Of a DNA stretch of 64,000 nucleotides, positions 1 through 64,000 are shown piece after piece. Made by a program: the position numbers and the translations under genes. The stretch comes from Atlanticothrix silvestris CENA357 (GTDB lineage: Bacteria; Cyanobacteriota; Cyanobacteriia; Cyanobacteriales; Nostocaceae), in contig NZ_JAECZB010000007.1 in NCBI RefSeq assembly GCF_016056295.1, positions 1-64,000 of the forward strand, written 5' to 3'. Below the pieces are notes generated by a model. It saw only the letters and a program-made list of their open reading frames with translations, was not told the origin of the DNA and did not search any database. How positions within the stretch are numbered: the first letter of the stretch is position 1; each line of letters begins with the position of its first letter.

Positions 1-228
1 AGGTGGGGCCCCCTTTGGGGATAAGGGGCAGGGTTAAAGGGTTTGTTTCTTCATCCTTTAACCTTTTCCCCCTCTTCTTGCTCCCCCTGCTCCGGTTGCT
101 GAGTGCAGTCGTTGGCGCAGCCTCTCGCAGAGAAGCAAGCCGAAGTATTGGGCATGGGGCATGGGAAAAAGTGACCAATACCCAATGCCTCATGATAAAT
201 TTTTAGCCTTTACTTTACACTTGATTAA
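1..228. repeat. Low-complexity intergenic repeat region
   Basis: The stretch has a G-rich part (about 5-35), a C/T-rich part (about 55-100) and short GGGCATGG / CCCAATGCC words (about 150-190). Such purine/pyrimidine-rich mixed repeats are common between genes in Nostocales. The open frame at 3-206 reads through this low-complexity DNA and does not look like protein. The gene to the left lies outside the window. Confidence 0.5.
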
Positions 229-1467
229 CTATTTTTTGAGTAGTAAATAATACAGTGAACCATTACCGCCTGTGATCCCGGCGCGATCGCCTGCTAATTT
301 GCCAGATCCCATAAAATAATCTACTCGTCCAGGGCCTTTGATAGCACTACCTGTATCTTGATCTAGTACAAAGCGGCTCACAGTCCGATACTCCAGCCGT
401 CCAGCACTGGCAGGATAGGGAAATGAAGTATGAACCAGCGCTAGGGCACCTGGAGGCATGAGAGCTTTATCTGTAGCAATGGAACGCTCTGGTGTGACTG
501 GCACATTAATACTACCAGTAGCTTGTCTACCGTTAGTTTCTTTGAAGAAAACAAACCGTTCCCAACGCGGTAGATAATTACTCAACTCCTGCGGCTGTTG
601 TTGAAAGTAACTAATCAAACGTGGCATTGTCAATTGTGCTAGTGGTAGTTTGCCATCTTTTGCTAGTTCTTTACCGATACTAGTCCAGGGGTAATCTGTG
701 CCACCTGCATAGCCAATGGATGTTTTTTTGCCATCGGTTAACTGAATTTGAGCAGAACCTTGGATTTGTACCATATATGGATCTAGGCGATCGCGGAACC
801 ACAGCATCTCTAAACCGCGCAACTGGCTCTTATCTCCTAGTAAGCCATCTGTCCCTTCTAAATCAATTCTTTTGGGATGGGGTTTAGGCCATTGCTCAAA
901 GTTTGGCGGTAATCGATAAAGAGGATACTTGTATACTGAGGTTTTTACACGGCTAGCAGTATAAACGGGTTCGTAGTAAGCAGTAAACTTAACAGTACCC
1001 TTGCCATCGTTGCCTACAGATTTGTAAAAAACAAACTCTCGACGGACAGCAGCTTGCAGTTGTGCTGGAGATTTAGAACTAACAACTAATTGCCGGAAAC
1101 GTACCAAACTCCGCCGCACCCGATCAATTGTAATTCCTTTGACAGGATAGTTTTGATACGCTGCGATCGCACTACTCTTTGTCAAGTAACCCAGACTGTT
1201 GTCAATCGCAGTCAACAAAGCTTGGCGATCGCCGGGTTTACCTCTTTGACCCCAAATTTGCTCGTCCCAACCCAAACAAACATGTATAGGAGTACAGCCT
1301 GTTCCTAAGTTGAGAGGTTTAAGTGGTGGCTGTGGTGGCGGCGTGATCTCAGGACTAGTCGTCGGTATTGGCAATGGTAAAGGAACCTGAGCAACAGCTG
1401 ACCAGATTGTATTTACAAGGGTAATTCCCAGACTTAAGGAAACTAGAGCAAGGGTTTTTCTCATCAT
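229..1467 (-). CDS. mltA: MltA-type lytic murein transglycosylase with 3D domain
   Basis: The 412-residue protein should cut peptidoglycan glycan strands with formation of 1,6-anhydro-muramic acid in the periplasm. Residues 1-27 form a signal peptide ending near AVAQ, followed by a Pro-rich linker (about 28-50) and the MltA fold with motifs such as FTAYYEP and MVQIQGSAQ. The C-terminal 3D segment carries DTGSAIKG at about residue 371, which matches the catalytic Asp motif of the MltA family. The start follows directly on the stop codon of the small upstream gene, so the two are probably co-transcribed and translationally coupled. Two ATG codons stand in tandem, so the start may be one codon later. 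No lipobox Cys is visible in the signal peptide, unlike enterobacterial MltA. Confidence 0.9.
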   Translation of the reverse strand: MMRKTLALVSLSLGITLVNTIWSAVAQVPLPLPIPTTSPEITPPPQPPLKPLNLGTGCTPIHVCLGWDEQIWGQRGKPGDRQALLTAIDNSLGYLTKSSAIAAYQNYPVKGITIDRVRRSLVRFRQLVVSSKSPAQLQAAVRREFVFYKSVGNDGKGTVKFTAYYEPVYTASRVKTSVYKYPLYRLPPNFEQWPKPHPKRIDLEGTDGLLGDKSQLRGLEMLWFRDRLDPYMVQIQGSAQIQLTDGKKTSIGYAGGTDYPWTSIGKELAKDGKLPLAQLTMPRLISYFQQQPQELSNYLPRWERFVFFKETNGRQATGSINVPVTPERSIATDKALMPPGALALVHTSFPYPASAGRLEYRTVSRFVLDQDTGSAIKGPGRVDYFMGSGKLAGDRAGITGGNGSLYYLLLKK

Positions 1468-1722
1468 TTAGTTGAATCTTTCAACACTAGAGCTAAAAAC
1501 TGGTTCTACTCGGATGGCGACAATTCGAGAAGGACGTATAACCATATACTCTCCTTGAATGTTCTTGATCGGTACGCTAATAAAGTCGTTAGAAGCAGAC
1601 TTGGGTACAAGTTCGCCACTATACCATTTCTGAAATTCCTGAATCGTCGGAAAACGGATTTCTTCACGATGACCACTTTCCAAAAGGAGGAATACAGAGT
1701 ATTCATTCGGAGTTCTAGGCAT
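1468..1722 (-). CDS. Small conserved-looking protein upstream of mltA
   Basis: This 84-residue protein has no signal peptide or membrane segment. Its sequence (start MPRTPNEYSVFLLLESGHRE) looks like a compact beta-rich domain, and I do not recognise a family. The frame is convincing because it ends exactly where mltA begins (TAA directly followed by ATG) and its composition is protein-like. The overlapping frames on both strands here look like noise. Function unknown; it is probably transcribed with mltA. Confidence 0.65.
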   Translation of the reverse strand: MPRTPNEYSVFLLLESGHREEIRFPTIQEFQKWYSGELVPKSASNDFISVPIKNIQGEYMVIRPSRIVAIRVEPVFSSSVERFN

Positions 1723-1905
1723 AAGATTGAATCATTTAAAACATATTCAACCTATTGTTAACCGCGTCACCCCAAAATGAAAAGGGTAAGCATACGGGAG
1801 CAAGATCAGCTTGGTAAGAGTTTTTAATTTATAACTCATGGTTCCTTTCACTCTAGACGGCCAATGCTTTCACCAGTTCCCAGCAATTTTTTGAGCAAAC
1901 CCTTA

Positions 1906-2676
1906 TTAATTACCTTCTGGTAAAGTCAGAATTTCCACGCCATCTTCTGTGACAGCCACGGTATGCTCAAATTGAGCCGAAAGCAGGCGATCGCGTGTGA
2001 CAGCAGTCCACCCATCATTCAGCACCTCAACTTCGTAAGTGCCTTCATTAATCATCGGTTCGATGGTAAAAACCATTCCTGGTCGCAGACGCTTGCCTTT
2101 ATCGCGGATACCATAATGAGGAATATCCGGCGCAGTGTGGAAAATATTGCTAACGCCGTGTCCGACGAAATCTCGCACTACAGAGAAGCCTTGTGCTTCA
2201 GCATATTCTTGAATGGCTGCACCAATGTCTCCAATACGTCCCCCTGGTTTTACCTCAGCAATACCTAAACGGAGACATTCCTCAGTCACTTCCACCAACT
2301 TTTTCGCTTTTGGGGAAGGGACACCAACAAGAAACGTCTTGGATGTATCGCCGTGGTAGCCATCAACAATGGGTGTGACATCAATATTGATAATGTCACC
2401 CTCTTTCAGGATCTGCTTGGCATTAGGAATACCATGACAGACGACCTCATTCACACTGGTGCAAATTGACTTGGGAAAACCTTTATAGCCTAGAGGCGCG
2501 CTTTTTGCTTTATGTGCCTGCGTCCACTGTTCGGCTGCATCATTAAGTTGCAGAGTGCTAACCCCAGGCTTCACAAGAGGTTCGAGATATTGTAAAAGTT
2601 TGGCAGCCAAGCGTCCAGCCTGACGCATTTTGTCTAGTTCTCGTGTGGATAAAATAACAATTGGTTCGGTTTTCAT
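1906..2676 (-). CDS. map: Methionine aminopeptidase, type I
   Basis: Cytosolic metallopeptidase that removes the initiator methionine. At 256 residues it matches type I enzymes without an N-terminal extension. Visible motifs are VCHGIP (substrate-binding His), the metal-ligand block IDVTPIVDGYHGDTSKTF (two Asp), GHGVSNIFH (His ligand), FTIEPMI (Glu) and QFEHTVAVTEDG (Glu), in the usual order. Its ATG shares one base with the stop codon of the upstream bvdR gene, so the pair is translationally coupled. Nostocales genomes often carry more than one map copy, so this may not be the only one. Confidence 0.95.
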   Translation of the reverse strand: MKTEPIVILSTRELDKMRQAGRLAAKLLQYLEPLVKPGVSTLQLNDAAEQWTQAHKAKSAPLGYKGFPKSICTSVNEVVCHGIPNAKQILKEGDIINIDVTPIVDGYHGDTSKTFLVGVPSPKAKKLVEVTEECLRLGIAEVKPGGRIGDIGAAIQEYAEAQGFSVVRDFVGHGVSNIFHTAPDIPHYGIRDKGKRLRPGMVFTIEPMINEGTYEVEVLNDGWTAVTRDRLLSAQFEHTVAVTEDGVEILTLPEGN

Positions 2677-3692
2677 TAACTCTGATCTAAAGTATCTGCC
2701 ATAAATATAGTTAACCCTGTCTGTGCAGCTCTTTGGGCGGCATCAGCAACCTTTAGGGTATACAAACTCTCTTCTGGGGTTACATATAAAGGCGCGCCAT
2801 CAAAAAGATGATCTAGTACCATACTCGTATCTTTAGCAAATAAACCCCGACGAGTACTAACTTCTATCGGTGTTGTCTCTCCTGGCTGGATAAAATATCC
2901 TGTCTCACCATCAAAAATTAAACCACCCTTTTCGCCGTGAACTTCAAACTTCCGTTCTGATTGCCAAATCGTTTCACCTTTGCCATAGACTACTTGGGCT
3001 AAAAGTCCACTGGTAAAGCAAAGTTCACTAGTGCAGAAACAGGTTTGGTAATATTCTGGTTCTATTTCCCAGTATCGTTGGTGACAGTTAACAGTAAATA
3101 CTTTACCAAACAAATCGTTAAGACGATGCAATCGAGAAATAGCACCAATCAAGGGAAAACCAAAAAGCTCATGGTTATAAGTCCACTTCCGGGGTGCAGG
3201 ATTTTGGGGTTTGATGGTGCTGTAGCGGACATAAAATACATCGCCAATTTTGGCTAAGTGCTGCTTCAAGGCTTGATGTATACCACCTAAAAGTTCTATA
3301 TGTTCGACGTGTAGTAGTTTATTTTGGATTTTAGCTAAGGCAATCAGTTCTTCCGCTTCCTTGACATCAAAAGACAAGGGATATTCTACAACTACGTGCT
3401 TTCCTTGAGAGAGGGCTGCATGAGCGATCGCTCCATGATCACGATTAATTGTGGATATCACTACCAAATCTAAATCTTCGCGTTCCACTAGCTGTTGCCA
3501 AGAACTCAATACTTCGGTTTGGTATTCTTTGGCAAAGGCTGTTGTTTTTTCTAATGTATGACCAGCAATTGCAACCAGATGCGATCGCTCGTCATGCAGC
3601 AACGCCTCTGCTCGTAGTTTTGCTGCATATCCAGTTCCAATCAAGCCTACCCGCACTGTTGCTTTTTCCCAAGCTGCTTCTGAATTATACAT
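2676..3692 (-). CDS. bvdR: Biliverdin reductase (Gfo/Idh/MocA fold)
   Basis: NAD(P)H-dependent reductase converting biliverdin IXalpha to bilirubin; in cyanobacteria the gene has been linked to phycobilisome function. The 338-residue protein begins with the Rossmann motif VRVGLIGTGYAA. Several stretches agree with the cyanobacterial BvdR pattern as I remember it from Synechocystis: ISTINRDHGAIAHAAL, GKHVVVEYPLSF, LLHVEHIELLGGIHQA and NPAPRKWTYNHE. It differs clearly from the generic Gfo/Idh protein at 30566-31603. It is first in a coupled bvdR-map pair. Assignment is from remembered homologues, so a plain Gfo/Idh oxidoreductase is the fallback. Confidence 0.82.
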   Translation of the reverse strand: MYNSEAAWEKATVRVGLIGTGYAAKLRAEALLHDERSHLVAIAGHTLEKTTAFAKEYQTEVLSSWQQLVEREDLDLVVISTINRDHGAIAHAALSQGKHVVVEYPLSFDVKEAEELIALAKIQNKLLHVEHIELLGGIHQALKQHLAKIGDVFYVRYSTIKPQNPAPRKWTYNHELFGFPLIGAISRLHRLNDLFGKVFTVNCHQRYWEIEPEYYQTCFCTSELCFTSGLLAQVVYGKGETIWQSERKFEVHGEKGGLIFDGETGYFIQPGETTPIEVSTRRGLFAKDTSMVLDHLFDGAPLYVTPEESLYTLKVADAAQRAAQTGLTIFMADTLDQS

Positions 3693-3998
3693 GATCTTAC
3701 AGTTGTGTTTTTGACAATGTGATCTCTAAAAAATTCACATTGTTTTGTCAACATTTTGTCTATATATAGTTTTTTCTCATAACAGGACTCTTAGTCCGTT
3801 AAACACATAAAAGAAACTTATGATTATCTAGTAACTAAATTTCATTACTAATCGCGGTCGATTTCCAGTTACATCGTTTAATTTTTCTCGTAGTATCAGA
3901 ATTGAAGTGAATTTGAACCGACGGCTTACATAAGAGCAGCCGTAGGCTTTGCTTTGAGATAACTTAATACTGCCGTTTGCAAAAGAGAGGATTACTAA
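3693..3998. promoter_or_regulatory. Divergent intergenic region between bvdR and petF
   Basis: About 305 bases hold the promoters of bvdR (leftward) and petF (rightward). A perfect 9-bp inverted repeat, ACAATGTGA at 3714-3722 and TCACATTGT at 3735-3743, lies 20-50 bases upstream of the bvdR start and could be an operator or a hairpin. The petF start is preceded by AGAGGA, a good ribosome binding site. No clear NtcA-type GTA-N8-TAC site was seen. Confidence 0.45.
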
Positions 3999-4295
<297 letters not shown>

Positions 4296-4437
4296 GAGTC
4301 AGGCTTTTCAGGTCTAAACTTCTTACAAGAGTGACTAATGTTGTAGAAATGGAAATAGCACGTCTAGAGGAAAACTCCTCTTTGCTATATGTGCTTTTTC
4401 AGTCTGCTTTGGCAAAAAGTCTGAATTTAACGCCAAA

Positions 4438-4470
4438 CAGGAACACTAACATCTAGTGTTCCTGCTTTGT
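4438..4470 (+). terminator. Hairpin terminator after petF
   Basis: A perfect 10-bp stem (CAGGAACACT at 4438-4447, AGTGTTCCTG at 4455-4464) with a 7-base loop is followed by a T-rich tail. It lies between the convergent petF and SpoIID-domain genes and could stop transcription from both sides. Confidence 0.75.
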
Positions 4471-4480
4471 TGTTAAATGT

Positions 4481-6067
4481 TCATAACATCTCGTTGCTAA
4501 GAAGTTTAATTTGAGTGCCAGGATAATAAAACTGAAGAATTTTGGGGCTTGACCAACCTAGATTAGCTAAATTTTGAGCGCCGGTTTGACTCAAGCCGAC
4601 TCCATGTCCTAATCCACCACCAATAAAAGCAAATCCCCATAGATTAGGTTTACCTTTATTTAAAGGTTCTATGTAAAAAAGTGTACTAACAGGGGCTGTA
4701 AAGGCACTACGCACTTCGTCTTTATGTAGAGTAAAAGTGCCAATATCAGTTTTCACCGCAAGTTCGAGAATGCGTCCACTTTGACTGCGCTTGACTATAG
4801 CCATCGCTTCAACATTTTTAAATTTGGCATAGGGACTATTTTTGACTCGCAAAAATTTCTGCAAAACTTTGGTGATATCTTCTAGGCTAGTTTCTTTTTG
4901 CCAACGGAACATGTCCCATTTGCTTTCATTAAACCCTTGCTGCATTGTAATAAACTTCTGAAAATTCTTTTCATTTGCTAGATTTTGCTTAGACAAATTC
5001 CAAAGATTAGTAGGAGCATCAACTACTGGGCGCAAATAAGGACGATCTTCACCATTCCAGATATCACTGAAAGACGCGGTAACACCACCAGTGGTAGAAG
5101 AATACAGCGCATCTACTAGCTGGTTGTTGTATGTTAATACCATACTTCTAGTTGCCGCGATCGCCTTGTCTGTTTTAGCAACTGTTCCATTCAGCCCATA
5201 ATAAACTTGGCAGTGAGTGTCAGCACATAATTGATAGTCATCTATGGCAAATCTGCGCAAATTCCTCAAAGCATAAGTTCTCGCCAGAATTGCTTGAGCT
5301 TCTACTGCTGCTACTGGCGCATTTGGGCCAATTTCATGAGGTACAACCCCGCGCAAATAAGTTTCTAACGGTACTTGATTAACTAAAGTGTAAGTACCGT
5401 AGGCATTTGGCTGTAAATTTAGTTGTCCTGCGTAAAGACGAGCATTTTCTGGCTTGTCGCTTTTATTTACCCGAATCAAGTTTTTATCGGTGCTAATTTC
5501 TAGAGAATTTAGGTTGTAACGTTTATCGTTCACCACCCAATTTATTCGTGGCACTTGTTGCAGTATTTTGGTATCAATATATGCCGTATTTTTCTCTATA
5601 GCTTGTACGCTCTGGAATAATAAGCGTCGCAGTAAAGGAGTATTGTATACATCTCGCTTTGCCCAAACTTGCCAGCGTTCTGGTTGGGCTATTTCCACTT
5701 CTATTCCCTGTGCGCGCCATTTATTAGCACTGTCTTCAGCTGTTTCAAAGGTACGGTAAATACCTAAAACGACTACTTCCTCAACAGCAGGTTGCGGTAA
5801 AGCTTGCATTACCGTTTCTAGCTTGACGGGGTTTGCAGTAACTAAAGTCTGTTGTTTGTTGCCTAATTTGAATTTTAGCCTGAGGCGATCGCCCTTAGTG
5901 GGTTCTAGTTGTAACTTGGCTGTGGGTTTCTCTCCAAACCGCTGCACAATTCCAATTTTCAGTTCCACATCCTTGAGATTGTTCTCAGGCCCAGATGCTG
6001 CCGTCAGTCCCAACAAGCAAAATGTCGTCACTACAGTGTAAGAAAAACGCCATAACGAAAATCTCAT
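4481..6067 (-). CDS. SpoIID/LytB domain protein, secreted
   Basis: Probable cell-wall protein of the SpoIID/LytB family. In sporulating bacteria SpoIID is a lytic transglycosylase acting on denuded glycan; the cyanobacterial members are poorly studied. From the chosen ATG at 6067 the protein has 528 residues: a hydrophobic signal segment (about 6-27), a region with a SPOR-like stretch (GIYRTFETAEDSANKWRAQG), then the SpoIID domain with VPLETYLRGVVPHEIGP, EAQAILARTYAL and STTGGVTASFSDIW, and a C-terminal GGGLGHGVGLSQTGA block. The frame stays open to 6202, but only the 6067 start puts the signal segment at the N-terminus. It is divergent from srx. Confidence 0.85.
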   Translation of the reverse strand: MRFSLWRFSYTVVTTFCLLGLTAASGPENNLKDVELKIGIVQRFGEKPTAKLQLEPTKGDRLRLKFKLGNKQQTLVTANPVKLETVMQALPQPAVEEVVVLGIYRTFETAEDSANKWRAQGIEVEIAQPERWQVWAKRDVYNTPLLRRLLFQSVQAIEKNTAYIDTKILQQVPRINWVVNDKRYNLNSLEISTDKNLIRVNKSDKPENARLYAGQLNLQPNAYGTYTLVNQVPLETYLRGVVPHEIGPNAPVAAVEAQAILARTYALRNLRRFAIDDYQLCADTHCQVYYGLNGTVAKTDKAIAATRSMVLTYNNQLVDALYSSTTGGVTASFSDIWNGEDRPYLRPVVDAPTNLWNLSKQNLANEKNFQKFITMQQGFNESKWDMFRWQKETSLEDITKVLQKFLRVKNSPYAKFKNVEAMAIVKRSQSGRILELAVKTDIGTFTLHKDEVRSAFTAPVSTLFYIEPLNKGKPNLWGFAFIGGGLGHGVGLSQTGAQNLANLGWSSPKILQFYYPGTQIKLLSNEML

Positions 6068-6257
6068 GACCTGATTTCGCCCCTGAATGCGGCGGTGGGG
6101 CGGATTTTCCAGTTGCTTTGTAGCGTAGTGGTTTTGTCGCATGAACGCTCCAATGATACCATTACCAGTTTTGCTCCTAAAAAAGTTGCAAAACGAAGTC
6201 ATAATGACTATGATTTATTTAGAGATACAAAACAGAACTAGTTGGGTCAACTCTATT

Positions 6258-6521
6258 ATGGTTAGAGTCCAAGAAATTCCATTAAATCAAATTAAACGCC
6301 CGTTGCCCCGTGCAAACGATCCAAATAAGGTAGAAGACCTCATGGAATCAATTGCAGCGATTGGACAGCAAGAACCCATTGATGTCCTAGAAGTAGATGG
6401 ACAATATTATGGCTTTTCTGGTTGCCATCGGTATGAAGCTTGCCAGCGTTTAGGCAAAGAAACCATTTTAGCCAGAGTCCGCAAAGCTAATCGTAGCGTT
6501 TTGAAAATGCACTTAGCGTAA
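6258..6521 (+). CDS. srx: Sulfiredoxin
   Basis: ATP-dependent reductase that repairs hyperoxidised (sulfinic acid) 2-Cys peroxiredoxin. The signature FSGCHR holds the catalytic Cys (Cys56 from the chosen start) and the ParB/Srx-like fold is clear (NDPNKVEDLMESI, GQQEPIDVLEVDG). The frame is open from 6141, but starting at 6258 (MVRVQEIPL) gives 87 residues, the usual cyanobacterial length. The upstream part has no family resemblance and overlaps the divergent promoter region. It is followed after 65 bases by dps in the same direction, which makes a peroxide-defence pair. Confidence 0.9.
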   Translation: MVRVQEIPLNQIKRPLPRANDPNKVEDLMESIAAIGQQEPIDVLEVDGQYYGFSGCHRYEACQRLGKETILARVRKANRSVLKMHLA

Positions 6522-6586
6522 GCTAATGATCATTGAAAAAAAAAGAAACAACTGACTACTAACATACAACCCATTAGGAGAAAATT

Positions 6587-7078
6587 ATGTCATCTCAAGC
6601 AACAGTCAAAAATGTAAATATTGGTATAGATGAAGCAAGCAGAGCTAAAATTGCCGAGGGGCTATCTCGCCTGTTAGCTGACACTTACACACTGTATCTA
6701 AAAACTCATAACTTTCATTGGAACGTTACAGGGCCAATGTTCCAAACACTGCACCTGATGTTTGAGACCCAGTATACAGAACTAGCCTTAGCAGTTGATT
6801 TGATTGCCGAGAGGATTAGAGCGCTTGGTTATCCCGCACCGGGAACCTACAGCGAATATGCCAAGCTGAGTTCGATTCCAGAAACACCTGGAGTTCCTAA
6901 AGCTAAAGAAATGATCAGCTTACTAGTAGAAGGGCAAGAAGCCGTAGTGCGAACTGCACGGTCTATTTTTCCTGTAGTCGAAGAAGTGAACGACGAACCC
7001 ACAGCTGATTTATTAACTCAGCGGATGCAAGTCCACGAAAAAACTGCTTGGATGTTGAGAAGTTTACTGGAAGAATAA
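6587..7078 (+). CDS. dps: Dps-family ferritin-like protein
   Basis: Dodecameric ferritin-like protein that oxidises Fe(II) with hydrogen peroxide, stores iron and protects DNA. The 163-residue sequence has the Dps ferroxidase signature HNFHWNV (His44) followed by a Glu/Asp-rich helix ([18 protein letters not shown]), and ends with [15 protein letters not shown]. The N-terminal tail is short with few Lys/Arg, so DNA binding through the tail is doubtful. A good ribosome binding site (TTAGGAGAAA) precedes the ATG. Pairing with srx suggests shared induction by peroxide or high light. Confidence 0.93.
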
Positions 7079-7080
7079 GA

Positions 7081-7197
7081 GGCAGGGGGCAGGGAGCTGG
7101 GGAGCAAGGGGGAATTGACAGTAACCTCTCGTTGCCCGTTTGCACTTCTGCCTCTTCATCCCCCTCTGCACCCTGCCCCAATTCTTCTTAATTGCCC
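7081..7197. repeat. G-rich/C-rich dispersed repeat, copy 1
   Basis: The left half is G-rich (AGGGGGCAGGGAG type) and the right half C-rich, giving a large imperfect hairpin. Its core at 7104-7128 recurs in inverted orientation at 35671-35695 with one mismatch in 25. Both copies sit directly upstream of a coding start. Confidence 0.65.
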
Positions 7198-7198
7198 C

Positions 7199-7855
7199 AT
7201 GCCCAATTCTGATTTGACCAAGAAGTTGCAAATTTTAATGCAACGCGTGGATATTTCTAGTTTTAAAGCTCTGAGTCGCGCTGCTGGTGTCTCAGAGCAT
7301 CAAATTTTGCAATTGCGGCGGGGAAAGCTAGAGCAGATGCGGGTAGATATACTGCTCAAACTGTCGTCAGTTTTAAAAGTGCCATTGAGTGAGTTGATAG
7401 CAACTTTTTCAACTGTAAATTTGGTAGAAGAGAAAATAGCACCAAATCAAGAATTATTACAAGAGATTGCAGACTTAAAAATAGAGTACCAGCGATCGCA
7501 ACTGGCGCTAGAACAACAGCGAGAGTTATTGCAGCAACAATTTCAGCATTCAAGTTTGCAACTCCTAGAATCTTTATTATTGCAATGGCCGACAGCAGCC
7601 CAGAAAGCACAAGAAAATCCGCAGTTAGCAGCGGTCAAAATATTGCCATTGGTGCAAAAACCCCTAGAAAGACTCTTGCAGACTTGGGGAGTGGAAGCGA
7701 TCGCACCCGTGGGAGTAGAGCTGCCTTATGATCCGCAATTGCATCAATTGATAGAAGGTACTGCACAACCCGGTGAATTAGTCAAGGTGCGATACATTGG
7801 CTACCTTCAAGGTGAAAAATTACTTTATCGAGCCAAAGTCAGTCCTGTAACATAG
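7199..7855 (+). CDS. HTH protein with GrpE-like C-terminal domain
   Basis: From the ATG at 7199 (MPNSDLTKKL) the protein has 218 residues. Residues about 20-62 look like an XRE-type helix-turn-helix (FKALSRAAGVSEHQILQLRRG). Residues about 75-125 are a Gln/Glu-rich coiled coil. The C-terminus (GVELPYDPQLHQLIEG, VKVRYIGYLQGEKLLYRAKV) resembles the beta domain of the nucleotide exchange factor GrpE, where FDP-x2-H and GY-x-L-x4-LRPAxV are typical. It may be a DNA-binding or DnaK-linked regulator; the cellular role is not known to me. The frame is open to 7115, but that part reads through a dispersed repeat. Assignment to GrpE is by pattern and remains tentative. Confidence 0.65.
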   Translation: MPNSDLTKKLQILMQRVDISSFKALSRAAGVSEHQILQLRRGKLEQMRVDILLKLSSVLKVPLSELIATFSTVNLVEEKIAPNQELLQEIADLKIEYQRSQLALEQQRELLQQQFQHSSLQLLESLLLQWPTAAQKAQENPQLAAVKILPLVQKPLERLLQTWGVEAIAPVGVELPYDPQLHQLIEGTAQPGELVKVRYIGYLQGEKLLYRAKVSPVT

Positions 7856-8041
7856 TCCCCTACTTGAAGGTCTTATCAGACGCAATAAATCGTGCCTCTG
7901 TATGAGTCTCCAAGGAAGGCGCATGTTAAATCTGTACCACAATCTGATTTAATCGTTCAAACAAAAATTGGCTCTCAAATCCAACTCTGAGCCGAGGAAG
8001 TAACATGATTAAAGAGGAGAAATTATGGAAGCGAACAGACC

Positions 8042-8290
8042 ATGATTACTAAAGAAGAAATTACCATCAAAGTGCCGTCTGAAGTAGCACAAGCATACCG
8101 CAATGCCACTGAAGACGAACGAGAACAATTGCAACTTAAGATTGCGGCAATTATGCACTCTCAATTTACAACTCCGAGACTTGAGTCCATCGCACGCCTG
8201 AGAAGGACGATGGATAAAGCAAGTCTTGAAGCACAAGAGCGAGGTTTAACGCCTGCAATCTTAGAATCGATTTTGAATGATGATGAATAA
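8042..8290 (+). CDS. Putative antitoxin of a PIN toxin-antitoxin pair
   Basis: An 82-residue protein (start MITKEEITIKVPSEVAQAYR) with a short beta strand followed by charged helices, which fits a ribbon-helix-helix or coiled antitoxin. It overlaps the start of the PIN-domain gene by 14 bases, the usual arrangement of antitoxin before toxin. No family name can be given with certainty. It should bind and inhibit the downstream nuclease and may repress its own promoter in the 186-base gap upstream. Confidence 0.7.
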   Translation: MITKEEITIKVPSEVAQAYRNATEDEREQLQLKIAAIMHSQFTTPRLESIARLRRTMDKASLEAQERGLTPAILESILNDDE

Positions 8291-8693
8291 TCGACGGTTC
8301 GTATTTGATACAAATGTGCTGATTAGTGCTTTTTTGTTTAGTCAAAGCAAGCCACGTCAGGCATTAGATAAAGCTCAGGATATTGGCGTTATCGTATTAT
8401 CAAATAATGTCTTATCGGAGTTAGAAGAGGTTTTATACCGTCCCAAATTTGATAAATATCTTACCAAAGAAAGGCGGCAAGAATTTCTGGAATATTTAAC
8501 AGAAAACGCTCAATTTATTGACGTGACTGAAAAGATTAATGAATGTCGAGATCCCAAAGATAACAAATATCTGGAATTAGCAGTCAGTGGAAAAGCAGAA
8601 TGTATTGTGACCGGAGATGATGATCTGCTAGTGCTAAAACCCTGGAGAGGTATTGAGATTTTGACTGTTCAAGAATTTTTGGCAAAGAACTAG
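8277..8693 (+). CDS. PIN-domain toxin (COG1569-like)
   Basis: Probable toxin endoribonuclease of 138 residues. The four acidic residues of a PIN active site are recognisable: Asp in FVFDTNVL, Glu in NVLSELEEVL, Asp in ECRDPKDNKYLELA and Asp in CIVTGDDDLL. This matches the putative toxin-antitoxin PIN family (COG1569) better than classical VapC. The frame starts with three ATG codons (MMMNNRRFVF), so the exact start is uncertain by up to two codons. It is translationally coupled to the upstream antitoxin gene. Confidence 0.85.
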   Translation: MMMNNRRFVFDTNVLISAFLFSQSKPRQALDKAQDIGVIVLSNNVLSELEEVLYRPKFDKYLTKERRQEFLEYLTENAQFIDVTEKINECRDPKDNKYLELAVSGKAECIVTGDDDLLVLKPWRGIEILTVQEFLAKN

Positions 8694-8955
8694 GATGAAT
8701 TACCCTATACCTAATAGAAGGCTCGTCAAGACGTAAACCCTGCCAAATTTCAAGTTAGTGGTTGGGGTGAATGGGTGATTTCTCCGTTTCGGGATTTTTA
8801 TACCTAAATAGGTTTTTTGGTTCTGTTGAAAAATCAAGGACATTGGGAATACTAAAACAGCAGAGGCGATCGCTTCAGAGAACTTTTCTTTAAGTGATGA
8901 TGCATCTAACCTCCAGTCATCGGAGGCTAAAACACTTACAAACAGGATTTTGGAC

Positions 8956-11900
8956 ATGCCAAAGGACAACAAAATCAATGAGTTCTGCGATGAGCGAAAG
9001 GAACTCGCCAGTAATTGTCCACTGGGAAATCACGCCATTTCTTACAACGGAGTGGCTCCCCAAGAAAATTTCTCTGCTGCCTTTTTACTCCAGATCATCA
9101 ACGGTACAGAAGATCCAATTTTTGTTAAAGACCGCCAACATTGTTGGGTATTGCTCAATGATGCCTGCTGTAATTTCTTAGGACTGAAACGAGAAGAATT
9201 AATTGGCAAGTCAGATTATGATTTTTTTCCAAAAGCGGAAGCTGATGTGTTTTGGGAAAAAGATGAGCTTGTTTTTATAACAGGTATGACTAATGAAAAT
9301 GAAGAATCTTTGACTGATGCTCAGGGCGTGACACACTTTATCTCTACTAAAAAATGTTTGTTTAAAGATAGTGCAGATAATCAATTTTTGGTCGGTAGTA
9401 TTCGAGACCTAACGCAGAACATCACACAGTCTAAACAGGTAGAAGCTGAACTGCGTCACTCAAGACAACTGCTGCAATTAGTCATCGATAACATCCCCCA
9501 ATTAATTTTTTGGAAAGACCTTGACTCAGTTTATTTGGGCTGCAACCGAAAATTTGCCCAAGTAGCAAGGCTAGATTCACCAGAGAATATTGTAGGACTT
9601 AGTGACTATGATTTGCCTGGCAAAAAAGCAGAGGCTGACTGGTATCGACAATGCGATCGCCGAATAATGGAATCAGGCATCCCAGAAGTGGAAATCATCC
9701 GAACTCAGCAGCATTCTAATGGCCAGCAATCTTGGATGAATACCAATAAAATTCCACTATGCAATGCTCAGGGTGATGTAGTCGGCATTCTTGGGACTTA
9801 TGAAGATATCACCAAGCGCAAACTGACAGAAGAAGCTCTACGTCATAGTGAGGCAAAATTGCAGAAGCTCTCGGCAAATGTACCGGGGATGCTCTACCAA
9901 TTTATGTTGCATCCTGATGGCTCAATATCCTTGCCATATATTAATTCCGGCTCTTATGAGTTGTACGGGTTAACACCAGAACAAATTCAAGCTGATCCTA
10001 ATTTAATCATTTTAATTGTGCATCCAGACGAACGTCAGGATTTTGAACAAGCGATCGCAGCTTCTGCTCAAACTTTAGAACCTTGGCAATGGGAAGGACG
10101 AATTGTTTTACCCACTGGACGAATCAAATGGTTGCAAGCTGCATCCCGCCCAGAACTACAAGCAGATGGGGCAATTATTTGGGATGGTCTGATCATGGAT
10201 GTAACTCGGCTGAAACAGGCAGAAGCAGCACTCCAGCAAGCTTTTGCAGAACTGGAAAAACAAGTAGATGAACGGACAAAACAACTAGTACAAAGCAATG
10301 AAGCGCTACAGACTGAAATTATTGAACGGCAACACGCAGCAGCAGAACTGAAGGCTTCGCAGCAAAGATTAGCGCTTTTAATTCAACAAACACCAATAGG
10401 TGTAATTGAATGGAATACTAAACTTGAGATTCAAGAATGGAATTCGGCGGCGGAAAAGATTTTTGGATATAGCAAAAGTGAAGTTCTGGGTCGTCATTTT
10501 GGGTTTTTAGTGTCGGCGATCGCCAAAAAACATGTCGATCAAGTAATGGTTAGTCTCTTGAATCCCCAAGGAGAAATTTTGAGTGTCAACGAGAATCTCA
10601 CAAAAGACAATAAAACAATTATCTGTGAATGATATAACAACCCTTTAGTAGCTGAAAATGGCGAAGTAATTAGTATTGCGGCAATGGTGCTTGACATCAC
10701 AGAGCGCAAGCAAGCTGAGCAAAATCTCATGCTTTACAAGCAAGCTGTGGAAAGTTCCAGTGATGCCATTGCCATAGCAGATGCCACAGGTAATCACATC
10801 TACCAGAATCCAGCATTTTGCAAATTATATGAGTGCGAAACAGTGCAGGACTTCATCGATTTTGGTGGTGTTTCTGCTGTTTTCACTAATTCAGCAGTTG
10901 CCCAACAGATTTGGCAGGCTACTATTTCAGGCCAATATTGGAGAGGTGAAGTTGAGCAACAATCTCTTAATGGTCGGATTATGCAGACTTTTCTGAGGTC
11001 ATATTCTTTAAAAGACTCCACAGGTCAAAATATCGGTGTGGTTGGTGCAATTACTGACATCACAGAGCTTAAACGGGTAGAAACACAACTACAGGAGAAA
11101 GAACAATTTTTACGTAGTGTTTATGATGGCTCGGAACACAGCATATTTGTTGTAGATGTTTTAGAAGATGGCGATTTTTGTTTTACAGGTTGGAACCCAG
11201 CCACAGAGCGTGCCACTGGTATAAGCAGCCTAGATGTAATTGGGAAACCACCAGAGTCTATACATGGTGCTGTTGAAGGTGCAGCAGTACGTAAAAGATA
11301 TTTAAAATGCCTAGAAGTAGATACCCCCATTAATTATGAAGAGTGCCTAACTTTTCACAATCAAGAAAGTTGGTGGTTAACTACAATTAATCCACTCAAA
11401 GATAGTGAAAATAAAATTTACCGATTAGTAGGAACTACATTTAATATTACTGAGCGCAAACAAATAGAAAATCAGCTAAAACAGCAGAAAGAAGATTTAG
11501 AAACAGCAATCCAGGAACTCCAGCAGACTCAAATGCAGCTTGTCCAAAGTGAAAAGATGTCAGGGTTAGGGCAACTAGTAGCGGGTGTTGCCCATGAAAT
11601 TAACAACCCTGTGAACTTCATTTATGGCAATCTTGCCCATGCTAACGACTATACCCAAGATCTACTAGAGTTGGTGCAACTATACCAGCAACAATATCTT
11701 GATCCTCCACTGTCCATTCAAGAATTAGCAAAAGAAATAGACCTAGAATTTCTGATTGAGGATCTGCCCCAAATCCTTAATTCGATGAAAATTGGGGCAC
11801 AGCGCATTCGAGATATTGTTGTGTCCCTACGCACTATTTCTCGCATGGATGAGGCCGAAATGAAAGAGGTAAATATCCATGAAGGAATCGATAGTACCCT

Positions 11901-12432
11901 GATGATTCTAGAACATCGCATTAAAGCTACACCTAACCGCTGCTCTATTCAAATTATTAAAAAATATAGCGATCTGCCTTTGGTGGAATGTTATGCTGGT
12001 CAACTCAACCAAGTATTTATGAATATTTTGGCGAATGCGATCAATGCTTTAGAATCGTCATTGCTGGAGGAAGGTTTACCGACCCAGACGGCTGAGAACT
12101 CCAAAAGTCAGTATCCAGTAGTTAACGAAAAAACAACTGACAACGGACAACTGACCACTAATAATCCGCAGATTCACATTCGTACCCAACTACTAAAATC
12201 AAATCAAGTACAGATTTGTATTGCCGATAACGGCATAGGTATCCCAGAAGTAGTTAAAAAGCGATTATTTGAACCTTTTTTTACTACTAAGCTCATTGGC
12301 AAAGGTACTGGTATGGGACTTTCTATTAGCTACCAAATTATCTGTCAAAAACATGGTGGCTCCTTAGAATGTATTTCGCAATTAGGAAGTGGAACTGAGT
12401 TTGTAATTACTATTCCTCTACGTCAAGACTGA
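8956..12432 (+). pseudogene. Multi-PAS sensor histidine kinase interrupted by one in-frame TGA
   Basis: Read through the stop, this is one 1158-codon cytoplasmic sensor kinase: about six PAS/PAC repeats (each closing with a DITERK-like motif), a coiled coil, and a C-terminal kinase core with VAHEINNPVN (phospho-acceptor His880) and DNGIGIP, EPFFTT and GTGMGLS in the ATPase domain. The TGA at 10630-10632 is in the middle of a PAS domain, where the pattern CEWYN is expected and CE-stop-YN is found, so a single TGG to TGA change explains it. Both halves are in the same frame with no other lesion. The ATG at 8956 has AGGA at a good distance; a TTG lies two codons earlier. As it stands, the 5' part encodes a kinase-less PAS protein and an internal ATG at 10684 could start a PAS-kinase fragment. 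Confidence 0.85.
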
Positions 12433-12797
12433 GCTATACCAATTTATAATTCGTAATTATGAAAGTTTTAACCGAATTTGCTACTGCTGATACAAAAACT
12501 TTTAATGAAAACAGGCTATAGTTTGGTTCTTAATTTACTGATTTAAATTTCAACATTTATGAATAATTAATTTATTAAAAATATAATATGAGTAAATAAT
12601 TTAATTTTTTTGTATTTGGAATTTTACGTAAATTAAATATTCGCTAATTAATTAATGATTAGTATTTGTTATGCATCATTTAGTAATTAATAATTCATGG
12701 CTTTCATTTTGAGTCGCTTTTTCCAAAAATGACTATGTGGTATATAATACGATAAAAATCGACACATTATTTTACAGCAAATCGTTACCCGTATATT
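12433..12797. other. AT-rich intergenic region
   Basis: This 365-base gap is very AT-rich and contains repeated TAATTAAT-like words but no gene, hairpin or recognisable operator. It should hold the promoter of the STAS gene. Confidence 0.5.
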
Positions 12798-13130
12798 ATG
12801 AATCAGCAAATGCAAGTTAAAGTTATTAAACTCAGTGGAATTGTCAATACTACTAATTCTCAGGAATTACGACAGAATATTACTAACCTCATAGAAAGCG
12901 GCGCAAAAACTGTGTTAGTGGATTGTCAAGATGTAAGCTTTATGGATAGTTCAGCCTTGGGTGCGCTAGTGTTAGCATTCAAAACACTACGGGCCGCAGA
13001 TACAAAGCTGGTTCTTTGCTCCATTAATGAACAAGTAAGAATATTATTTGAACTAACTGGTATGGATAAAGTATTTGAAATATTTCCCACTCAAGATGAT
13101 TTCAATCAGGTTTTGCTTTCTAAAAACTAA
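12798..13130 (+). CDS. STAS-domain anti-sigma factor antagonist-like protein
   Basis: A 110-residue single STAS domain protein of the SpoIIAA/RsbV type. Such proteins are phosphorylated on a Ser by a partner kinase, dephosphorylated by a PP2C phosphatase, and switch binding partners. The motif FMDSSALGAL places the candidate phosphorylation site at Ser52. The facing gene at 13131-14267 encodes a receiver-PP2C phosphatase, the expected partner. The two stop codons touch with no spacer, so the mRNAs must overlap unless termination is immediate. No obvious anti-sigma kinase is adjacent. Confidence 0.9.
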   Translation: MNQQMQVKVIKLSGIVNTTNSQELRQNITNLIESGAKTVLVDCQDVSFMDSSALGALVLAFKTLRAADTKLVLCSINEQVRILFELTGMDKVFEIFPTQDDFNQVLLSKN

Positions 13131-14267
13131 TTAATCAAATTTAATTTGCAGGATTGATAAATCATCTTCAAAAGCTTCTTTGGAGTTCAAAGCGATAAGG
13201 TAATTCAGTACCTGATCGAGTTGGCAATCAACAGTATGCTGTAAGCTAACTAATATCTGGATAAAAGCATCCAAACTCCAAAGTGTGCCATCTGATTTAG
13301 TAAGTTCGTAAGCACCATCACTAAAAATATAAAGATTGCTAAATTTTTCAACTTGGCAATAGGCATCAACATATTTTGCCTCTGTAAACATACCAACTGG
13401 CATACCTGGGGTTCTTAACAGTTGCACTTTAGTATTTTTGGGAGATTTACCAGATATCAATATTGCAGGGGGATGGCCTGCACTTGCGTAAATTAACTGA
13501 CGCTTGACTCGGTTATAAACACCGTACCAGATAGTAAAATATTTGTCATTTTGATAATTCATTTGGAAAGTTTCATTTAGCGCTCTGAGGACATCACTAG
13601 GTTGATAGTAATCTAGATCTTTGAGGGCGCGAGAGCGCAGCAGGTTCAGTACCGAAATAGAGGGGAGAGTGGCTTTGAGTCCATGTCCCGCAGTATCTAA
13701 CAGGTATACTGCCAGATATTCGGAATCTAGCCAGTAATAATCGAAACAATCGCCGCCGAGTTGGCGCGAAGGAATGAATCTAGAATTAATGCTGAAGGGT
13801 TCAGTTGCAGGTAGAGGTAGAAGCGATCGCACATATTCTGCTGCTTCTGCTAGTTCTGTTTCTAAAAGCAACTTTTGAGTTTGTAAATCTCGGCTTAATT
13901 GATGTAGGCGTAATCCTGCTCTGACCCTTGCTTTTAATTCATTTTGCTCAATGGGTTTAGAGATAAAATCATCAGCACCAGCGTCTAAGCCTTTGACGCG
14001 ATCGGCCACAGAATCTAAAGATGTTAATAAAATAAAAAATATTGTAGATAAATTTGGGTCTGTTTTGATATAGTTACAGACTTCAAGACCATTCAAACCT
14101 GGCATGATCCAATCACAAATAATTAATGCTGGATTATAAGACATTACCTGGGCAATGCCTTCGTTTCCATCATTAGCAGTAACTACTAAATAACCTTGCT
14201 TTTCTAATAGCCTTTTGAGAAATATTTGTATTGAAATATCATCATCAATCACTAGTATTTTGAACAT
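13131..14267 (-). CDS. Response regulator with PP2C (SpoIIE/RsbU-type) phosphatase output
   Basis: A 378-residue two-domain regulator. Residues 1-120 form a receiver domain with phospho-acceptor Asp52 (IICDWIMPG), the acidic pocket DDD at 8-10 and the conserved Lys in FISKP. A linker helix leads to a PP2C-type Ser phosphatase (about 170-375) with GGDCFDYY, DTAGHGLKA and FSDGAYEL holding metal-binding Asp residues. Phosphorylation of the receiver probably controls dephosphorylation of a STAS protein, most simply the convergent neighbour. The multi-PAS kinase upstream of the STAS gene could have been the cognate kinase, which is an inference from position only. Confidence 0.92.
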   Translation of the reverse strand: MFKILVIDDDISIQIFLKRLLEKQGYLVVTANDGNEGIAQVMSYNPALIICDWIMPGLNGLEVCNYIKTDPNLSTIFFILLTSLDSVADRVKGLDAGADDFISKPIEQNELKARVRAGLRLHQLSRDLQTQKLLLETELAEAAEYVRSLLPLPATEPFSINSRFIPSRQLGGDCFDYYWLDSEYLAVYLLDTAGHGLKATLPSISVLNLLRSRALKDLDYYQPSDVLRALNETFQMNYQNDKYFTIWYGVYNRVKRQLIYASAGHPPAILISGKSPKNTKVQLLRTPGMPVGMFTEAKYVDAYCQVEKFSNLYIFSDGAYELTKSDGTLWSLDAFIQILVSLQHTVDCQLDQVLNYLIALNSKEAFEDDLSILQIKFD

Positions 14268-14326
14268 GGACGATTATAGTAAAAATTAATAAATTGATAT
14301 ATAAAATAGAAAACATTTTAATGGTT

Positions 14327-14364
14327 AATGGGTTAGTAGGATCATTACAAACTACTAACCCATT
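14327..14364 (-). terminator. Long hairpin downstream of the DUF1350 gene
   Basis: A perfect 13-bp stem (AATGGGTTAGTAG at 14327-14339, CTACTAACCCATT at 14352-14364) with a 12-base loop. It lies after the end of the leftward DUF1350 gene and before the response regulator gene. There is no immediate T-run, so it may be a terminator or a derivative of the GTTAGTG heptamer repeats, whose sequence it shares. Confidence 0.5.
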
Positions 14365-14403
14365 TTGAATTACCTACCTAATAAACTTTGATCATCATAA
14401 AAA

Positions 14404-15171
14404 TTATGGTGGCGAAAGAGGATTAAGCCATAAGAGGATGGTGTGCCTTAGCTGGTTCAAGTCGCGGTATACTTCTTGCTTGAACCATTGCCCAAAAGCA
14501 TCGAAGGGGGTGAATGATGTACCTGTTTGCCATTTGATGTCTTGACCTAAAGGTGTGGTATGAGTTCCTGGTAAAGTTTGCGCTGTCACCATCTCAGAAA
14601 AGCGTTCTTGTAAAATTTTGGTTAACACTGCTGATTGGTCGATAGTATCGTTATTGAATTTGATTAATAAGTTACGACGGATGTGATAACGTTCTTGTAC
14701 AAGCTGGTTGGTTTCTAGTGGTGAGGGAGTAAACTCAATTGCCAAAGTAGAATTAAGCTGTTCTACCAAAGGGATAGCATCCCTAGCAGCATAATTATTA
14801 AAAGATATTAAAATATTGCCTGCACGCTCTACAGGGAAAAGGCTCCCGATGAGCAGATGGAGTTTGCAACCCATGCTGTGTCCAACGCCGTAAACGGGGA
14901 GGTAGAGCTTGCGTAATGCTGTGGAATCGTGTAATCGTTCTATAGTGCGATCAAAGTTCAGCAATACAGATTTAGCGATCGCAATATGATCCAAAGTATT
15001 GACAAAAGGCGTAGCAATGATTACATACCCCTTATTCGCCAACTGTTCTAATAACCAGCGGTAAGTCAGGTGGGGCGCTGTAGCGACAAACGCACCTCCC
15101 AAAAAATGGATGATACCGATGGGATTGCGGGGAATTAGTACCCAATTACCTCTAATTTCTTTCCAGTCCAT
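14404..15171 (-). CDS. DUF1350 family protein, alpha/beta-hydrolase-like
   Basis: A 255-residue protein of a family found in cyanobacteria and plastids. It has an alpha/beta-hydrolase look: a first strand ending HFLGGAFV, then the nucleophile-elbow motif GHSMGCK with the candidate Ser at about residue 103, and a late His in LPGTHTTPLG that could complete a triad. No signal peptide or membrane segment. The substrate is unknown. It stands alone, with its own upstream gap. Confidence 0.8.
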   Translation of the reverse strand: MDWKEIRGNWVLIPRNPIGIIHFLGGAFVATAPHLTYRWLLEQLANKGYVIIATPFVNTLDHIAIAKSVLLNFDRTIERLHDSTALRKLYLPVYGVGHSMGCKLHLLIGSLFPVERAGNILISFNNYAARDAIPLVEQLNSTLAIEFTPSPLETNQLVQERYHIRRNLLIKFNNDTIDQSAVLTKILQERFSEMVTAQTLPGTHTTPLGQDIKWQTGTSFTPFDAFGQWFKQEVYRDLNQLRHTILLWLNPLSPP

Positions 15172-15312
15172 GCCTACAGGCGATCGCTTTATTTAGATTA
15201 CTTTATGTTAGACCGTGGATTGCAACGTTGTGATGCTTCGTGAAAAAAGCTATGCTGAGCCAAAGAATATTTTTGGCTCTAGATTTGTCTTTATGTAACC
15301 AATGTATGAGTT

Positions 15313-16044
15313 TTAGCCCTGATTCTGCAACCTTTTCATTTCATATTGCACATCTAATGCAATCTGCAATGCTTCATTGAGTAAACGTCCATGTTCAGTA
15401 GCCTGTTCAGTAACTTGCATTGCTGTTAAAGTTGCTAAATTGTTGTCAAATAACTCTGTATTCCGCAGGATAAAACTCTTATTCTCTCTTAAAATTCTTT
15501 CAGTTTTTAAAGCACGTACTAAATCAGTTTTTGTAAGTTGTAATGCTTCGATAACTCTCTCTCTTTCTTTAATGCTGACTCCGGGATTACCCGCTTCTTC
15601 TATTTGGTCATTAATATCTATTGCTTTAATAACGGCATTATATCTATCAACATCATGTAAAAGAGTTTGCAAAGAGCTTGTCATACTAGTTTTAAGTATT
15701 TTCAATCTCTTTTTCCACCAAAAATATAAAATAATTTGTGTAACACCTCCGCCCCAAAAACATAAGACAATTAACAATATCCAAGATGGAACTGTCACCC
15801 ATGTCGCAAACAATTTAATAATAATATCGAAGACAAGGTAACTAAAAATAAATGTAGAAAAACCTAGGAAAATTACAGTAGCTCCTTCAGAACCCTTGAT
15901 TTTTTCTACAGTTTTTTTTACAATTTCTTTCAGAGGATTACTAATGATTATTAGTTCATCTTTCACAGGCAAGTTAGTCAGTTTTTGCAGTTCTTTTTGA
16001 CTAATCTCTAAGCCATGTAAATCATTACGCACAGCTTTACCCAT
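15313..16044 (-). CDS. Membrane protein of unknown function with coiled-coil C-terminus
   Basis: From the ATG at 16044 (MGKAVRNDLHG) the protein has 243 residues; the frame is open 12 codons further. A charged N-terminal part is followed by two membrane segments (about 58-80 and 84-106), then a long helical, probably coiled-coil region (about 110-240) with many Glu, Lys and Leu. I recognise no family. The topology puts both the N- and C-terminal parts on the same side, most likely the cytoplasm. Confidence 0.65.
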   Translation of the reverse strand: MGKAVRNDLHGLEISQKELQKLTNLPVKDELIIISNPLKEIVKKTVEKIKGSEGATVIFLGFSTFIFSYLVFDIIIKLFATWVTVPSWILLIVLCFWGGGVTQIILYFWWKKRLKILKTSMTSSLQTLLHDVDRYNAVIKAIDINDQIEEAGNPGVSIKERERVIEALQLTKTDLVRALKTERILRENKSFILRNTELFDNNLATLTAMQVTEQATEHGRLLNEALQIALDVQYEMKRLQNQG

Positions 16045-16996
16045 TTTTGCCAGAAAAATTAGTTTAATACAATATAGCAATCAAATTTATGGATTGGTAA
16101 ATATATAGGCATTTTGTGCAAAAATTTTAATTGAGTTAATAATTTCAAACAAAAAATAATTATGTACGATATGATACCTAAATCCTAGATTATTTATAGT
16201 CCATAACTCATGTGAAATAAACATTATCAAACAGGCTAATCATATAAAAATTCATAACAGGTAATTATCCAAACCAATTATTCATAGCAGGATACTGGTG
16301 AATGAGTAGTACTACTTGAATGGATAAATTTTATACTAAACTATACTAATAAACTTCAGATAAGAATTGCTATGTTAGGTATGACTCAGATCTGTATGCG
16401 TTGATCGCTTCTTGGATTTTATCTAAACATCTTGTTATTACGAATTGAGAGTTTTGAACCACTAAGTAACAACAAATTTATTTCCTGAGAAATGCACGCA
16501 AATTATCTTTATAAGCAAGTTTTATCTGCTACCAATTACTATTTCGCTGAAACTGAGTAATACTGCAAGTATTATTAAGCAGCTACAACGATTTAGTAGA
16601 TACTTGACTAGCGTACTTATTTTTTGAGGCAGCTAGCAACTGCTTAAACTCAAACCTGAGCCCAGCCAAAGATGCGATCGCTCACACTCATAGTCAAAAA
16701 GCTGCTTAATTCTCAGAAACTTTGGTAACTCTTAACTATTAATAAATATATAGCTTCTGGGTGCTACTCATGGTTTATATTTACCAAAAGGTGGTACAAA
16801 CAGTCACTCGCCTTCAAATGCGAGGAGGCATCGCCACACCAACCCTTTAACTGGTACTGTGATCCTATCAGCACTAGGCGTAAGTGAAGGTTAAGTCGAT
16901 ATTAAAACGAATAATTTTTGCTGAATTGCGACAGATAAAGACTAAACTAAAAAGTCTTGTGCAGCAAAACCTGTAACTTTAAATAATGAAGTAATC
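16045..16996. other. Long AT-rich intergenic region upstream of serA
   Basis: About 950 bases without a convincing gene. It holds the promoter of the leftward membrane-protein gene and of serA. A small CTCGC/GCGAG hairpin lies at about 16808-16823 and the sequence from about 16790 to 16900 is richer in G+C than the rest, so a leader RNA or small RNA is possible. Reading frames here are below about 25 codons and show no family features. Confidence 0.4.
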
Positions 16997-18577
16997 ATGT
17001 CCAAGGTTCTCGTCTCCGACACCATTGACCAGGCTGGAATTGACATTCTTTCGCAAGTTGCTAGCGTAGATGTCAAAACAGGTCTAAAACCAGCGGAACT
17101 GATAGAAATTATTGGCGATTACGACGCGCTAATGATTCGTTCTGGTACGCGCGTCACCCAAGAAATTATTGATGCTGGTACACAGTTAAAAATCATCGGT
17201 CGTGCTGGTGTGGGTGTGGATAATGTGGATGTTCCCGCAGCCACACGCCGAGGAATTGTAGTTGTCAATTCTCCAGAAGGTAACACCATTGCCGCCGCAG
17301 AACACGCTCTGGCCATGATGTTGGCTTTGTCTCGTCACATCCCTGATGCTAACGCTTCAGTAAAACGCGGCGCGTGGGATCGCAACAGCTTTGTTGGTGC
17401 AGAGGTTTATAAGAAAACTCTGGGTATTGTTGGCTTGGGTAAAATTGGCTCCCATGTAGCCGCTGTGGCTAAAGCTATGGGAATGAAACTACTCGCTTAT
17501 GATCCCTTTATTTCTACAGAACGAGCTGAACAAATTGGCTGTCAGCTGGTGGAATTAGATTTGTTATTCCAGCAAGCAGACTATATTACACTACACATCC
17601 CCAAAACTTCTGAAACCACTCACTTAATCAATTCTGTCACCTTGGGTAAGATGAAACCCACTGCTCGGATTATTAACTGCGCTCGTGGTGGCATCATTGA
17701 AGAAACAGCTTTAGCAGCAGCAATTAAAGCAGGTAAAATCGGCGGCGCGGCCTTAGATGTGTTTGAGACTGAACCACTGGGCGAATCAGAATTGCGATCG
17801 CTCGGTAAAGAAGTCATCCTCACCCCTCATTTGGGAGCCTCCACCACAGAAGCTCAAGTCAATGTGGCCATAGATGTTGCCGAACAAATTCGCGATGTTC
17901 TTTTAGGACTACCCGCACGTTCAGCAGTCAACATTCCCGGACTCGGCCCCGATGTCTTGGAAGAACTCAAACCCTATATGCAGCTGGCAGAAACCTTGGG
18001 TAACTTGGTAGGACAGCTAGCTGGCGGTAGAGTGGAATTACTCAACGTCCGACTGCAAGGCGAACTGGCAACGAACAAAAGTCAGCCTTTGGTAATCGCA
18101 TCTCTTAAAGGTCTACTTTACCAAGCCCTACGGGAACGAGTAAATTACGTTAATGCCAACATAGAAGCTAAAGAACGAGGAATTAGGGTAATTGAAACCC
18201 GCGATGCCTCAGCTCGTGACTATGCTGGTTCATTGCATTTAGAAGCCACAGGTACTTTAGGTACTCACTCGGTTACAGGTGCTTTACTGGGCGACAAGGA
18301 AATTCACCTAACTGACGTTGACGGTTTCCCAATTAACGTTCCGCCAAGCAAATATATGGTGTTTACCCTGCACCGCGATATGCCAGGAATCATCGGCAAA
18401 CTCGGTTCTCTACTTGGCAGTTTCAACGTCAACATTGCTAGTATGCAAGTAGGGCGTAAAATTGTCCGTGGTGATGCGGTAATGGCTCTCAGCATTGATG
18501 ATCCCTTACCCGATGGCATCTTAGATGAGATTGTCAAAGTGCCTGGGATTCGAGATGCGTATACAGTAACACTATAA
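16997..18577 (+). CDS. serA: D-3-phosphoglycerate dehydrogenase
   Basis: First enzyme of the phosphorylated serine pathway: oxidation of 3-phosphoglycerate to 3-phosphohydroxypyruvate with NAD+. The 526-residue length fits the long type with an intervening (ASB) domain and a C-terminal ACT domain. Visible are the nucleotide-binding motif GIVGLGKIGSHVA, the catalytic Arg region INCARGGIIEE, the catalytic His in TPHLGASTTEAQ, and an ACT start at VFTLHRDMPGIIGKLGSLLG near residue 455. It is followed by prmA after about 100 bases. Confidence 0.97.
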   Translation: MSKVLVSDTIDQAGIDILSQVASVDVKTGLKPAELIEIIGDYDALMIRSGTRVTQEIIDAGTQLKIIGRAGVGVDNVDVPAATRRGIVVVNSPEGNTIAAAEHALAMMLALSRHIPDANASVKRGAWDRNSFVGAEVYKKTLGIVGLGKIGSHVAAVAKAMGMKLLAYDPFISTERAEQIGCQLVELDLLFQQADYITLHIPKTSETTHLINSVTLGKMKPTARIINCARGGIIEETALAAAIKAGKIGGAALDVFETEPLGESELRSLGKEVILTPHLGASTTEAQVNVAIDVAEQIRDVLLGLPARSAVNIPGLGPDVLEELKPYMQLAETLGNLVGQLAGGRVELLNVRLQGELATNKSQPLVIASLKGLLYQALRERVNYVNANIEAKERGIRVIETRDASARDYAGSLHLEATGTLGTHSVTGALLGDKEIHLTDVDGFPINVPPSKYMVFTLHRDMPGIIGKLGSLLGSFNVNIASMQVGRKIVRGDAVMALSIDDPLPDGILDEIVKVPGIRDAYTVTL

Positions 18578-18678
18578 ATAAGAGGGGTAAAGGGTAAAGG
18601 AATCAACAGGTCGCCAGCTACTTGCTCCACAATTGGTCTTGGTTTTTACCCTTCCCCCTTATTCTTCATACTTCAGAT

Positions 18679-19599
18679 ATGGCAAACACTTGGTGGGAAC
18701 TAGAGATTTTATGTGAACCAGCGCTAGAAGATTCTATCTTTTGGCGATTGGAAGATTTTGGTAGCCGTGGTACAGCTAGCGAAAGCAAAGGAAATTCTTG
18801 TCTTGTAAAGGCTTATTTACCAAGTTTTCAAACACAGCTACTAGATTTGGCAGCCCTATCGCTGTGGTTGCGTCAAGATGCTCTTTGTGTGGGGTTGTCT
18901 ACTCCCAGCCTGCAGTGGCATTTAATTGATGAGGAAGATTGGGCAACTAGCTGGAAACAATATTGGCACCCCCAAGAAATAGGCGATCGCTTTTTGATTA
19001 ACCCCGCCTGGCTACCATTACCAGAAAGCTCAGACAGGTTAGTAATTCACCTTGATCCCGGTGTAGCATTTGGTACTGGCAATCATGCCACTACTCAGCT
19101 ATGTTTAGAATCTTTGGAAATGCGCTTGAGTTCAGTACCTCAATCTTTTGTTGCTTCTGGCGGTCAGTCAGAACCTTTAGTAATTGCAGATATTGGTTGT
19201 GGTTCTGGTATCCTTTCGATTGGGGCAGTGTTGCTGGGAGCAGAGAAAGTCTATGCAGTGGACACTGATCCTTTGGCGGTGCAATCGACTTTCAGTAATC
19301 GCGCCCTCAATGACATTAGCCCCGAACGATTGATCCCAGCAGAAGGTAGTGTAGACATGGTGAAGAGACTAGTTTCTCAACCAGTAGATGGTATTGTCTG
19401 CAATATTTTGGCTCATGTAATTATTGAGTTAGTTCCAGAAATGAGTGCGATCGCAAAACCCAGTACTTGGGCTATCTTCAGCGGCATTCTACTAGAACAA
19501 TCCGCAGCTGTTGCTGATGCTTTAGAAAAAAATGGTTGGGTTGTTGCTACCCTTTGGAAGAGAAAAGAATGGTGTTGCTTAAATGTGCGGCGTTCTTGA
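18679..19599 (+). CDS. prmA: Ribosomal protein L11 methyltransferase
   Basis: SAM-dependent enzyme that methylates ribosomal protein L11. From the ATG at 18679 ([10 protein letters not shown]) it has 306 residues. The signature [20 protein letters not shown] and the SAM motif [20 protein letters not shown] are typical, as is [11 protein letters not shown]. The frame is open upstream to 18622 through a C/T-rich stretch that does not look coding, so the later start is preferred. It follows serA on the same strand and may be co-transcribed. Confidence 0.95.
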
Positions 19600-19608
19600 G
19601 CAAATCAC

Positions 19609-19773
19609 CTAATTGTTTCTTTGGTCTGAGTTACCAGTTTGTTTGGGAATTTCGTACTTTTGTAGAACCTGATGAATTTGGTAAGTGACATGATCTATTC
19701 TATTTTTCACCTTATCAAAGTCAATATTTCCCCAGATTCTGACCTGATTAGGCGGTTTTTGCTGTTTATACAT
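19609..19773 (-). CDS. Small 54-residue protein
   Basis: A short leftward frame starts MYKQQKPPNQVRIWGNIDFD and continues as an amphipathic helix (VKNRIDHVTYQIHQVLQKYE) before a polar tail. Residue composition looks like a real, soluble small protein rather than chance translation. It lies between the convergent ends of prmA and the thioredoxin gene, in DNA with no other use. There is no clear ribosome binding site, which is common in cyanobacteria. Function unknown. Confidence 0.45.
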   Translation of the reverse strand: MYKQQKPPNQVRIWGNIDFDKVKNRIDHVTYQIHQVLQKYEIPKQTGNSDQRNN

Positions 19774-19950
19774 AACTTGTATTGGTAGTCAATTTTCTTT
19801 CTTATATCTATACAATGCAGTAGTCTCAATTTCTAAACTACTGTCTCAAGGCTTATAAGTAAATATACTTAATGTTTACTTAATGTTTTATGTGCTGGGA
19901 ATTGCACTCAGTTGAACAAATAGGATCTGAACCATGTTAGGACTAAAAGA

Positions 19951-19983
19951 TTCCCCGCCTCAATGCACTTGTAGGGCGGGGAA
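19951..19983 (-). terminator. GC-rich hairpin after the thioredoxin gene
   Basis: A perfect 9-bp stem (TTCCCCGCC at 19951-19959, GGCGGGGAA at 19975-19983) with a 15-base loop. On the minus strand it follows the thioredoxin stop by about 20 bases and is trailed by TCTTTTAG, so it can serve as its terminator. Its form also recalls end hairpins of IS200/IS605-family elements. Confidence 0.6.
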
Positions 19984-20004
19984 CCTCATATTTTAAATCG
20001 CAGC

Positions 20005-20322
20005 TTAAATAATCATTTGTAGATGTTGTACTAACTGTGGTGCTTGCATTACACCCTCAATTCGATCCACTGGCTGACCTTGCTTAAATAGTACCAAGGT
20101 TGGTAAAGCGTGAATCTGATACTGACTAGCTAATTCTGCGTATTTTTCAGTGTCAATTTTTACAATACGTAAGCGATCTTGCATTTGTGCATTGACTTGC
20201 TCTAAAATCGGCACCATCATCTGACAAGGGCCGCACCAGTCAGCGTAAAAATCTACTAAAACAGGTACATCAGAACCAGATAGCATCTCTTCAAAGCTGT
20301 TGAATTGTTTTTTAGTAGCCAT
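20005..20322 (-). CDS. Thioredoxin, y-type
   Basis: Small disulfide oxidoreductase of 105 residues from the ATG at 20322 (MATKKQFNSFEEML). The active site is WCGPC (Cys30, Cys33), with the cis-Pro in ALPTLVLF. The segment FNSFEEMLSGSDVPVLVDFY and the motif CQMMVPILEQV resemble plant and cyanobacterial y-type thioredoxins, which reduce peroxiredoxins, more than the m-type. The longer frame to 20391 adds an unrelated N-terminus and is not favoured. It likely supports antioxidant repair together with the srx product. Confidence 0.88.
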   Translation of the reverse strand: MATKKQFNSFEEMLSGSDVPVLVDFYADWCGPCQMMVPILEQVNAQMQDRLRIVKIDTEKYAELASQYQIHALPTLVLFKQGQPVDRIEGVMQAPQLVQHLQMII

Positions 20323-20551
20323 GTGACACACACCAATTTTCTTTTGTTTGATTTCAATAGTAATGTGTGCTTCATGGAATAGGTACAACATTATTTTGTT
20401 TTTATTGTTGCTTAATCTTCTTACTCATTTCAAAAGCACAGATGCCTAATTGAGGTTAGTGTCACCATTGACTAAGATTTAAATTTAAAATTCAAAATCC
20501 TAGTAAGTTCTAGGTACGAATCACCATAAGATAATTAGCGCGGTGATTTAA

Positions 20552-21337
<786 letters not shown>

Positions 21338-21349
21338 ACGAGTTACATA

Positions 21350-21377
21350 GTAGAGATGTTTTGTCAAACATCTCTAC
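21350..21377 (+). terminator. 12-bp palindromic hairpin between fabG and the P450 gene
   Basis: A perfect 12-bp stem (GTAGAGATGTTT at 21350-21361, AAACATCTCTAC at 21366-21377) with a 4-base loop begins 12 bases after the fabG stop. It probably ends fabG transcription although no T-run follows. The GTAGAGA word recurs in the palindrome at 40984-41008. It lies inside the upstream extension of the P450 frame, which argues against a P450 start before it. Confidence 0.6.
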
Positions 21378-21436
21378 TTGGTATTAAAATGAATAATGAA
21401 TATTATCATTTATTATTCATTTTTGGAGGAATGTCT

Positions 21437-22822
21437 ATGTCTGAATTATCTTCAACCCAAACAACAAGAAAGCCCAACTGTCAGTTACCGCCAGGGCCAC
21501 GTGCATATCTGCTATTTGCGTTAAGAGAAGTTCAACAAGACCCTCTCAGCTACTTGAGTCAGATGTGGCAAGAACATGGAAACTTAGTACGCTTGCCAGT
21601 TATACCAGGTTATACCTTTTATCTTGCTGCTCATGTAAATTATGCAGAACACATGTTGTCTACTCACCAAGAACGTTATAGCAAGCCAGATTTATTTAAC
21701 AAGTCAATGGGTCTAATGGTGGGTCAAAGCATTCTAACCAGTGAAGGAGATTTCTGGCTCAAGCATCGTCGCTTAATGCAACCTGCATTTCATCAAAAAT
21801 ATCTGGAAAATCTTAGTTCTGTGATGGTGAGTTGCACTGAATCTTTCCTTGAAGAATGGGAGCAGAAACCAGATAACCGAGTTATTGACATCGTACCTGA
21901 AATGATGCGCTTAACTTTGAAAATTGTCGGTCTAGCCTTGTTTAGTAAGGATATTAGTGTAGAATCTAGCACTTTGGGTTTAGCTTTTCGTGAGGCCCTT
22001 GAGTACGTTAGCTACAAAATGAATAATGTTTGGACAGAACCATTATGGATGCCAACATCTCGTAATCTTAGGTTCCGTCGGGCAAAGCAAATTTTAGATC
22101 GAGCTGTTTTAGATATTATAAATTTCCGTCGTCACAATCCGCTGAATACTCATGACTTATTATCTATGCTTTTAGCAGCGCAGGATGAAATGACTGGGGA
22201 AGGAATGACTAACAAACAACTTCAAGATGAAGTGATTACCTTGCTAACTGCGGGACATGAAACCGTAGCCTCTGCACTTTCATGGACTTGGTATCTTTTA
22301 GGAAAACATCCGAATGTAGCCGCTAATATGCAGGATGAATTGCAAACTGTTTTGAATGGCAGCAGTCCCACCATTGAGAAACTGCCACAATTGCAATATA
22401 CCCGGCGAATTTTTGATGAATCCATGCGCCTCTATCCTCCAAGTTGGGGACTACCGAGGGTGGCTCTAGAAGACGACGAAATTCAGGATTATTTCATCCC
22501 CAAAGGTACAATTATCAACATTGCTCAATTCATCATTCACCGCCATCCGGAGTTTTGGGAAAATCCAGACCAGTTTGATCCGGATCGTTTTTTACCAGAA
22601 AAAGTGAATCAAAGACCAAAATTTGCTTATTTTCCATTTGGTGCAGGTCAAAGAATTTGTATTGGTAAGAGCTTTGCCTTAATGGAAGCAACGATTATTA
22701 TGGCATTTATTTTCCAACGTTTTCACATTGAATTAGTTTCTCATCAATCCGTCGAGCCAGATGCCACCTTTACCCTGCGACCGAAATATGGCATTAAAGT
22801 TAAAGTGCGGAAAAAAAGTTAA
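21437..22822 (+). CDS. Cytochrome P450
   Basis: Haem monooxygenase of 461 residues. The I-helix motif LLTAGHETVASA, the ExxR pair in DESMRLYPP and the haem-binding loop FPFGAGQRICIG with axial Cys408 are all present. The CYP4/CYP102-like motif pattern suggests a fatty-acid or hydrocarbon substrate, which is inference; the CYP family number cannot be fixed by eye. The start at 21437 (MSELSSTQ) is chosen because GGAGGA lies six bases upstream; the ATG at 21431 is too close to that site. A TetR regulator gene starts six bases after the stop. No redox partner gene is adjacent, although the general ferredoxin petF is in the window. Confidence 0.92.
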   Translation: MSELSSTQTTRKPNCQLPPGPRAYLLFALREVQQDPLSYLSQMWQEHGNLVRLPVIPGYTFYLAAHVNYAEHMLSTHQERYSKPDLFNKSMGLMVGQSILTSEGDFWLKHRRLMQPAFHQKYLENLSSVMVSCTESFLEEWEQKPDNRVIDIVPEMMRLTLKIVGLALFSKDISVESSTLGLAFREALEYVSYKMNNVWTEPLWMPTSRNLRFRRAKQILDRAVLDIINFRRHNPLNTHDLLSMLLAAQDEMTGEGMTNKQLQDEVITLLTAGHETVASALSWTWYLLGKHPNVAANMQDELQTVLNGSSPTIEKLPQLQYTRRIFDESMRLYPPSWGLPRVALEDDEIQDYFIPKGTIINIAQFIIHRHPEFWENPDQFDPDRFLPEKVNQRPKFAYFPFGAGQRICIGKSFALMEATIIMAFIFQRFHIELVSHQSVEPDATFTLRPKYGIKVKVRKKS

Positions 22823-22828
22823 GTCATC

Positions 22829-23413
22829 ATGCAAAGGCTGGATGCAGCAAAAAAAGAAGCCATTTTGAATGCAGCAAAACAGCGTCTTCGCAAATACGGG
22901 ATTCAAAAAACGACGATGCAAGAAATTGCTAAGGATGCCGGTATAGCTGTGGGGACGCTGTACTTGTATTTTAAAAACAAAGATGAGATTTTGATTGCAA
23001 CTGCTGAAAACTATGCCCAGATACATTTAGCAGATGCCGAGAAAATTTTAAGTTCACAAAATCCTCCGAATGAAAAACTCAAGACTTACATTATCAACCG
23101 CTTTCGTGCAGTTAAAGATAGCCGTATCAGTGGCTCTCACGCTGCCGAACTTGCTCGAACAGTAATTCGCTTGCAACCACGGTTACACGAAGAACAAAGT
23201 AATCGAGTTAGGAAAAATGTGTTGGCAATTCTACAAGAAGGAATTCAGACAAATCTGTTTCATATCGATGATTTAGAGCGAGATATAGAAGTATTTTTGT
23301 ACTCTATTGGTTATTTTTTCCCACTTGCCACAACAGAAAAGTATTATGAGCCTGAAGAAGAAAAGCTATGTATGGTTATTGATTGGTTCATTAAGCAATG
23401 GTGTTACAAATAA
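22829..23413 (+). CDS. TetR/AcrR-family transcriptional regulator
   Basis: A 194-residue regulator with the N-terminal TetR helix-turn-helix (residues about 10-55; TTMQEIAKDAGIAVGTLYLYFKNKDEIL) and a helical ligand-binding C-terminal part. The start is six bases behind the P450 stop, so the two genes form an operon and the regulator probably controls it in response to the P450 substrate or product. No clear palindromic operator was found in front of the P450 gene apart from the 21350-21377 hairpin. Confidence 0.9.
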   Translation: MQRLDAAKKEAILNAAKQRLRKYGIQKTTMQEIAKDAGIAVGTLYLYFKNKDEILIATAENYAQIHLADAEKILSSQNPPNEKLKTYIINRFRAVKDSRISGSHAAELARTVIRLQPRLHEEQSNRVRKNVLAILQEGIQTNLFHIDDLERDIEVFLYSIGYFFPLATTEKYYEPEEEKLCMVIDWFIKQWCYK

Positions 23414-23454
23414 TTTTTTGAAGTTTCATGAACTGAAAATCACAAACTTTTAAC

Positions 23455-24549
23455 TCAGGACTGTTGGCGTATCCTTTGCCAGATTGTTAAACCTAAAAGG
23501 ATAATAATGCTACTGGCAGTGGTAAGTATCACTACCAAAGACATACCTCGTGCTGTCATCGCTAGCAAATTGCACATTAAAGTAATTCCCCAAAGGGTAA
23601 ATGCAGCATGGCGCTGAGATAAACCCCAAGCTAGTAAACGATGATGTAAGTGATCTTTACCTGGGGTACTGAGGGGGTTTTTTCCTGCTAACAGCCGCCT
23701 GACAAAAACTTGAGTAGTGTCTAGGACTGGCAATAACAGAAATAAAACTGTCGGCACCAAAGAAAAGACTGTAGTCACCTGCAAGTCGCCTAAAATACTG
23801 GTTGCAGCTAGTGTGTAGCCGAAGAAGTACGCCCCAGCATCACCCATAATGATCCGTGACGGGTGGAAGTTATGCCGCAAAAACCCCAGCGCCGAACCCC
23901 CTAAAGCTGCCAAAACTAAGGTAGCTGCGGCTTTATTGGGAAATTGGGCTGAAACTGCTAACAAACTCATAGCAGTGATAAAACTAACTCCGCCCGCTAA
24001 TCCATCCATACCATCCATCAAATTGATGGCGTTGGTAATACCTACTACCCACAATACCGTTAACGCCATCGAGAAAATTGAGTCGATGGGCGTGCCTACA
24101 CTAACTTCGATACTGATGCCATTAGCAAATAGTAACAAAGCCGTGAGAATTTGCGTCCACAAGCGAACCGAGGGAGGTAAGCCGAACTGGTCATCAATAA
24201 AGCCGACAAGCACTAGGATGGAACCTCCTAGTAAAATAGTCAGCACCTGAGCTAATACACTTTGCAGTTCAATAGGTCGCAAGAGGCTAGCTAATATTAA
24301 TGCGGCAATTACTCCCGCGTAAATAGCCAATCCCCCTGCATTTGGCAAGGGTTCTCTATTGAGCCTGCGGGCATTTGGTTGGTCAGCCCAACCCACTCGT
24401 AAGGCAAATTTGCGTACTGTCGGAATCAAACGCCACGTTACCAGGCAAGCCAAAAGTAACGTAAATACCACTGCCAACCAGCCGGTGCCGCTAGGTTCGG
24501 CAATACCAAGAGACCTAAGGGAGTTGTATAGATTCATCCCCCAATTCAA
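23455..24549 (-). CDS. Polyprenyl-phosphate sugar-1-phosphate transferase (WecA/MraY family)
   Basis: Integral membrane glycosyltransferase of family 4 that joins an N-acetylhexosamine-1-phosphate to undecaprenyl phosphate, starting a cell-surface polysaccharide. The 364-residue protein has about ten membrane segments. Family motifs are PNAGGLAIYAG, GFIDDQFGLP (Asp-Asp), NAINLMDGMDGLAGG, IMGDAGAYFFGY and the cytoplasmic HLHHRLLAWGLSQRH. The last motif is of the WecA/TagO type rather than MraY. Neighbours give no pathway hint. Confidence 0.9.
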   Translation of the reverse strand: MNWGMNLYNSLRSLGIAEPSGTGWLAVVFTLLLACLVTWRLIPTVRKFALRVGWADQPNARRLNREPLPNAGGLAIYAGVIAALILASLLRPIELQSVLAQVLTILLGGSILVLVGFIDDQFGLPPSVRLWTQILTALLLFANGISIEVSVGTPIDSIFSMALTVLWVVGITNAINLMDGMDGLAGGVSFITAMSLLAVSAQFPNKAAATLVLAALGGSALGFLRHNFHPSRIIMGDAGAYFFGYTLAATSILGDLQVTTVFSLVPTVLFLLLPVLDTTQVFVRRLLAGKNPLSTPGKDHLHHRLLAWGLSQRHAAFTLWGITLMCNLLAMTARGMSLVVILTTASSIIILLGLTIWQRIRQQS

Positions 24550-24636
24550 CCATGACTGCCAGTATCCTACATGAGCATCAATTGTATATTAATCAATTTT
24601 TTCGATTTCCATTTATAATCTGAACTGCTTGGGTGA

Positions 24637-24663
24637 TTAGCACTCTTAACCTGTGAGTGCTAA
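24637..24663 (+). promoter_or_regulatory. CIRCE operator for HrcA
   Basis: TTAGCACTC at 24637-24645, a 9-base spacer and GAGTGCTAA at 24655-24663 form a perfect match to the CIRCE consensus. It lies 33 bases before the groEL start. HrcA binding here represses chaperonin transcription until heat stress. Confidence 0.97.
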
Positions 24664-24692
24664 ATTGTCTAATGGAAGCGCTAGAGAGATGA

Positions 24693-26366
<1,674 letters not shown>

Positions 26367-26394
26367 CCTTTGCTTCTCTATGTAAATACTTTGT

Positions 26395-26430
26395 AAACAG
26401 TTTGCCTTGCCGCGGCAAACTGTTTTTTTA
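26395..26430 (+). terminator. Strong intrinsic terminator of groEL
   Basis: A perfect 12-bp stem (AAACAGTTTGCC at 26395-26406, GGCAAACTGTTT at 26414-26425) with a 7-base loop runs into a T-run at 26423-26429. Confidence 0.95.
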
Positions 26431-26445
26431 TACCATTACTGATGC

Positions 26446-26700
26446 AGAGGTGATACCGATTCGTAATTCGTAATGACGCTCGCGGACTCGCTACCGCTGC
26501 GCTAACGTAATTCGTAATAAATAAAGCCTGTTATAGCATGGGTTTCGGAGTTTGAATGTATTGCCGGATTTTAGAGAATTGGTATCAGGGAGCAGGGAAG
26601 CAAGGGAAGTAAGAAGAATAACAACTAACCACTGACCACTGGCAACTAACCACTAACCACTGACAACTGACAACTAACCACTGACAACTAACAACTAAAA
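26446..26700. repeat. Mixed intergenic repeats with heptamer cluster
   Basis: From about 26458 to 26518 a CGCTCGCGGACTCGCTACCGC-type short palindromic repeat is framed by TAATTCGTAAT words. From about 26618 to 26698 follow a dozen degenerate heptamers of the AACTAAC/CACTGAC type in one orientation. No gene is present; the corA promoter must lie within or beside this block. Confidence 0.75.
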
Positions 26701-26717
26701 CTATTAGGTAAAAATGT

Positions 26718-27872
26718 ATGACAAGAAGTATGGTAAAAAAAATTGGTCGCATTCCCAAAGCTGTAAAAAAATTATATAAAAAAGACTTTTATCATGAACC
26801 TGGAACTATGCCAGGGACTATTATAGTTGATGAAAATGCTGATTATCCCACAATTTATTTGATTGACTATCAACCAAACAACTTCATCCGCAAACAAGTA
26901 GAAACTCCAGAGGAATGTATACCTTATTTGGATACACAATCTGTTTCTTGGGTGGATGTCCAAGGTTTAGGTAATAAAGATATTTTAGAAAGATTGGGTA
27001 AAGTTTTCGATTTACATCCGTTGGTTTTAGAAGATGTAGTCAATATGGGAGAACGTCCTAAAATTGAAGATTACGAAGACCAATTACTAATAATTGCCCG
27101 GATGGTAGTTCCCAAAGAAAGAACCTACGGTTTTTACAGTGAGCAAGTGAGTTTAGTGTTGGGGCAAAATTACTTGTTGACAGTACAAGAAGAACCAGAG
27201 CATGATTGTCTGGAAAGTGTAAGGGTAAGAATTGAGCGAAACAAAGGTATCATTCGCAAACAAGGAACCGATTATTTAGCCTACGTTCTTTTAGATGCAA
27301 TTATTGATGGTTTTTTTCCAGTTCTGGAACTTTACAGCGAGCGACTTGAAGAATTAGAGGAAGAAGTCATATTTAAGCCGACGCGGCAAACATTACAACA
27401 AATTTATCAAATCAGGCGAGAATTACTACAACTACGCCGCGCTATTTGGCCTCAACGGGATGCAATTAGTACCTTGATTAGAGATGGCAGTGGACTGATT
27501 AACGATGAGGTACGAATGTATTTGCGGGATTGTTATGACCATGCAGTACAAGTAATGGACATGGTGGAAACTTACCGAGAACTTTCATCTGGGCTGATGG
27601 ATGTGTACTTGTCGGCAGTCAGTAATAAAATGAATGAAATTATGAAGCTGCTAACCGTTGTTTCTTCAATCTTTATTCCACTAACTTTTGTTGCTGGAAT
27701 TTATGGTATGAATTTCAATACCGAAAAATCACCATACAATATGCCTGAACTGAATTGGTATTGGGGCTACCCAATTTGCTTGGCAGTTATGGGAGCGATC
27801 GCAGGTGGGTTACTATTCTTTTTTTGGCGACGAGGCTGGCTCAAAAATTCTTCAGGTATCAAGCGTGATTAA
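26718..27872 (+). CDS. corA: CorA-family magnesium/cobalt transporter
   Basis: Pentameric inner-membrane channel for Mg2+ uptake, 384 residues. A large cytoplasmic N-terminal domain (about 1-315, with EDVVNMGERPKIEDYEDQLL) is followed by two membrane helices at the C-terminus; the first ends with the selectivity motif YGMNF. The Lys-rich N-terminus is somewhat long. Upstream repeats separate it from groEL, and a gene of unknown function follows after about 60 bases. Confidence 0.94.
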   Translation: MTRSMVKKIGRIPKAVKKLYKKDFYHEPGTMPGTIIVDENADYPTIYLIDYQPNNFIRKQVETPEECIPYLDTQSVSWVDVQGLGNKDILERLGKVFDLHPLVLEDVVNMGERPKIEDYEDQLLIIARMVVPKERTYGFYSEQVSLVLGQNYLLTVQEEPEHDCLESVRVRIERNKGIIRKQGTDYLAYVLLDAIIDGFFPVLELYSERLEELEEEVIFKPTRQTLQQIYQIRRELLQLRRAIWPQRDAISTLIRDGSGLINDEVRMYLRDCYDHAVQVMDMVETYRELSSGLMDVYLSAVSNKMNEIMKLLTVVSSIFIPLTFVAGIYGMNFNTEKSPYNMPELNWYWGYPICLAVMGAIAGGLLFFFWRRGWLKNSSGIKRD

Positions 27873-27935
27873 AAATAGTGGATATTCAATGAATCTAATT
27901 TACAAAAATAGTACAGGGAGTTAATATCCTGAAGT

Positions 27936-28646
27936 ATGAGAGGAAATAGCGACCAAAATTTAGTGGTTTTGACGCTTTATATTATTGGCGTTTCTTACGT
28001 CTTTAATCTCATGGTTGAATCCATCGACGATCAAGTAAAGTTTGCGTATAAGAAAGCAACCGTCGAAGATCAACTCAAAGAACAAAATCTTCAAGATCAG
28101 ATTGGAATTTCTTTTAAACTCAATGCCTCGTATTCGCTAGGAAAACCCGAAGAGGAACTAAAGGAATTATTAATTAGTATTGAAAATAAATCTGACAATC
28201 TTGCTATATATGTTGATTGGGATAGTAGTACTTTAGTATTTGAAACCACTAAGCAATCACGTCGAGTTATTCGGAAATCACCAGGTTTGACTCGTGACTT
28301 AGGTGTACCACAAGTTCCGAGTCTGATTGCGCCCAAAAAAACACTTTCAGAGGCAGTAACAGCAGAGAATGTTTTTGAGCGTGACCCAGTATCTGCAATT
28401 TACAAACCTACTTCCCCGTTACTTGATATCACCGGGCTGAAAAAGTCGCAAAAAAAGCTGTACAACGACTTTATGAATAGAAGAAATGAGTTGGAATTTT
28501 CACTCCAGCTGGTGATTAGAATCGCTGAGACGCGTGTAGGTTTACCTGTGGGTATCAACATACCTCCTGTATACATTATCAATTGCCCTTTCACTGTCAA
28601 AAAATTACTTTGGACTTACGCCTTACCCTGGAATAAAAAGAAGTGA
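27936..28646 (+). CDS. Hypothetical protein with N-terminal membrane anchor
   Basis: A 236-residue protein with a probable membrane helix at about residues 8-25 (LVVLTLYIIGVSYVFNLMV) and a soluble remainder. It reads like a real protein, with a possible beta-sandwich part (ISFKLNASYSLGKPEEELKE, LLISIENKSDNLAIYVDW). I recognise no family. It sits between corA and rnpB, all rightward; co-transcription with corA is possible. Confidence 0.65.
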   Translation: MRGNSDQNLVVLTLYIIGVSYVFNLMVESIDDQVKFAYKKATVEDQLKEQNLQDQIGISFKLNASYSLGKPEEELKELLISIENKSDNLAIYVDWDSSTLVFETTKQSRRVIRKSPGLTRDLGVPQVPSLIAPKKTLSEAVTAENVFERDPVSAIYKPTSPLLDITGLKKSQKKLYNDFMNRRNELEFSLQLVIRIAETRVGLPVGINIPPVYIINCPFTVKKLLWTYALPWNKKK

Positions 28647-28693
28647 TCCGTACCACAAAGACAGATTATGCCATCCAAGATTACACTGGAAAT

Positions 28694-29129
28694 AGGGAGA
28701 GAGTAGGCGCAGGCGATTGCAGATCAGTTATGATAACTGGTTTGAGGAAAGTCCGGACTCCCGAAAGACCAAACTTGCTGGATAACGTCCAGTGCGAGCG
28801 ATCGTGAGGATAGTGCCACAGAAAGATACCGCCAGGACAATTAAAAATGTAAGATAACTAATTTTTAATTTTTAATTTTGCATTTTTAATTGTTTCTGGT
28901 AAGGGTGCAAAGGTGCGGTAAGAGCGCACCAGCAGCGTCGAGAGGCGCTGGCTCGGTAAACCCCGGTTGGGAGCAAGGTCATAGGAACTATGGTTGGTCT
29001 TTTACCAGTTCCATAGCATAGAGCCGCTAGAGGCGTTTGGTAACAAGCGTCCCAGATAGATAATCGCCCTCAAAAGTGTTGAAAATCACTTATGAGAACA
29101 GAACCCGGCTTATGTCCAACTCTCTCCCC
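28694..29129 (+). ncRNA. rnpB: RNase P RNA (M1 RNA)
   Basis: Catalytic RNA that removes 5' leaders from tRNA precursors. Universally conserved blocks are present in order: GAGGAAAGTCCGGACTCCC, ACAGAAAGATACCGCC, GGTAAGGGTGCAAAGGTGCG, GGTAAACCCCGGTTGGGAGC, AGATAGATAATCGCC and ACAGAACCCGGCTTA. The outer ends pair (GGGAGAGAGT with ACTCTCTCCC) as helix P1. In the P12 region an AT-rich insertion forms a 13-bp hairpin (28837-28849 with 28881-28893); repeat insertions at this place are known in heterocystous cyanobacteria. Ends are estimated from P1 to within a few bases. Confidence 0.97.
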
Positions 29130-29137
29130 TTTTTTTA
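29120..29137 (+). terminator. Poly-T tail after rnpB
   Basis: The 3' strand of helix P1 runs into TCCCCTTTTTTT ending at 29137. The closing helix plus T-run can act as terminator; no separate hairpin follows. Confidence 0.6.
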
Positions 29138-29240
29138 AACTGAATCAAAAATCAAAAATTAAAAGTTAGGAATTATACCATTTCACGAAAAATCTGATAC
29201 AGATGTAAACCCTGAAAACTTTGCTGCATCTAAGTTCTTT

Positions 29241-29267
29241 AATTGCGAATTGCGAATTGCGAATTGG
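29241..29267 (+). repeat. AATTGCG heptamer tandem repeat
   Basis: Three full copies of AATTGCG plus a partial copy precede rnc. This is one of the short tandem repeats typical of Nostocales; a related AATTACG array lies at about 53818-53840. Its presence inside the upstream frame extension argues for the later rnc start. Confidence 0.8.
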
Positions 29268-29335
29268 TATTAGAAGTTCTTTTCTTTACTTACCCTGCTT
29301 CCTGCTCCCTGCTCCCCATTCCCCCATCCGACTTG

Positions 29336-30055
29336 ATGACACTTGTTTATCCACGCCGTCAGCGACAACTCGAAAGCTTAGTTAGAAAATTAGGTCTGCC
29401 AAAAGGAGCGCCTGTTAAGTGGGATCTACTAGATTTGGCGTTGACTCATCCCACTGTGTCTGAATCAGCAAACTATGAACAGTTGGAGTTTGTAGGTGAT
29501 GCTGTGGTGCGATTAGCGGCGGCTGTTGTGTTGTGGGAAAAATATCCCGATTGTCAAGTTGGGGATTTTGCAGCAATTCGTTCGGTATTAGTGAGCGATC
29601 GCATCCTCGCTCAATTGGCAAGAGAATATGGTTTAGAGTTATACTTGCTCGTCGCTGGCAGTGCTACCAGCGATAAAGTTGGTCAAGAGTCAAGATTGGC
29701 AGATGCTTTTGAAGCTATTTTGGGCGCGCTTTATCTCAGCACCAATAACCTAGAACTCATTCGCCCCTGGCTAGACCCGCACTTTCAAAAACTAACAACA
29801 GAAATTCGCCTCGATCCGGCTAGACTGAACTACAAAGCTGCTCTACAAGAATGGACTCAAGCACACTTTAAAGTTTTACCTGAATACCGGGTCGCAGAAG
29901 TCAATCAAACTAACCGCACTCTAGAGCGTTTTTTCGCTGAAGTGTGGCTACACGACAACAAACTAGGTGAAGGTAAAGGACGCTCAATTAAAGCCGCTGA
30001 ACAAGCTGCTGCCAAAGTAGCTTTTTTAGGTATTGCTAATCAGAATAATCCCTGA
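29336..30055 (+). CDS. rnc: Ribonuclease III
   Basis: Double-strand-specific endoribonuclease for rRNA and mRNA processing. From the ATG at 29336 (MTLVYPRRQR) it has 239 residues. The nuclease domain has the signature NYEQLEFVGDAVVRLA with catalytic Glu and Asp, and the second acidic site in LADAFEAILGALYL. A dsRNA-binding domain follows (about 158-238; NYKAALQEWTQAH and IKAAEQAAAKVAFL). The frame is open to 29243, but only through repeats. Cyanobacteria often carry several RNase III-type genes. It is next to rnpB, so two RNA-processing activities are neighbours. Confidence 0.93.
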   Translation: MTLVYPRRQRQLESLVRKLGLPKGAPVKWDLLDLALTHPTVSESANYEQLEFVGDAVVRLAAAVVLWEKYPDCQVGDFAAIRSVLVSDRILAQLAREYGLELYLLVAGSATSDKVGQESRLADAFEAILGALYLSTNNLELIRPWLDPHFQKLTTEIRLDPARLNYKAALQEWTQAHFKVLPEYRVAEVNQTNRTLERFFAEVWLHDNKLGEGKGRSIKAAEQAAAKVAFLGIANQNNP

Positions 30056-30087
30056 ACTCAAAAGACAGTTGATTGCTGATAATCATG

Positions 30088-30131
30088 TTTATGTCAGTGG
30101 TCAGTTGTCAGTGGTCAGTTGTTAGTGGTGG
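30088..30131. repeat. Heptamer repeats left of the four-helix-bundle gene
   Basis: Repeated GTCAGTG/GTTAGTG/GTCAGTT units run to within a few bases of the next start codon. They are the reverse complement of the units at 30510-30556, so the gene between is bracketed by inverted arrays. Confidence 0.85.
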
Positions 30132-30134
30132 GAG

Positions 30135-30512
30135 ATGGTAAAGTCTGATTTTGAGAATTTGCGGGTTTACCAACTTGCCGAGAGTCTTGCTGATGAGATT
30201 TGGAACATTGTTGGCAAATGGGAACAATTTGCCAAAGATACAGTTGGTAAACAAATTGTTCGTTCTGTTGATAGTATTGGTGCAAATATAGCAGAGGGCA
30301 GTGGTCGGTATAACTATCAAGATAATCGACGCTTTGTCAGGATTGCCAGAGGCTCTTTAAATGAAACAGGATATTGGTTGCGAAGAGCTTATACCCGCAA
30401 TTTGCTGACACAACAGCAAGTAAATAAGCTCAAACCAATCGTTGATGAACTTTCACCCAAGTTAAACGCTTACCTAAAATCTATCGGCAATATTCCAGAA
30501 AAAAAAGACTGA
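30135..30512 (+). CDS. Four-helix-bundle protein (S23/rRNA intervening-sequence protein family)
   Basis: A 125-residue all-helical protein of the four-helix-bundle family first seen in open frames of 23S rRNA intervening sequences. Typical features are FENLRVYQLAESLADEIW near the start, the central motif SIGANIAEGSGR and a second half with RRFVRIARGSLNETGYWL. The molecular role of the family is unknown; nucleic-acid or protein binding is suspected. Its close bracketing by inverted heptamer arrays is notable. The stop lies in the first repeat unit of the right array. Confidence 0.9.
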   Translation: MVKSDFENLRVYQLAESLADEIWNIVGKWEQFAKDTVGKQIVRSVDSIGANIAEGSGRYNYQDNRRFVRIARGSLNETGYWLRRAYTRNLLTQQQVNKLKPIVDELSPKLNAYLKSIGNIPEKKD

Positions 30513-30556
30513 CAACTGACAACTGACAACTGACAACTGACCACTAACAACTAAAC
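30510..30556. repeat. Heptamer repeats right of the four-helix-bundle gene
   Basis: About six CTGACAA/CTGACCA/CTAACAA units in tandem, inverted relative to the array at 30088-30131. The following Gfo/Idh gene starts nine bases after the array. Confidence 0.85.
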
Positions 30557-30565
30557 TATTAACAA

Positions 30566-31603
30566 ATGATTAAAATCGCAGTTATCGGGGTTGGGCGTTG
30601 GGGAGTGCATTTGCTGCGGAACTTTTTGGCACATTCTCAAGTAAGTGTAGTAGCAGTAGTAGATCCGCATCCAGAAAAATTGGCGGCGGTTAAGCAGCAG
30701 TTTAACTTAGATGAAAGTATATTATTGACAACACAGTGGGAGTCATTGCAACAATTGCCAGAACTGACAGCAGTGGCGATCGCAACTCCAGCTACAACCC
30801 ACTATGCTTTAGTTAAGGACGCTCTGAAACAGGGATACCATGTTTTGGCAGAAAAGCCCTTAACTCTGGACTCAGAGGAATGTCAGGAACTTTGCCAATT
30901 GGCAGAACAACAACATTTAATCCTAATGGTTGACCACACTTATTTATTTCACCCAGCGGTTGAACAAGGGCAAGCTGTAGTTCAGGCAGGCAAATTAGGC
31001 AATTTACGTTACGGCTATGCTACCCGCACCCATTTAGGGCCAGTCCGACAAGATGTCGATGCCCTCTGGGACTTAGCAATTCACGATATTGCTATTTTTA
31101 ACAATTGGCTGGGTCAAATACCAGTGAAAGTACAGGCAAGTGGTCAGGTTTGGTTACAAGAAAACAAGAGTGGGGAACTTACCAATTTTCCATCAGGCTT
31201 GGCGGACTTAGTATGGGTAACACTGACATATCCAAATAACTTTCAAGCACATATTCACCTTTGCTGGCTCAATCCCGATAAACAACGACGGCTTGCAGTT
31301 GTGGGCAACCTTGGCAGCTTGATTTTTGATGAAATGTTGCCATCTTCGCCTTTGACTTTGCTACATGGTGAATTTGAATCTCAGGGAAATCAATTTTTGC
31401 CCGTGAATCAAAGGCGAGAAGTGTTGGAATTAGAAGCAGGTGAACCTTTGCAGCGGGTTTGCGATCGCTTTATTACCTGTATTCTCAAGAATACTCCTCC
31501 AGTGATTTCATCTGGTTGGGTGGGCACAGAATTAGTAGAGATTCTCTCTGCTCTAACAGCATCTCTTAACCAAGGCGGCCAAGCTGTTTTTTTAAGGGAC
31601 TAA
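30566..31603 (+). CDS. Gfo/Idh/MocA-family oxidoreductase
   Basis: NAD(P)-dependent dehydrogenase of 345 residues with N-terminal Rossmann fold (IAVIGVGRWGVHLLRNF) and the family motif AEKPLTLD containing the catalytic-type Lys-Pro pair at about residue 95. The C-terminal alpha/beta domain binds the substrate (DLAIHDIAIFNNWL). Family members act on sugars, sugar nucleotides or inositols. The actual substrate cannot be told, and no sugar operon surrounds it. Confidence 0.9.
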   Translation: MIKIAVIGVGRWGVHLLRNFLAHSQVSVVAVVDPHPEKLAAVKQQFNLDESILLTTQWESLQQLPELTAVAIATPATTHYALVKDALKQGYHVLAEKPLTLDSEECQELCQLAEQQHLILMVDHTYLFHPAVEQGQAVVQAGKLGNLRYGYATRTHLGPVRQDVDALWDLAIHDIAIFNNWLGQIPVKVQASGQVWLQENKSGELTNFPSGLADLVWVTLTYPNNFQAHIHLCWLNPDKQRRLAVVGNLGSLIFDEMLPSSPLTLLHGEFESQGNQFLPVNQRREVLELEAGEPLQRVCDRFITCILKNTPPVISSGWVGTELVEILSALTASLNQGGQAVFLRD

Positions 31604-31724
31604 TACTTAATCATCAATGTTTAATATTTAGATACGTTCGCTCTGGCTTGTGATATAAGCAATGCTCCTTGCAGTGTGCGATCTTACTTATAATTAAAAA
31701 TAAATATATATAGATTATTAAAAT

Positions 31725-31949
31725 ATGAAAGTTTTAAAGCTAGCGGCAGTAATTGATGCATCAGGAAATTTACATCTTGATATACCTACAGAATTATCGG
31801 CTGGGACTGTTGATGTAGTTATAGTTTTAAACCCTAGTATCCCAGAAAATCTAAAAGAGAAATCCTACGATTTTTCGGATTTAGCAGGAGGTTTAAGCTG
31901 GGAGGGTGATAATGTAGCAATGCAGAGGGTATTACGGGATGAATGGTAA
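31725..31949 (+). CDS. Putative antitoxin of second PIN pair
   Basis: A 74-residue protein (MKVLKLAAVIDASGNLHLDI) whose first half looks like a short beta-hairpin swapped domain and whose C-terminal half (DLAGGLSWEGDNVAMQRVLRDEW) would wrap around the toxin. It overlaps the PIN gene by 11 bases, which is the usual coupling. No family name is certain. Confidence 0.75.
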   Translation: MKVLKLAAVIDASGNLHLDIPTELSAGTVDVVIVLNPSIPENLKEKSYDFSDLAGGLSWEGDNVAMQRVLRDEW

Positions 31950-32316
31950 ACGTTATCTCCTCGACACAAATGCTATCATCGCTCTATTACAAGGCTCTGC
32001 AACGTTGGTTACATTATTACAAAACGCTGATTGGGTTGGAATTTCTATCATTAGCCAAATTGAATTTCTCGCCTTTTCTGGACTGACTGAAGATGATCGG
32101 CAGCTATTTGAACAGTTTCTCAAACGTGTAGAGATAATTAATTTGCTAGCTAGCAATAATTTATTAATCAAACAGATTATTCAAACTCGCTTGCAATATA
32201 GGGTAAAACTTCCAGATGCGATTATTGCTTCCACTGCACTTCAAGCTGGAGCTAATTTAGTAACTGCCGATCAGGAATTCACAAAGGTGGTGAGTTTGAT
32301 AGTTATTAACTGGTAA
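31939..32316 (+). CDS. VapC-like PIN-domain toxin
   Basis: Probable ribonuclease toxin of 125 residues. PIN active-site acids are Asp in YLLDTNAIIALL, Glu in ISQIEFLAF, Asp in LPDAIIASTAL and Asp in LVTADQEF. The C-terminal layout is that of the VapC class and differs from the COG1569-like toxin at 8277-8693, so the two pairs are not recent copies of each other. Confidence 0.88.
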   Translation: MNGKRYLLDTNAIIALLQGSATLVTLLQNADWVGISIISQIEFLAFSGLTEDDRQLFEQFLKRVEIINLLASNNLLIKQIIQTRLQYRVKLPDAIIASTALQAGANLVTADQEFTKVVSLIVINW

Positions 32317-32486
32317 ATATCGCACTCTACTCCAAACAACCAAAAAGCAAACTGAGAAGTCAGCACTTTGCTATTACAACTTTTCCTAAAACCCCAAAAG
32401 CGTATCGCACTTAGTTTAATTAACCAACACTCATTTCAGCGTGCGATCGCTACGACGAGTATAAATTAGGTATTTTAAATAACACC

Positions 32487-34583
32487 CTACCTTTCGCCTT
32501 TTTTCTTAGCACAAGTTCTTCCAGATGAAAGGCTTGGAAGAGTATCTTGCTGCTGTATGAAACTCACTTCATAAGTGTTTTCCTCAAGTGAAGACTCACA
32601 ACTGTCTCCATTGAACTCCGTTTTATTAGATTCACCGACTTTGGTGGAATTGTCTTGAAGTGAGTCTTCTAAAGTGGTAGGGTAGGAACCTAAATTTTCT
32701 AAACCCTCTTTCTCTATTGATGCAGGTAAAGGAGAGATATCAATCAAAGGCAAAACAATCTTGACTATTGTGCCTAGATTTAGACCTGCACTTTCAAGAG
32801 TAATGCTACCTCCCATCAGTTCAATCAAGTTTCGTGAAATAGCTAGCCCTAGCCCTGTACCTTCAACCTTACGTGTAGTACCACCATCTACCATGACAAA
32901 TGGACGAAATAATTTGTGTTGTTGGGCAGGCTCAATTCCTAAGCCTGTATCTGTAATACTAATAATCACCTGGGATTTTGCATCATCAGTGTATTTAATT
33001 TCTGTAGCGATCGTGATGCTTCCGTCATCGGTGAACTTAGTTGCATTACCGATAATATTAATTAATACCTGTTTTAATTTTGCTGCGTCCGCCTTCACGA
33101 AAATTGGCTCATCACCAAAGTCAATTTTTAACTGTAAGCCTTTCTTTTGAACATTGACTGATTGTAAATTAATGACATCTTGCAATAATTGCCGCAAGTC
33201 AATAAGTTCTAAAACTACTGAGAGCTTACCTGCTTCAATTTTGGAAATATCAAGCAAATCGTTAATAATACTTAGTAAATGAATCGCTGTTTCATCTGCA
33301 CGCTTGAGAAACTCCATTTCTTCTTCTCGGCTATCGCACAAGCCATCTTGAACCAGACGTACACAGTTAATAATAATATTTAATGGGTTTCTCAATTCAT
33401 GAGAAGTTGTGGCTAAAAACTGACTTTTGACTTGGTTAGCAGTTTTGGCTTCTTTCCAAGCGATTTCTAATTCTTCTGCCCAAGCTTTAAGTCTCTCAAC
33501 CATTTGATCTAGTGCTTGTGCCAGTTGATTGAATTCCCGAATACTGAAGTTGTGGGGTATCGGTTGTGCGGTGTGGTGGCTATGAATATTTAGAGCATAA
33601 TCTCGCAGTTCTTCTACAGGACGTGCTAGGTAAGGAGCCAAACAAAGCGATGCCAACAAACTCGCACCAATTAAACCAACTGTCAAAACGATAAGAATAA
33701 GTTTTATTTCCTCTAAACCTAGCAAAGCATTATCTACACTTGTAACAGCTAAAAGTATCCATTTTTGTCCCTGTTGTTGTGTAACTGGATTGGCAATAGT
33801 CGTATAACCAGCGACAAATTCTCTATTTTCTTGAAAAGTTAAATTGATCGAATTATTGCGCCTAGCAATCGCATTTTTAACGACGCTTTGAAGTCGAGAA
33901 GCGTCTGGATGTTTTTGAATATTACTTCCCACTCGTTCTATTGACGGATGGGCGAGGATTGTGCCATCCTCAGCAATTACTAACATCGAGCCTGCGAGTG
34001 ATCCTGGCCCATTTTTAGTTTGCTTGTACAGTGATGACTTAAGACTCAAAGCATACTGCAATTTTCCAGCTTTATTGTATACTGGTACACATAATACTAC
34101 TTGCAGTTGGCTCCGTGGATTCTGTTGACCAGTTATTCCTGACTTGGATGGTAGTATTGTCTTAACATCAATCCCGTCACTAGGAACAGGTAATTTTAAG
34201 TCTGTAATTGCCTTATCGCCACAGGTACTGGCAATAACATTGCCATTTTGCACATTAGTTAATTGTAAGCAGTCAATATCAACATAAGTTGGCATTTCTG
34301 CTAGTTGAGTCAAATATTCTTGTACTTCTGTAGGTGATCCAGACTGAACAACTGCTGTTCGACTGGCAATTAACAAGTTAGTTTTGAGGCTAGCGATCGC
34401 ACTAACTATCTTCTCACCTTTAGTGACGGCGCTTTCTGTGAGATTTTGACGAGCAGTTGTTAACAGGCTGGAACGCGCCTTATTTAAAGCTACAATTTGT
34501 CCTATAAATAACACTGGGACAAACAACAGCAAAATTCTTGTTACTAAAATACGACGAAAGGATGATTGACGGGGCTTAGCCAT
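32487..34583 (-). CDS. Membrane sensor histidine kinase with extracytoplasmic Cache-like domain
   Basis: A 698-residue kinase. Membrane helices at about 12-33 and 293-318 enclose a periplasmic domain of about 260 residues that looks like dCache (small-molecule sensing; MLVIAEDGTILAHPS). Then follow a HAMP-like linker, HisKA with SHELRNPLN (phospho-His395), and the ATPase domain with NATKFT, DTGLGI and GTGLGLAIS. A polar tail of about 60 residues with no visible fold ends the protein. No response regulator gene is adjacent, so it is an orphan kinase. The ligand is unknown. Confidence 0.92.
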   Translation of the reverse strand: MAKPRQSSFRRILVTRILLLFVPVLFIGQIVALNKARSSLLTTARQNLTESAVTKGEKIVSAIASLKTNLLIASRTAVVQSGSPTEVQEYLTQLAEMPTYVDIDCLQLTNVQNGNVIASTCGDKAITDLKLPVPSDGIDVKTILPSKSGITGQQNPRSQLQVVLCVPVYNKAGKLQYALSLKSSLYKQTKNGPGSLAGSMLVIAEDGTILAHPSIERVGSNIQKHPDASRLQSVVKNAIARRNNSINLTFQENREFVAGYTTIANPVTQQQGQKWILLAVTSVDNALLGLEEIKLILIVLTVGLIGASLLASLCLAPYLARPVEELRDYALNIHSHHTAQPIPHNFSIREFNQLAQALDQMVERLKAWAEELEIAWKEAKTANQVKSQFLATTSHELRNPLNIIINCVRLVQDGLCDSREEEMEFLKRADETAIHLLSIINDLLDISKIEAGKLSVVLELIDLRQLLQDVINLQSVNVQKKGLQLKIDFGDEPIFVKADAAKLKQVLINIIGNATKFTDDGSITIATEIKYTDDAKSQVIISITDTGLGIEPAQQHKLFRPFVMVDGGTTRKVEGTGLGLAISRNLIELMGGSITLESAGLNLGTIVKIVLPLIDISPLPASIEKEGLENLGSYPTTLEDSLQDNSTKVGESNKTEFNGDSCESSLEENTYEVSFIQQQDTLPSLSSGRTCAKKKGER

Positions 34584-34877
34584 CTATTGTCTCACTTCGC
34601 ATCTGCAAACCACAACACCAAAGATATGCAATTAAACCTACTTAAAGGAGACATTTTCTTAAGTTATGAAGATTTTGTTGTCAGCCCCTAACAATATCAA
34701 GTGTTTAAGATGTGAAAAGAAACATGCTATACCAAAAATTGCATAGGTTAGAGATGAAAGTGACTTATGTTGCATATAGATACAGTGATGAAAACAGTAA
34801 AAGTTAATTTGCAGGCAAAGATTTTTTTGAAATTAACACACTAGCAAGGAAAATATCCAAACTATCAAACCAACCAG

Positions 34878-35609
34878 ATGGAGCAACATCGTCCTCACAC
34901 CACAGTAATTTTGGCAATGAGTGCAGATGGCAAGATAGCAGATTTTAAACGATCGCCTGCTCGGTTTGGCTCAGGGGCTGATAAGGCACATCTCGAAAAA
35001 CAAATCGCTACTTCTGATGCCGTTTTGTTAGGTGCTGGCACTCTCCGTGCCTACGGTACAACACTTGCCGTATCACAACCAGTTCTGCTGCAACATCGAA
35101 TACAGGAGGGTAAACCCACCCAGCCGATTCATATAGTGATTACACAATCGGCTAACCTCAATCCGGAAATTTACTTTTTTCAGCAACCAATCAGACGCTG
35201 GTTACTTACGAACACAGCGGGGGCGCACTATTGGCAAGAACACGAACAGACACTTATTGGCACTAGGGAAACCTCCGCACAGGAATGTCCTGCAAAATTT
35301 GAGCAGATTTTGGTTTTTGAAACACCAACAGGTAAAATCGACACTTTGGCTGCTTTGCAACATCTGGCATCTATACATATAACACGCTTAGCGGTACTAG
35401 GCGGTGGTGAATTAGTAGCCTCTATGCTTGAATTAGATTTGATTGATGAATTATGGCTTACTGTCTGCCCTTTGATCTTAGGTGGTGCTACTGCACCCAC
35501 ACCAGTAGAAGGTCAAGGATTTCTTGGGGAATTAGCTCCCCGACTCCAGCTTTTAGAAGTTGAGACAATCGAGCAAGAAGTCTTCCTGCATTATCGTCTG
35601 CAACGATAA
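34878..35609 (+). CDS. RibD C-terminal-like reductase
   Basis: A 243-residue protein of the RibD C-terminal/dihydrofolate-reductase-like fold. In riboflavin synthesis this fold reduces the ribosyl side chain of the pyrimidine intermediate with NADPH. Motifs are AMSADGKIAD, SDAVLLGAGTLRAYG and LAVLGGGELVASML. The N-terminal zinc deaminase domain of full RibD is absent, so it is either a stand-alone reductase for riboflavin or an enzyme of another pteridine or flavin route. Start is the only ATG near the beginning of the similarity. Confidence 0.85.
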   Translation: MEQHRPHTTVILAMSADGKIADFKRSPARFGSGADKAHLEKQIATSDAVLLGAGTLRAYGTTLAVSQPVLLQHRIQEGKPTQPIHIVITQSANLNPEIYFFQQPIRRWLLTNTAGAHYWQEHEQTLIGTRETSAQECPAKFEQILVFETPTGKIDTLAALQHLASIHITRLAVLGGGELVASMLELDLIDELWLTVCPLILGGATAPTPVEGQGFLGELAPRLQLLEVETIEQEVFLHYRLQR

Positions 35610-35640
35610 GCAGATTAGATTACCTTAAATAAGGGAATTG

Positions 35641-35713
35641 GAAATGGGAAGAAGGCGGAGGGGCAGGGAAGAGGTTACTGTAAATTCCCCCTTGCTTCCC
35701 CTGCTCCCCTGAC
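35641..35713. repeat. G-rich/C-rich dispersed repeat, copy 2
   Basis: A G-rich left part and a C-rich right part flank a core at 35671-35695 that is the reverse complement of 7104-7128 with a single mismatch. As at the first copy, the repeat ends right at a start codon. Confidence 0.65.
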
Positions 35714-36892
35714 ATGGAACAACTTAAGCCTAGATACTCTACCGTTTGGATCAACAAAATCGCCGAAGTACCCCAAGATGCCTGGGATGCTTTAGCAATC
35801 CCTCTAAAAACTCCGTTTTTAGAATGGCAGTGGCTAAATCATTTAGAAACTTCACAAAGTGCTACTGCTAAAACTGGCTGGTTGCCAAATCACTTGACAC
35901 TGTGGCGAGATAGAACACTGATAGCAATAGCTCCACTTTATCTCAAAGGACATAGCTACGGTGAATTTGTGTTCGATCACCAATGGGCGGAGTTAGCCGA
36001 TCGCCTCGGCATACAATACTACCCTAAACTGTTGGGAATGACACCGTTTACCCCTGCTGAAGGTTATCGATTTTTAATTGCTCCAGGGGAAGATGAAGAT
36101 GAAATTACAGCGTTGATGGTGCATGAAATAGATACTTTTTGCGCTAAACATCGAATTTCTGGATGTCATTTTCTCTATGTTGATCCCGAATGGCGACCAG
36201 TGCTGGAACGACAGGGTTTTACTAGTTGGTTACATCACAGTTATATTTGGGAAAACCTAGGTTTTCAAACATTTGATGATTACTTAGCATTGTTTAACGC
36301 CAATCAACGCCGCAATATTAAGCGGGAACGTAAAGCAGTTGAGAAAGTCGGTTTACGACTGCAAGCGGTGACTGGGGATGAAATTCCTAAGTCTTTGTTT
36401 TCTTTGATGTACCAATTCTATGCTGATACTTGTGATAAATTTGGCTGGTGGGGTAGCAAGTACTTAACAAAACAATTTTTTGAGCAACTGCATAGTGATT
36501 ATCGCCATCGGGTGTTGTTTTTTGCTGCATATCACGAACAAGATAATCGTCAACCTGTTGGTATGTCTTTTTGTTTATTCAAAGGAGACAGATTATATGG
36601 ACGCTATTGGGGTAGTTTCCAAGAAATAGATTGCTTACATTTTGATGCTTGTTATTATGCACCGATTGAGTGGGCGATCGCTAACGGGATTGAAAGTTTT
36701 GATCCCGGTGCAGGAGGTCGTCACAAAAAACGTCGCGGTTTTCCTGCAATGCCTAATCACAGTCTGCACCGCTTTTATAACAATCGTTTAGCAAAAATTC
36801 TCCGTCCCTATATTCAAGAAGTAAATCAACTCGAACAGCAAGAAATTGACGCGATGAATGCAGAGTTGCCTTTTAATCAGAAAGAAAAATAA
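35714..36892 (+). CDS. GNAT/FemAB-like N-acyltransferase (COG3146 type)
   Basis: A 392-residue protein of the family annotated as predicted N-acyltransferase, with a double GNAT-like fold. Telling segments are TPFLEWQWLNHLE near the N-terminus, FNANQRRNIKRERKAVEK in the middle and FDPGAGGRHKKRRGF near the end. The acyl donor and acceptor are unknown; the FemAB relation hints at peptide or cell-wall modification but this is inference. Heptamer repeats follow directly. Confidence 0.82.
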   Translation: MEQLKPRYSTVWINKIAEVPQDAWDALAIPLKTPFLEWQWLNHLETSQSATAKTGWLPNHLTLWRDRTLIAIAPLYLKGHSYGEFVFDHQWAELADRLGIQYYPKLLGMTPFTPAEGYRFLIAPGEDEDEITALMVHEIDTFCAKHRISGCHFLYVDPEWRPVLERQGFTSWLHHSYIWENLGFQTFDDYLALFNANQRRNIKRERKAVEKVGLRLQAVTGDEIPKSLFSLMYQFYADTCDKFGWWGSKYLTKQFFEQLHSDYRHRVLFFAAYHEQDNRQPVGMSFCLFKGDRLYGRYWGSFQEIDCLHFDACYYAPIEWAIANGIESFDPGAGGRHKKRRGFPAMPNHSLHRFYNNRLAKILRPYIQEVNQLEQQEIDAMNAELPFNQKEK

Positions 36893-36916
36893 AAACTCTA
36901 TTATAGGTAGAGTTTT

Positions 36917-37000
36917 GTCAGTAGTTAGTGGTTAGTGGTTAGTGGTTAGTGGTTAGTGGTCAGTGGTCAGTGGTTAGTGGTTAGTGGTTATTAATAAAGT
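36917..37000. repeat. GTTAGTG heptamer tandem array
   Basis: About ten copies of GTTAGTG/GTCAGTG in tandem, one of the densest heptamer arrays in the window. It is inverted relative to the array at 37290-37330. Confidence 0.9.
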
Positions 37001-37024
37001 TTATGGTGTGGGTATTAAATCAGA

Positions 37025-37330
37025 CTAAAACAACTGGCAACACTTCTCTACGAGACGCTCCGCGTTAAGCGTAGCTATGCCGCAGGCTTTACGACAAGCT
37101 ACTTCGGCTGCGCGGCAGTTGAATCTCGACTTCGCTCTATTTCCGCGTAGCGATGCACTGAGCTTACCGAAGTGTCGAAACTCATACCGAGTTGCGCTCA
37201 AAGATAGTAACTCAGGGTTCAGATAGATAAGCAATGCCCCATTTCTAGATACTATTTCTGAATGCAACTTAGTATCAGTACAAGTCAGTGCATCACTGAC
37301 AACTAACAACTAACAACTAACAACTGACAA
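37025..37330. repeat. Dispersed palindromic repeat plus inverted heptamer array
   Basis: The part at about 37050-37160 (ACGCTCCGCGTTAAGC, GCTATGCCGCAGGC, CTTCGGCTGCGCGGC) is the kind of short palindromic repeat scattered through Nostoc-type genomes; a related GCTACGCGGTAAG/GCTATGCC word occurs at about 50535. From about 37290 come AACTAAC/AACTGAC heptamers. A frame of 94 codons on the minus strand crosses this repeat and has no protein-like features. Confidence 0.8.
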
Positions 37331-37361
37331 AATTAAATACTCAAGTCTAAGGCTATTCACT

Positions 37362-38594
37362 ATGCTGTCAGTCAAGGATGCAGAAGCAATTATTTTAAAT
37401 TTAGTACAACCGTTGGATGAACAGCAGGATACAGAAATTGTAGATTTATGGGCAGCAAGCGATCGCATTTTGGCAACGCCTGTCACTAGTTCGTTGGATT
37501 TTCCTCATTGGGATAATTCGGCAATGGATGGCTATGCAGTACGCTACGAAGATGTACAGCACTCTAGTAGCGCCCAACCAGCGGTTTTGGAAATTGTAGA
37601 AGAGATTCCCGCAGGATATCAACCCCAGTTTACGATTCAGCCAGGACAAGCCGCACGAATTTTCACGGGTGCGGTGATGCCAGCAGAGGCGGATACTGTA
37701 ATTATGCAAGAGAAGACACGCCAAGAGGAAAACCGTGTTTTCATCCTCAATGCGCCCAAACCGCAAGAATTTGTCAGACATAAGGCTGCTTTCTACCAAG
37801 CTGGAACTCAACTACTACCAGCAGGAATTAAGTTAACTGCCCAGAACATTGCTGTGTTAGCTGCGGCACAATGTCCCCAATTATGTGTTTACCGTCGTCC
37901 ACGGGTAGCAATTTTTTCTACTGGTGACGAGTTAGTCACAGCTGAACAACCACTCCAACCTGGTCAAATTGTCGATTCTAATCAGTATGCTTTAGCAACT
38001 TTGGTGAAGGAAAGCGGAGCAGAACCTTTATTGTTAGGTATTGTAAAAGATGATCCGGTTGTCCTGCAAGAAATTATTGCCCATGCCATAGCTAATGCCG
38101 ATATAGTTCTTTCTTCTGGGGGGGTTTCGGTAGGTGATTATGACTATGTTGACAAAATTCTGGAATCCCTAAAAGCAAAAATTCACATTCGATCTGTGGC
38201 GATGAAACCTGGCAAACCCCTGACTGTGGCTAATTTTCCTACATACAACTCAGTGTTGTATTTTGGTTTGCCAGGAAATCCCGCTTCTGCTTTAGTAACA
38301 TTTTGGCGGTTTGTGCAACCAACCATCAAAAAACTGTCTGGACTTGCTCAAGGTGGAGAATTAGAGTTTTTGCTGGTGCGATCGCATGATGAATTGCGCT
38401 CAAATGGTAAGTTTGAAACTTACACTTGGGGTTGTTTACATTTAATTGATGGACTTTACGAATTTTATCAAGCCTCTGGTAGTCACAGTTCCGGCAATTT
38501 AATTAATTTAGCTCAAACCAATGCTTTAGCTGTTCTACCAGTGGGTAAAGTATTAATTTCGTCAGGAGAACAAGTATTAGTGTGTAAAATTTAA
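37362..38594 (+). CDS. moeA: Molybdopterin molybdenumtransferase
   Basis: Inserts molybdate into adenylated molybdopterin to finish the molybdenum cofactor, which nitrate reductase needs. The 410 residues match MoeA: DNSAMDGYAVR, RIFTGAVMPAEADTVIMQE, ATGDELV-type IFSTGDELV, DSNQYAL, SSGGVSVGDYDYV and FGLPGNPASALVTFW. It stands alone here. The promoter must lie close to the repeat block upstream. Confidence 0.95.
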   Translation: MLSVKDAEAIILNLVQPLDEQQDTEIVDLWAASDRILATPVTSSLDFPHWDNSAMDGYAVRYEDVQHSSSAQPAVLEIVEEIPAGYQPQFTIQPGQAARIFTGAVMPAEADTVIMQEKTRQEENRVFILNAPKPQEFVRHKAAFYQAGTQLLPAGIKLTAQNIAVLAAAQCPQLCVYRRPRVAIFSTGDELVTAEQPLQPGQIVDSNQYALATLVKESGAEPLLLGIVKDDPVVLQEIIAHAIANADIVLSSGGVSVGDYDYVDKILESLKAKIHIRSVAMKPGKPLTVANFPTYNSVLYFGLPGNPASALVTFWRFVQPTIKKLSGLAQGGELEFLLVRSHDELRSNGKFETYTWGCLHLIDGLYEFYQASGSHSSGNLINLAQTNALAVLPVGKVLISSGEQVLVCKI

Positions 38595-38596
38595 CG

Positions 38597-38628
38597 TAGC
38601 ATCTCAGACTGGAAGTCTGGCGCTACAC
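38597..38628 (+). repeat. Palindromic repeat unit after moeA
   Basis: GTAGC...GCTAC encloses CAGACT-GGA-AGTCTG, giving a two-part hairpin that begins two bases after the moeA stop. It looks like a dispersed repeat unit and may also stop transcription. Confidence 0.5.
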
Positions 38629-38718
38629 AAACTAAGTCAGCCTGCGCGAACTAATATACAGCGTTTCTCGGTTGAGCGTAATAAGTACACTTTTTAACCA
38701 TAACAAGACTGTATATAT

Positions 38719-38747
38719 AGCCTGCTTAGGCAGGCTTTGTTCTTTTC
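38719..38747 (+). terminator. Hairpin terminator between moeA and HAD genes
   Basis: AGCCTGC at 38719-38725 pairs with GCAGGCT at 38730-38736 (loop TTAG), followed by TTGTTCTTTTC. It lies between convergent genes and fits a rightward terminator. Confidence 0.7.
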
Positions 38748-38832
38748 TTAATAGCCGCGACTTATAGTCGTTCGGCATTTTTACCAAATTAGGTGTGGGA
38801 TACTACCGTTTCTTTGCGTCTCCCAATAATTA

Positions 38833-39495
38833 TTAACTGCCTGGTTGTACTTTATTTCGATTGATCCAAATGCCTCTAAGTCCAGCGGCTTTAGCTCCTT
38901 GATAATCTTCTACAATACTGTCACCAATATGCCATGCTGCCTCAGGTGGACAGTTATGTTTTTCTAAAGCAATGGCAAAAATTTGAGGATCTGGTTTAGC
39001 TGCACGTGCTTGGGTAGAAATGGTGATGGATTTGAAGTAGTGGCTTAGTCCTAAGCTTTGTAATACTGAATAAATTCGAGAATCGAAATTAGAGAGTATC
39101 CCTAGTTCAATTCCTGAACGCTGCCAATCTACTAAAGATGGTAAGACATCGGGATAAATAAACCACGGTTGGGCAGTGCCAAAGTGTATGTAAAGTTCGC
39201 TGAAAAAAGCCGAAAAATCGGAAAATTGCTTAAGAACACCCGCACTTTCGAAAGTGTTCAAGGCAATTATTTGCCACCAATCAAACTCCCGTTGGGGAAT
39301 ATCTTGTGCTTCGGCATCTAGAAAGATTGGCGGTGGTGCTGCTTTAAAACTTTCGATAAATGTTGTATTTAATATTTCGGGTGCAACTTCAACATCAAAT
39401 TCTTGGGCTATCTGACTATAAACTTCACCCACGCTGCCTTTGACTCCGAAGAGTGTACCCACAGCATCTACAAGAATAACTTTCGGTCGTTCCAT
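38833..39495 (-). CDS. HAD-superfamily hydrolase (DREG-2-like)
   Basis: A 220-residue HAD subfamily IA-type protein. Motif I reads VDAVGTLF: the nucleophile Asp10 is present but the second Asp of the DxD signature is Val12. Motif II (GILSNFDSR), the Lys in AAKPDPQIF and the acidic motif GDSIVEDYQGAKAAG are intact. The DREG-2-like branch of the family often departs at this place, so activity may be altered or not that of a classical phosphatase. Start is the ATG at 39495; a TTG precedes it. Confidence 0.85.
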   Translation of the reverse strand: MERPKVILVDAVGTLFGVKGSVGEVYSQIAQEFDVEVAPEILNTTFIESFKAAPPPIFLDAEAQDIPQREFDWWQIIALNTFESAGVLKQFSDFSAFFSELYIHFGTAQPWFIYPDVLPSLVDWQRSGIELGILSNFDSRIYSVLQSLGLSHYFKSITISTQARAAKPDPQIFAIALEKHNCPPEAAWHIGDSIVEDYQGAKAAGLRGIWINRNKVQPGS

Positions 39496-39575
39496 CAAAC
39501 TTTTTATGATTTACAAATGTCGGATTTGAGATTTTGGCTTGTGAGAGAGTTTCCGAGATCAGGGCACACTATCTG

Positions 39576-40769
39576 CTACTGAGAAAGTGTATCTATAATA
39601 GGACGGACTAGCCAATTAAAACCAACTTTGAGCTGATGATCTAAAGTTGGCATCCGATATAAGTAGGCAAGACGACGGGCGACATAAGCTAAAGAACCGT
39701 CTAGTTTAATTCCTAAACCAGTCAGGGTGGCGTTGTCTGTACCCAGTGCCATCATTTCTCCTAACTGTTGATAGCGGAAGGGTAATAAGGGGCGATTAGT
39801 AAGACTTGCCCAGATATTCCAAGCTGCATAATCAGCTTGTTGAAAGGCTGCTTGGGCTGTGGCGGGTATTTGCTGACCCTCAGCATCTAGACAATCTGCT
39901 AAATCTCCCAAAGCAAAGATTTCGGGATGGTCAAGGACTTGCAAAGTAGGTGTAGTGCTGATTTGACCACGTTGGTTTTGCTTAAAAGGTAGCGATCGCA
40001 CTACAGGAGCAACTCGTACTCCTACAGTCCAAATTACCAAATCTACGGGAATTGTATCTACCTGATTTTTGTATTCTAGGGAGATGGTATCTGCCGCAAT
40101 TGATTCCACTTTGGTTTCTAAATCCAGAAACACACCCTTAGCTTCTAAAGCTTTTTTAGCTGCTTCACGGTTAAATTCTGGGGAAGTTCGCAAGATTTGG
40201 TCACTGATTTCAATTAATCGAAAGCGCCCTCTTTCTCCTAGCCTGTCCGCCAGTTTACAAGCTAATTCCACGCCACTATAACCAGCCCCAACAATTGCCA
40301 CCCGAATTTTCTCTGCGTCAGATTCTTCTAATACTCGCAGGCGTTCTTCTAAACGATAGGCATCAGTAATACTACGGAAGGGATGGGCGTAGGATGTGGC
40401 TCCAGGTACCATATCTAGTGGTGTTTCTCCGCCCAAAGCCAACACTAATCGGTCGTAGGGAATTTCCGGCCCATCTTGTAAATAAACTCGTTTTTGGTCA
40501 ATGTCAATTCCAGACACAACTGCTTGATAAAAACGTATACCAGTGCCTTCTAAAAGTTCTTCAAAAGGTGGGGCAATTTCCCAGGTTTGCAATTCACCTG
40601 TGAGTAATTCATAAAGTAAAGGAGAAAATAAAAAGCGATCGCTTTGATCTACCAGGACAATTTCGGGCTTTTGTGGAGATTCCCAAGGTAACTGACTTAG
40701 ACGCAAGGCAGTGTAGAGACCACCAAAGCCTCCACCAAGGATACAAATTCTTTCTGTTTGTTGGGTCAT
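39576..40769 (-). CDS. ndbB: Type II NAD(P)H dehydrogenase, NdbB-like
   Basis: Single-subunit flavoprotein of 397 residues. The FAD site is ICILGGGFGGLYTALRL and the NAD(P)H site VAIVGAGYSGVELACKL, with ALGDLADC before the C-terminal membrane-associating part. Segments such as EIAPPFEELLE and GEMMALGTDNATLTGLGIKL agree with what I recall of Synechocystis NdbB, which acts as demethylphylloquinone reductase in vitamin K1 synthesis. If the assignment is right, the protein serves photosystem I quinone synthesis rather than bulk respiration. A general NDH-2 is the alternative. Confidence 0.78.
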   Translation of the reverse strand: MTQQTERICILGGGFGGLYTALRLSQLPWESPQKPEIVLVDQSDRFLFSPLLYELLTGELQTWEIAPPFEELLEGTGIRFYQAVVSGIDIDQKRVYLQDGPEIPYDRLVLALGGETPLDMVPGATSYAHPFRSITDAYRLEERLRVLEESDAEKIRVAIVGAGYSGVELACKLADRLGERGRFRLIEISDQILRTSPEFNREAAKKALEAKGVFLDLETKVESIAADTISLEYKNQVDTIPVDLVIWTVGVRVAPVVRSLPFKQNQRGQISTTPTLQVLDHPEIFALGDLADCLDAEGQQIPATAQAAFQQADYAAWNIWASLTNRPLLPFRYQQLGEMMALGTDNATLTGLGIKLDGSLAYVARRLAYLYRMPTLDHQLKVGFNWLVRPIIDTLSQ

Positions 40770-41185
40770 CGTTTCTTTAGGACTGTTAATCCCACCAAGG
40801 CTACTAACTTCACTCTAATGATTGTGGACGGATTTTAACAACCTCTGAAAGTTTTAAAATTATGAGGCGTAGGCGATCGTTGACGAGTTTAAGATTTCCG
40901 GGAGTTACGCAAGCATCATTTTAGCCTTGCCACGCCAGTAGGGTAACGCACCTTGAATGCGACAACACACCCTACAGCTTTGTAGAGACGGCGATTTATC
41001 GCGTCTCTTGCCTTAATACAGCATGATGAAAACAGCAAGTAAAGTTGAATATTTTCGCAAATCTGTGAATATTTCACCCTTTTGTGCTACTCGCATTTAT
41101 ATTGTGTTATCAGTAATTATTCGTATAGTATTGGGCAGAGAACTGTACGCAGATCAAAACCCTACGTGAAATTGTTGATAACACC
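40770..41185. other. Intergenic region with two repeat motifs before the CHAT-TIR gene
   Basis: A divergent gap of 416 bases. At 40984-41008 AGAGAC...GTCTCT with an inner GCGA/TCGC forms the palindrome of a dispersed repeat (AGAGACGGCGATTTATCGCG). A GTAGGGTAACGCACC-type word precedes it at about 40940. The last 170 bases are AT-rich and should hold the promoter of the 41186 gene; no specific operator was recognised. Confidence 0.5.
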
Positions 41186-43291
41186 GTGAAAAAAATTCTG
41201 ATTTTATCAGCAAATCCCACGAATACGGAAAAGCTGCGCTTGGATGAAGAAGTCCGGGAAATTCAGGCAGGGTTGGAACGTGCCAAAATTCGCGAACAGT
41301 TTGAAATTATCACAAAATGGGCAGTGCGTCCTGACGATTTGCGTCGCGCCCTTTTAGATTATGAGCCGGAGATTGTCCATTTTTCGGGACATGGGGGAGG
41401 AAATAAAGGTTTGGCTTTGGAAAATAACGCTGGGCAATTGCAACCAGTGAGTACAGAGTCACTGACTAGATTGTTTAAGTTATTTCAGAACAAAATTGAG
41501 TGTATTGTCTTAAACGCCTGTTACAGTGAAGTGCAAGCCGAAGCGATTCATCAACAGATTAATTATGTAGTGGGCATGAATCGGGCAATTGGCGATCGCG
41601 CAGCGATTAAGTTTGCCGTCGGGTTTTATGATGCATTAGGGGCGGGTAGGTCTTATGAGGATGCTTACGAGTTTGGTTGTCTGGCGATTGATTTAGAGAG
41701 TATTCCAGAATCTGCCACCCCGGTATTGAAACGCAGACATCATTTACCACAAGCTGAACCGAAACCACAAACTAAACGGATCTTTATCAGCTACAAGCGT
41801 CATGCCGAACCAGATGAAGCCGTGGCGCTGCAAGTTTTTCAAGCGCTTTCCCCACAGCATCAAGTCTTTATCGACCAAACCATGTCTGTAGGTACGCATT
41901 GGGCTGAACGCATCGAAGCAGAAATTAGTCAAGCGGATTTTCTGATTATTTTTCTGTCATCTCATTCAGTTCACAGTGAGATGGTGGAGGCGGAAATTAA
42001 GATGGCGCATAATTTAGCCCAAATGCAGGACGGAAAACCTGTGATTCTGCCGGTGCGTTTGGCTTATCGCCAGCCTTTTCAGTATCCTTTGAGCGCCTAT
42101 TTAAATCATATTAATTGGGCATTTTGGCAAGATGCAGCAGATACGCCGCGCCTGATTGATGAATTAAAGCAGGCTGTCTCTGGGGGGACATTGACGATTA
42201 GTGAGGAGAAATCTAAAACTGATTTACTGCAAATTAGTGAACCGTCAACTCTCCCTCAACCTTTTGCTTCAGCACAGCCAGATTGCTTGGAAATGCCATC
42301 AGGGACGATGGACTGTCAATCTGATTTTTACGTAGAACGTGCCTCTGATGCCTTAGCCCTCCAGACAATTGAGCGTCGTGGTGTGACAATCACCATTAAA
42401 GGGCCGCGGCAAATGGGCAAGAGTTCCCTGTTAATTCGCACCATTGAAACTGCGGTGAATGCTGGCAAGCAGGTGGCTTTGCTGGATTTTCAATTGTTTG
42501 ACAAAGCAGCTTTAACTAATGCTGACCTGTTTTTTCGTCAGTTCTGCATTTGGTTAACTGATGAATTGGACATGACAGATAAAGTTGAGCAGTATTGGGA
42601 TATGCCTTTGGGTAATAGCCAGCGTTGCACTCGTTATGTAGGTCGTTATTTATTAAAAGAGTTTGGCAACCCTCTGGTTTTGGCAATGGATGAAGTGGAA
42701 AGGGTATTTGATACTGATTTTCGCTCAGATTTTTTCGGGATGCTGCGGAGTTGGCACAATAGCCGCGCTACTAATTTGGTATGGAAGCAACTAGATTTAG
42801 CGTTGGTGACTTCCACAGAACCTTATCAATTAATTGATAATCTTAACCAGTCGCCCTTTAATGTAGGGCAAGTAATTGACTTAGAAGATTTTACAGCCTT
42901 ACAGGTAGCTGACCTGAATCGTCGTCATGGTTCCCCCCTCAATCCCAGTGAAGAACGGCAATTAATGGCGTTACTAAATGGACATCCTTATTTGGTGCGC
43001 TTGGCACTCTACGAAATTGCCAGCCAGCGCCTCTCTAGTGCTGAGGTATTTGCTCATGCTACGGCGGATAAAGGCCCTTTTAGTAATCATCTACGAAATC
43101 ATCTGTTTCGGTTACATAACAAACCAGAATTAGTGCAAGGGATGCTTCAGGTAATTCGTCAGCAGACTTGCGAAGATGAAGGCGTTTTCTTTCGGTTGCG
43201 GGGTGCGGGTTTAGTGCGGCGACAGGGGCGTATAGTTTTGCCGCGTTGTCAACTTTATGCCGATTATTTTCGGGAGAATCTGCGTGGGTGA
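41186..43291 (+). CDS. CHAT protease - TIR - AAA-like ATPase fusion protein
   Basis: A 701-residue multidomain protein with a GTG start. Residues about 1-180 form a caspase-like CHAT domain with the His/Cys dyad candidates His69 (HFSGHGGG) and Cys112 (VLNACYSE). Residues about 197-335 form a TIR domain (KRIFISYKRHAEPDEA; SVHSEMVEAEI), where Glu270 lies at the position of the NADase catalytic Glu while the usual Trp before it is Met. Residues about 380-700 form an ATPase with Walker A GPRQMGKS (406-413), Walker B VLAMDEVE (Asp502, Glu503) and a winged-helix end with LYADYF. CHAT, TIR and such ATPases recur in bacterial conflict and programmed-death proteins, so a stress or immune effector is likely, but this is inference. 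It overlaps the next gene. Confidence 0.88.
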   Translation: MKKILILSANPTNTEKLRLDEEVREIQAGLERAKIREQFEIITKWAVRPDDLRRALLDYEPEIVHFSGHGGGNKGLALENNAGQLQPVSTESLTRLFKLFQNKIECIVLNACYSEVQAEAIHQQINYVVGMNRAIGDRAAIKFAVGFYDALGAGRSYEDAYEFGCLAIDLESIPESATPVLKRRHHLPQAEPKPQTKRIFISYKRHAEPDEAVALQVFQALSPQHQVFIDQTMSVGTHWAERIEAEISQADFLIIFLSSHSVHSEMVEAEIKMAHNLAQMQDGKPVILPVRLAYRQPFQYPLSAYLNHINWAFWQDAADTPRLIDELKQAVSGGTLTISEEKSKTDLLQISEPSTLPQPFASAQPDCLEMPSGTMDCQSDFYVERASDALALQTIERRGVTITIKGPRQMGKSSLLIRTIETAVNAGKQVALLDFQLFDKAALTNADLFFRQFCIWLTDELDMTDKVEQYWDMPLGNSQRCTRYVGRYLLKEFGNPLVLAMDEVERVFDTDFRSDFFGMLRSWHNSRATNLVWKQLDLALVTSTEPYQLIDNLNQSPFNVGQVIDLEDFTALQVADLNRRHGSPLNPSEERQLMALLNGHPYLVRLALYEIASQRLSSAEVFAHATADKGPFSNHLRNHLFRLHNKPELVQGMLQVIRQQTCEDEGVFFRLRGAGLVRRQGRIVLPRCQLYADYFRENLRG

Positions 43292-45740
43292 ACCAACTAT
43301 TTACACTGTAGGCGGGACGGTGCAGGCTGGGGGTGGTGTTTACATTCCCCGCCAAGCTGATGAGGAACTGTTGGGTTTATGTCGGTCGGCAATTTTTACT
43401 TATGTTCTTACGCCGCGCCAGATGGGTAAGTCGAGTTTGATGGTACGCACTGCTCAAACCTTGACAGCAGAGGGCATTAAAGCGGTGATTGTTGACCTCC
43501 AGGAATTGGGGGCAAATGTCACCGCCGAACAGTGGTATTTTGGCTTTTTGGTGAAGTTAGATGACCAACTCATGTTGGATACGGATGTGGTGAGTTGGTG
43601 GCAAGAACACGAGCATTTAGGGGTTTCGCAACGATTAACGTTATTTTTTGAGCAGGTGTTATTGGCTGAAGTTGAGGGGCAAATAGTGGTGTTTGTGGAT
43701 GAAATTGATTCCACCCTCAGCTTAGATTTTACAGATGATTTTTTTACAGCAATTCGTTATCTCTATGTTGCCCGTGCAACTAATGTCGAATTTAACCGTT
43801 TGTCTTTTGTGTTGATGGGAGTCGCCACTCCTGGTGATTTGATTAGGGATGCCAAACGCACGCCGTTTAATATTGGGACGCGGGTGGATTTGACTGATTT
43901 TACCTTTGAGGAAGCTTTACCCCTGGCTGAGGGTTTGGGTTTACCGGATGATGAGGCTAGACAAGTTTTGCGGTGGGTGTTGAAGTGGACGGGGGGGCAT
44001 CCTTATTTAACGCAGCGTCTTTGTGGTGCTTTGGTGACAAATTTAGGGGATAGGGAAAAATTAGCTAAGTCGCCACGACTGAATATTAATGAGAAAGATG
44101 TTGATAAGGTTGTTAGCAGCACATTCTTTGGTGGGATGAGTGAGCGAGACAATAACTTACAGTTTGTGCGCGATATGTTGACCAAAAGGGCACCCAATCT
44201 ATTTGGTGTTTTGAATATATACCGCGAAATCATTTCTGGAAAGCACATCATCATTGATGAAAAACAGTCGGTGGTTAAGTCCCACTTAAAACTTTCAGGT
44301 ATCGTGCGCGTAGAGAACTCTAGGTTACGTTTACGCAATTTAATATATGGGACAGTATTTAATGATAAATGGCTGAAACAACATCTGCCAGTTCCTTTAA
44401 AGATGTTGTCACCGCAGAGGCTTGTTCTTATAAGTGTAGTAGTAACACTTTTGACTCTGGCGATGCGGCAATTGGGAGTGCTACAAGCTTGGGAATTAAA
44501 AGCTTATGATCAGATGCTGCGATCGCGTCCTGTAGAACCACTTGACCCTCGTATTTTACTAGTCACTATTACTGAAGAGGATCTAGCACGCGAGAAATGG
44601 CCTCTGTCAGACACCATAATTAATCAGCTGTTATTAAAATTAGAGTCTTATCAGCCCCGTGTCATTGGTCTAAATCTTTATAGACCAGAACAAAAAAATT
44701 TGGCCACAGGTCTAAAAAATCAAAATAACATCATTAGCACCTGCTTGTTAAGCAGTGCAGGCAGATCAGAAATTCCTCCGCCGCCTAATTTTAATCAAGG
44801 CAATATAGGCTATAGCGATTTGATTCCTGATAGCCAGGTAGACCAAATTGTTCGCCGTGCTTTATTATTTGCCCACTCTACAGATAACAAATGTACAACC
44901 TCATTTTCATTTGCAGCTTTAACAGCAGTTAGTTATCTAGAAAAACAAGGTTTAGAAATAGATTTTCCTTATGCAGCAGATAATTTTAATTTAGGTAAAA
45001 TTACCTTCCAAACTCTCGAACCAAATTCTGGTAGCTACAAGGGTCTAGATGCTCGTGGTTATCAAATACTCTTAAATTACCGCCAAAGCGATCGCCTAGC
45101 CCAGCAAGTCACTCTCACACAAGTCCTAAACAATCAACTCAATCCCAATTGGGTGAAAGATCGGCTAGTAATTATTGGCATAAATGCTGCCAGTTTACAT
45201 CCGGGATTATATACACCCTATAGCGCTTCAGCAGAGCAACCAGCTAGAATGCCAGCTGTCTTAATCCATGCACAGATAGCTAGTCAGCTTCTTAGTACAG
45301 TGCTGGATGGGCGACCTTTAATCTGGTACTGGCCTGAGTGGGGTGTATTCTTATGGGTCTGGGGCTGGTCTTTGGTAGGGGGGTTGTTAACATGGCGCTT
45401 GCAAAGAACATTATATTGGCTAATAGCTACAGGAGGGGCTACAGCAAGCCTATATATAATTTGCCTTATCTTCTTTATGCTATCTGGTTGGATACCTCTA
45501 ATTCCATCAATGATAGCAATGGCGGTTACAAGTGTGAGTGTAGTAGCATCGCAGATCACACTACAGAAAGAACAGCAACTCAAGATCAGTGAATTACTAC
45601 GTTATCAGTTCAAAACTGCCTGTAGATTGAGGGGTGAAGATATGACAGACGTGATGGCGCGGCTAATTACCGAGTATATCGAACAAAATGAAGCTACTAC
45701 TAGCAGACGCGATGGAAAATCTCATAAGCCCAATAAATAA
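43284..45740 (+). CDS. AAA-like ATPase - CHASE2 membrane protein
   Basis: From the GTG at 43284 the protein has 818 residues and overlaps the upstream stop by 8 bases; an ATG at 43257 is the alternative, but family proteins begin near IYTVGGTVQAGGG. Residues about 5-360 are an AAA-like ATPase with Walker A TPRQMGKS (43-50), Walker B VVFVDEID and GGHPYLTQRL, related to the one in the upstream protein. A membrane segment near residue 380 leads to an extracytoplasmic CHASE2 sensor domain (WELKAYDQMLRSRP; DPRILLVTITEEDL; PRVIGLNLYRP), then about three membrane helices and a short cytoplasmic tail. No kinase or cyclase output is present. It probably senses an outside signal for the CHAT-TIR partner. 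Confidence 0.88.
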   Translation: MGEPTIYTVGGTVQAGGGVYIPRQADEELLGLCRSAIFTYVLTPRQMGKSSLMVRTAQTLTAEGIKAVIVDLQELGANVTAEQWYFGFLVKLDDQLMLDTDVVSWWQEHEHLGVSQRLTLFFEQVLLAEVEGQIVVFVDEIDSTLSLDFTDDFFTAIRYLYVARATNVEFNRLSFVLMGVATPGDLIRDAKRTPFNIGTRVDLTDFTFEEALPLAEGLGLPDDEARQVLRWVLKWTGGHPYLTQRLCGALVTNLGDREKLAKSPRLNINEKDVDKVVSSTFFGGMSERDNNLQFVRDMLTKRAPNLFGVLNIYREIISGKHIIIDEKQSVVKSHLKLSGIVRVENSRLRLRNLIYGTVFNDKWLKQHLPVPLKMLSPQRLVLISVVVTLLTLAMRQLGVLQAWELKAYDQMLRSRPVEPLDPRILLVTITEEDLAREKWPLSDTIINQLLLKLESYQPRVIGLNLYRPEQKNLATGLKNQNNIISTCLLSSAGRSEIPPPPNFNQGNIGYSDLIPDSQVDQIVRRALLFAHSTDNKCTTSFSFAALTAVSYLEKQGLEIDFPYAADNFNLGKITFQTLEPNSGSYKGLDARGYQILLNYRQSDRLAQQVTLTQVLNNQLNPNWVKDRLVIIGINAASLHPGLYTPYSASAEQPARMPAVLIHAQIASQLLSTVLDGRPLIWYWPEWGVFLWVWGWSLVGGLLTWRLQRTLYWLIATGGATASLYIICLIFFMLSGWIPLIPSMIAMAVTSVSVVASQITLQKEQQLKISELLRYQFKTACRLRGEDMTDVMARLITEYIEQNEATTSRRDGKSHKPNK

Positions 45741-45744
45741 ATTA

Positions 45745-46050
45745 TTATAGTTGATAAGGATTTAAGTCATAATCGAACTTGGCTTTACCACGAGTCGCAT
45801 AAACAGCCTGAAGACACTCATCGAAGTCATCACCTGCCCAAGTGCCTGCGTGTCTGAGGATGGAACGGCCGGAAGCTGGATGGTAAGGTAGTTGAGAACT
45901 GTCTGTCGGGTTTTCTTCTGGTTGAGCTAGAGTATCTGAATCTGCTGTTTTTTGCTTGGTTTTCAAAAAGCGTAGAAAATCAAGAGTTTCTTCTAGGAGG
46001 AAATCGGGAGAAGATTCAATTTCTTGTAGTAAAAGTTCTTTGATACTCAT
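45745..46050 (-). CDS. Small antitoxin-like protein, DUF2281-type
   Basis: About 101 residues from the ATG at 46050 (MSIKELLLQEIESSPDFLLE); an ATG at 46098 is also possible. The N-terminal helical part (LLEETLDFLRFLKTKQ) resembles short cyanobacterial antitoxin-like proteins, and the C-terminal part has GRSILRHAGTWAGDDFDECL, which resembles the toxin-wrapping tail of such antitoxins. No toxin gene lies beside it, so it is an orphan or has another role. It converges on the ATPase-CHASE2 gene with only four bases between the ends. Confidence 0.6.
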   Translation of the reverse strand: MSIKELLLQEIESSPDFLLEETLDFLRFLKTKQKTADSDTLAQPEENPTDSSQLPYHPASGRSILRHAGTWAGDDFDECLQAVYATRGKAKFDYDLNPYQL

Positions 46051-46289
46051 AGGAATATATTGATGTTGTAGGGAAACGGAAATAGCTTTATCTTCCATTA
46101 TCACAAAGTCCCCAATCAACCGGATTTTCGCCTTGGCAAAAATTCATCACTCTTTCAGCAATGCCAGATTATTAAATAAGTAGGGTATGTGAAAAATGTC
46201 GTAGGCTAGGAATTAGGAGCTACAAAAGTATACTTTAAATCGCTGGAAAAACCGTTACAAGTAAGGTAAAAGAGACTTTACATTAGTTT

Positions 46290-47537
46290 GTGATCACAAA
46301 GAATGTATTGAAATTTTTGGGACTAGTAATTGCGATCGCAATTACTATTATTGCTTGCCATAGCCTACAATTATCAGCCCCCACCGCAACTACCATCAAA
46401 CTCAGTGGTTGGGGAGGTTCCCCGGTGGAGCAAAAACTATTAAAACAAGTATTACAAGACTTTGAAGCGCAACATCCCACAATCAAAGTCAAATATGAAG
46501 TGATTTCCGACCAATACATGGATGTCATCAAAACCCGTTTGGTTGGAGAGGCTGCTCCCGATGTTTTTTATCTCGATGCCTTAGAAGCTCCTTTTTTAAT
46601 GAGCCAAAATGTTCTAGAACCCTTAGATGCTTACATCACCCCAAAATTTGATTTAGCAGACTTTGAGCCTACCCTACTAAACAGTTTCAAATACCAAAAC
46701 CAAATCTATGGTTTGCCTAAAGACTATTCCACCCTCGCATTGTTTTATAACCAAACAGCTTTCGCTGCTGCTGGTTTGAGTAATCCGCCGACTACTTGGG
46801 ATGAACTACGCAATTATTCCCAACAATTAACAGGCAAACTGAACAGATACGGCTTTGGTGTCAGCCCAGAATTAGCGCGTCAAGCTTACAAAATTATAGC
46901 TTTTGGTGGGCAAGTGGTAGACCAAAACGGTAATGCTGCTTTTGCCAGTCCAGCCGCTTTGCAAGGATTACAGTTAGTGGTAGACCAGTATAAAAAAGAC
47001 CGTACCTCTGCCCAAAAATCTGATGTTGGAACTAACTCAGGTAGTGAAATGTTTGGTCAAAGTAAGGTGGCAATGGTCATTGAAGGTAACTGGGCAATTC
47101 CTTACCTCCAAGAAACCTTTCCTCAACTCAAGTTTGCTACCGCAGAAATACCAACCATTAATAATAAAAAAGGTACAATGGTCTTTACAGTTGCCTACGT
47201 GATGAATAAACAATCACAACACAAAGCAGCAGCCTGGGAATTAATTTCTTACCTTACTGGTAAAGCCGGAATGCAAAAATGGACAGGGACAGGGTTTGCA
47301 TTGCCAACACGTAAATCGGTAGCTCAGAAGTTGGGTTATGACAAAGACTCCTTGCGATCGCCTTTGGTAGCCGGAATAGATTATGCTACACCTTGGCAGG
47401 TAGGAAAGTATCCAACTGCGATCGTCAATAACTTTGATAATCAATTTGTCAGCGCCTTGTTAGGGCAACAACCATTACAGCAGGCAATGCAAAGAGCGCA
47501 AACAGCAGCAAATCAGCAAATTAAAGCAATGGAATAA
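46290..47537 (+). CDS. ABC transporter sugar-binding lipoprotein (family 1 SBP)
   Basis: Extracytoplasmic solute-binding protein of 415 residues with a GTG start. A signal sequence ends with the lipobox-like IIAC (Cys23), so it is probably lipid-anchored. The family-1 fold is shown by VKYEVISDQYMDVIKTRL, APDVFYLDALEAPFLM, YGLPKDYSTLALFYNQ and MVIEGNWAIPYLQETFP. A sugar or sugar-alcohol ligand is likely. The permease and ATPase genes are not adjacent, which is common for such receptors in cyanobacteria. Confidence 0.9.
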   Translation: MITKNVLKFLGLVIAIAITIIACHSLQLSAPTATTIKLSGWGGSPVEQKLLKQVLQDFEAQHPTIKVKYEVISDQYMDVIKTRLVGEAAPDVFYLDALEAPFLMSQNVLEPLDAYITPKFDLADFEPTLLNSFKYQNQIYGLPKDYSTLALFYNQTAFAAAGLSNPPTTWDELRNYSQQLTGKLNRYGFGVSPELARQAYKIIAFGGQVVDQNGNAAFASPAALQGLQLVVDQYKKDRTSAQKSDVGTNSGSEMFGQSKVAMVIEGNWAIPYLQETFPQLKFATAEIPTINNKKGTMVFTVAYVMNKQSQHKAAAWELISYLTGKAGMQKWTGTGFALPTRKSVAQKLGYDKDSLRSPLVAGIDYATPWQVGKYPTAIVNNFDNQFVSALLGQQPLQQAMQRAQTAANQQIKAME

Positions 47538-47562
47538 AAACTCCACACCACTTGTGGGATAG

Positions 47563-47660
47563 GGTTTTGTCAGTGGTTAGTGGTTAGTAGTCAGTGGTCA
47601 GTAGTCAGTGGTCAGTGGAGCAAAAACAACTAGCAACTGACAACTGACAACTGACAACTT
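47563..47660. repeat. Facing heptamer arrays
   Basis: A left array of GTTAGTG/GTCAGTG units (about 47570-47620) and a right array of AACTGAC units (about 47630-47657) face each other and could fold into a long hairpin. They separate the sugar-binding protein gene from the convergent exbD and may end transcription from both sides. Confidence 0.85.
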
Positions 47661-47665
47661 TTAAT

Positions 47666-48070
47666 TTAAGGCTTTTGGGTGGCGATCGCTAATTTTGCCC
47701 CTTTTACCTGACGTAACCTATCCATTATCTCTACTACTTGACCGTGACCAACTTTAGCATCAGCATTAATAATCACTAAAGCTTCTGAGTCAGAGCCAAT
47801 TAAAGCCTCTACTTGCTTGGTTAAATTATTAATCTGAATTGGTTGGCGATTCAGGCTTACCTGTCCTTTGTCATCTACTGTTACCGTAACTTTAGTAGAA
47901 ACTTGCTGTTGTTTTGCTGTTGCCGCTTGCGGTAAATTCACTGGCAATCCTTCCGACCTAGTTAAAAACAGCGTAGACATGATAAAAAACGTCAAAATCG
48001 CAAATATCACATCAATCATTGGCACAATGTTGATCTGCGTTGGTATATCTGCTTCATCTGGTAGACGCAT
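47666..48070 (-). CDS. exbD: ExbD/TolR-family protein
   Basis: A 134-residue inner-membrane protein with one membrane helix (about 18-38; IVPMIDVIFAILTFFIMSTLF), where the Asp of MIDV is the conserved residue for proton use, and a periplasmic domain. Together with ExbB it converts proton-motive force into work for TonB-dependent uptake. It overlaps exbB by 17 bases and the tonB-like gene lies divergently upstream. Confidence 0.92.
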   Translation of the reverse strand: MRLPDEADIPTQINIVPMIDVIFAILTFFIMSTLFLTRSEGLPVNLPQAATAKQQQVSTKVTVTVDDKGQVSLNRQPIQINNLTKQVEALIGSDSEALVIINADAKVGHGQVVEIMDRLRQVKGAKLAIATQKP

Positions 48071-48707
48071 AACTTTTCTCTCCTCGTTCGTAGCGACGGC
48101 GGTAAAGTAACTCTAGTTGTCCCCCATACTCCTGAATCAGTGCTATTTGACGTACATACAATCCCCGAAAGGAGTTGGCAAATAAAAGTGTAAATATAGC
48201 AACTACTAATCCTGATGCTGTGGATACCAAAGCTTCACTAATCCCAGCAGTCACACCTGCTGTTTTTGTACCTCCCACATCACCAATATCTAACGATGCA
48301 AAGGAAGTAATCAAACCTAAGACTGTACCTAACAAACCCAATAATGGAGCTAAACCAATTATTGTCTCAAAGATATTTTGAAAGCGTTTGAGTAAAGGAA
48401 TCTCAGCTTGGGCTTCACTTTCTAATGCCAAACGAAATTCTTCTGGATTCGGTTCTTCTAATTCCAATGCTGCCAAAAAAATGCGTGCCAGGGGTAAATC
48501 TGCATTTTGCCGTAATTTATCTATTGCACCAACTACGTTTTCTAGCCGATAGAGATTCAATACCTCTCTGACCACACGGCTTTGACGGTTATTGATTCTG
48601 ACCCAAAACCTGATACGCTCAATAATTAGGGCCACCGCCAACACAGAAAACCCCAGCAGCGGCAACATCACCACGCCGCCAGCTGTAAACAGATTATTAA
48701 TTCCCAT
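48054..48707 (-). CDS. exbB: ExbB/TolQ/MotA-family proton channel subunit
   Basis: A 217-residue protein with three membrane helices (about 12-32, 112-140 and 155-180). The family signature is seen in IGLAPLLGLLGTVLGLITSF and GISEALVSTASGLVVAIFTL. Pentamers around an ExbD dimer form the energy-coupling motor. It is first in the exbB-exbD pair and shares the upstream gap (48708-48961) with the tonB-like gene. No clear Fur box was seen in that gap. Confidence 0.93.
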   Translation of the reverse strand: MGINNLFTAGGVVMLPLLGFSVLAVALIIERIRFWVRINNRQSRVVREVLNLYRLENVVGAIDKLRQNADLPLARIFLAALELEEPNPEEFRLALESEAQAEIPLLKRFQNIFETIIGLAPLLGLLGTVLGLITSFASLDIGDVGGTKTAGVTAGISEALVSTASGLVVAIFTLLFANSFRGLYVRQIALIQEYGGQLELLYRRRYERGEKSYASTR

Positions 48708-48961
48708 TTAAAGCCTCATTAATGAATCAATAACAGACAGATTACCAGAAATCCTGATGTAAATTGACACTCTTTGTCAAGAGTCTGTAAAGTATTATGC
48801 AAATGTTTTTCAATTATTTGTCTTGAGAGGATTACCAATCAAGGCTCTCTAGAGATTTTATTTTGGTTTATGGAACCTAATTAGGTGATTATCGATTACT
48901 TGATATTTCTATCTAAGCATTTTAGTATGTCTAGGTTACTAAGATTAGGTTGCAATAAATT

Positions 48962-50494
48962 ATGACCTTTTCAGGCATAGCTGTTGAACAGCGTTCCAAA
49001 GAAGCTGAGACTATTAAGTCTTTTCTGATTTACAGTCTGATTGGTTCGCTAGCCTTGCATATCGGCGTACTTTCCCTAGGTATATTTAATCTTGGGAGAA
49101 GAATGCCTGAAGTAGAAGATGAACCAATAGAAGTGACGATAATTGATTCTCCGACTTTAGAAATAGAAAAGCCACCAGATGAGATCAAACAAGAAACAGA
49201 AACTTCTTCAGCAAAGGTTGCTGAAAATACTAGTAATACAAATGAAACGGCAATCATACCTCAACCCCAAAATCAAGCAATCACTCCAACTCCTTTTAAA
49301 CCCCCTGTCATTGAACAGAAACAGCCTCTGAAATTAGAAACAGCCCCAGTTCAAAATCAAGAACCAACTACACAACCACAACCAGCAGCCAAAGCGCCTC
49401 CAGTCCAAAATCAAGAATCAACTACACAACCACAACCAGCAGCCACATCTCCTCAAGTACTAACATCTGAATCTACCAGTACCCAGCAGTCGTCTCCAAC
49501 GGTCAACCAAAGTAGTGAAAAATTGACAGGGTTGTTGAATGGATTGAGAAACTCTAGAGCTACTGAAGGAAGCAGTAATAATACTAATGCAGTTGAGTCT
49601 AATCAAGGTAGTAGCACAGGCTCTAACACTGCTGTAAATTCAAGTACTAGTAATAGACGGCCAAGAAGCAGTGGGACAATATCTACAGCACCAAGCCCGG
49701 CTAAAATAGAAACACCATCAAGTAATGGCAATTCTTCAGGTTCAGGGAATGGCCGCGCAGCTTGCCGTGAATGCGGTACCAAGTATCCAGAATCAGCTAG
49801 ACGACGAGGAATCGAAGGTAAAGTTGAGGTAGCTGTTGATACCGATGCTAAAGGTAATGTTACCAATGTGCGTGTTGTTAATTCCAGTGGCAACAGTGCC
49901 TTAGATGAAGAGACTATCAGGCAAGCACGCAGTTGGAAATTAAAACCTGCTACTGGTGGTAGACAGGGAGTGTCAATTTCTACTGAATATGCTATTGAAG
50001 GTTCTCGGCGACACCGTGAACTCCAAGAACAAAGAAGACGACAAGCACAAGAGAGAAAACAACGGGCAGCACAAGAGAAAAAACAACAAGCAGCAACTGC
50101 AAATACAAATTCAGCAGAGGAAACTCCAAGACGCAGACGGCGGGCAACGACATCAACTATTATGGATGTTCCTCCAGAAACCCCTAGACCACCTAGAGTT
50201 AGGCAGAGGCAATCTACACCTGCACCTAGTGCAGCGACAGCAAAACCCACAGAGTCAAAACCCCGTACTCCACAGAGAAATGTCAGAGAATCTCTACGTC
50301 GAGTGAGACCTAAACCTGTGACTAATAATTCATCAACCCAACCAAAACCAACTGAAAATCGGCGACGGCGGAGGACAGAGCCAGCCCCATCTTCAAGTCA
50401 AAACAAGTTGCGAAATAGTTTGCGTCGTTCTCAACAGCAATCTCAGCCGTCATCATCAGATGCTCCTGCTTCGACTGGGAATAAAAATGAATAG
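48962..50494 (+). CDS. tonB: TonB-family protein with long basic C-terminal extension
   Basis: A 510-residue energy transducer. A membrane anchor lies at about 20-42, followed by a Pro/Gln/Thr-rich periplasmic spacer (about 60-260) that includes a tandem repeat of the unit PVQNQE(P/S)TTQPQPAA. The TonB C-terminal domain spans about 262-350 (CGTKYPESARRRGIEGKVEV; NVRVVNSSGNSALDEETIRQ). Normally the protein ends here; this one continues for about 160 residues rich in Arg, Gln, Pro and Ser. The extra tail could contact peptidoglycan or nucleic acid, but its role is unknown. It is divergent from exbBD. Confidence 0.85.
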   Translation: MTFSGIAVEQRSKEAETIKSFLIYSLIGSLALHIGVLSLGIFNLGRRMPEVEDEPIEVTIIDSPTLEIEKPPDEIKQETETSSAKVAENTSNTNETAIIPQPQNQAITPTPFKPPVIEQKQPLKLETAPVQNQEPTTQPQPAAKAPPVQNQESTTQPQPAATSPQVLTSESTSTQQSSPTVNQSSEKLTGLLNGLRNSRATEGSSNNTNAVESNQGSSTGSNTAVNSSTSNRRPRSSGTISTAPSPAKIETPSSNGNSSGSGNGRAACRECGTKYPESARRRGIEGKVEVAVDTDAKGNVTNVRVVNSSGNSALDEETIRQARSWKLKPATGGRQGVSISTEYAIEGSRRHRELQEQRRRQAQERKQRAAQEKKQQAATANTNSAEETPRRRRRATTSTIMDVPPETPRPPRVRQRQSTPAPSAATAKPTESKPRTPQRNVRESLRRVRPKPVTNNSSTQPKPTENRRRRRTEPAPSSSQNKLRNSLRRSQQQSQPSSSDAPASTGNKNE

Positions 50495-50503
50495 TTTTGT
50501 AGT

Positions 50504-50526
50504 GAGGACTTTAGTCCTCTCTTCTC
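50504..50526 (+). terminator. Hairpin after the tonB-like gene
   Basis: GAGGAC at 50504-50509 pairs with GTCCTC at 50514-50519 (loop TTTA), followed by TCTTCTCT. It begins ten bases after the stop. Confidence 0.65.
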
Positions 50527-50662
50527 TATAAGATGCTACGCGGTAAGTGCAGCTATGCCAGCAGGGCTTTACAAAAAATGGCTTAGCCCTTAGTACAATC
50601 TGATCTATTTTTTTACATTATTTAACATAGTTTGATTTTTTACCGCCAACTTTCTTAATACA

Positions 50663-51496
50663 TCAAGGCTGTGATTGAGGTATTTTAGCGGGCTGTAAAT
50701 TTTTAGCTTTATAGAACATTTCTAAGCTATCGCGATCGCCCACATAACGCCAGTGCCAAGGCTCATAACTCACGCCTTGAGCATTATTTTGGGGAAACGA
50801 TAATTCAAAGCCAAAACGGGCTGCATTTGTTTGTAGCCATCTATAAGCTTTGGTATTGTCAAAGTTAGTTTGCAGATTAGTTGCTGGTACTGCTCCATCT
50901 CCAATGTCGACAGCGTAACCTGTGTGATGTTCACTATGACCAGGAGGAGCGCTGACAGCAGCTCGTTCGGCTGGAGTCTGATTTCGCTCTTGTCCAATGC
51001 CAAAAAACAACGGCTCCTGATCTTTCACGGAGCGAAAGCCAGAAATTGGTATTAAAATTACACCCGCACTGCGTGCCGTTTGCACCATCGCCCGAAACTT
51101 TTCGGCAGCAGTTTTTCGCATTTTAATTCGCCCATCTGCGGTAATTGGTGCTAGTTCTGACTCAGGTGCTTCTGGATACGCTAAGTGTCCCAAAATAACA
51201 TCGTCCTTATTACCTGGGGGGTTGGCAGAATTACTAGGTTTTAAGGTTGGTACAGTAGCAGAAGGAGTTAGCGAAGTTGGAGAATCGGTTGTTTTTTTCG
51301 GTGCAATGGCGAAAAACAAAAAACCACTAACTACAGCCAGCACAACAAACCCTGCTAGTCCCCCTACCAGCAAAACTAGAGGTTGCAATCGTATTTTAGA
51401 TGCTGTATCAGGAGTATCGCGTAAAGCCACCGGAATCTCGTCACCAGGGCTACTCGATGAATTTTGCGGTTGTCCAGAAAAACCAACTTTATTCAA
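50663..51496 (-). CDS. D-alanyl-D-alanine carboxypeptidase, M15/VanY family
   Basis: Zinc peptidase of 277 residues that trims peptidoglycan stem peptides. An N-terminal cytoplasmic tail is followed by a membrane anchor (about 42-66) and a Ser/Thr/Pro linker. The catalytic domain has GFRSVKDQEPLF, the zinc motif SEHHTGYAVDIGD (His and Asp) and EPWHWRYVG (Glu and His), as in VanY. The start is a TTG at 51496, supported by AGGAG seven bases upstream; no ATG is available before the membrane anchor. Confidence 0.9.
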   Translation of the reverse strand: MNKVGFSGQPQNSSSSPGDEIPVALRDTPDTASKIRLQPLVLLVGGLAGFVVLAVVSGFLFFAIAPKKTTDSPTSLTPSATVPTLKPSNSANPPGNKDDVILGHLAYPEAPESELAPITADGRIKMRKTAAEKFRAMVQTARSAGVILIPISGFRSVKDQEPLFFGIGQERNQTPAERAAVSAPPGHSEHHTGYAVDIGDGAVPATNLQTNFDNTKAYRWLQTNAARFGFELSFPQNNAQGVSYEPWHWRYVGDRDSLEMFYKAKNLQPAKIPQSQP

Positions 51497-51597
51497 AGGT
51501 CAACTCCTACTTTTGTTCAATATCCATTACAAATTGTAGACTGGAAAAAATAAACATCACAGGTAACATTTTACATCTGTAATTCTTAGGCGCAATC

Positions 51598-52515
51598 TTG
51601 ACAAATCTCTTAGAACTATACGTCAAGCTGGTGGGATTAGTCCTAGTAGGATTTCTTTTGGGACGCAAACTACCTACCGCAGTTCCCACTCGTTTAGGTC
51701 AATTTCTTTTCTGGGTGGGAGTACCTATAAGCATCGTAGCTTTTTTACGGCAAGCCGATTTGTCGGGGCAGATTTGGATTGCACCTGCGATCGCTTATTT
51801 AGCTATTTTACTAGGGGCGTTTTTGGCTTGGCTAGGAATTAAAGGGCAAGTCTATTTCACAAATACTACTCCTCAAAAACCAACTCAAGGTAGTTTGATT
51901 TTAGCTGCAATGGTGGGTAACACAGGTTATCTGGGTTTTCCCATTACTTTAGCAATGATAGGAAAAGAATACTTTGGCTGGGCCTTATTCTACGATTTAC
52001 TAGGATCACTATTTGGAACTTACGGCTTGGGTGTGGCACTAGCATCTCATTTTGGCGGGAGTATTGGCAATTTTAGGCAAATTGCTCAAGCAATCTTAAT
52101 TAATCCTGCCTTGTGGAGTTTCGGCTTTGGCTTGGTACTGCGACAATTGATGATGCCTAATATAGTTGAATTCTCTCTAGAAAAAATGGGTTGGAGTGTT
52201 GTTGCTTTATCTTTAGTGTTAATTGGAATGCGACTTTCAAAGCTCAATTCTTGGTACAAATTACCACAGGTAGGCACAGTTTTGGCAATTAAAATGCTTC
52301 TAGTTCCCTTAATTATTGGCATTGCTTTACCACTTTTTGGTGTGACTGGTTCCGCTGCCCAGGTAATGGTATTACAGATGGCAATGCCTCCTGCATTTGG
52401 CACATTGGTAATTGCCGAAACCTTTAATCTGGATCGGGACTTAGCAGTTACTGCTTTGGCAGGAGGGGCTATGCTATTGCTGGTTACTTTGCCAGTTTGG
52501 CTATGGCTGTTTTAA
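51598..52515 (+). CDS. AEC-family (auxin efflux carrier-like) transporter
   Basis: A 305-residue membrane protein with about ten helices of the AEC family, which exports or imports organic anions and amino acids in bacteria. Features are the first helix pair LVGLVLVGFLLGRKLP, the mid-protein motif GNTGYLGFPITLAMIG, and ILINPALWSFGFGLVLR. The frame can only start with the TTG at 51598, preceded by a weak TTAGG. The substrate is unknown. Confidence 0.87.
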   Translation: MTNLLELYVKLVGLVLVGFLLGRKLPTAVPTRLGQFLFWVGVPISIVAFLRQADLSGQIWIAPAIAYLAILLGAFLAWLGIKGQVYFTNTTPQKPTQGSLILAAMVGNTGYLGFPITLAMIGKEYFGWALFYDLLGSLFGTYGLGVALASHFGGSIGNFRQIAQAILINPALWSFGFGLVLRQLMMPNIVEFSLEKMGWSVVALSLVLIGMRLSKLNSWYKLPQVGTVLAIKMLLVPLIIGIALPLFGVTGSAAQVMVLQMAMPPAFGTLVIAETFNLDRDLAVTALAGGAMLLLVTLPVWLWLF

Positions 52516-52671
52516 TTTAAAAGTTCCTAAATCAACCCTAATAACCAAATAACTAAAACACTAATTGCAATCAATTGCAGCCGGGTTAAATGGGTTGCGT
52601 CCCCTTATGCATCAAGATCCGCAGATACCGATATAGGAATTACTGAGAGTTTGACAATATTCCCCAACTGA

Positions 52672-53757
<1,086 letters not shown>

Positions 53758-53843
53758 CTGACGGGATGAGAAAGACAAAAGAGTATTCCCTATCAAGTCT
53801 TTTTCTCTATGCCTTAATTACGAATTACGAATTACGAATTAGT

Positions 53844-55085
53844 ATGACCATTATCCCTGCAAAAATTGACCTAGCGATTATTGGTGCTGGGCCTCATGCT
53901 TTAACCTTGACTACCCATCTGTTGCAAAAACGGCAAAGAATTAGGGGGAAATTTTTAGTATTTGATCCTAGTGGCAGATGGATGAGTCAATGGGAACACC
54001 AATTTAAAGCTTTGGAAATCCCTAGTTTACGCTCCCCTGCCGTCCACCATCCCGACCCAAACCCTTTTGCTTTAAGGAAATTTGCCCAATCTCGTCTTGA
54101 TGAGTTATTTCCTCCCTATGACTTACCAGGGACACAACTATTTGAGGATTTTTGCCAGGATGTGATTCGAGTTTGGCAGCTGCAAGAGCAAGTTATTCCT
54201 TTGGCAGTTAAGAGTATTGAACCCTTACCTCATCATTTGCGTCCTCGCTTTTGCCTCTGCTTGCAAGATGGGCAAAAAGTCATTGCACGGCGGGTAGTGT
54301 TAGCAACGGGTAGCGCTCAAATTCAAATACCTGATTGGGTAAACCAGATTCAGACAGCCTACCCACAAGATAGACTTTGCCACTCACAAACTATTGATTT
54401 ACGAAAATTACAGTTGATGGCTAAGAGAGTATTGATTGTGGGCGGCGGTTTGACAAGCGGACATTTGGCAGTGGGTGCTATTTCTCGTGGTGCAAAGGTG
54501 CATTTGATGATTCGGCGGCAATTAGTAGAAAAGTTATTTGACGCTGAACCGGGTTGGTTAGGGCCAAAGTATCTGAAAGATTTTTTTGCTCAATCTGATT
54601 GGGGGCAACGGGTAATGATGATTCAGCAAGCTAGAAATGGTGGCTCGATGACACCTGCGATCGCTACCCAATTACGGCAACAGATACGTCATGGTAACAT
54701 CAGAATTGACGAAAATTGTCAAGTAGTCAAAGCCGAATGGTTAAATGAAAATTGGCGCGTGGAATGTAGTGATGATAGTCAGCATGAGTGTGACTACATT
54801 TGGCTTTCGACTGGCACTAAATTCGATGTCACCACGGAACCTTTGCTAAAAGATATTTTAGCTACTTACCCCATCAAAATTGTTAAAGGTTTACCAGTTT
54901 TAGATACTTGTCTGCGTTGGCCTGGTTGTGAATTATTTATCATGGGTGGCTTGGCTGCAATGCTTGTCGGGCCAACAGCACGGAATTTATCGGGCGCGAG
55001 AATGGCTTGTGAAAAAATCGTCCCAGCGATTGTCAAGCCAAGTGTAGCTCTTTCCTACACGTTTAGCAGAGTACAAGCAGGCTAA
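53844..55085 (+). CDS. FAD/NAD(P)-binding flavoprotein, lysine N6-hydroxylase-like fold
   Basis: A 413-residue flavoprotein. The FAD motif LAIIGAGPHALTLTTHLL is at the start and a second dinucleotide motif VLIVGGGLTSGHLAVGA is at about residue 200; ATGSAQI sits between them. SLRSPAVHHPDPNPFALRKF recalls the SidA/IucD N-hydroxylase branch, but no siderophore genes are near, so the substrate is open. Start at 53844 (MTIIPAKIDL) follows an AATTACG repeat array at about 53818-53840; the frame upstream is repeat-derived. It is 86 bases behind hemB and could share its metal control. Confidence 0.8.
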   Translation: MTIIPAKIDLAIIGAGPHALTLTTHLLQKRQRIRGKFLVFDPSGRWMSQWEHQFKALEIPSLRSPAVHHPDPNPFALRKFAQSRLDELFPPYDLPGTQLFEDFCQDVIRVWQLQEQVIPLAVKSIEPLPHHLRPRFCLCLQDGQKVIARRVVLATGSAQIQIPDWVNQIQTAYPQDRLCHSQTIDLRKLQLMAKRVLIVGGGLTSGHLAVGAISRGAKVHLMIRRQLVEKLFDAEPGWLGPKYLKDFFAQSDWGQRVMMIQQARNGGSMTPAIATQLRQQIRHGNIRIDENCQVVKAEWLNENWRVECSDDSQHECDYIWLSTGTKFDVTTEPLLKDILATYPIKIVKGLPVLDTCLRWPGCELFIMGGLAAMLVGPTARNLSGARMACEKIVPAIVKPSVALSYTFSRVQAG

Positions 55086-55530
55086 CCAAAAATACTCAAA
55101 CCCTTGATTTTTCGTTTTCATACGTCAGTTCTATAGTGACTTGCATTGCAATCATCTAAATAATGTACTTAAAGTAAAAACTTCTATCTTTTTTTCATCC
55201 AGGTTGCACTATCAAACTTTTTTTGCGTTATAATGATAATGATTTTCATTGTCTTTAACTACTCAATAAAATTCAGTCTAATGTTTGGTGATTGATTACT
55301 ACTAGAAAGTACTAATGCCATACTGCAATTTTCTGAATAATATTATGCCAGTCATCATGGCATTGTAGTGCGACAAGAACGACCAGAAGTTTTACAAAAA
55401 GGTATTCTGCTGCGGATTACATCTCCACCCGATAGAAATAATTATTAGTTAGTATGACTTTTAAAAACTTACTGCTAGCAATTACTAACGACTACTAAAA
55501 ATTTGAAACTTAGGAAAGTTTGAATTGATT
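55086..55530. other. Intergenic region upstream of the COG0523 gene
   Basis: A 445-base gap with the Fur/Zur-type box at 55234-55253. A short frame at 55341-55448 (ending RPEVLQKGILLRITSPP) has codon use and composition like the tail of a gene, so a degraded gene fragment is possible, but no start or family could be found. The remaining sequence is AT-rich. Confidence 0.45.
55234..55253 (+). promoter_or_regulatory. Zur/Fur-type operator upstream of the COG0523 GTPase gene
   Basis: TGATAAT-G-ATTTTCA at 55234-55248 matches the cyanobacterial Zur palindrome (TGATAAT-N-ATTATCA) with one mismatch. From 55235 the 19 bases also match the Fur consensus at 16 positions, so the two regulators cannot be separated by eye. 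The zinc-chaperone-type gene behind it favours Zur. The box is about 280 bases before the start codon, which implies a long leader. Confidence 0.7.
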
Positions 55531-56559
55531 ATGACTCAACTCACGGCGTTAACTTCAAACCCAAGTTTTGATATTCCTAAAAAAGGAATGCCTGTTACCA
55601 TTATTACAGGATTTTTAGGCAGTGGTAAAACTACACTTTTAAATCAAATCCTCAAAAATAAACAAGATTTAAAAGTTGCCGTACTTGTAAATGAGTTTGG
55701 TGACATTAACATAGACAGCCAATTACTAATTTCTGTAGACCAAGATATGGTCGAACTTACTAATGGTTGTATTTGTTGTACTATCAATGATAATTTGGTT
55801 GATGCAGTTTATCGAGTTTTAGAACGAGAAGACCGTATTGATTATCTAGTCATTGAAACAACTGGTGTTGCTGACCCTTTGCCAATTATATTGACTTTCT
55901 TGGGGACAGAATTAAGGGATTTAACAAACCTTGATTCGATTATAACTGTAGTAGACTCTGAAACATTTAATGAAGCTCATTTTGAGAGCGAAGCTGCTTT
56001 AAAACAGATCACTTATGGAGATATTATTCTTCTGAATAAAACAGACCTAGTTACTTCAGAAAAACTAGAAAATGTAGAAAATTTCATTCATGATATGAAA
56101 AATGGTGCGAAAATTCTGCACACTAAACATGGAGAAGTGGCGTTACCATTAATTTTAGATGTGGGTTTAACTCCAACAGATGAGTATATTGCCAATGATG
56201 CTAAAGATACTCACGAGCATGAACACCACCATCATAACCATGACCATCATCACGAACATCACTCACATCATTTGGAGAATGATGGATTTGTTTCGATTTC
56301 TTTCCAAACTGATAGACCATTTGATGTTCAGAAATTTGAAAAATTTCTAATCGAAGAAATGCCACAGGATGTATTTCGGGCTAAGGGCATTTTGTGGTTT
56401 AGTGATAGTGAACTGCGCCATATTTTTCAACTGAGTGGCCCTCGCTATAGCTTACATGCTGATGAATGGCAGACTCCACCTAAAAACCAAGCAGTTTTTA
56501 TTGGTAAAAAGTTAGATATTAGTCAAATTTACTCACAACTTAATGAATGTTTGGTATGA
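55531..56559 (+). CDS. COG0523 (CobW/ZNG1-type) GTPase metallochaperone
   Basis: G3E-family P-loop GTPase of 342 residues thought to deliver metal to client proteins during shortage. Walker A is GFLGSGKTT, the metal-binding CxCC motif is NGCICCTIND, and ETTGVADP and LLNKTDL complete the GTP site. A His-rich stretch at about residues 230-252 (mostly His, Asp and Glu) is a metal-binding loop, followed by the CobW C-terminal domain. The upstream Zur/Fur-type box suggests induction by zinc lack. folE follows 103 bases later on the same strand. Confidence 0.92.
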   Translation: MTQLTALTSNPSFDIPKKGMPVTIITGFLGSGKTTLLNQILKNKQDLKVAVLVNEFGDINIDSQLLISVDQDMVELTNGCICCTINDNLVDAVYRVLEREDRIDYLVIETTGVADPLPIILTFLGTELRDLTNLDSIITVVDSETFNEAHFESEAALKQITYGDIILLNKTDLVTSEKLENVENFIHDMKNGAKILHTKHGEVALPLILDVGLTPTDEYIANDAKDTHEHEHHHHNHDHHHEHHSHHLENDGFVSISFQTDRPFDVQKFEKFLIEEMPQDVFRAKGILWFSDSELRHIFQLSGPRYSLHADEWQTPPKNQAVFIGKKLDISQIYSQLNECLV

Positions 56560-56662
56560 TTACAAAGTGTTAAGTGATTGTCTAATTTAGTTAATAGTCA
56601 TTTCTAACTCTTAGACTATTAACTAATTTATTAATCTATACCAATCAATGAAATAAAAAATA

Positions 56663-57316
56663 ATGACTCTATCGATTCGTCCCGATGTAAATTCTGCTGC
56701 TCAAGTGGTTTCATCTTTATCTACTCAGCAGTTACCAACTGTTACTGAAACAGAGATGTTGCAGGCTGTGCGTACTTTATTAATTGGATTAGGAGAAAAT
56801 CCTGAGAGAGAAGGATTAAAAGATACTCCCAAGCGAGTTGTCAAAGCTTTGCAGTTTCTTACCAAGGGATATCATGAATCTTTAGATGAACTACTAAATG
56901 GGGCAGTTTTTACAGAAGATGCTAATGAAATGGTGTTAGTCCGGGATATTGATATTTTTAGCTCCTGCGAACATCATATTTTGCCAATTATTGGCCGCGC
57001 TCATATTGCCTATATTCCTGATGGTAAGGTAATAGGATTATCTAAAATAGCCCGTATTTGTGAAATGTATACCCGGCGTTTGCAAGTGCAAGAACGTCTC
57101 ACTTTACAAATTGCTGATGCGTTACAAGGTTTACTCAAACCTCAAGGTGTTGCTGTGGTAATAGAAGCAACCCACATGTGTATGGTGATGCGAGGCGTGC
57201 AAAAACCTGGTTCTTGGACTGTCACTAGTGCCATGCGCGGTGTGTTTGCGGAAGATGCGCGGACTCGTAAGGAGTTTATGAATTTGGTGCGACACAATAC
57301 TAATTTTCACTCTTAA
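56663..57316 (+). CDS. folE: GTP cyclohydrolase I, type IA
   Basis: Zinc enzyme that opens GTP to 7,8-dihydroneopterin triphosphate, the entry to folate and pterins. The 217-residue sequence keeps the zinc ligands: Cys and His in SSCEHHILP and Cys in THMCMVMRG. Further signatures are [15 protein letters not shown] and [22 protein letters not shown]. Standing behind a COG0523 GTPase with a Zur-type box, it may be a client of that metallochaperone. Zur-controlled folE copies elsewhere are often the zinc-flexible type IB, so a type IA enzyme here is noteworthy. Confidence 0.94.
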
Positions 57317-57779
57317 GTAAAAGGCTATATTCAAGCAGCAGTTTGTAGGTAAATAAACCACATCTTTTTGATTTGACGCAAAGGATTATACGCCAAGACG
57401 GAACTCGCAGAGTAGGCGCAAATAAAGAAATATGGGGTCTAAATACATAAAAACTGCTGTATGACCAAATTATTGATTTATAAATACTTCAGTAAAATAA
57501 TCTGTAATTTTAAATACAAAATTAAATGTGCTTACTTGGTTTTGATTAGAGGATTGAAATTGAAGCTTAATCTTAAGTAATTTACCGAACATGATATAGC
57601 GATTGCTACTTAGATTAGTACATAAACGAATTACAAAATCTAGACAATAAGAGACTTTAGAGCTTGTTCTCTACTATATTAAACTCATTCTTACCTTCCA
57701 CGACTTGCCAAAGTTGCACTCTCTTGATGGGTAAATCGCTAAAATATAACTTGAAAGAATTAGTCTAGGATTCTAACAA
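57317..57779. other. Intergenic region without recognised gene
   Basis: This 463-base gap contains a GCAAAGG...GCCAAGACGGAACTCGC-type word (about 57378-57420), which looks like a dispersed repeat seen widely in cyanobacteria. The rest is AT-rich and gives no gene, hairpin or operator I can support. Confidence 0.45.
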
Positions 57780-58232
57780 GTGAGAAAACAACTATTTTAC
57801 ATCTTATTTGTACTGAGCTTAGTTGGCATTCTGGGCTTTTCTTATATCTCAGAACAAGCGCCAGTTACTCGTTGCCGTTCATGGGGCTTTATTTCCTCTA
57901 CCAGTGGAAAATACTACTCTACTCCTGAAAAAGTAGTGATTCAGCCTTGGTTTGGTCGACATCGCGTCTACGGTATATTTATGATTCCCGATGGGTATCG
58001 TAGCGATCATTTTGTCACCTTAACAATACCTGGGGAAAAAACTTACTGCGGACAACTGATGAATGATGGTGATAACTTTATTGAGGGAATTTATGCTCAA
58101 CCAGGTTATCACCTAATTAAGGGACAATTTAATACACGAATTGCTGTTTGGTTAATTGCCCAAGGCAAAAAAGAACAGTTACAACAACCTAGTAATTGGA
58201 GATTAGGTTATGCCCTCAAAAAGCAAAAATAA
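57780..58232 (+). CDS. Secreted or membrane-anchored protein of unknown function
   Basis: A 150-residue protein with a GTG start. Residues about 5-24 form a signal or anchor helix (LFYILFVLSLVGILGFSYI), and the rest is a beta-rich extracytoplasmic domain with two Cys (CRSWGF; TYCGQL) that could form a disulfide. I do not recognise the family. It stands alone between gaps. Confidence 0.6.
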   Translation: MRKQLFYILFVLSLVGILGFSYISEQAPVTRCRSWGFISSTSGKYYSTPEKVVIQPWFGRHRVYGIFMIPDGYRSDHFVTLTIPGEKTYCGQLMNDGDNFIEGIYAQPGYHLIKGQFNTRIAVWLIAQGKKEQLQQPSNWRLGYALKKQK

Positions 58233-58329
58233 TCCTGCAAGCTTAGTCAGTGTAGCTTACCGTAATACATGTTTAATTGTGTTAATTGTCAACAATTAAT
58301 ACAATTAAATATGTAAATAAACTGAACAA

Positions 58330-59406
58330 TTAACGAACTGTCTCTCGTATAGATTCAGTATCAATGGGTTTGATCAGGTACAGCCTTAACATGTGCCAAA
58401 CGATTGCCAAAGACGGAGGAATTTTTTGGAGGAATTTTGTGATCTTTGAGCGTTTGCTATTACTAATTGCTGCTAGTTTCAGATTATTTTCGGAACACTG
58501 CTCTAACCGCCAGAAAAATTCCGGGTGATTTGTGTTTAAGATCAAGGGAAACGCTCGTGCGGAAGTGTTATTGGTCTCCTGAATTACCTTATTATTGTAT
58601 TTACGTGGATGTATACCAATGGATTCATAGAATGTTACTCGTTCAAATACCGTGATTGTATGTGTAGCAAATACAGCCAATAGAAAGAAACGTATCCACA
58701 AACGCGCTGTCCAATTGTTCCATAATTGGGGTTGCGATCGCAGCAGCGCTTTGAAAAAATCTCCGTGTCGATTCTCATCCTGACACCAACTCTCAAATTT
58801 GCGAAATAGTGGGTAAAATTGGTATTCCGGATTTGCCTGTATATGACGATGCACTAATATATAACGCCAATAACCAATTTTCTCCGATAAGTAGACTGTG
58901 TAAATAATCCACTCTGGGGGGAAAAATGTATATGTGCGATGTTTCGTTAAATAACTTAAGTCTAGGGAGAGATTCAAATCTGCCATTGATTTATTCAAAA
59001 ATCCCGCATGGCGTGCTTCATCCCGTGCCATGAAATTGAAGGCATCTGCTAAGAGAGGATTTTTATCTTTTAGTCGGCGAGATAATTCTTTAAACAAAAG
59101 AAACCCAGAAAATTCCGAGGTACAAGAACGTTCTAAAAAGTCAATAAAAGCACGCCGCTTTTCACCAGTAATGTGATCCCAAGATTGCTTAAACTCTTCA
59201 TCGCGCACGAAATGATGCCGATTATAATCGGCACGTAGTTCTTCAACAATTGCCCGCAACTCAGTCTCATTTGCAGAAATATCTAAATTCGCCACTGCTT
59301 CAAAATCAGTGGTATAAAACCGTGGTGTTAACAGGGTTTCCTGAACAGGTGCTTTAATACCTGGCTTTAGCAATTGCGGCTCTGGGGTTTCGAGAGACTT
59401 AATCAT
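58330..59406 (-). CDS. chlAII: Mg-protoporphyrin IX monomethyl ester oxidative cyclase, low-oxygen isoform
   Basis: Di-iron enzyme that forms the fifth ring of chlorophyll, aerobic AcsF/ChlA type, 358 residues. Iron ligands are visible in SEFSGFLLFKEL, DEARHAGF and DENRHGDFF. Cyanobacteria have two isoforms; the one next to ho2 and hemN (ChlAII) is induced and needed at low oxygen. Here it faces away from the ho2 stub and hemN across a 370-base gap, so the assignment as isoform II rests on neighbourhood. Confidence 0.9.
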   Translation of the reverse strand: MIKSLETPEPQLLKPGIKAPVQETLLTPRFYTTDFEAVANLDISANETELRAIVEELRADYNRHHFVRDEEFKQSWDHITGEKRRAFIDFLERSCTSEFSGFLLFKELSRRLKDKNPLLADAFNFMARDEARHAGFLNKSMADLNLSLDLSYLTKHRTYTFFPPEWIIYTVYLSEKIGYWRYILVHRHIQANPEYQFYPLFRKFESWCQDENRHGDFFKALLRSQPQLWNNWTARLWIRFFLLAVFATHTITVFERVTFYESIGIHPRKYNNKVIQETNNTSARAFPLILNTNHPEFFWRLEQCSENNLKLAAISNSKRSKITKFLQKIPPSLAIVWHMLRLYLIKPIDTESIRETVR

Positions 59407-59776
59407 GAACTCAATTACATCGCTTTATGTCTATAAAAGCATGAATTGCTTACTAAATACATCAGTTAAATTATCGAAAAGGAAATAAGAATAAATAACC
59501 TAATAATCTAGGTTTGCAGCCTTTAATCCCTACCTAAACAATATAAAGAAATATTAATAGCTTTATAGTGATGCAGATATTGGTAGTTAAATAATTTTGT
59601 GAGAGAAAAACAAAAATGATTGGGATCTGTATAGGCAGTGTTACTTGCTGGATAGAATGATGCAGATCCTTTCTAAACCTAGAATAACAATCCTTTAACT
59701 CTGGACTGTGGATTATCAGCCATATTGAGTCGGTGGCTGCCTTGAAACCTTGCGCTTGAACATGAAGGAAGCAAAA
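59407..59776. promoter_or_regulatory. Divergent control region of the low-oxygen tetrapyrrole genes
   Basis: The 370 bases between chlAII and the ho2 stub should hold both promoters. In Synechocystis a MarR-type activator (ChlR) induces the homologous genes when oxygen is low; no such gene is in this window and I could not locate its site with confidence. AAGGA eight bases before the ho2 ATG is a good ribosome binding site. Confidence 0.45.
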
Positions 59777-59965
59777 ATGAGTAGCGATTTAGCTGTCAAA
59801 CTGCGCTCTGGCACACAACAAGCTCACACAGCGGCAGAAAATGTGGGATTCATGAAATGTTTTCTTAAAGGAGTTGTGGATAGGGACTGTTTCGCCAAGT
59901 TTTTAGGCAATTTATCGAAATCGCTACAGCAAATTAATTTTCTACAAATTAGCCTGTTTGGTTGA
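59777..59965 (+). pseudogene. ho2: Truncated heme oxygenase (ho2) remnant
   Basis: The first 46 codons read as a heme oxygenase N-terminus: KLRSGTQQAHTAAENVGF with the proximal haem ligand His17, then FLKGVV and FLGNL. A normal enzyme has about 240 residues; here only SKSLQQINFLQISLFG follows before the stop, and no further oxygenase sequence occurs before hemN. The tail begins GNLSK, like GNLIK near the C-terminus of full-length enzymes, so an in-frame deletion between the two GNL segments is plausible. Ribosome binding site and start are intact. Without the distal helix no activity is expected. Heme oxygenase supply must come from a second gene elsewhere. Confidence 0.8.
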
Positions 59966-60128
59966 AATCAACACATCATGGATTGCTGCTGATCTTTAAA
60001 ATAAACAGCAGTAACCCTATTTTTGTTAATGCCTTAGTGGTTCAAAAATGATTTTTTAATCACAAAAGCACAAAGATGAAAGTATTTTTCTTGCTATTAC
60101 CTATACAACTAACTACTAAGAGGTTTTG

Positions 60129-61511
60129 ATGGTTTTTCTACTACCTAGTGTCAAATTTGATCTAAATATGATCAAAAAATATGATACTCCTGCACCCAGA
60201 TACACCAGTTACCCACCGGCTACAGAGTTAAAAGAAGGGTTTAGCGTCACTGATTTTCAAGCCGCGATCGCCGCCTCGAATCAAAGAAAATCTCCTCTAT
60301 CTTTATATTTCCATATCCCCTTTTGTCAGAGTGCCTGCTACTTCTGTGGCTGTAATACAGTAATTTCTAACAACAAGAGTATTGCTCAACCTTATGTAGA
60401 GTTCTTGGTTCAAGAAATCAAGAACATGGCAGCCTTGATTGATTCAGATAGAAAAGTACTGCAAATCCATTGGGGTGGTGGTACACCTAATTACTTGGAT
60501 CATGACCAAGTAGAATTTTTATGGAAGAACATTAATCGATACTTCAGTATTGATCCACAAGCAGAAATTTCAATTGAGATTAATCCTCGTTATGTCGATA
60601 AAAACTATATTTTCTTTCTGAGAGAAATTGGGTTTAACCGTATTAGTTTTGGTATCCAGGATTTTAACCGCGAAGTACAAGTAGCTGTGAATCGCGTACA
60701 ACCAGAAGAAATGCTGTTTGATGTCATGGATTGGATCAAAGCAGCTAAGTTTGAAAGTGTAAATGTAGATTTAATTTATGGTTTACCATATCAAAATTTC
60801 CAGACATTTCAGGAGACAGTGAAAAAGACAATTCAATTAGATCCTGACCGCATAGTTGTTTTTAACTTTGCTTATGTACCGTGGTTGAAGCCAGCACAAA
60901 AAAATATTCCTCAAGAAGCATTGCCGCAACCACAAGAAAAGTTAGAAATTCTCAAAATGACTATTGAGGAATTGACAAATAGTCAGTACGTATTCATTGG
61001 TATGGATCATTTTGCCAAACCTAACGATGAACTAGCGATCGCCCAACGTGATCGCACCCTCCAGCGCAACTTTCAGGGCTACACCACCCACGCAGGTACA
61101 GAACTTTTGGGGTTTGGTGTTTCATCCATTAGTATGTTAAATGAAGCTTATTTCCAAAATCACAAGCAGTTAAAAGATTATTACCAAGCGATCGCAGGAT
61201 CTACTTTACCTATTAGTAAAGGCATTAACTTGACACAAGATGACATGATCCGACGTGATGTTATCTTATGTATCATGTCTCACTTTCATCTGCGTAAGCA
61301 AGATATAGAAGAGAAATATCATATTAATTTTGATGATTACTTCGCTCAGGAGATAGAAGTACTGAAGCCATTAGCAGCCGATGGACTCGTCAGTGTCTCA
61401 AGTAACCATATCCAGATTACAGATATCGGTAGGCTACTAGTAAGAAATATTGCTGTCGTATTTGACACACATAATCAAGTCCGAGATAAACAATTTTCCC
61501 GTGCAATTTAA
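60129..61511 (+). CDS. hemN: Oxygen-independent coproporphyrinogen III oxidase
   Basis: Radical-SAM enzyme that turns coproporphyrinogen III into protoporphyrinogen IX without oxygen. It has 460 residues from the ATG at 60129, which has AGAGG upstream. The cluster motif is CQSACYFCGC (Cys-x3-Cys-x2-Cys), preceded by the N-terminal HemN segment PAPRYTSYPPATEL. HWGGGTPNYL, NRISFGIQDFN and the C-terminal HemN domain (GFGVSSISML) are present. It forms the low-oxygen set with the adjacent cyclase and the ho2 remnant. It appears intact although its upstream partner is broken. Confidence 0.95.
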   Translation: MVFLLPSVKFDLNMIKKYDTPAPRYTSYPPATELKEGFSVTDFQAAIAASNQRKSPLSLYFHIPFCQSACYFCGCNTVISNNKSIAQPYVEFLVQEIKNMAALIDSDRKVLQIHWGGGTPNYLDHDQVEFLWKNINRYFSIDPQAEISIEINPRYVDKNYIFFLREIGFNRISFGIQDFNREVQVAVNRVQPEEMLFDVMDWIKAAKFESVNVDLIYGLPYQNFQTFQETVKKTIQLDPDRIVVFNFAYVPWLKPAQKNIPQEALPQPQEKLEILKMTIEELTNSQYVFIGMDHFAKPNDELAIAQRDRTLQRNFQGYTTHAGTELLGFGVSSISMLNEAYFQNHKQLKDYYQAIAGSTLPISKGINLTQDDMIRRDVILCIMSHFHLRKQDIEEKYHINFDDYFAQEIEVLKPLAADGLVSVSSNHIQITDIGRLLVRNIAVVFDTHNQVRDKQFSRAI

Positions 61512-61971
61512 GCAAAGGTTGGCAACTATAACAGGGAAAAGACCAATACTTTTCGGTTAAGGGAGAAAGGGGAAATAAAAACCTTTAACCCTTATCCTTT
61601 AACTTTTTCTCGTAACCTGACTTCAAGTTAAAAATACTTAATAGAATAATATTGATAGTGGCACAGCCATTATGCATGACTAATTACCGCTGCTCACAAT
61701 TAGGATTTATTTTGCTAGATATATAAAACCAAATAAAATCAAGATTAATCTCTTAACAGAGACAAAATACAAAGACATTAAATACAGATTTTGTATTCCA
61801 AAAATATTAATTTTTAGATTAAAAATACGCCTAATTTTGAATTTAGATTAACTTGCATAATTTCTCTGCCTTTTGGTTTTAATATCTCTCTCATCTGGTA
61901 GAAAGAATTGCAAAGTAGGATTGGTAATCTATATACAGATGAAAGCAAAATAAATTTTTGAGGAATTTGTT
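61512..61971. other. Intergenic region after hemN
   Basis: About 460 bases. At about 61557-61608 GGTTAAGGGAGAAAGG and CCTTTAACCCTTATCCTTTAAC are complementary in part and end in a T-run, so this is a candidate hemN terminator built from a dispersed repeat. The remainder is AT-rich promoter-type DNA for the next gene; TTTTTGAGGAATT before 61972 supplies its ribosome binding site. Confidence 0.5.
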
Positions 61972-62244
61972 ATGAATATTATTGCTTGGATAATTTTGGG
62001 ACTTTTGGCTGGTGCGATCGGTAAAGCTATCTATCCAGGTAGACAAGGCGGTGGCATTCTATCCACAATGATCTTGGGTATTATCGGTGCTTTCCTTGGT
62101 GGTAGCTTATTTACGCTACTGCAAACGGGCACGCTGCAACTAACAGCTGCAAGTTTAAGCATTGGCGGTCTAGTTGTGGCAGTTATTGGTGCAATGGTTG
62201 CCATCTTTCTTTGGGGCTTATTGTCTAGAAGCAGTAACGCCTAG
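61972..62244 (+). CDS. GlsB/YeaQ/YmgE-family small membrane protein
   Basis: A 90-residue protein with three membrane helices of the stress-associated GlsB/YeaQ/YmgE (transglycosylase-associated) family. The family pattern is IIAWIILGLLAGAIGKAIYPG and TMILGIIGAFLGG. Members are induced by envelope, acid or general stress in several bacteria; the mechanism is unknown. A manganese catalase gene follows on the same strand after 277 bases. Confidence 0.88.
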   Translation: MNIIAWIILGLLAGAIGKAIYPGRQGGGILSTMILGIIGAFLGGSLFTLLQTGTLQLTAASLSIGGLVVAVIGAMVAIFLWGLLSRSSNA

Positions 62245-62353
62245 TTTAAAGTAATATCTAGTAGTTATCTTGTAGGGAACGCATCTACTAGGTATTGTCT
62301 TGCACTTATTTTGTAGGTCTTAAGCAAGGTTTATAGATAAGGTAAGCTGCAAA

Positions 62354-62379
62354 GGCTTTCATTCATTTCATTGAAAGCC
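62354..62379 (+). terminator. Weak hairpin between the stress protein and catalase genes
   Basis: GGCTTTCA at 62354-62361 pairs with TGAAAGCC at 62372-62379; only a short A/T tail follows. It may end the preceding transcript. Confidence 0.4.
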
Positions 62380-62521
62380 AAATTTATAAAATAGGCCACT
62401 AATACTATCAAAAGTATCTTAGTAGTGCTGCATATAAATTGGGTTAATTAGATGGGAAATTGCAAAGTTGAGTTCATCCCATAACCCGTTATTGTGTTGA
62501 AAATAATTGAAGTGAGATTGT

Positions 62522-63214
62522 ATGTTTTTCCATAAAAAAGAGCCAATTCATGTTGTAAATGTGGGTGATGCCGATCCTCGTTTTGCTCAATTGTTACTTG
62601 AGCAATTTGGGGGAGCAACCGGAGAACTATCAGCAGCTCTCCAATATTGGGTACAATCTTTTCATGTCGAAAATCCTGGCATTAAAGACATGCTCCAAGA
62701 TATCGCCATTGAGGAGTTTGGCCACTTAGAGATGGTTGGTAAGCTCATTGAAGGTCATACTAAGAATGTAGATCAAACAGAGGCTTATAAAAGCACTCTA
62801 TTTGCTGTACGAGGTATGGGCCCTCATTTTTTAGACAGTCAAGGTAGTGCTTGGACGGCAACTTACCTAAATGAAGGCGGGGATGTAGTGCGTGATTTGA
62901 GAGCTAACATTGCAGCTGAAGCTGGCGCTCGTCAGACTTACGAATCACTAATTAAGCTAGCAACCGACCAAAAAACTAAAGAGACTTTAGTGCATTTGTT
63001 AACCAGAGAAATTTCTCATACCCAGATGTTTATGAAGGCTCTCGACTCACTGGATAAATTGACTGATCCTTTGTTTGGCAATATTCAGCCTGATGAAACT
63101 GTAGATCTTTACTACAACCTATCTACAAACGGTAATGGTAAAGATGAGCGTGGCCCTTGGAACTCTGAGCCAACATTCAAATATATTGCCAACCCACTTG
63201 AAAGTCACTCCTAA
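62522..63214 (+). CDS. Manganese catalase
   Basis: Non-haem catalase that splits hydrogen peroxide at a di-manganese centre, ferritin-like fold, 230 residues. Ligand motifs are the Glu in QFGGATGELSAALQYWVQ, IAIEEFGHLEMV (Glu and His), AAEAGARQTYE and TREISHTQMFMKAL (Glu and His). Length and sequence agree with the short Mn catalases of Anabaena. It adds to the peroxide defence genes srx, dps and thioredoxin in this window. Confidence 0.94.
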   Translation: MFFHKKEPIHVVNVGDADPRFAQLLLEQFGGATGELSAALQYWVQSFHVENPGIKDMLQDIAIEEFGHLEMVGKLIEGHTKNVDQTEAYKSTLFAVRGMGPHFLDSQGSAWTATYLNEGGDVVRDLRANIAAEAGARQTYESLIKLATDQKTKETLVHLLTREISHTQMFMKALDSLDKLTDPLFGNIQPDETVDLYYNLSTNGNGKDERGPWNSEPTFKYIANPLESHS

Positions 63215-63531
63215 TTATCTGTCAAAGTGGAAGTCACTTTACAACATCAGTGCTTGTTAAATAAGCAATGGCTTACTTCTAATTTCCTCGAATAACTCTT
63301 AATCACGAGGAAAGTAAATGAGTCGGTTTTAATTACCCGACTCACTTTATTTTTATGCATTTTGCAGTTATTTTTACTTGACTTATATGAATTTACAATG
63401 AAGCTGCATAAAAAAGAACTTCGAGAATTAAATCGTAAGAAGTCAAAGATATAACTCGCCCGGATGTAATTTTGCTGAGAGCATCTTGAAGGCGATCGCA
63501 TCCGGTAAAAATATTAACACCAATATTTAGG
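63215..63531. other. Intergenic region between catalase and the convergent last gene
   Basis: The 317 bases contain the catalase terminator and AT-rich DNA with a HIP1 site. An 84-codon minus-strand frame (63247-63501) crosses the terminator hairpin and is rich in Ser, Lys, Phe and Asn without any fold signal, so I do not call it. Confidence 0.5.
63319..63352 (+). terminator. Terminator of the manganese catalase gene
   Basis: TGAGTCGG at 63319-63326 pairs with CCGACTCA at 63337-63344 (10-base loop), followed by CTTTATTTTT. Confidence 0.8.
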
Positions 63532-63837
63532 TTATTTAATTACAGCTAAATCATAACTTAACTTTTTGTTAATAAAATCTATAACCTTAGCTTCTGCGGG
63601 TGTAATTATCCCGTCTAGATGAGCCATTTTTTGATACTGAGCCACTAAGGGTACGGCAAAGTCACTATTAATTTGCTCAAGTAAGCTTTCTAAAGATGGT
63701 AACGATTTTATATTAGCTGCGATCGCATCGATTGAAGCAGGACTGACGTTCGCAGCTTGTAATTCTGACAAAATATCTTTCCCTGATTTATTTGGATTAC
63801 CCGCTAAGACAATGTAAACCAAAATTTGATTAACCAC
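63532..63837 (-). CDS. Small helical protein, possibly frameshifted at its 5' end
   Basis: A 101-residue frame with GTG start. The C-terminal part (LVAQYQKMAHLDGIITPAEAKVIDFI) resembles a TerB-like helical domain; the family is not certain. Directly upstream on the same strand, in another frame, an ATG at 63908 begins MTQLNILELAKQGDANAI, a typical N-terminus of cyanobacterial proteins. That frame runs into this one after about 28 codons near the A/T run at 63821-63828, where one extra base would join both. So the gene may really start at 63908 and carry a one-base deletion, or a sequencing error. Confidence 0.55.
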   Translation of the reverse strand: MVNQILVYIVLAGNPNKSGKDILSELQAANVSPASIDAIAANIKSLPSLESLLEQINSDFAVPLVAQYQKMAHLDGIITPAEAKVIDFINKKLSYDLAVIK

Positions 63838-64000
63838 TGACTTACCAGAATGTTAATCGCGTTTGCATCACCCTGCTTGGCAAGTTCTAAAATGTTTAGT
63901 TGTGTCATACTTAGTACTGGTAAGAATTTTACTCATAAAACTAGTTCAATTATTCCCATCCACAATTTCAAAAGTAACATGAGTAATATTTGATACTTAA

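Follow-up and report, generated by a model that had tools for sequence, protein, structure and literature searches.

Results

Organization of the ho2 locus

The two outer genes of the chlAII-ho2-hemN low-oxygen cluster, chlAII and hemN, were found adjacent and intact in the window (the whole stretch of 64,000 nucleotides that was analysed), and no intact ho2 lies between them at this locus. The features annotated at the locus are as follows:

58330..59406, minus strand: chlAII (acsF2), 358 aa, intact; TIGR02029 (AcsF), 502 bits
59537..59640, no strand assigned: putative divergent promoter block in the chlAII-ho2 interval, conserved, kept in the window and in most ho2-less loci
59765..59769, plus strand: Shine-Dalgarno sequence AAGGA of ho2, still present in the window
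59777..59914, plus strand: ho2 codons 1-46, intact; 45 of 46 residues as in the HO2 of Dendronalium (L034)
59912..59916, plus strand: deletion junction, placed to within 3 bp; the DNA to its right aligns with the final bases of ho2
59916..59937, plus strand: remnant of the 3' end of ho2 (C GAA ATC GCT ACA GCA AAT TAA), out of frame, with the old stop TAA at 59935-59937
59938..60011, plus strand: former 3' untranslated region of ho2, part of which is translated in the shifted frame, to TGA at 59963-59965
60129..61511, plus strand: hemN, 460 aa, intact; TIGR00538, 685 bits

The ho2 reading frame at 59777-59965 (MSSDLAVKLRSGTQQAHTAAENVGFMKCFLKGVVDRDCFAKFLGNLSKSLQQINFLQISLFG) begins with ATG, has 62 codons and ends with TGA. 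A 62-codon stub with its start, ribosome binding site and 46 N-terminal codons intact, lying between intact chlAII and hemN, had been reported in a preliminary description of this DNA, and our annotation agrees with it exactly, both flanking genes being full-length. A leader comparable to that of the window (AAGGAAGCAA/AAGGAAGTAA) precedes the intact ho2 of three relatives (L045, L062 and L069). Residues 4-51 of the stub match the Pfam family PF01126 (Heme_oxygenase; E 3.6e-12, 47 bits), although only over positions 2-49 of the 204 in the profile. Among solved structures, those closest to the stub are Synechocystis HO2 (1wov) and HO1 (1we1), each related to it over the first 46-47 residues only. 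The complete HO2 fold, including the conserved YTRYMGDLSGGQ segment, is not present in the stub, and HO1 alone carries YTRYMGDLSGGQ within the genome. The syntenic full-length ho2 of the relatives mostly comprises 225-240 codons, usually 238.

Ends of the deletion

Alignment with the intact ho2 of relatives at the DNA level located both ends of the deletion. On the left, likeness ends at 59913 in most relatives, and the right end falls in the last codons of ho2. The tail DNA at 59916-59937 (CGAAATCGCTACAGCAAATTAA) represents the final seven ho2 codons (tEIATAN-stop) in a 22-base match at 95%; the corresponding 3' end in Chlorogloeopsis (L088) reads ACC GAA ATC GCT ACA GCA AAC TAA. The approximately 75 bases after the old stop are 77-83% identical to the DNA following the ho2 stop in five relatives (L048, L049, L051, L052 and L053), with E-values down to 2.9e-13, and positions 59938-60011 are also about 89-91% identical to the genome G104. 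Since the tail DNA is the ho2 3' end and 3' untranslated region of the relatives, codon 46 now runs directly into the seven final codons, read in a different frame that passes the old stop at 59935-59937 and terminates at the TGA at 59963-59965.

The distance from the ATG to the old stop is 161 bases in the window against 717 in the gene of the relatives, giving a loss of about 556 bp, a length not divisible by three. The large loss described earlier is therefore real but slightly greater in size, amounting to about 185 codons' worth rather than about 175. At most 3 bp of microhomology bridge the junction, so that no repeat-driven event is required. With homologous DNA flanking the break on both sides and its frame destroyed, ho2 has the make-up of a deletion pseudogene.

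Heme oxygenases elsewhere in the genome

The Pfam heme oxygenase search covered the whole assembly, a draft of 6.53 Mb in 113 contigs that is 99.9% complete. The sole full heme oxygenase is HO1-like (G000:C53:181153-181761) and the only other match is the ho2 stub. The look for another ho gene that had been recommended for this genome thus returned one complete copy, and a second functional heme oxygenase elsewhere was rejected. The other AcsF copy, presumably chlAI, sits at C49.

Recurrent loss of ho2 among relatives

A sample of 80 chlAII loci was taken from GTDB species genomes, 73 of which have hemN within 6 kb. An apparently full-length ho2 was found between chlAII and hemN in 56 of these 73 loci, leaving 17 without an intact ho2. 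HO1 is the sole heme oxygenase in 13 of the 17 ho2-less genomes; one (L061) combines HO1 with a 3' ho2 remnant, and three have a second heme oxygenase elsewhere. On a quick maximum likelihood tree of chlAII and hemN DNA (73 rows, including the window), the losses resolve into 12 independent events with differing end points, the window being counted as one.

The remnants take several forms. The Nostocales cyanobacterium LEGE 11386 (L035/G010) retains a 5' stub of the first 83 bases of ho2, and Nostoc sp. CHAB 5824 has a 3' remnant consisting of bases 381-676. In Roholtiella, Komarekiella and Nostoc MG11 the gene is gone from the start codon on and hemN lies directly behind the ho2 leader, while mere pieces of ho2 were found beside hemN in three further genomes, all from the Nostoc-like genus g7 (G174, G149 and G168). 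The region at about -250 to -150 in ho2 upstream coordinates matches in nearly all of the loci that have lost ho2; its conservation is the observation that bears on a possible induction of the cluster by ChlR at low oxygen.

Two further observations concern the sequences at these loci. In L065, L066 and L074, hemN begins right after the former ho2 leader and Shine-Dalgarno sequence; the ho2 and hemN leaders have a similar stretch in common (GGAAGCAAC / GGAAAGCAACTCA), which is likely to be a recombination site. Tandem repeat arrays accompany the broken ho2 in G149, where the array lies between two fragments (L210 608-1908), and in G174, where it lies just upstream of the remnant (L209 1441-2405), which suggests that tandem repeats invade or expand in a dying ho2.

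Across the family, 32 of the 217 genomes having any heme oxygenase hit contain a single heme oxygenase. Loss confined to ho2 was rejected as a general rule, as chlAII decays instead in at least 12 Nostocaceae genomes, being missing or in pieces where the neighbouring ho2 and hemN are intact. In L218-L229, chlAII is absent or fragmentary about 300-700 bp upstream of ho2, and several of these genomes carry another acsF copy elsewhere. With ho2 and chlAII each lost in different relatives, the cluster decays gene by gene. A match to the hemN region was found in 214 of 218 genomes, a count in which paralogues are not told apart, and hemN is seemingly the most lasting gene of the cluster.

These losses bear on whether the break could be an assembly artefact, an intact ho2 having been collapsed through low coverage or a repeat. 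The assembly is in draft form, with 113 contigs, and the break is known from the assembly of a single strain; however, the junction lies inside a contig, its two sides have at most 3 bp in common, which is insufficient to mislead an assembler, and ho2 has also been lost in many relatives with remnants left behind. We consider an artefact very improbable.

Age of the deletion

The nearest intact ho2 is that of Dendronalium phyllosphericum (L034), and compared with it the 46 codons of the stub carry 12 synonymous differences and a single non-synonymous one (dS 0.59, dN 0.009). No private base was found in the stub among the 82 distinct intact HO2-like genes compared. Both observations indicate that selection acted on ho2 until recently.

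G104, the closest genome found, belongs to another genus (91.6% DNA identity in HO1 and 90.6% in hemN), with dS of 0.41-0.43 to the window genome in hemN and HO1. A stub evolving neutrally since the split from G104 would be expected to show about 22 non-synonymous changes (109 sites x about 0.2), whereas at most one was observed. Judging from these substitution counts, the deletion in the window is most likely young and postdates the split. In G104 itself, ho2 and most of chlAII are gone from the corresponding locus and there is no stub; the likelier reading of this comparison is that G104 lost ho2 separately. The site of the G104 deletion (L135 1727-1780) is filled by about 50 bp that are unmatched in the window locus and are AAGTATGAAGTG/AAGGATGAA-like. 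G104 also has a second low-oxygen cluster (L230, G104:C1:6519000-6530500; 3569-8529) with acsF (68% identical), hemF, a heme oxygenase, hemN and a desaturase. Its heme oxygenase contains an internal TAA and only the C-terminal third of its hemN is left, so this copy is decaying too.

The right end of the G104 deletion lies within a few bases of that in the window, with the common boundary TATCGAAATCG. A deletion shared with G104 was suspected from this boundary and from the 89-91% identity of the tail, but is less likely as the stub has not drifted despite a dS of about 0.4. The near-identical boundary may be due to chance or to inherited sequence at the old C-terminus. Two independent right ends that nearly coincide are a mild coincidence (roughly one in a hundred) that counts against the pseudogene account, and this partly unexplained boundary is the one loose end.

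The same boundary enters into a different explanation, in which the stub is an old short reading frame or a leader (such as a leader peptide or leader RNA for hemN) that descends from the common ancestor with G104 and is kept by selection, resulting in few non-synonymous changes. The very low dN of the stub, the right boundary TATCGAA common to G104 and the intact leader and Shine-Dalgarno sequence would all agree with this. On the other hand, G104 has no stub, the 5' stub in L035/G010 is a different one and the other relatives have none, while the low dN is just as well accounted for by a recent deletion. A retained short frame or leader is, like an assembly artefact, very improbable.

Discussion

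The reading that we favour, at a probability of about 0.93, is that ho2 of the window strain is a recent deletion pseudogene produced by a single illegitimate deletion that removed about 556 bp, leaving HO1 as the only heme oxygenase. The deletion would have occurred without a repeat, or through microhomology of at most 3 bp, fusing codon 46 out of frame to the seven codons at the end of the gene. About three quarters of the fold is missing from the 62-aa product, and hence the gene could presumably no longer give a functional HO2. The promoter region, chlAII and hemN are retained, with HO1 remaining as the sole heme oxygenase.

The preliminary description had explained the stub by recombination between two similar GNL-coding stretches, the tail GNLSK resembling and keeping in frame the C-terminal GNLIK segment, and this can be dismissed, as the tail DNA consists of the 22 terminal bases of ho2 followed by the 3' untranslated region, read in another frame. 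The GNL of the stub is codons 44-46 (GNLYYIY in the relatives), and a right end at GNLIK should be followed by about 20 codons (KAIGQVLFNSLTRS...) that are absent, the real right end lying about seven codons before the stop.

HO2 activity would be lost in the window strain, with HO1 covering the low-oxygen bilin supply, and the loss is probably near-neutral. That only low-oxygen bilin supply would be affected, as was proposed earlier, is plausible but probably overstated, since growth of a Synechocystis ho2 mutant is good at low oxygen as well as in air (PMC4500134). The ho1 mutant of the same organism grows at low oxygen only, and HO2 has been termed accessory, with many cyanobacteria listed that are without ho2 (PMC4500134). 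The window case is therefore a fairly ordinary instance of a gene for an accessory enzyme being lost repeatedly, a known kind of gene decay. A wider and rather doubtful possibility is that heterocyst-forming cyanobacteria have repeatedly deleted ho2 while sparing the divergent low-oxygen promoter and moving hemN nearer to it, with HO1 serving at low oxygen, in which case the conserved function of the cluster would be coproporphyrinogen oxidation and not bilin supply. These are natural HO1-only strains that retain the other low-oxygen tetrapyrrole genes of the cluster and have close relatives still bearing HO2; such pairs of strains could be used to test for any role of HO2 at low oxygen or in heterocysts.

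The locus resembles the chlAII-ho2 (sll1875)-hemN cluster of Synechocystis sp. PCC 6803 in having the same three genes adjacent, and the stub matches residues 3-46 of its HO2 (1wov). It differs from it in that chlAII is divergent from ho2-hemN in the window and ho2 breaks off after codon 46. In other Nostocaceae (LEGE 11386/G010, CHAB 5824, Nodularia, Komarekiella, G174 and G149), ho2 is likewise missing or disrupted and the hemN next to it intact, with the upstream region mostly kept, although the end points of these reduced loci differ from those in the window. The loss of ho2 is also shared with the terrestrial Leptolyngbya sp. NIES-2104, in which low-oxygen tetrapyrrole genes including ho2 have been lost, which the authors suggest reflects adaptation to habitats that are more oxic; in that strain the entire set has gone, whereas in the window strain only ho2 is affected (PMC4675709).
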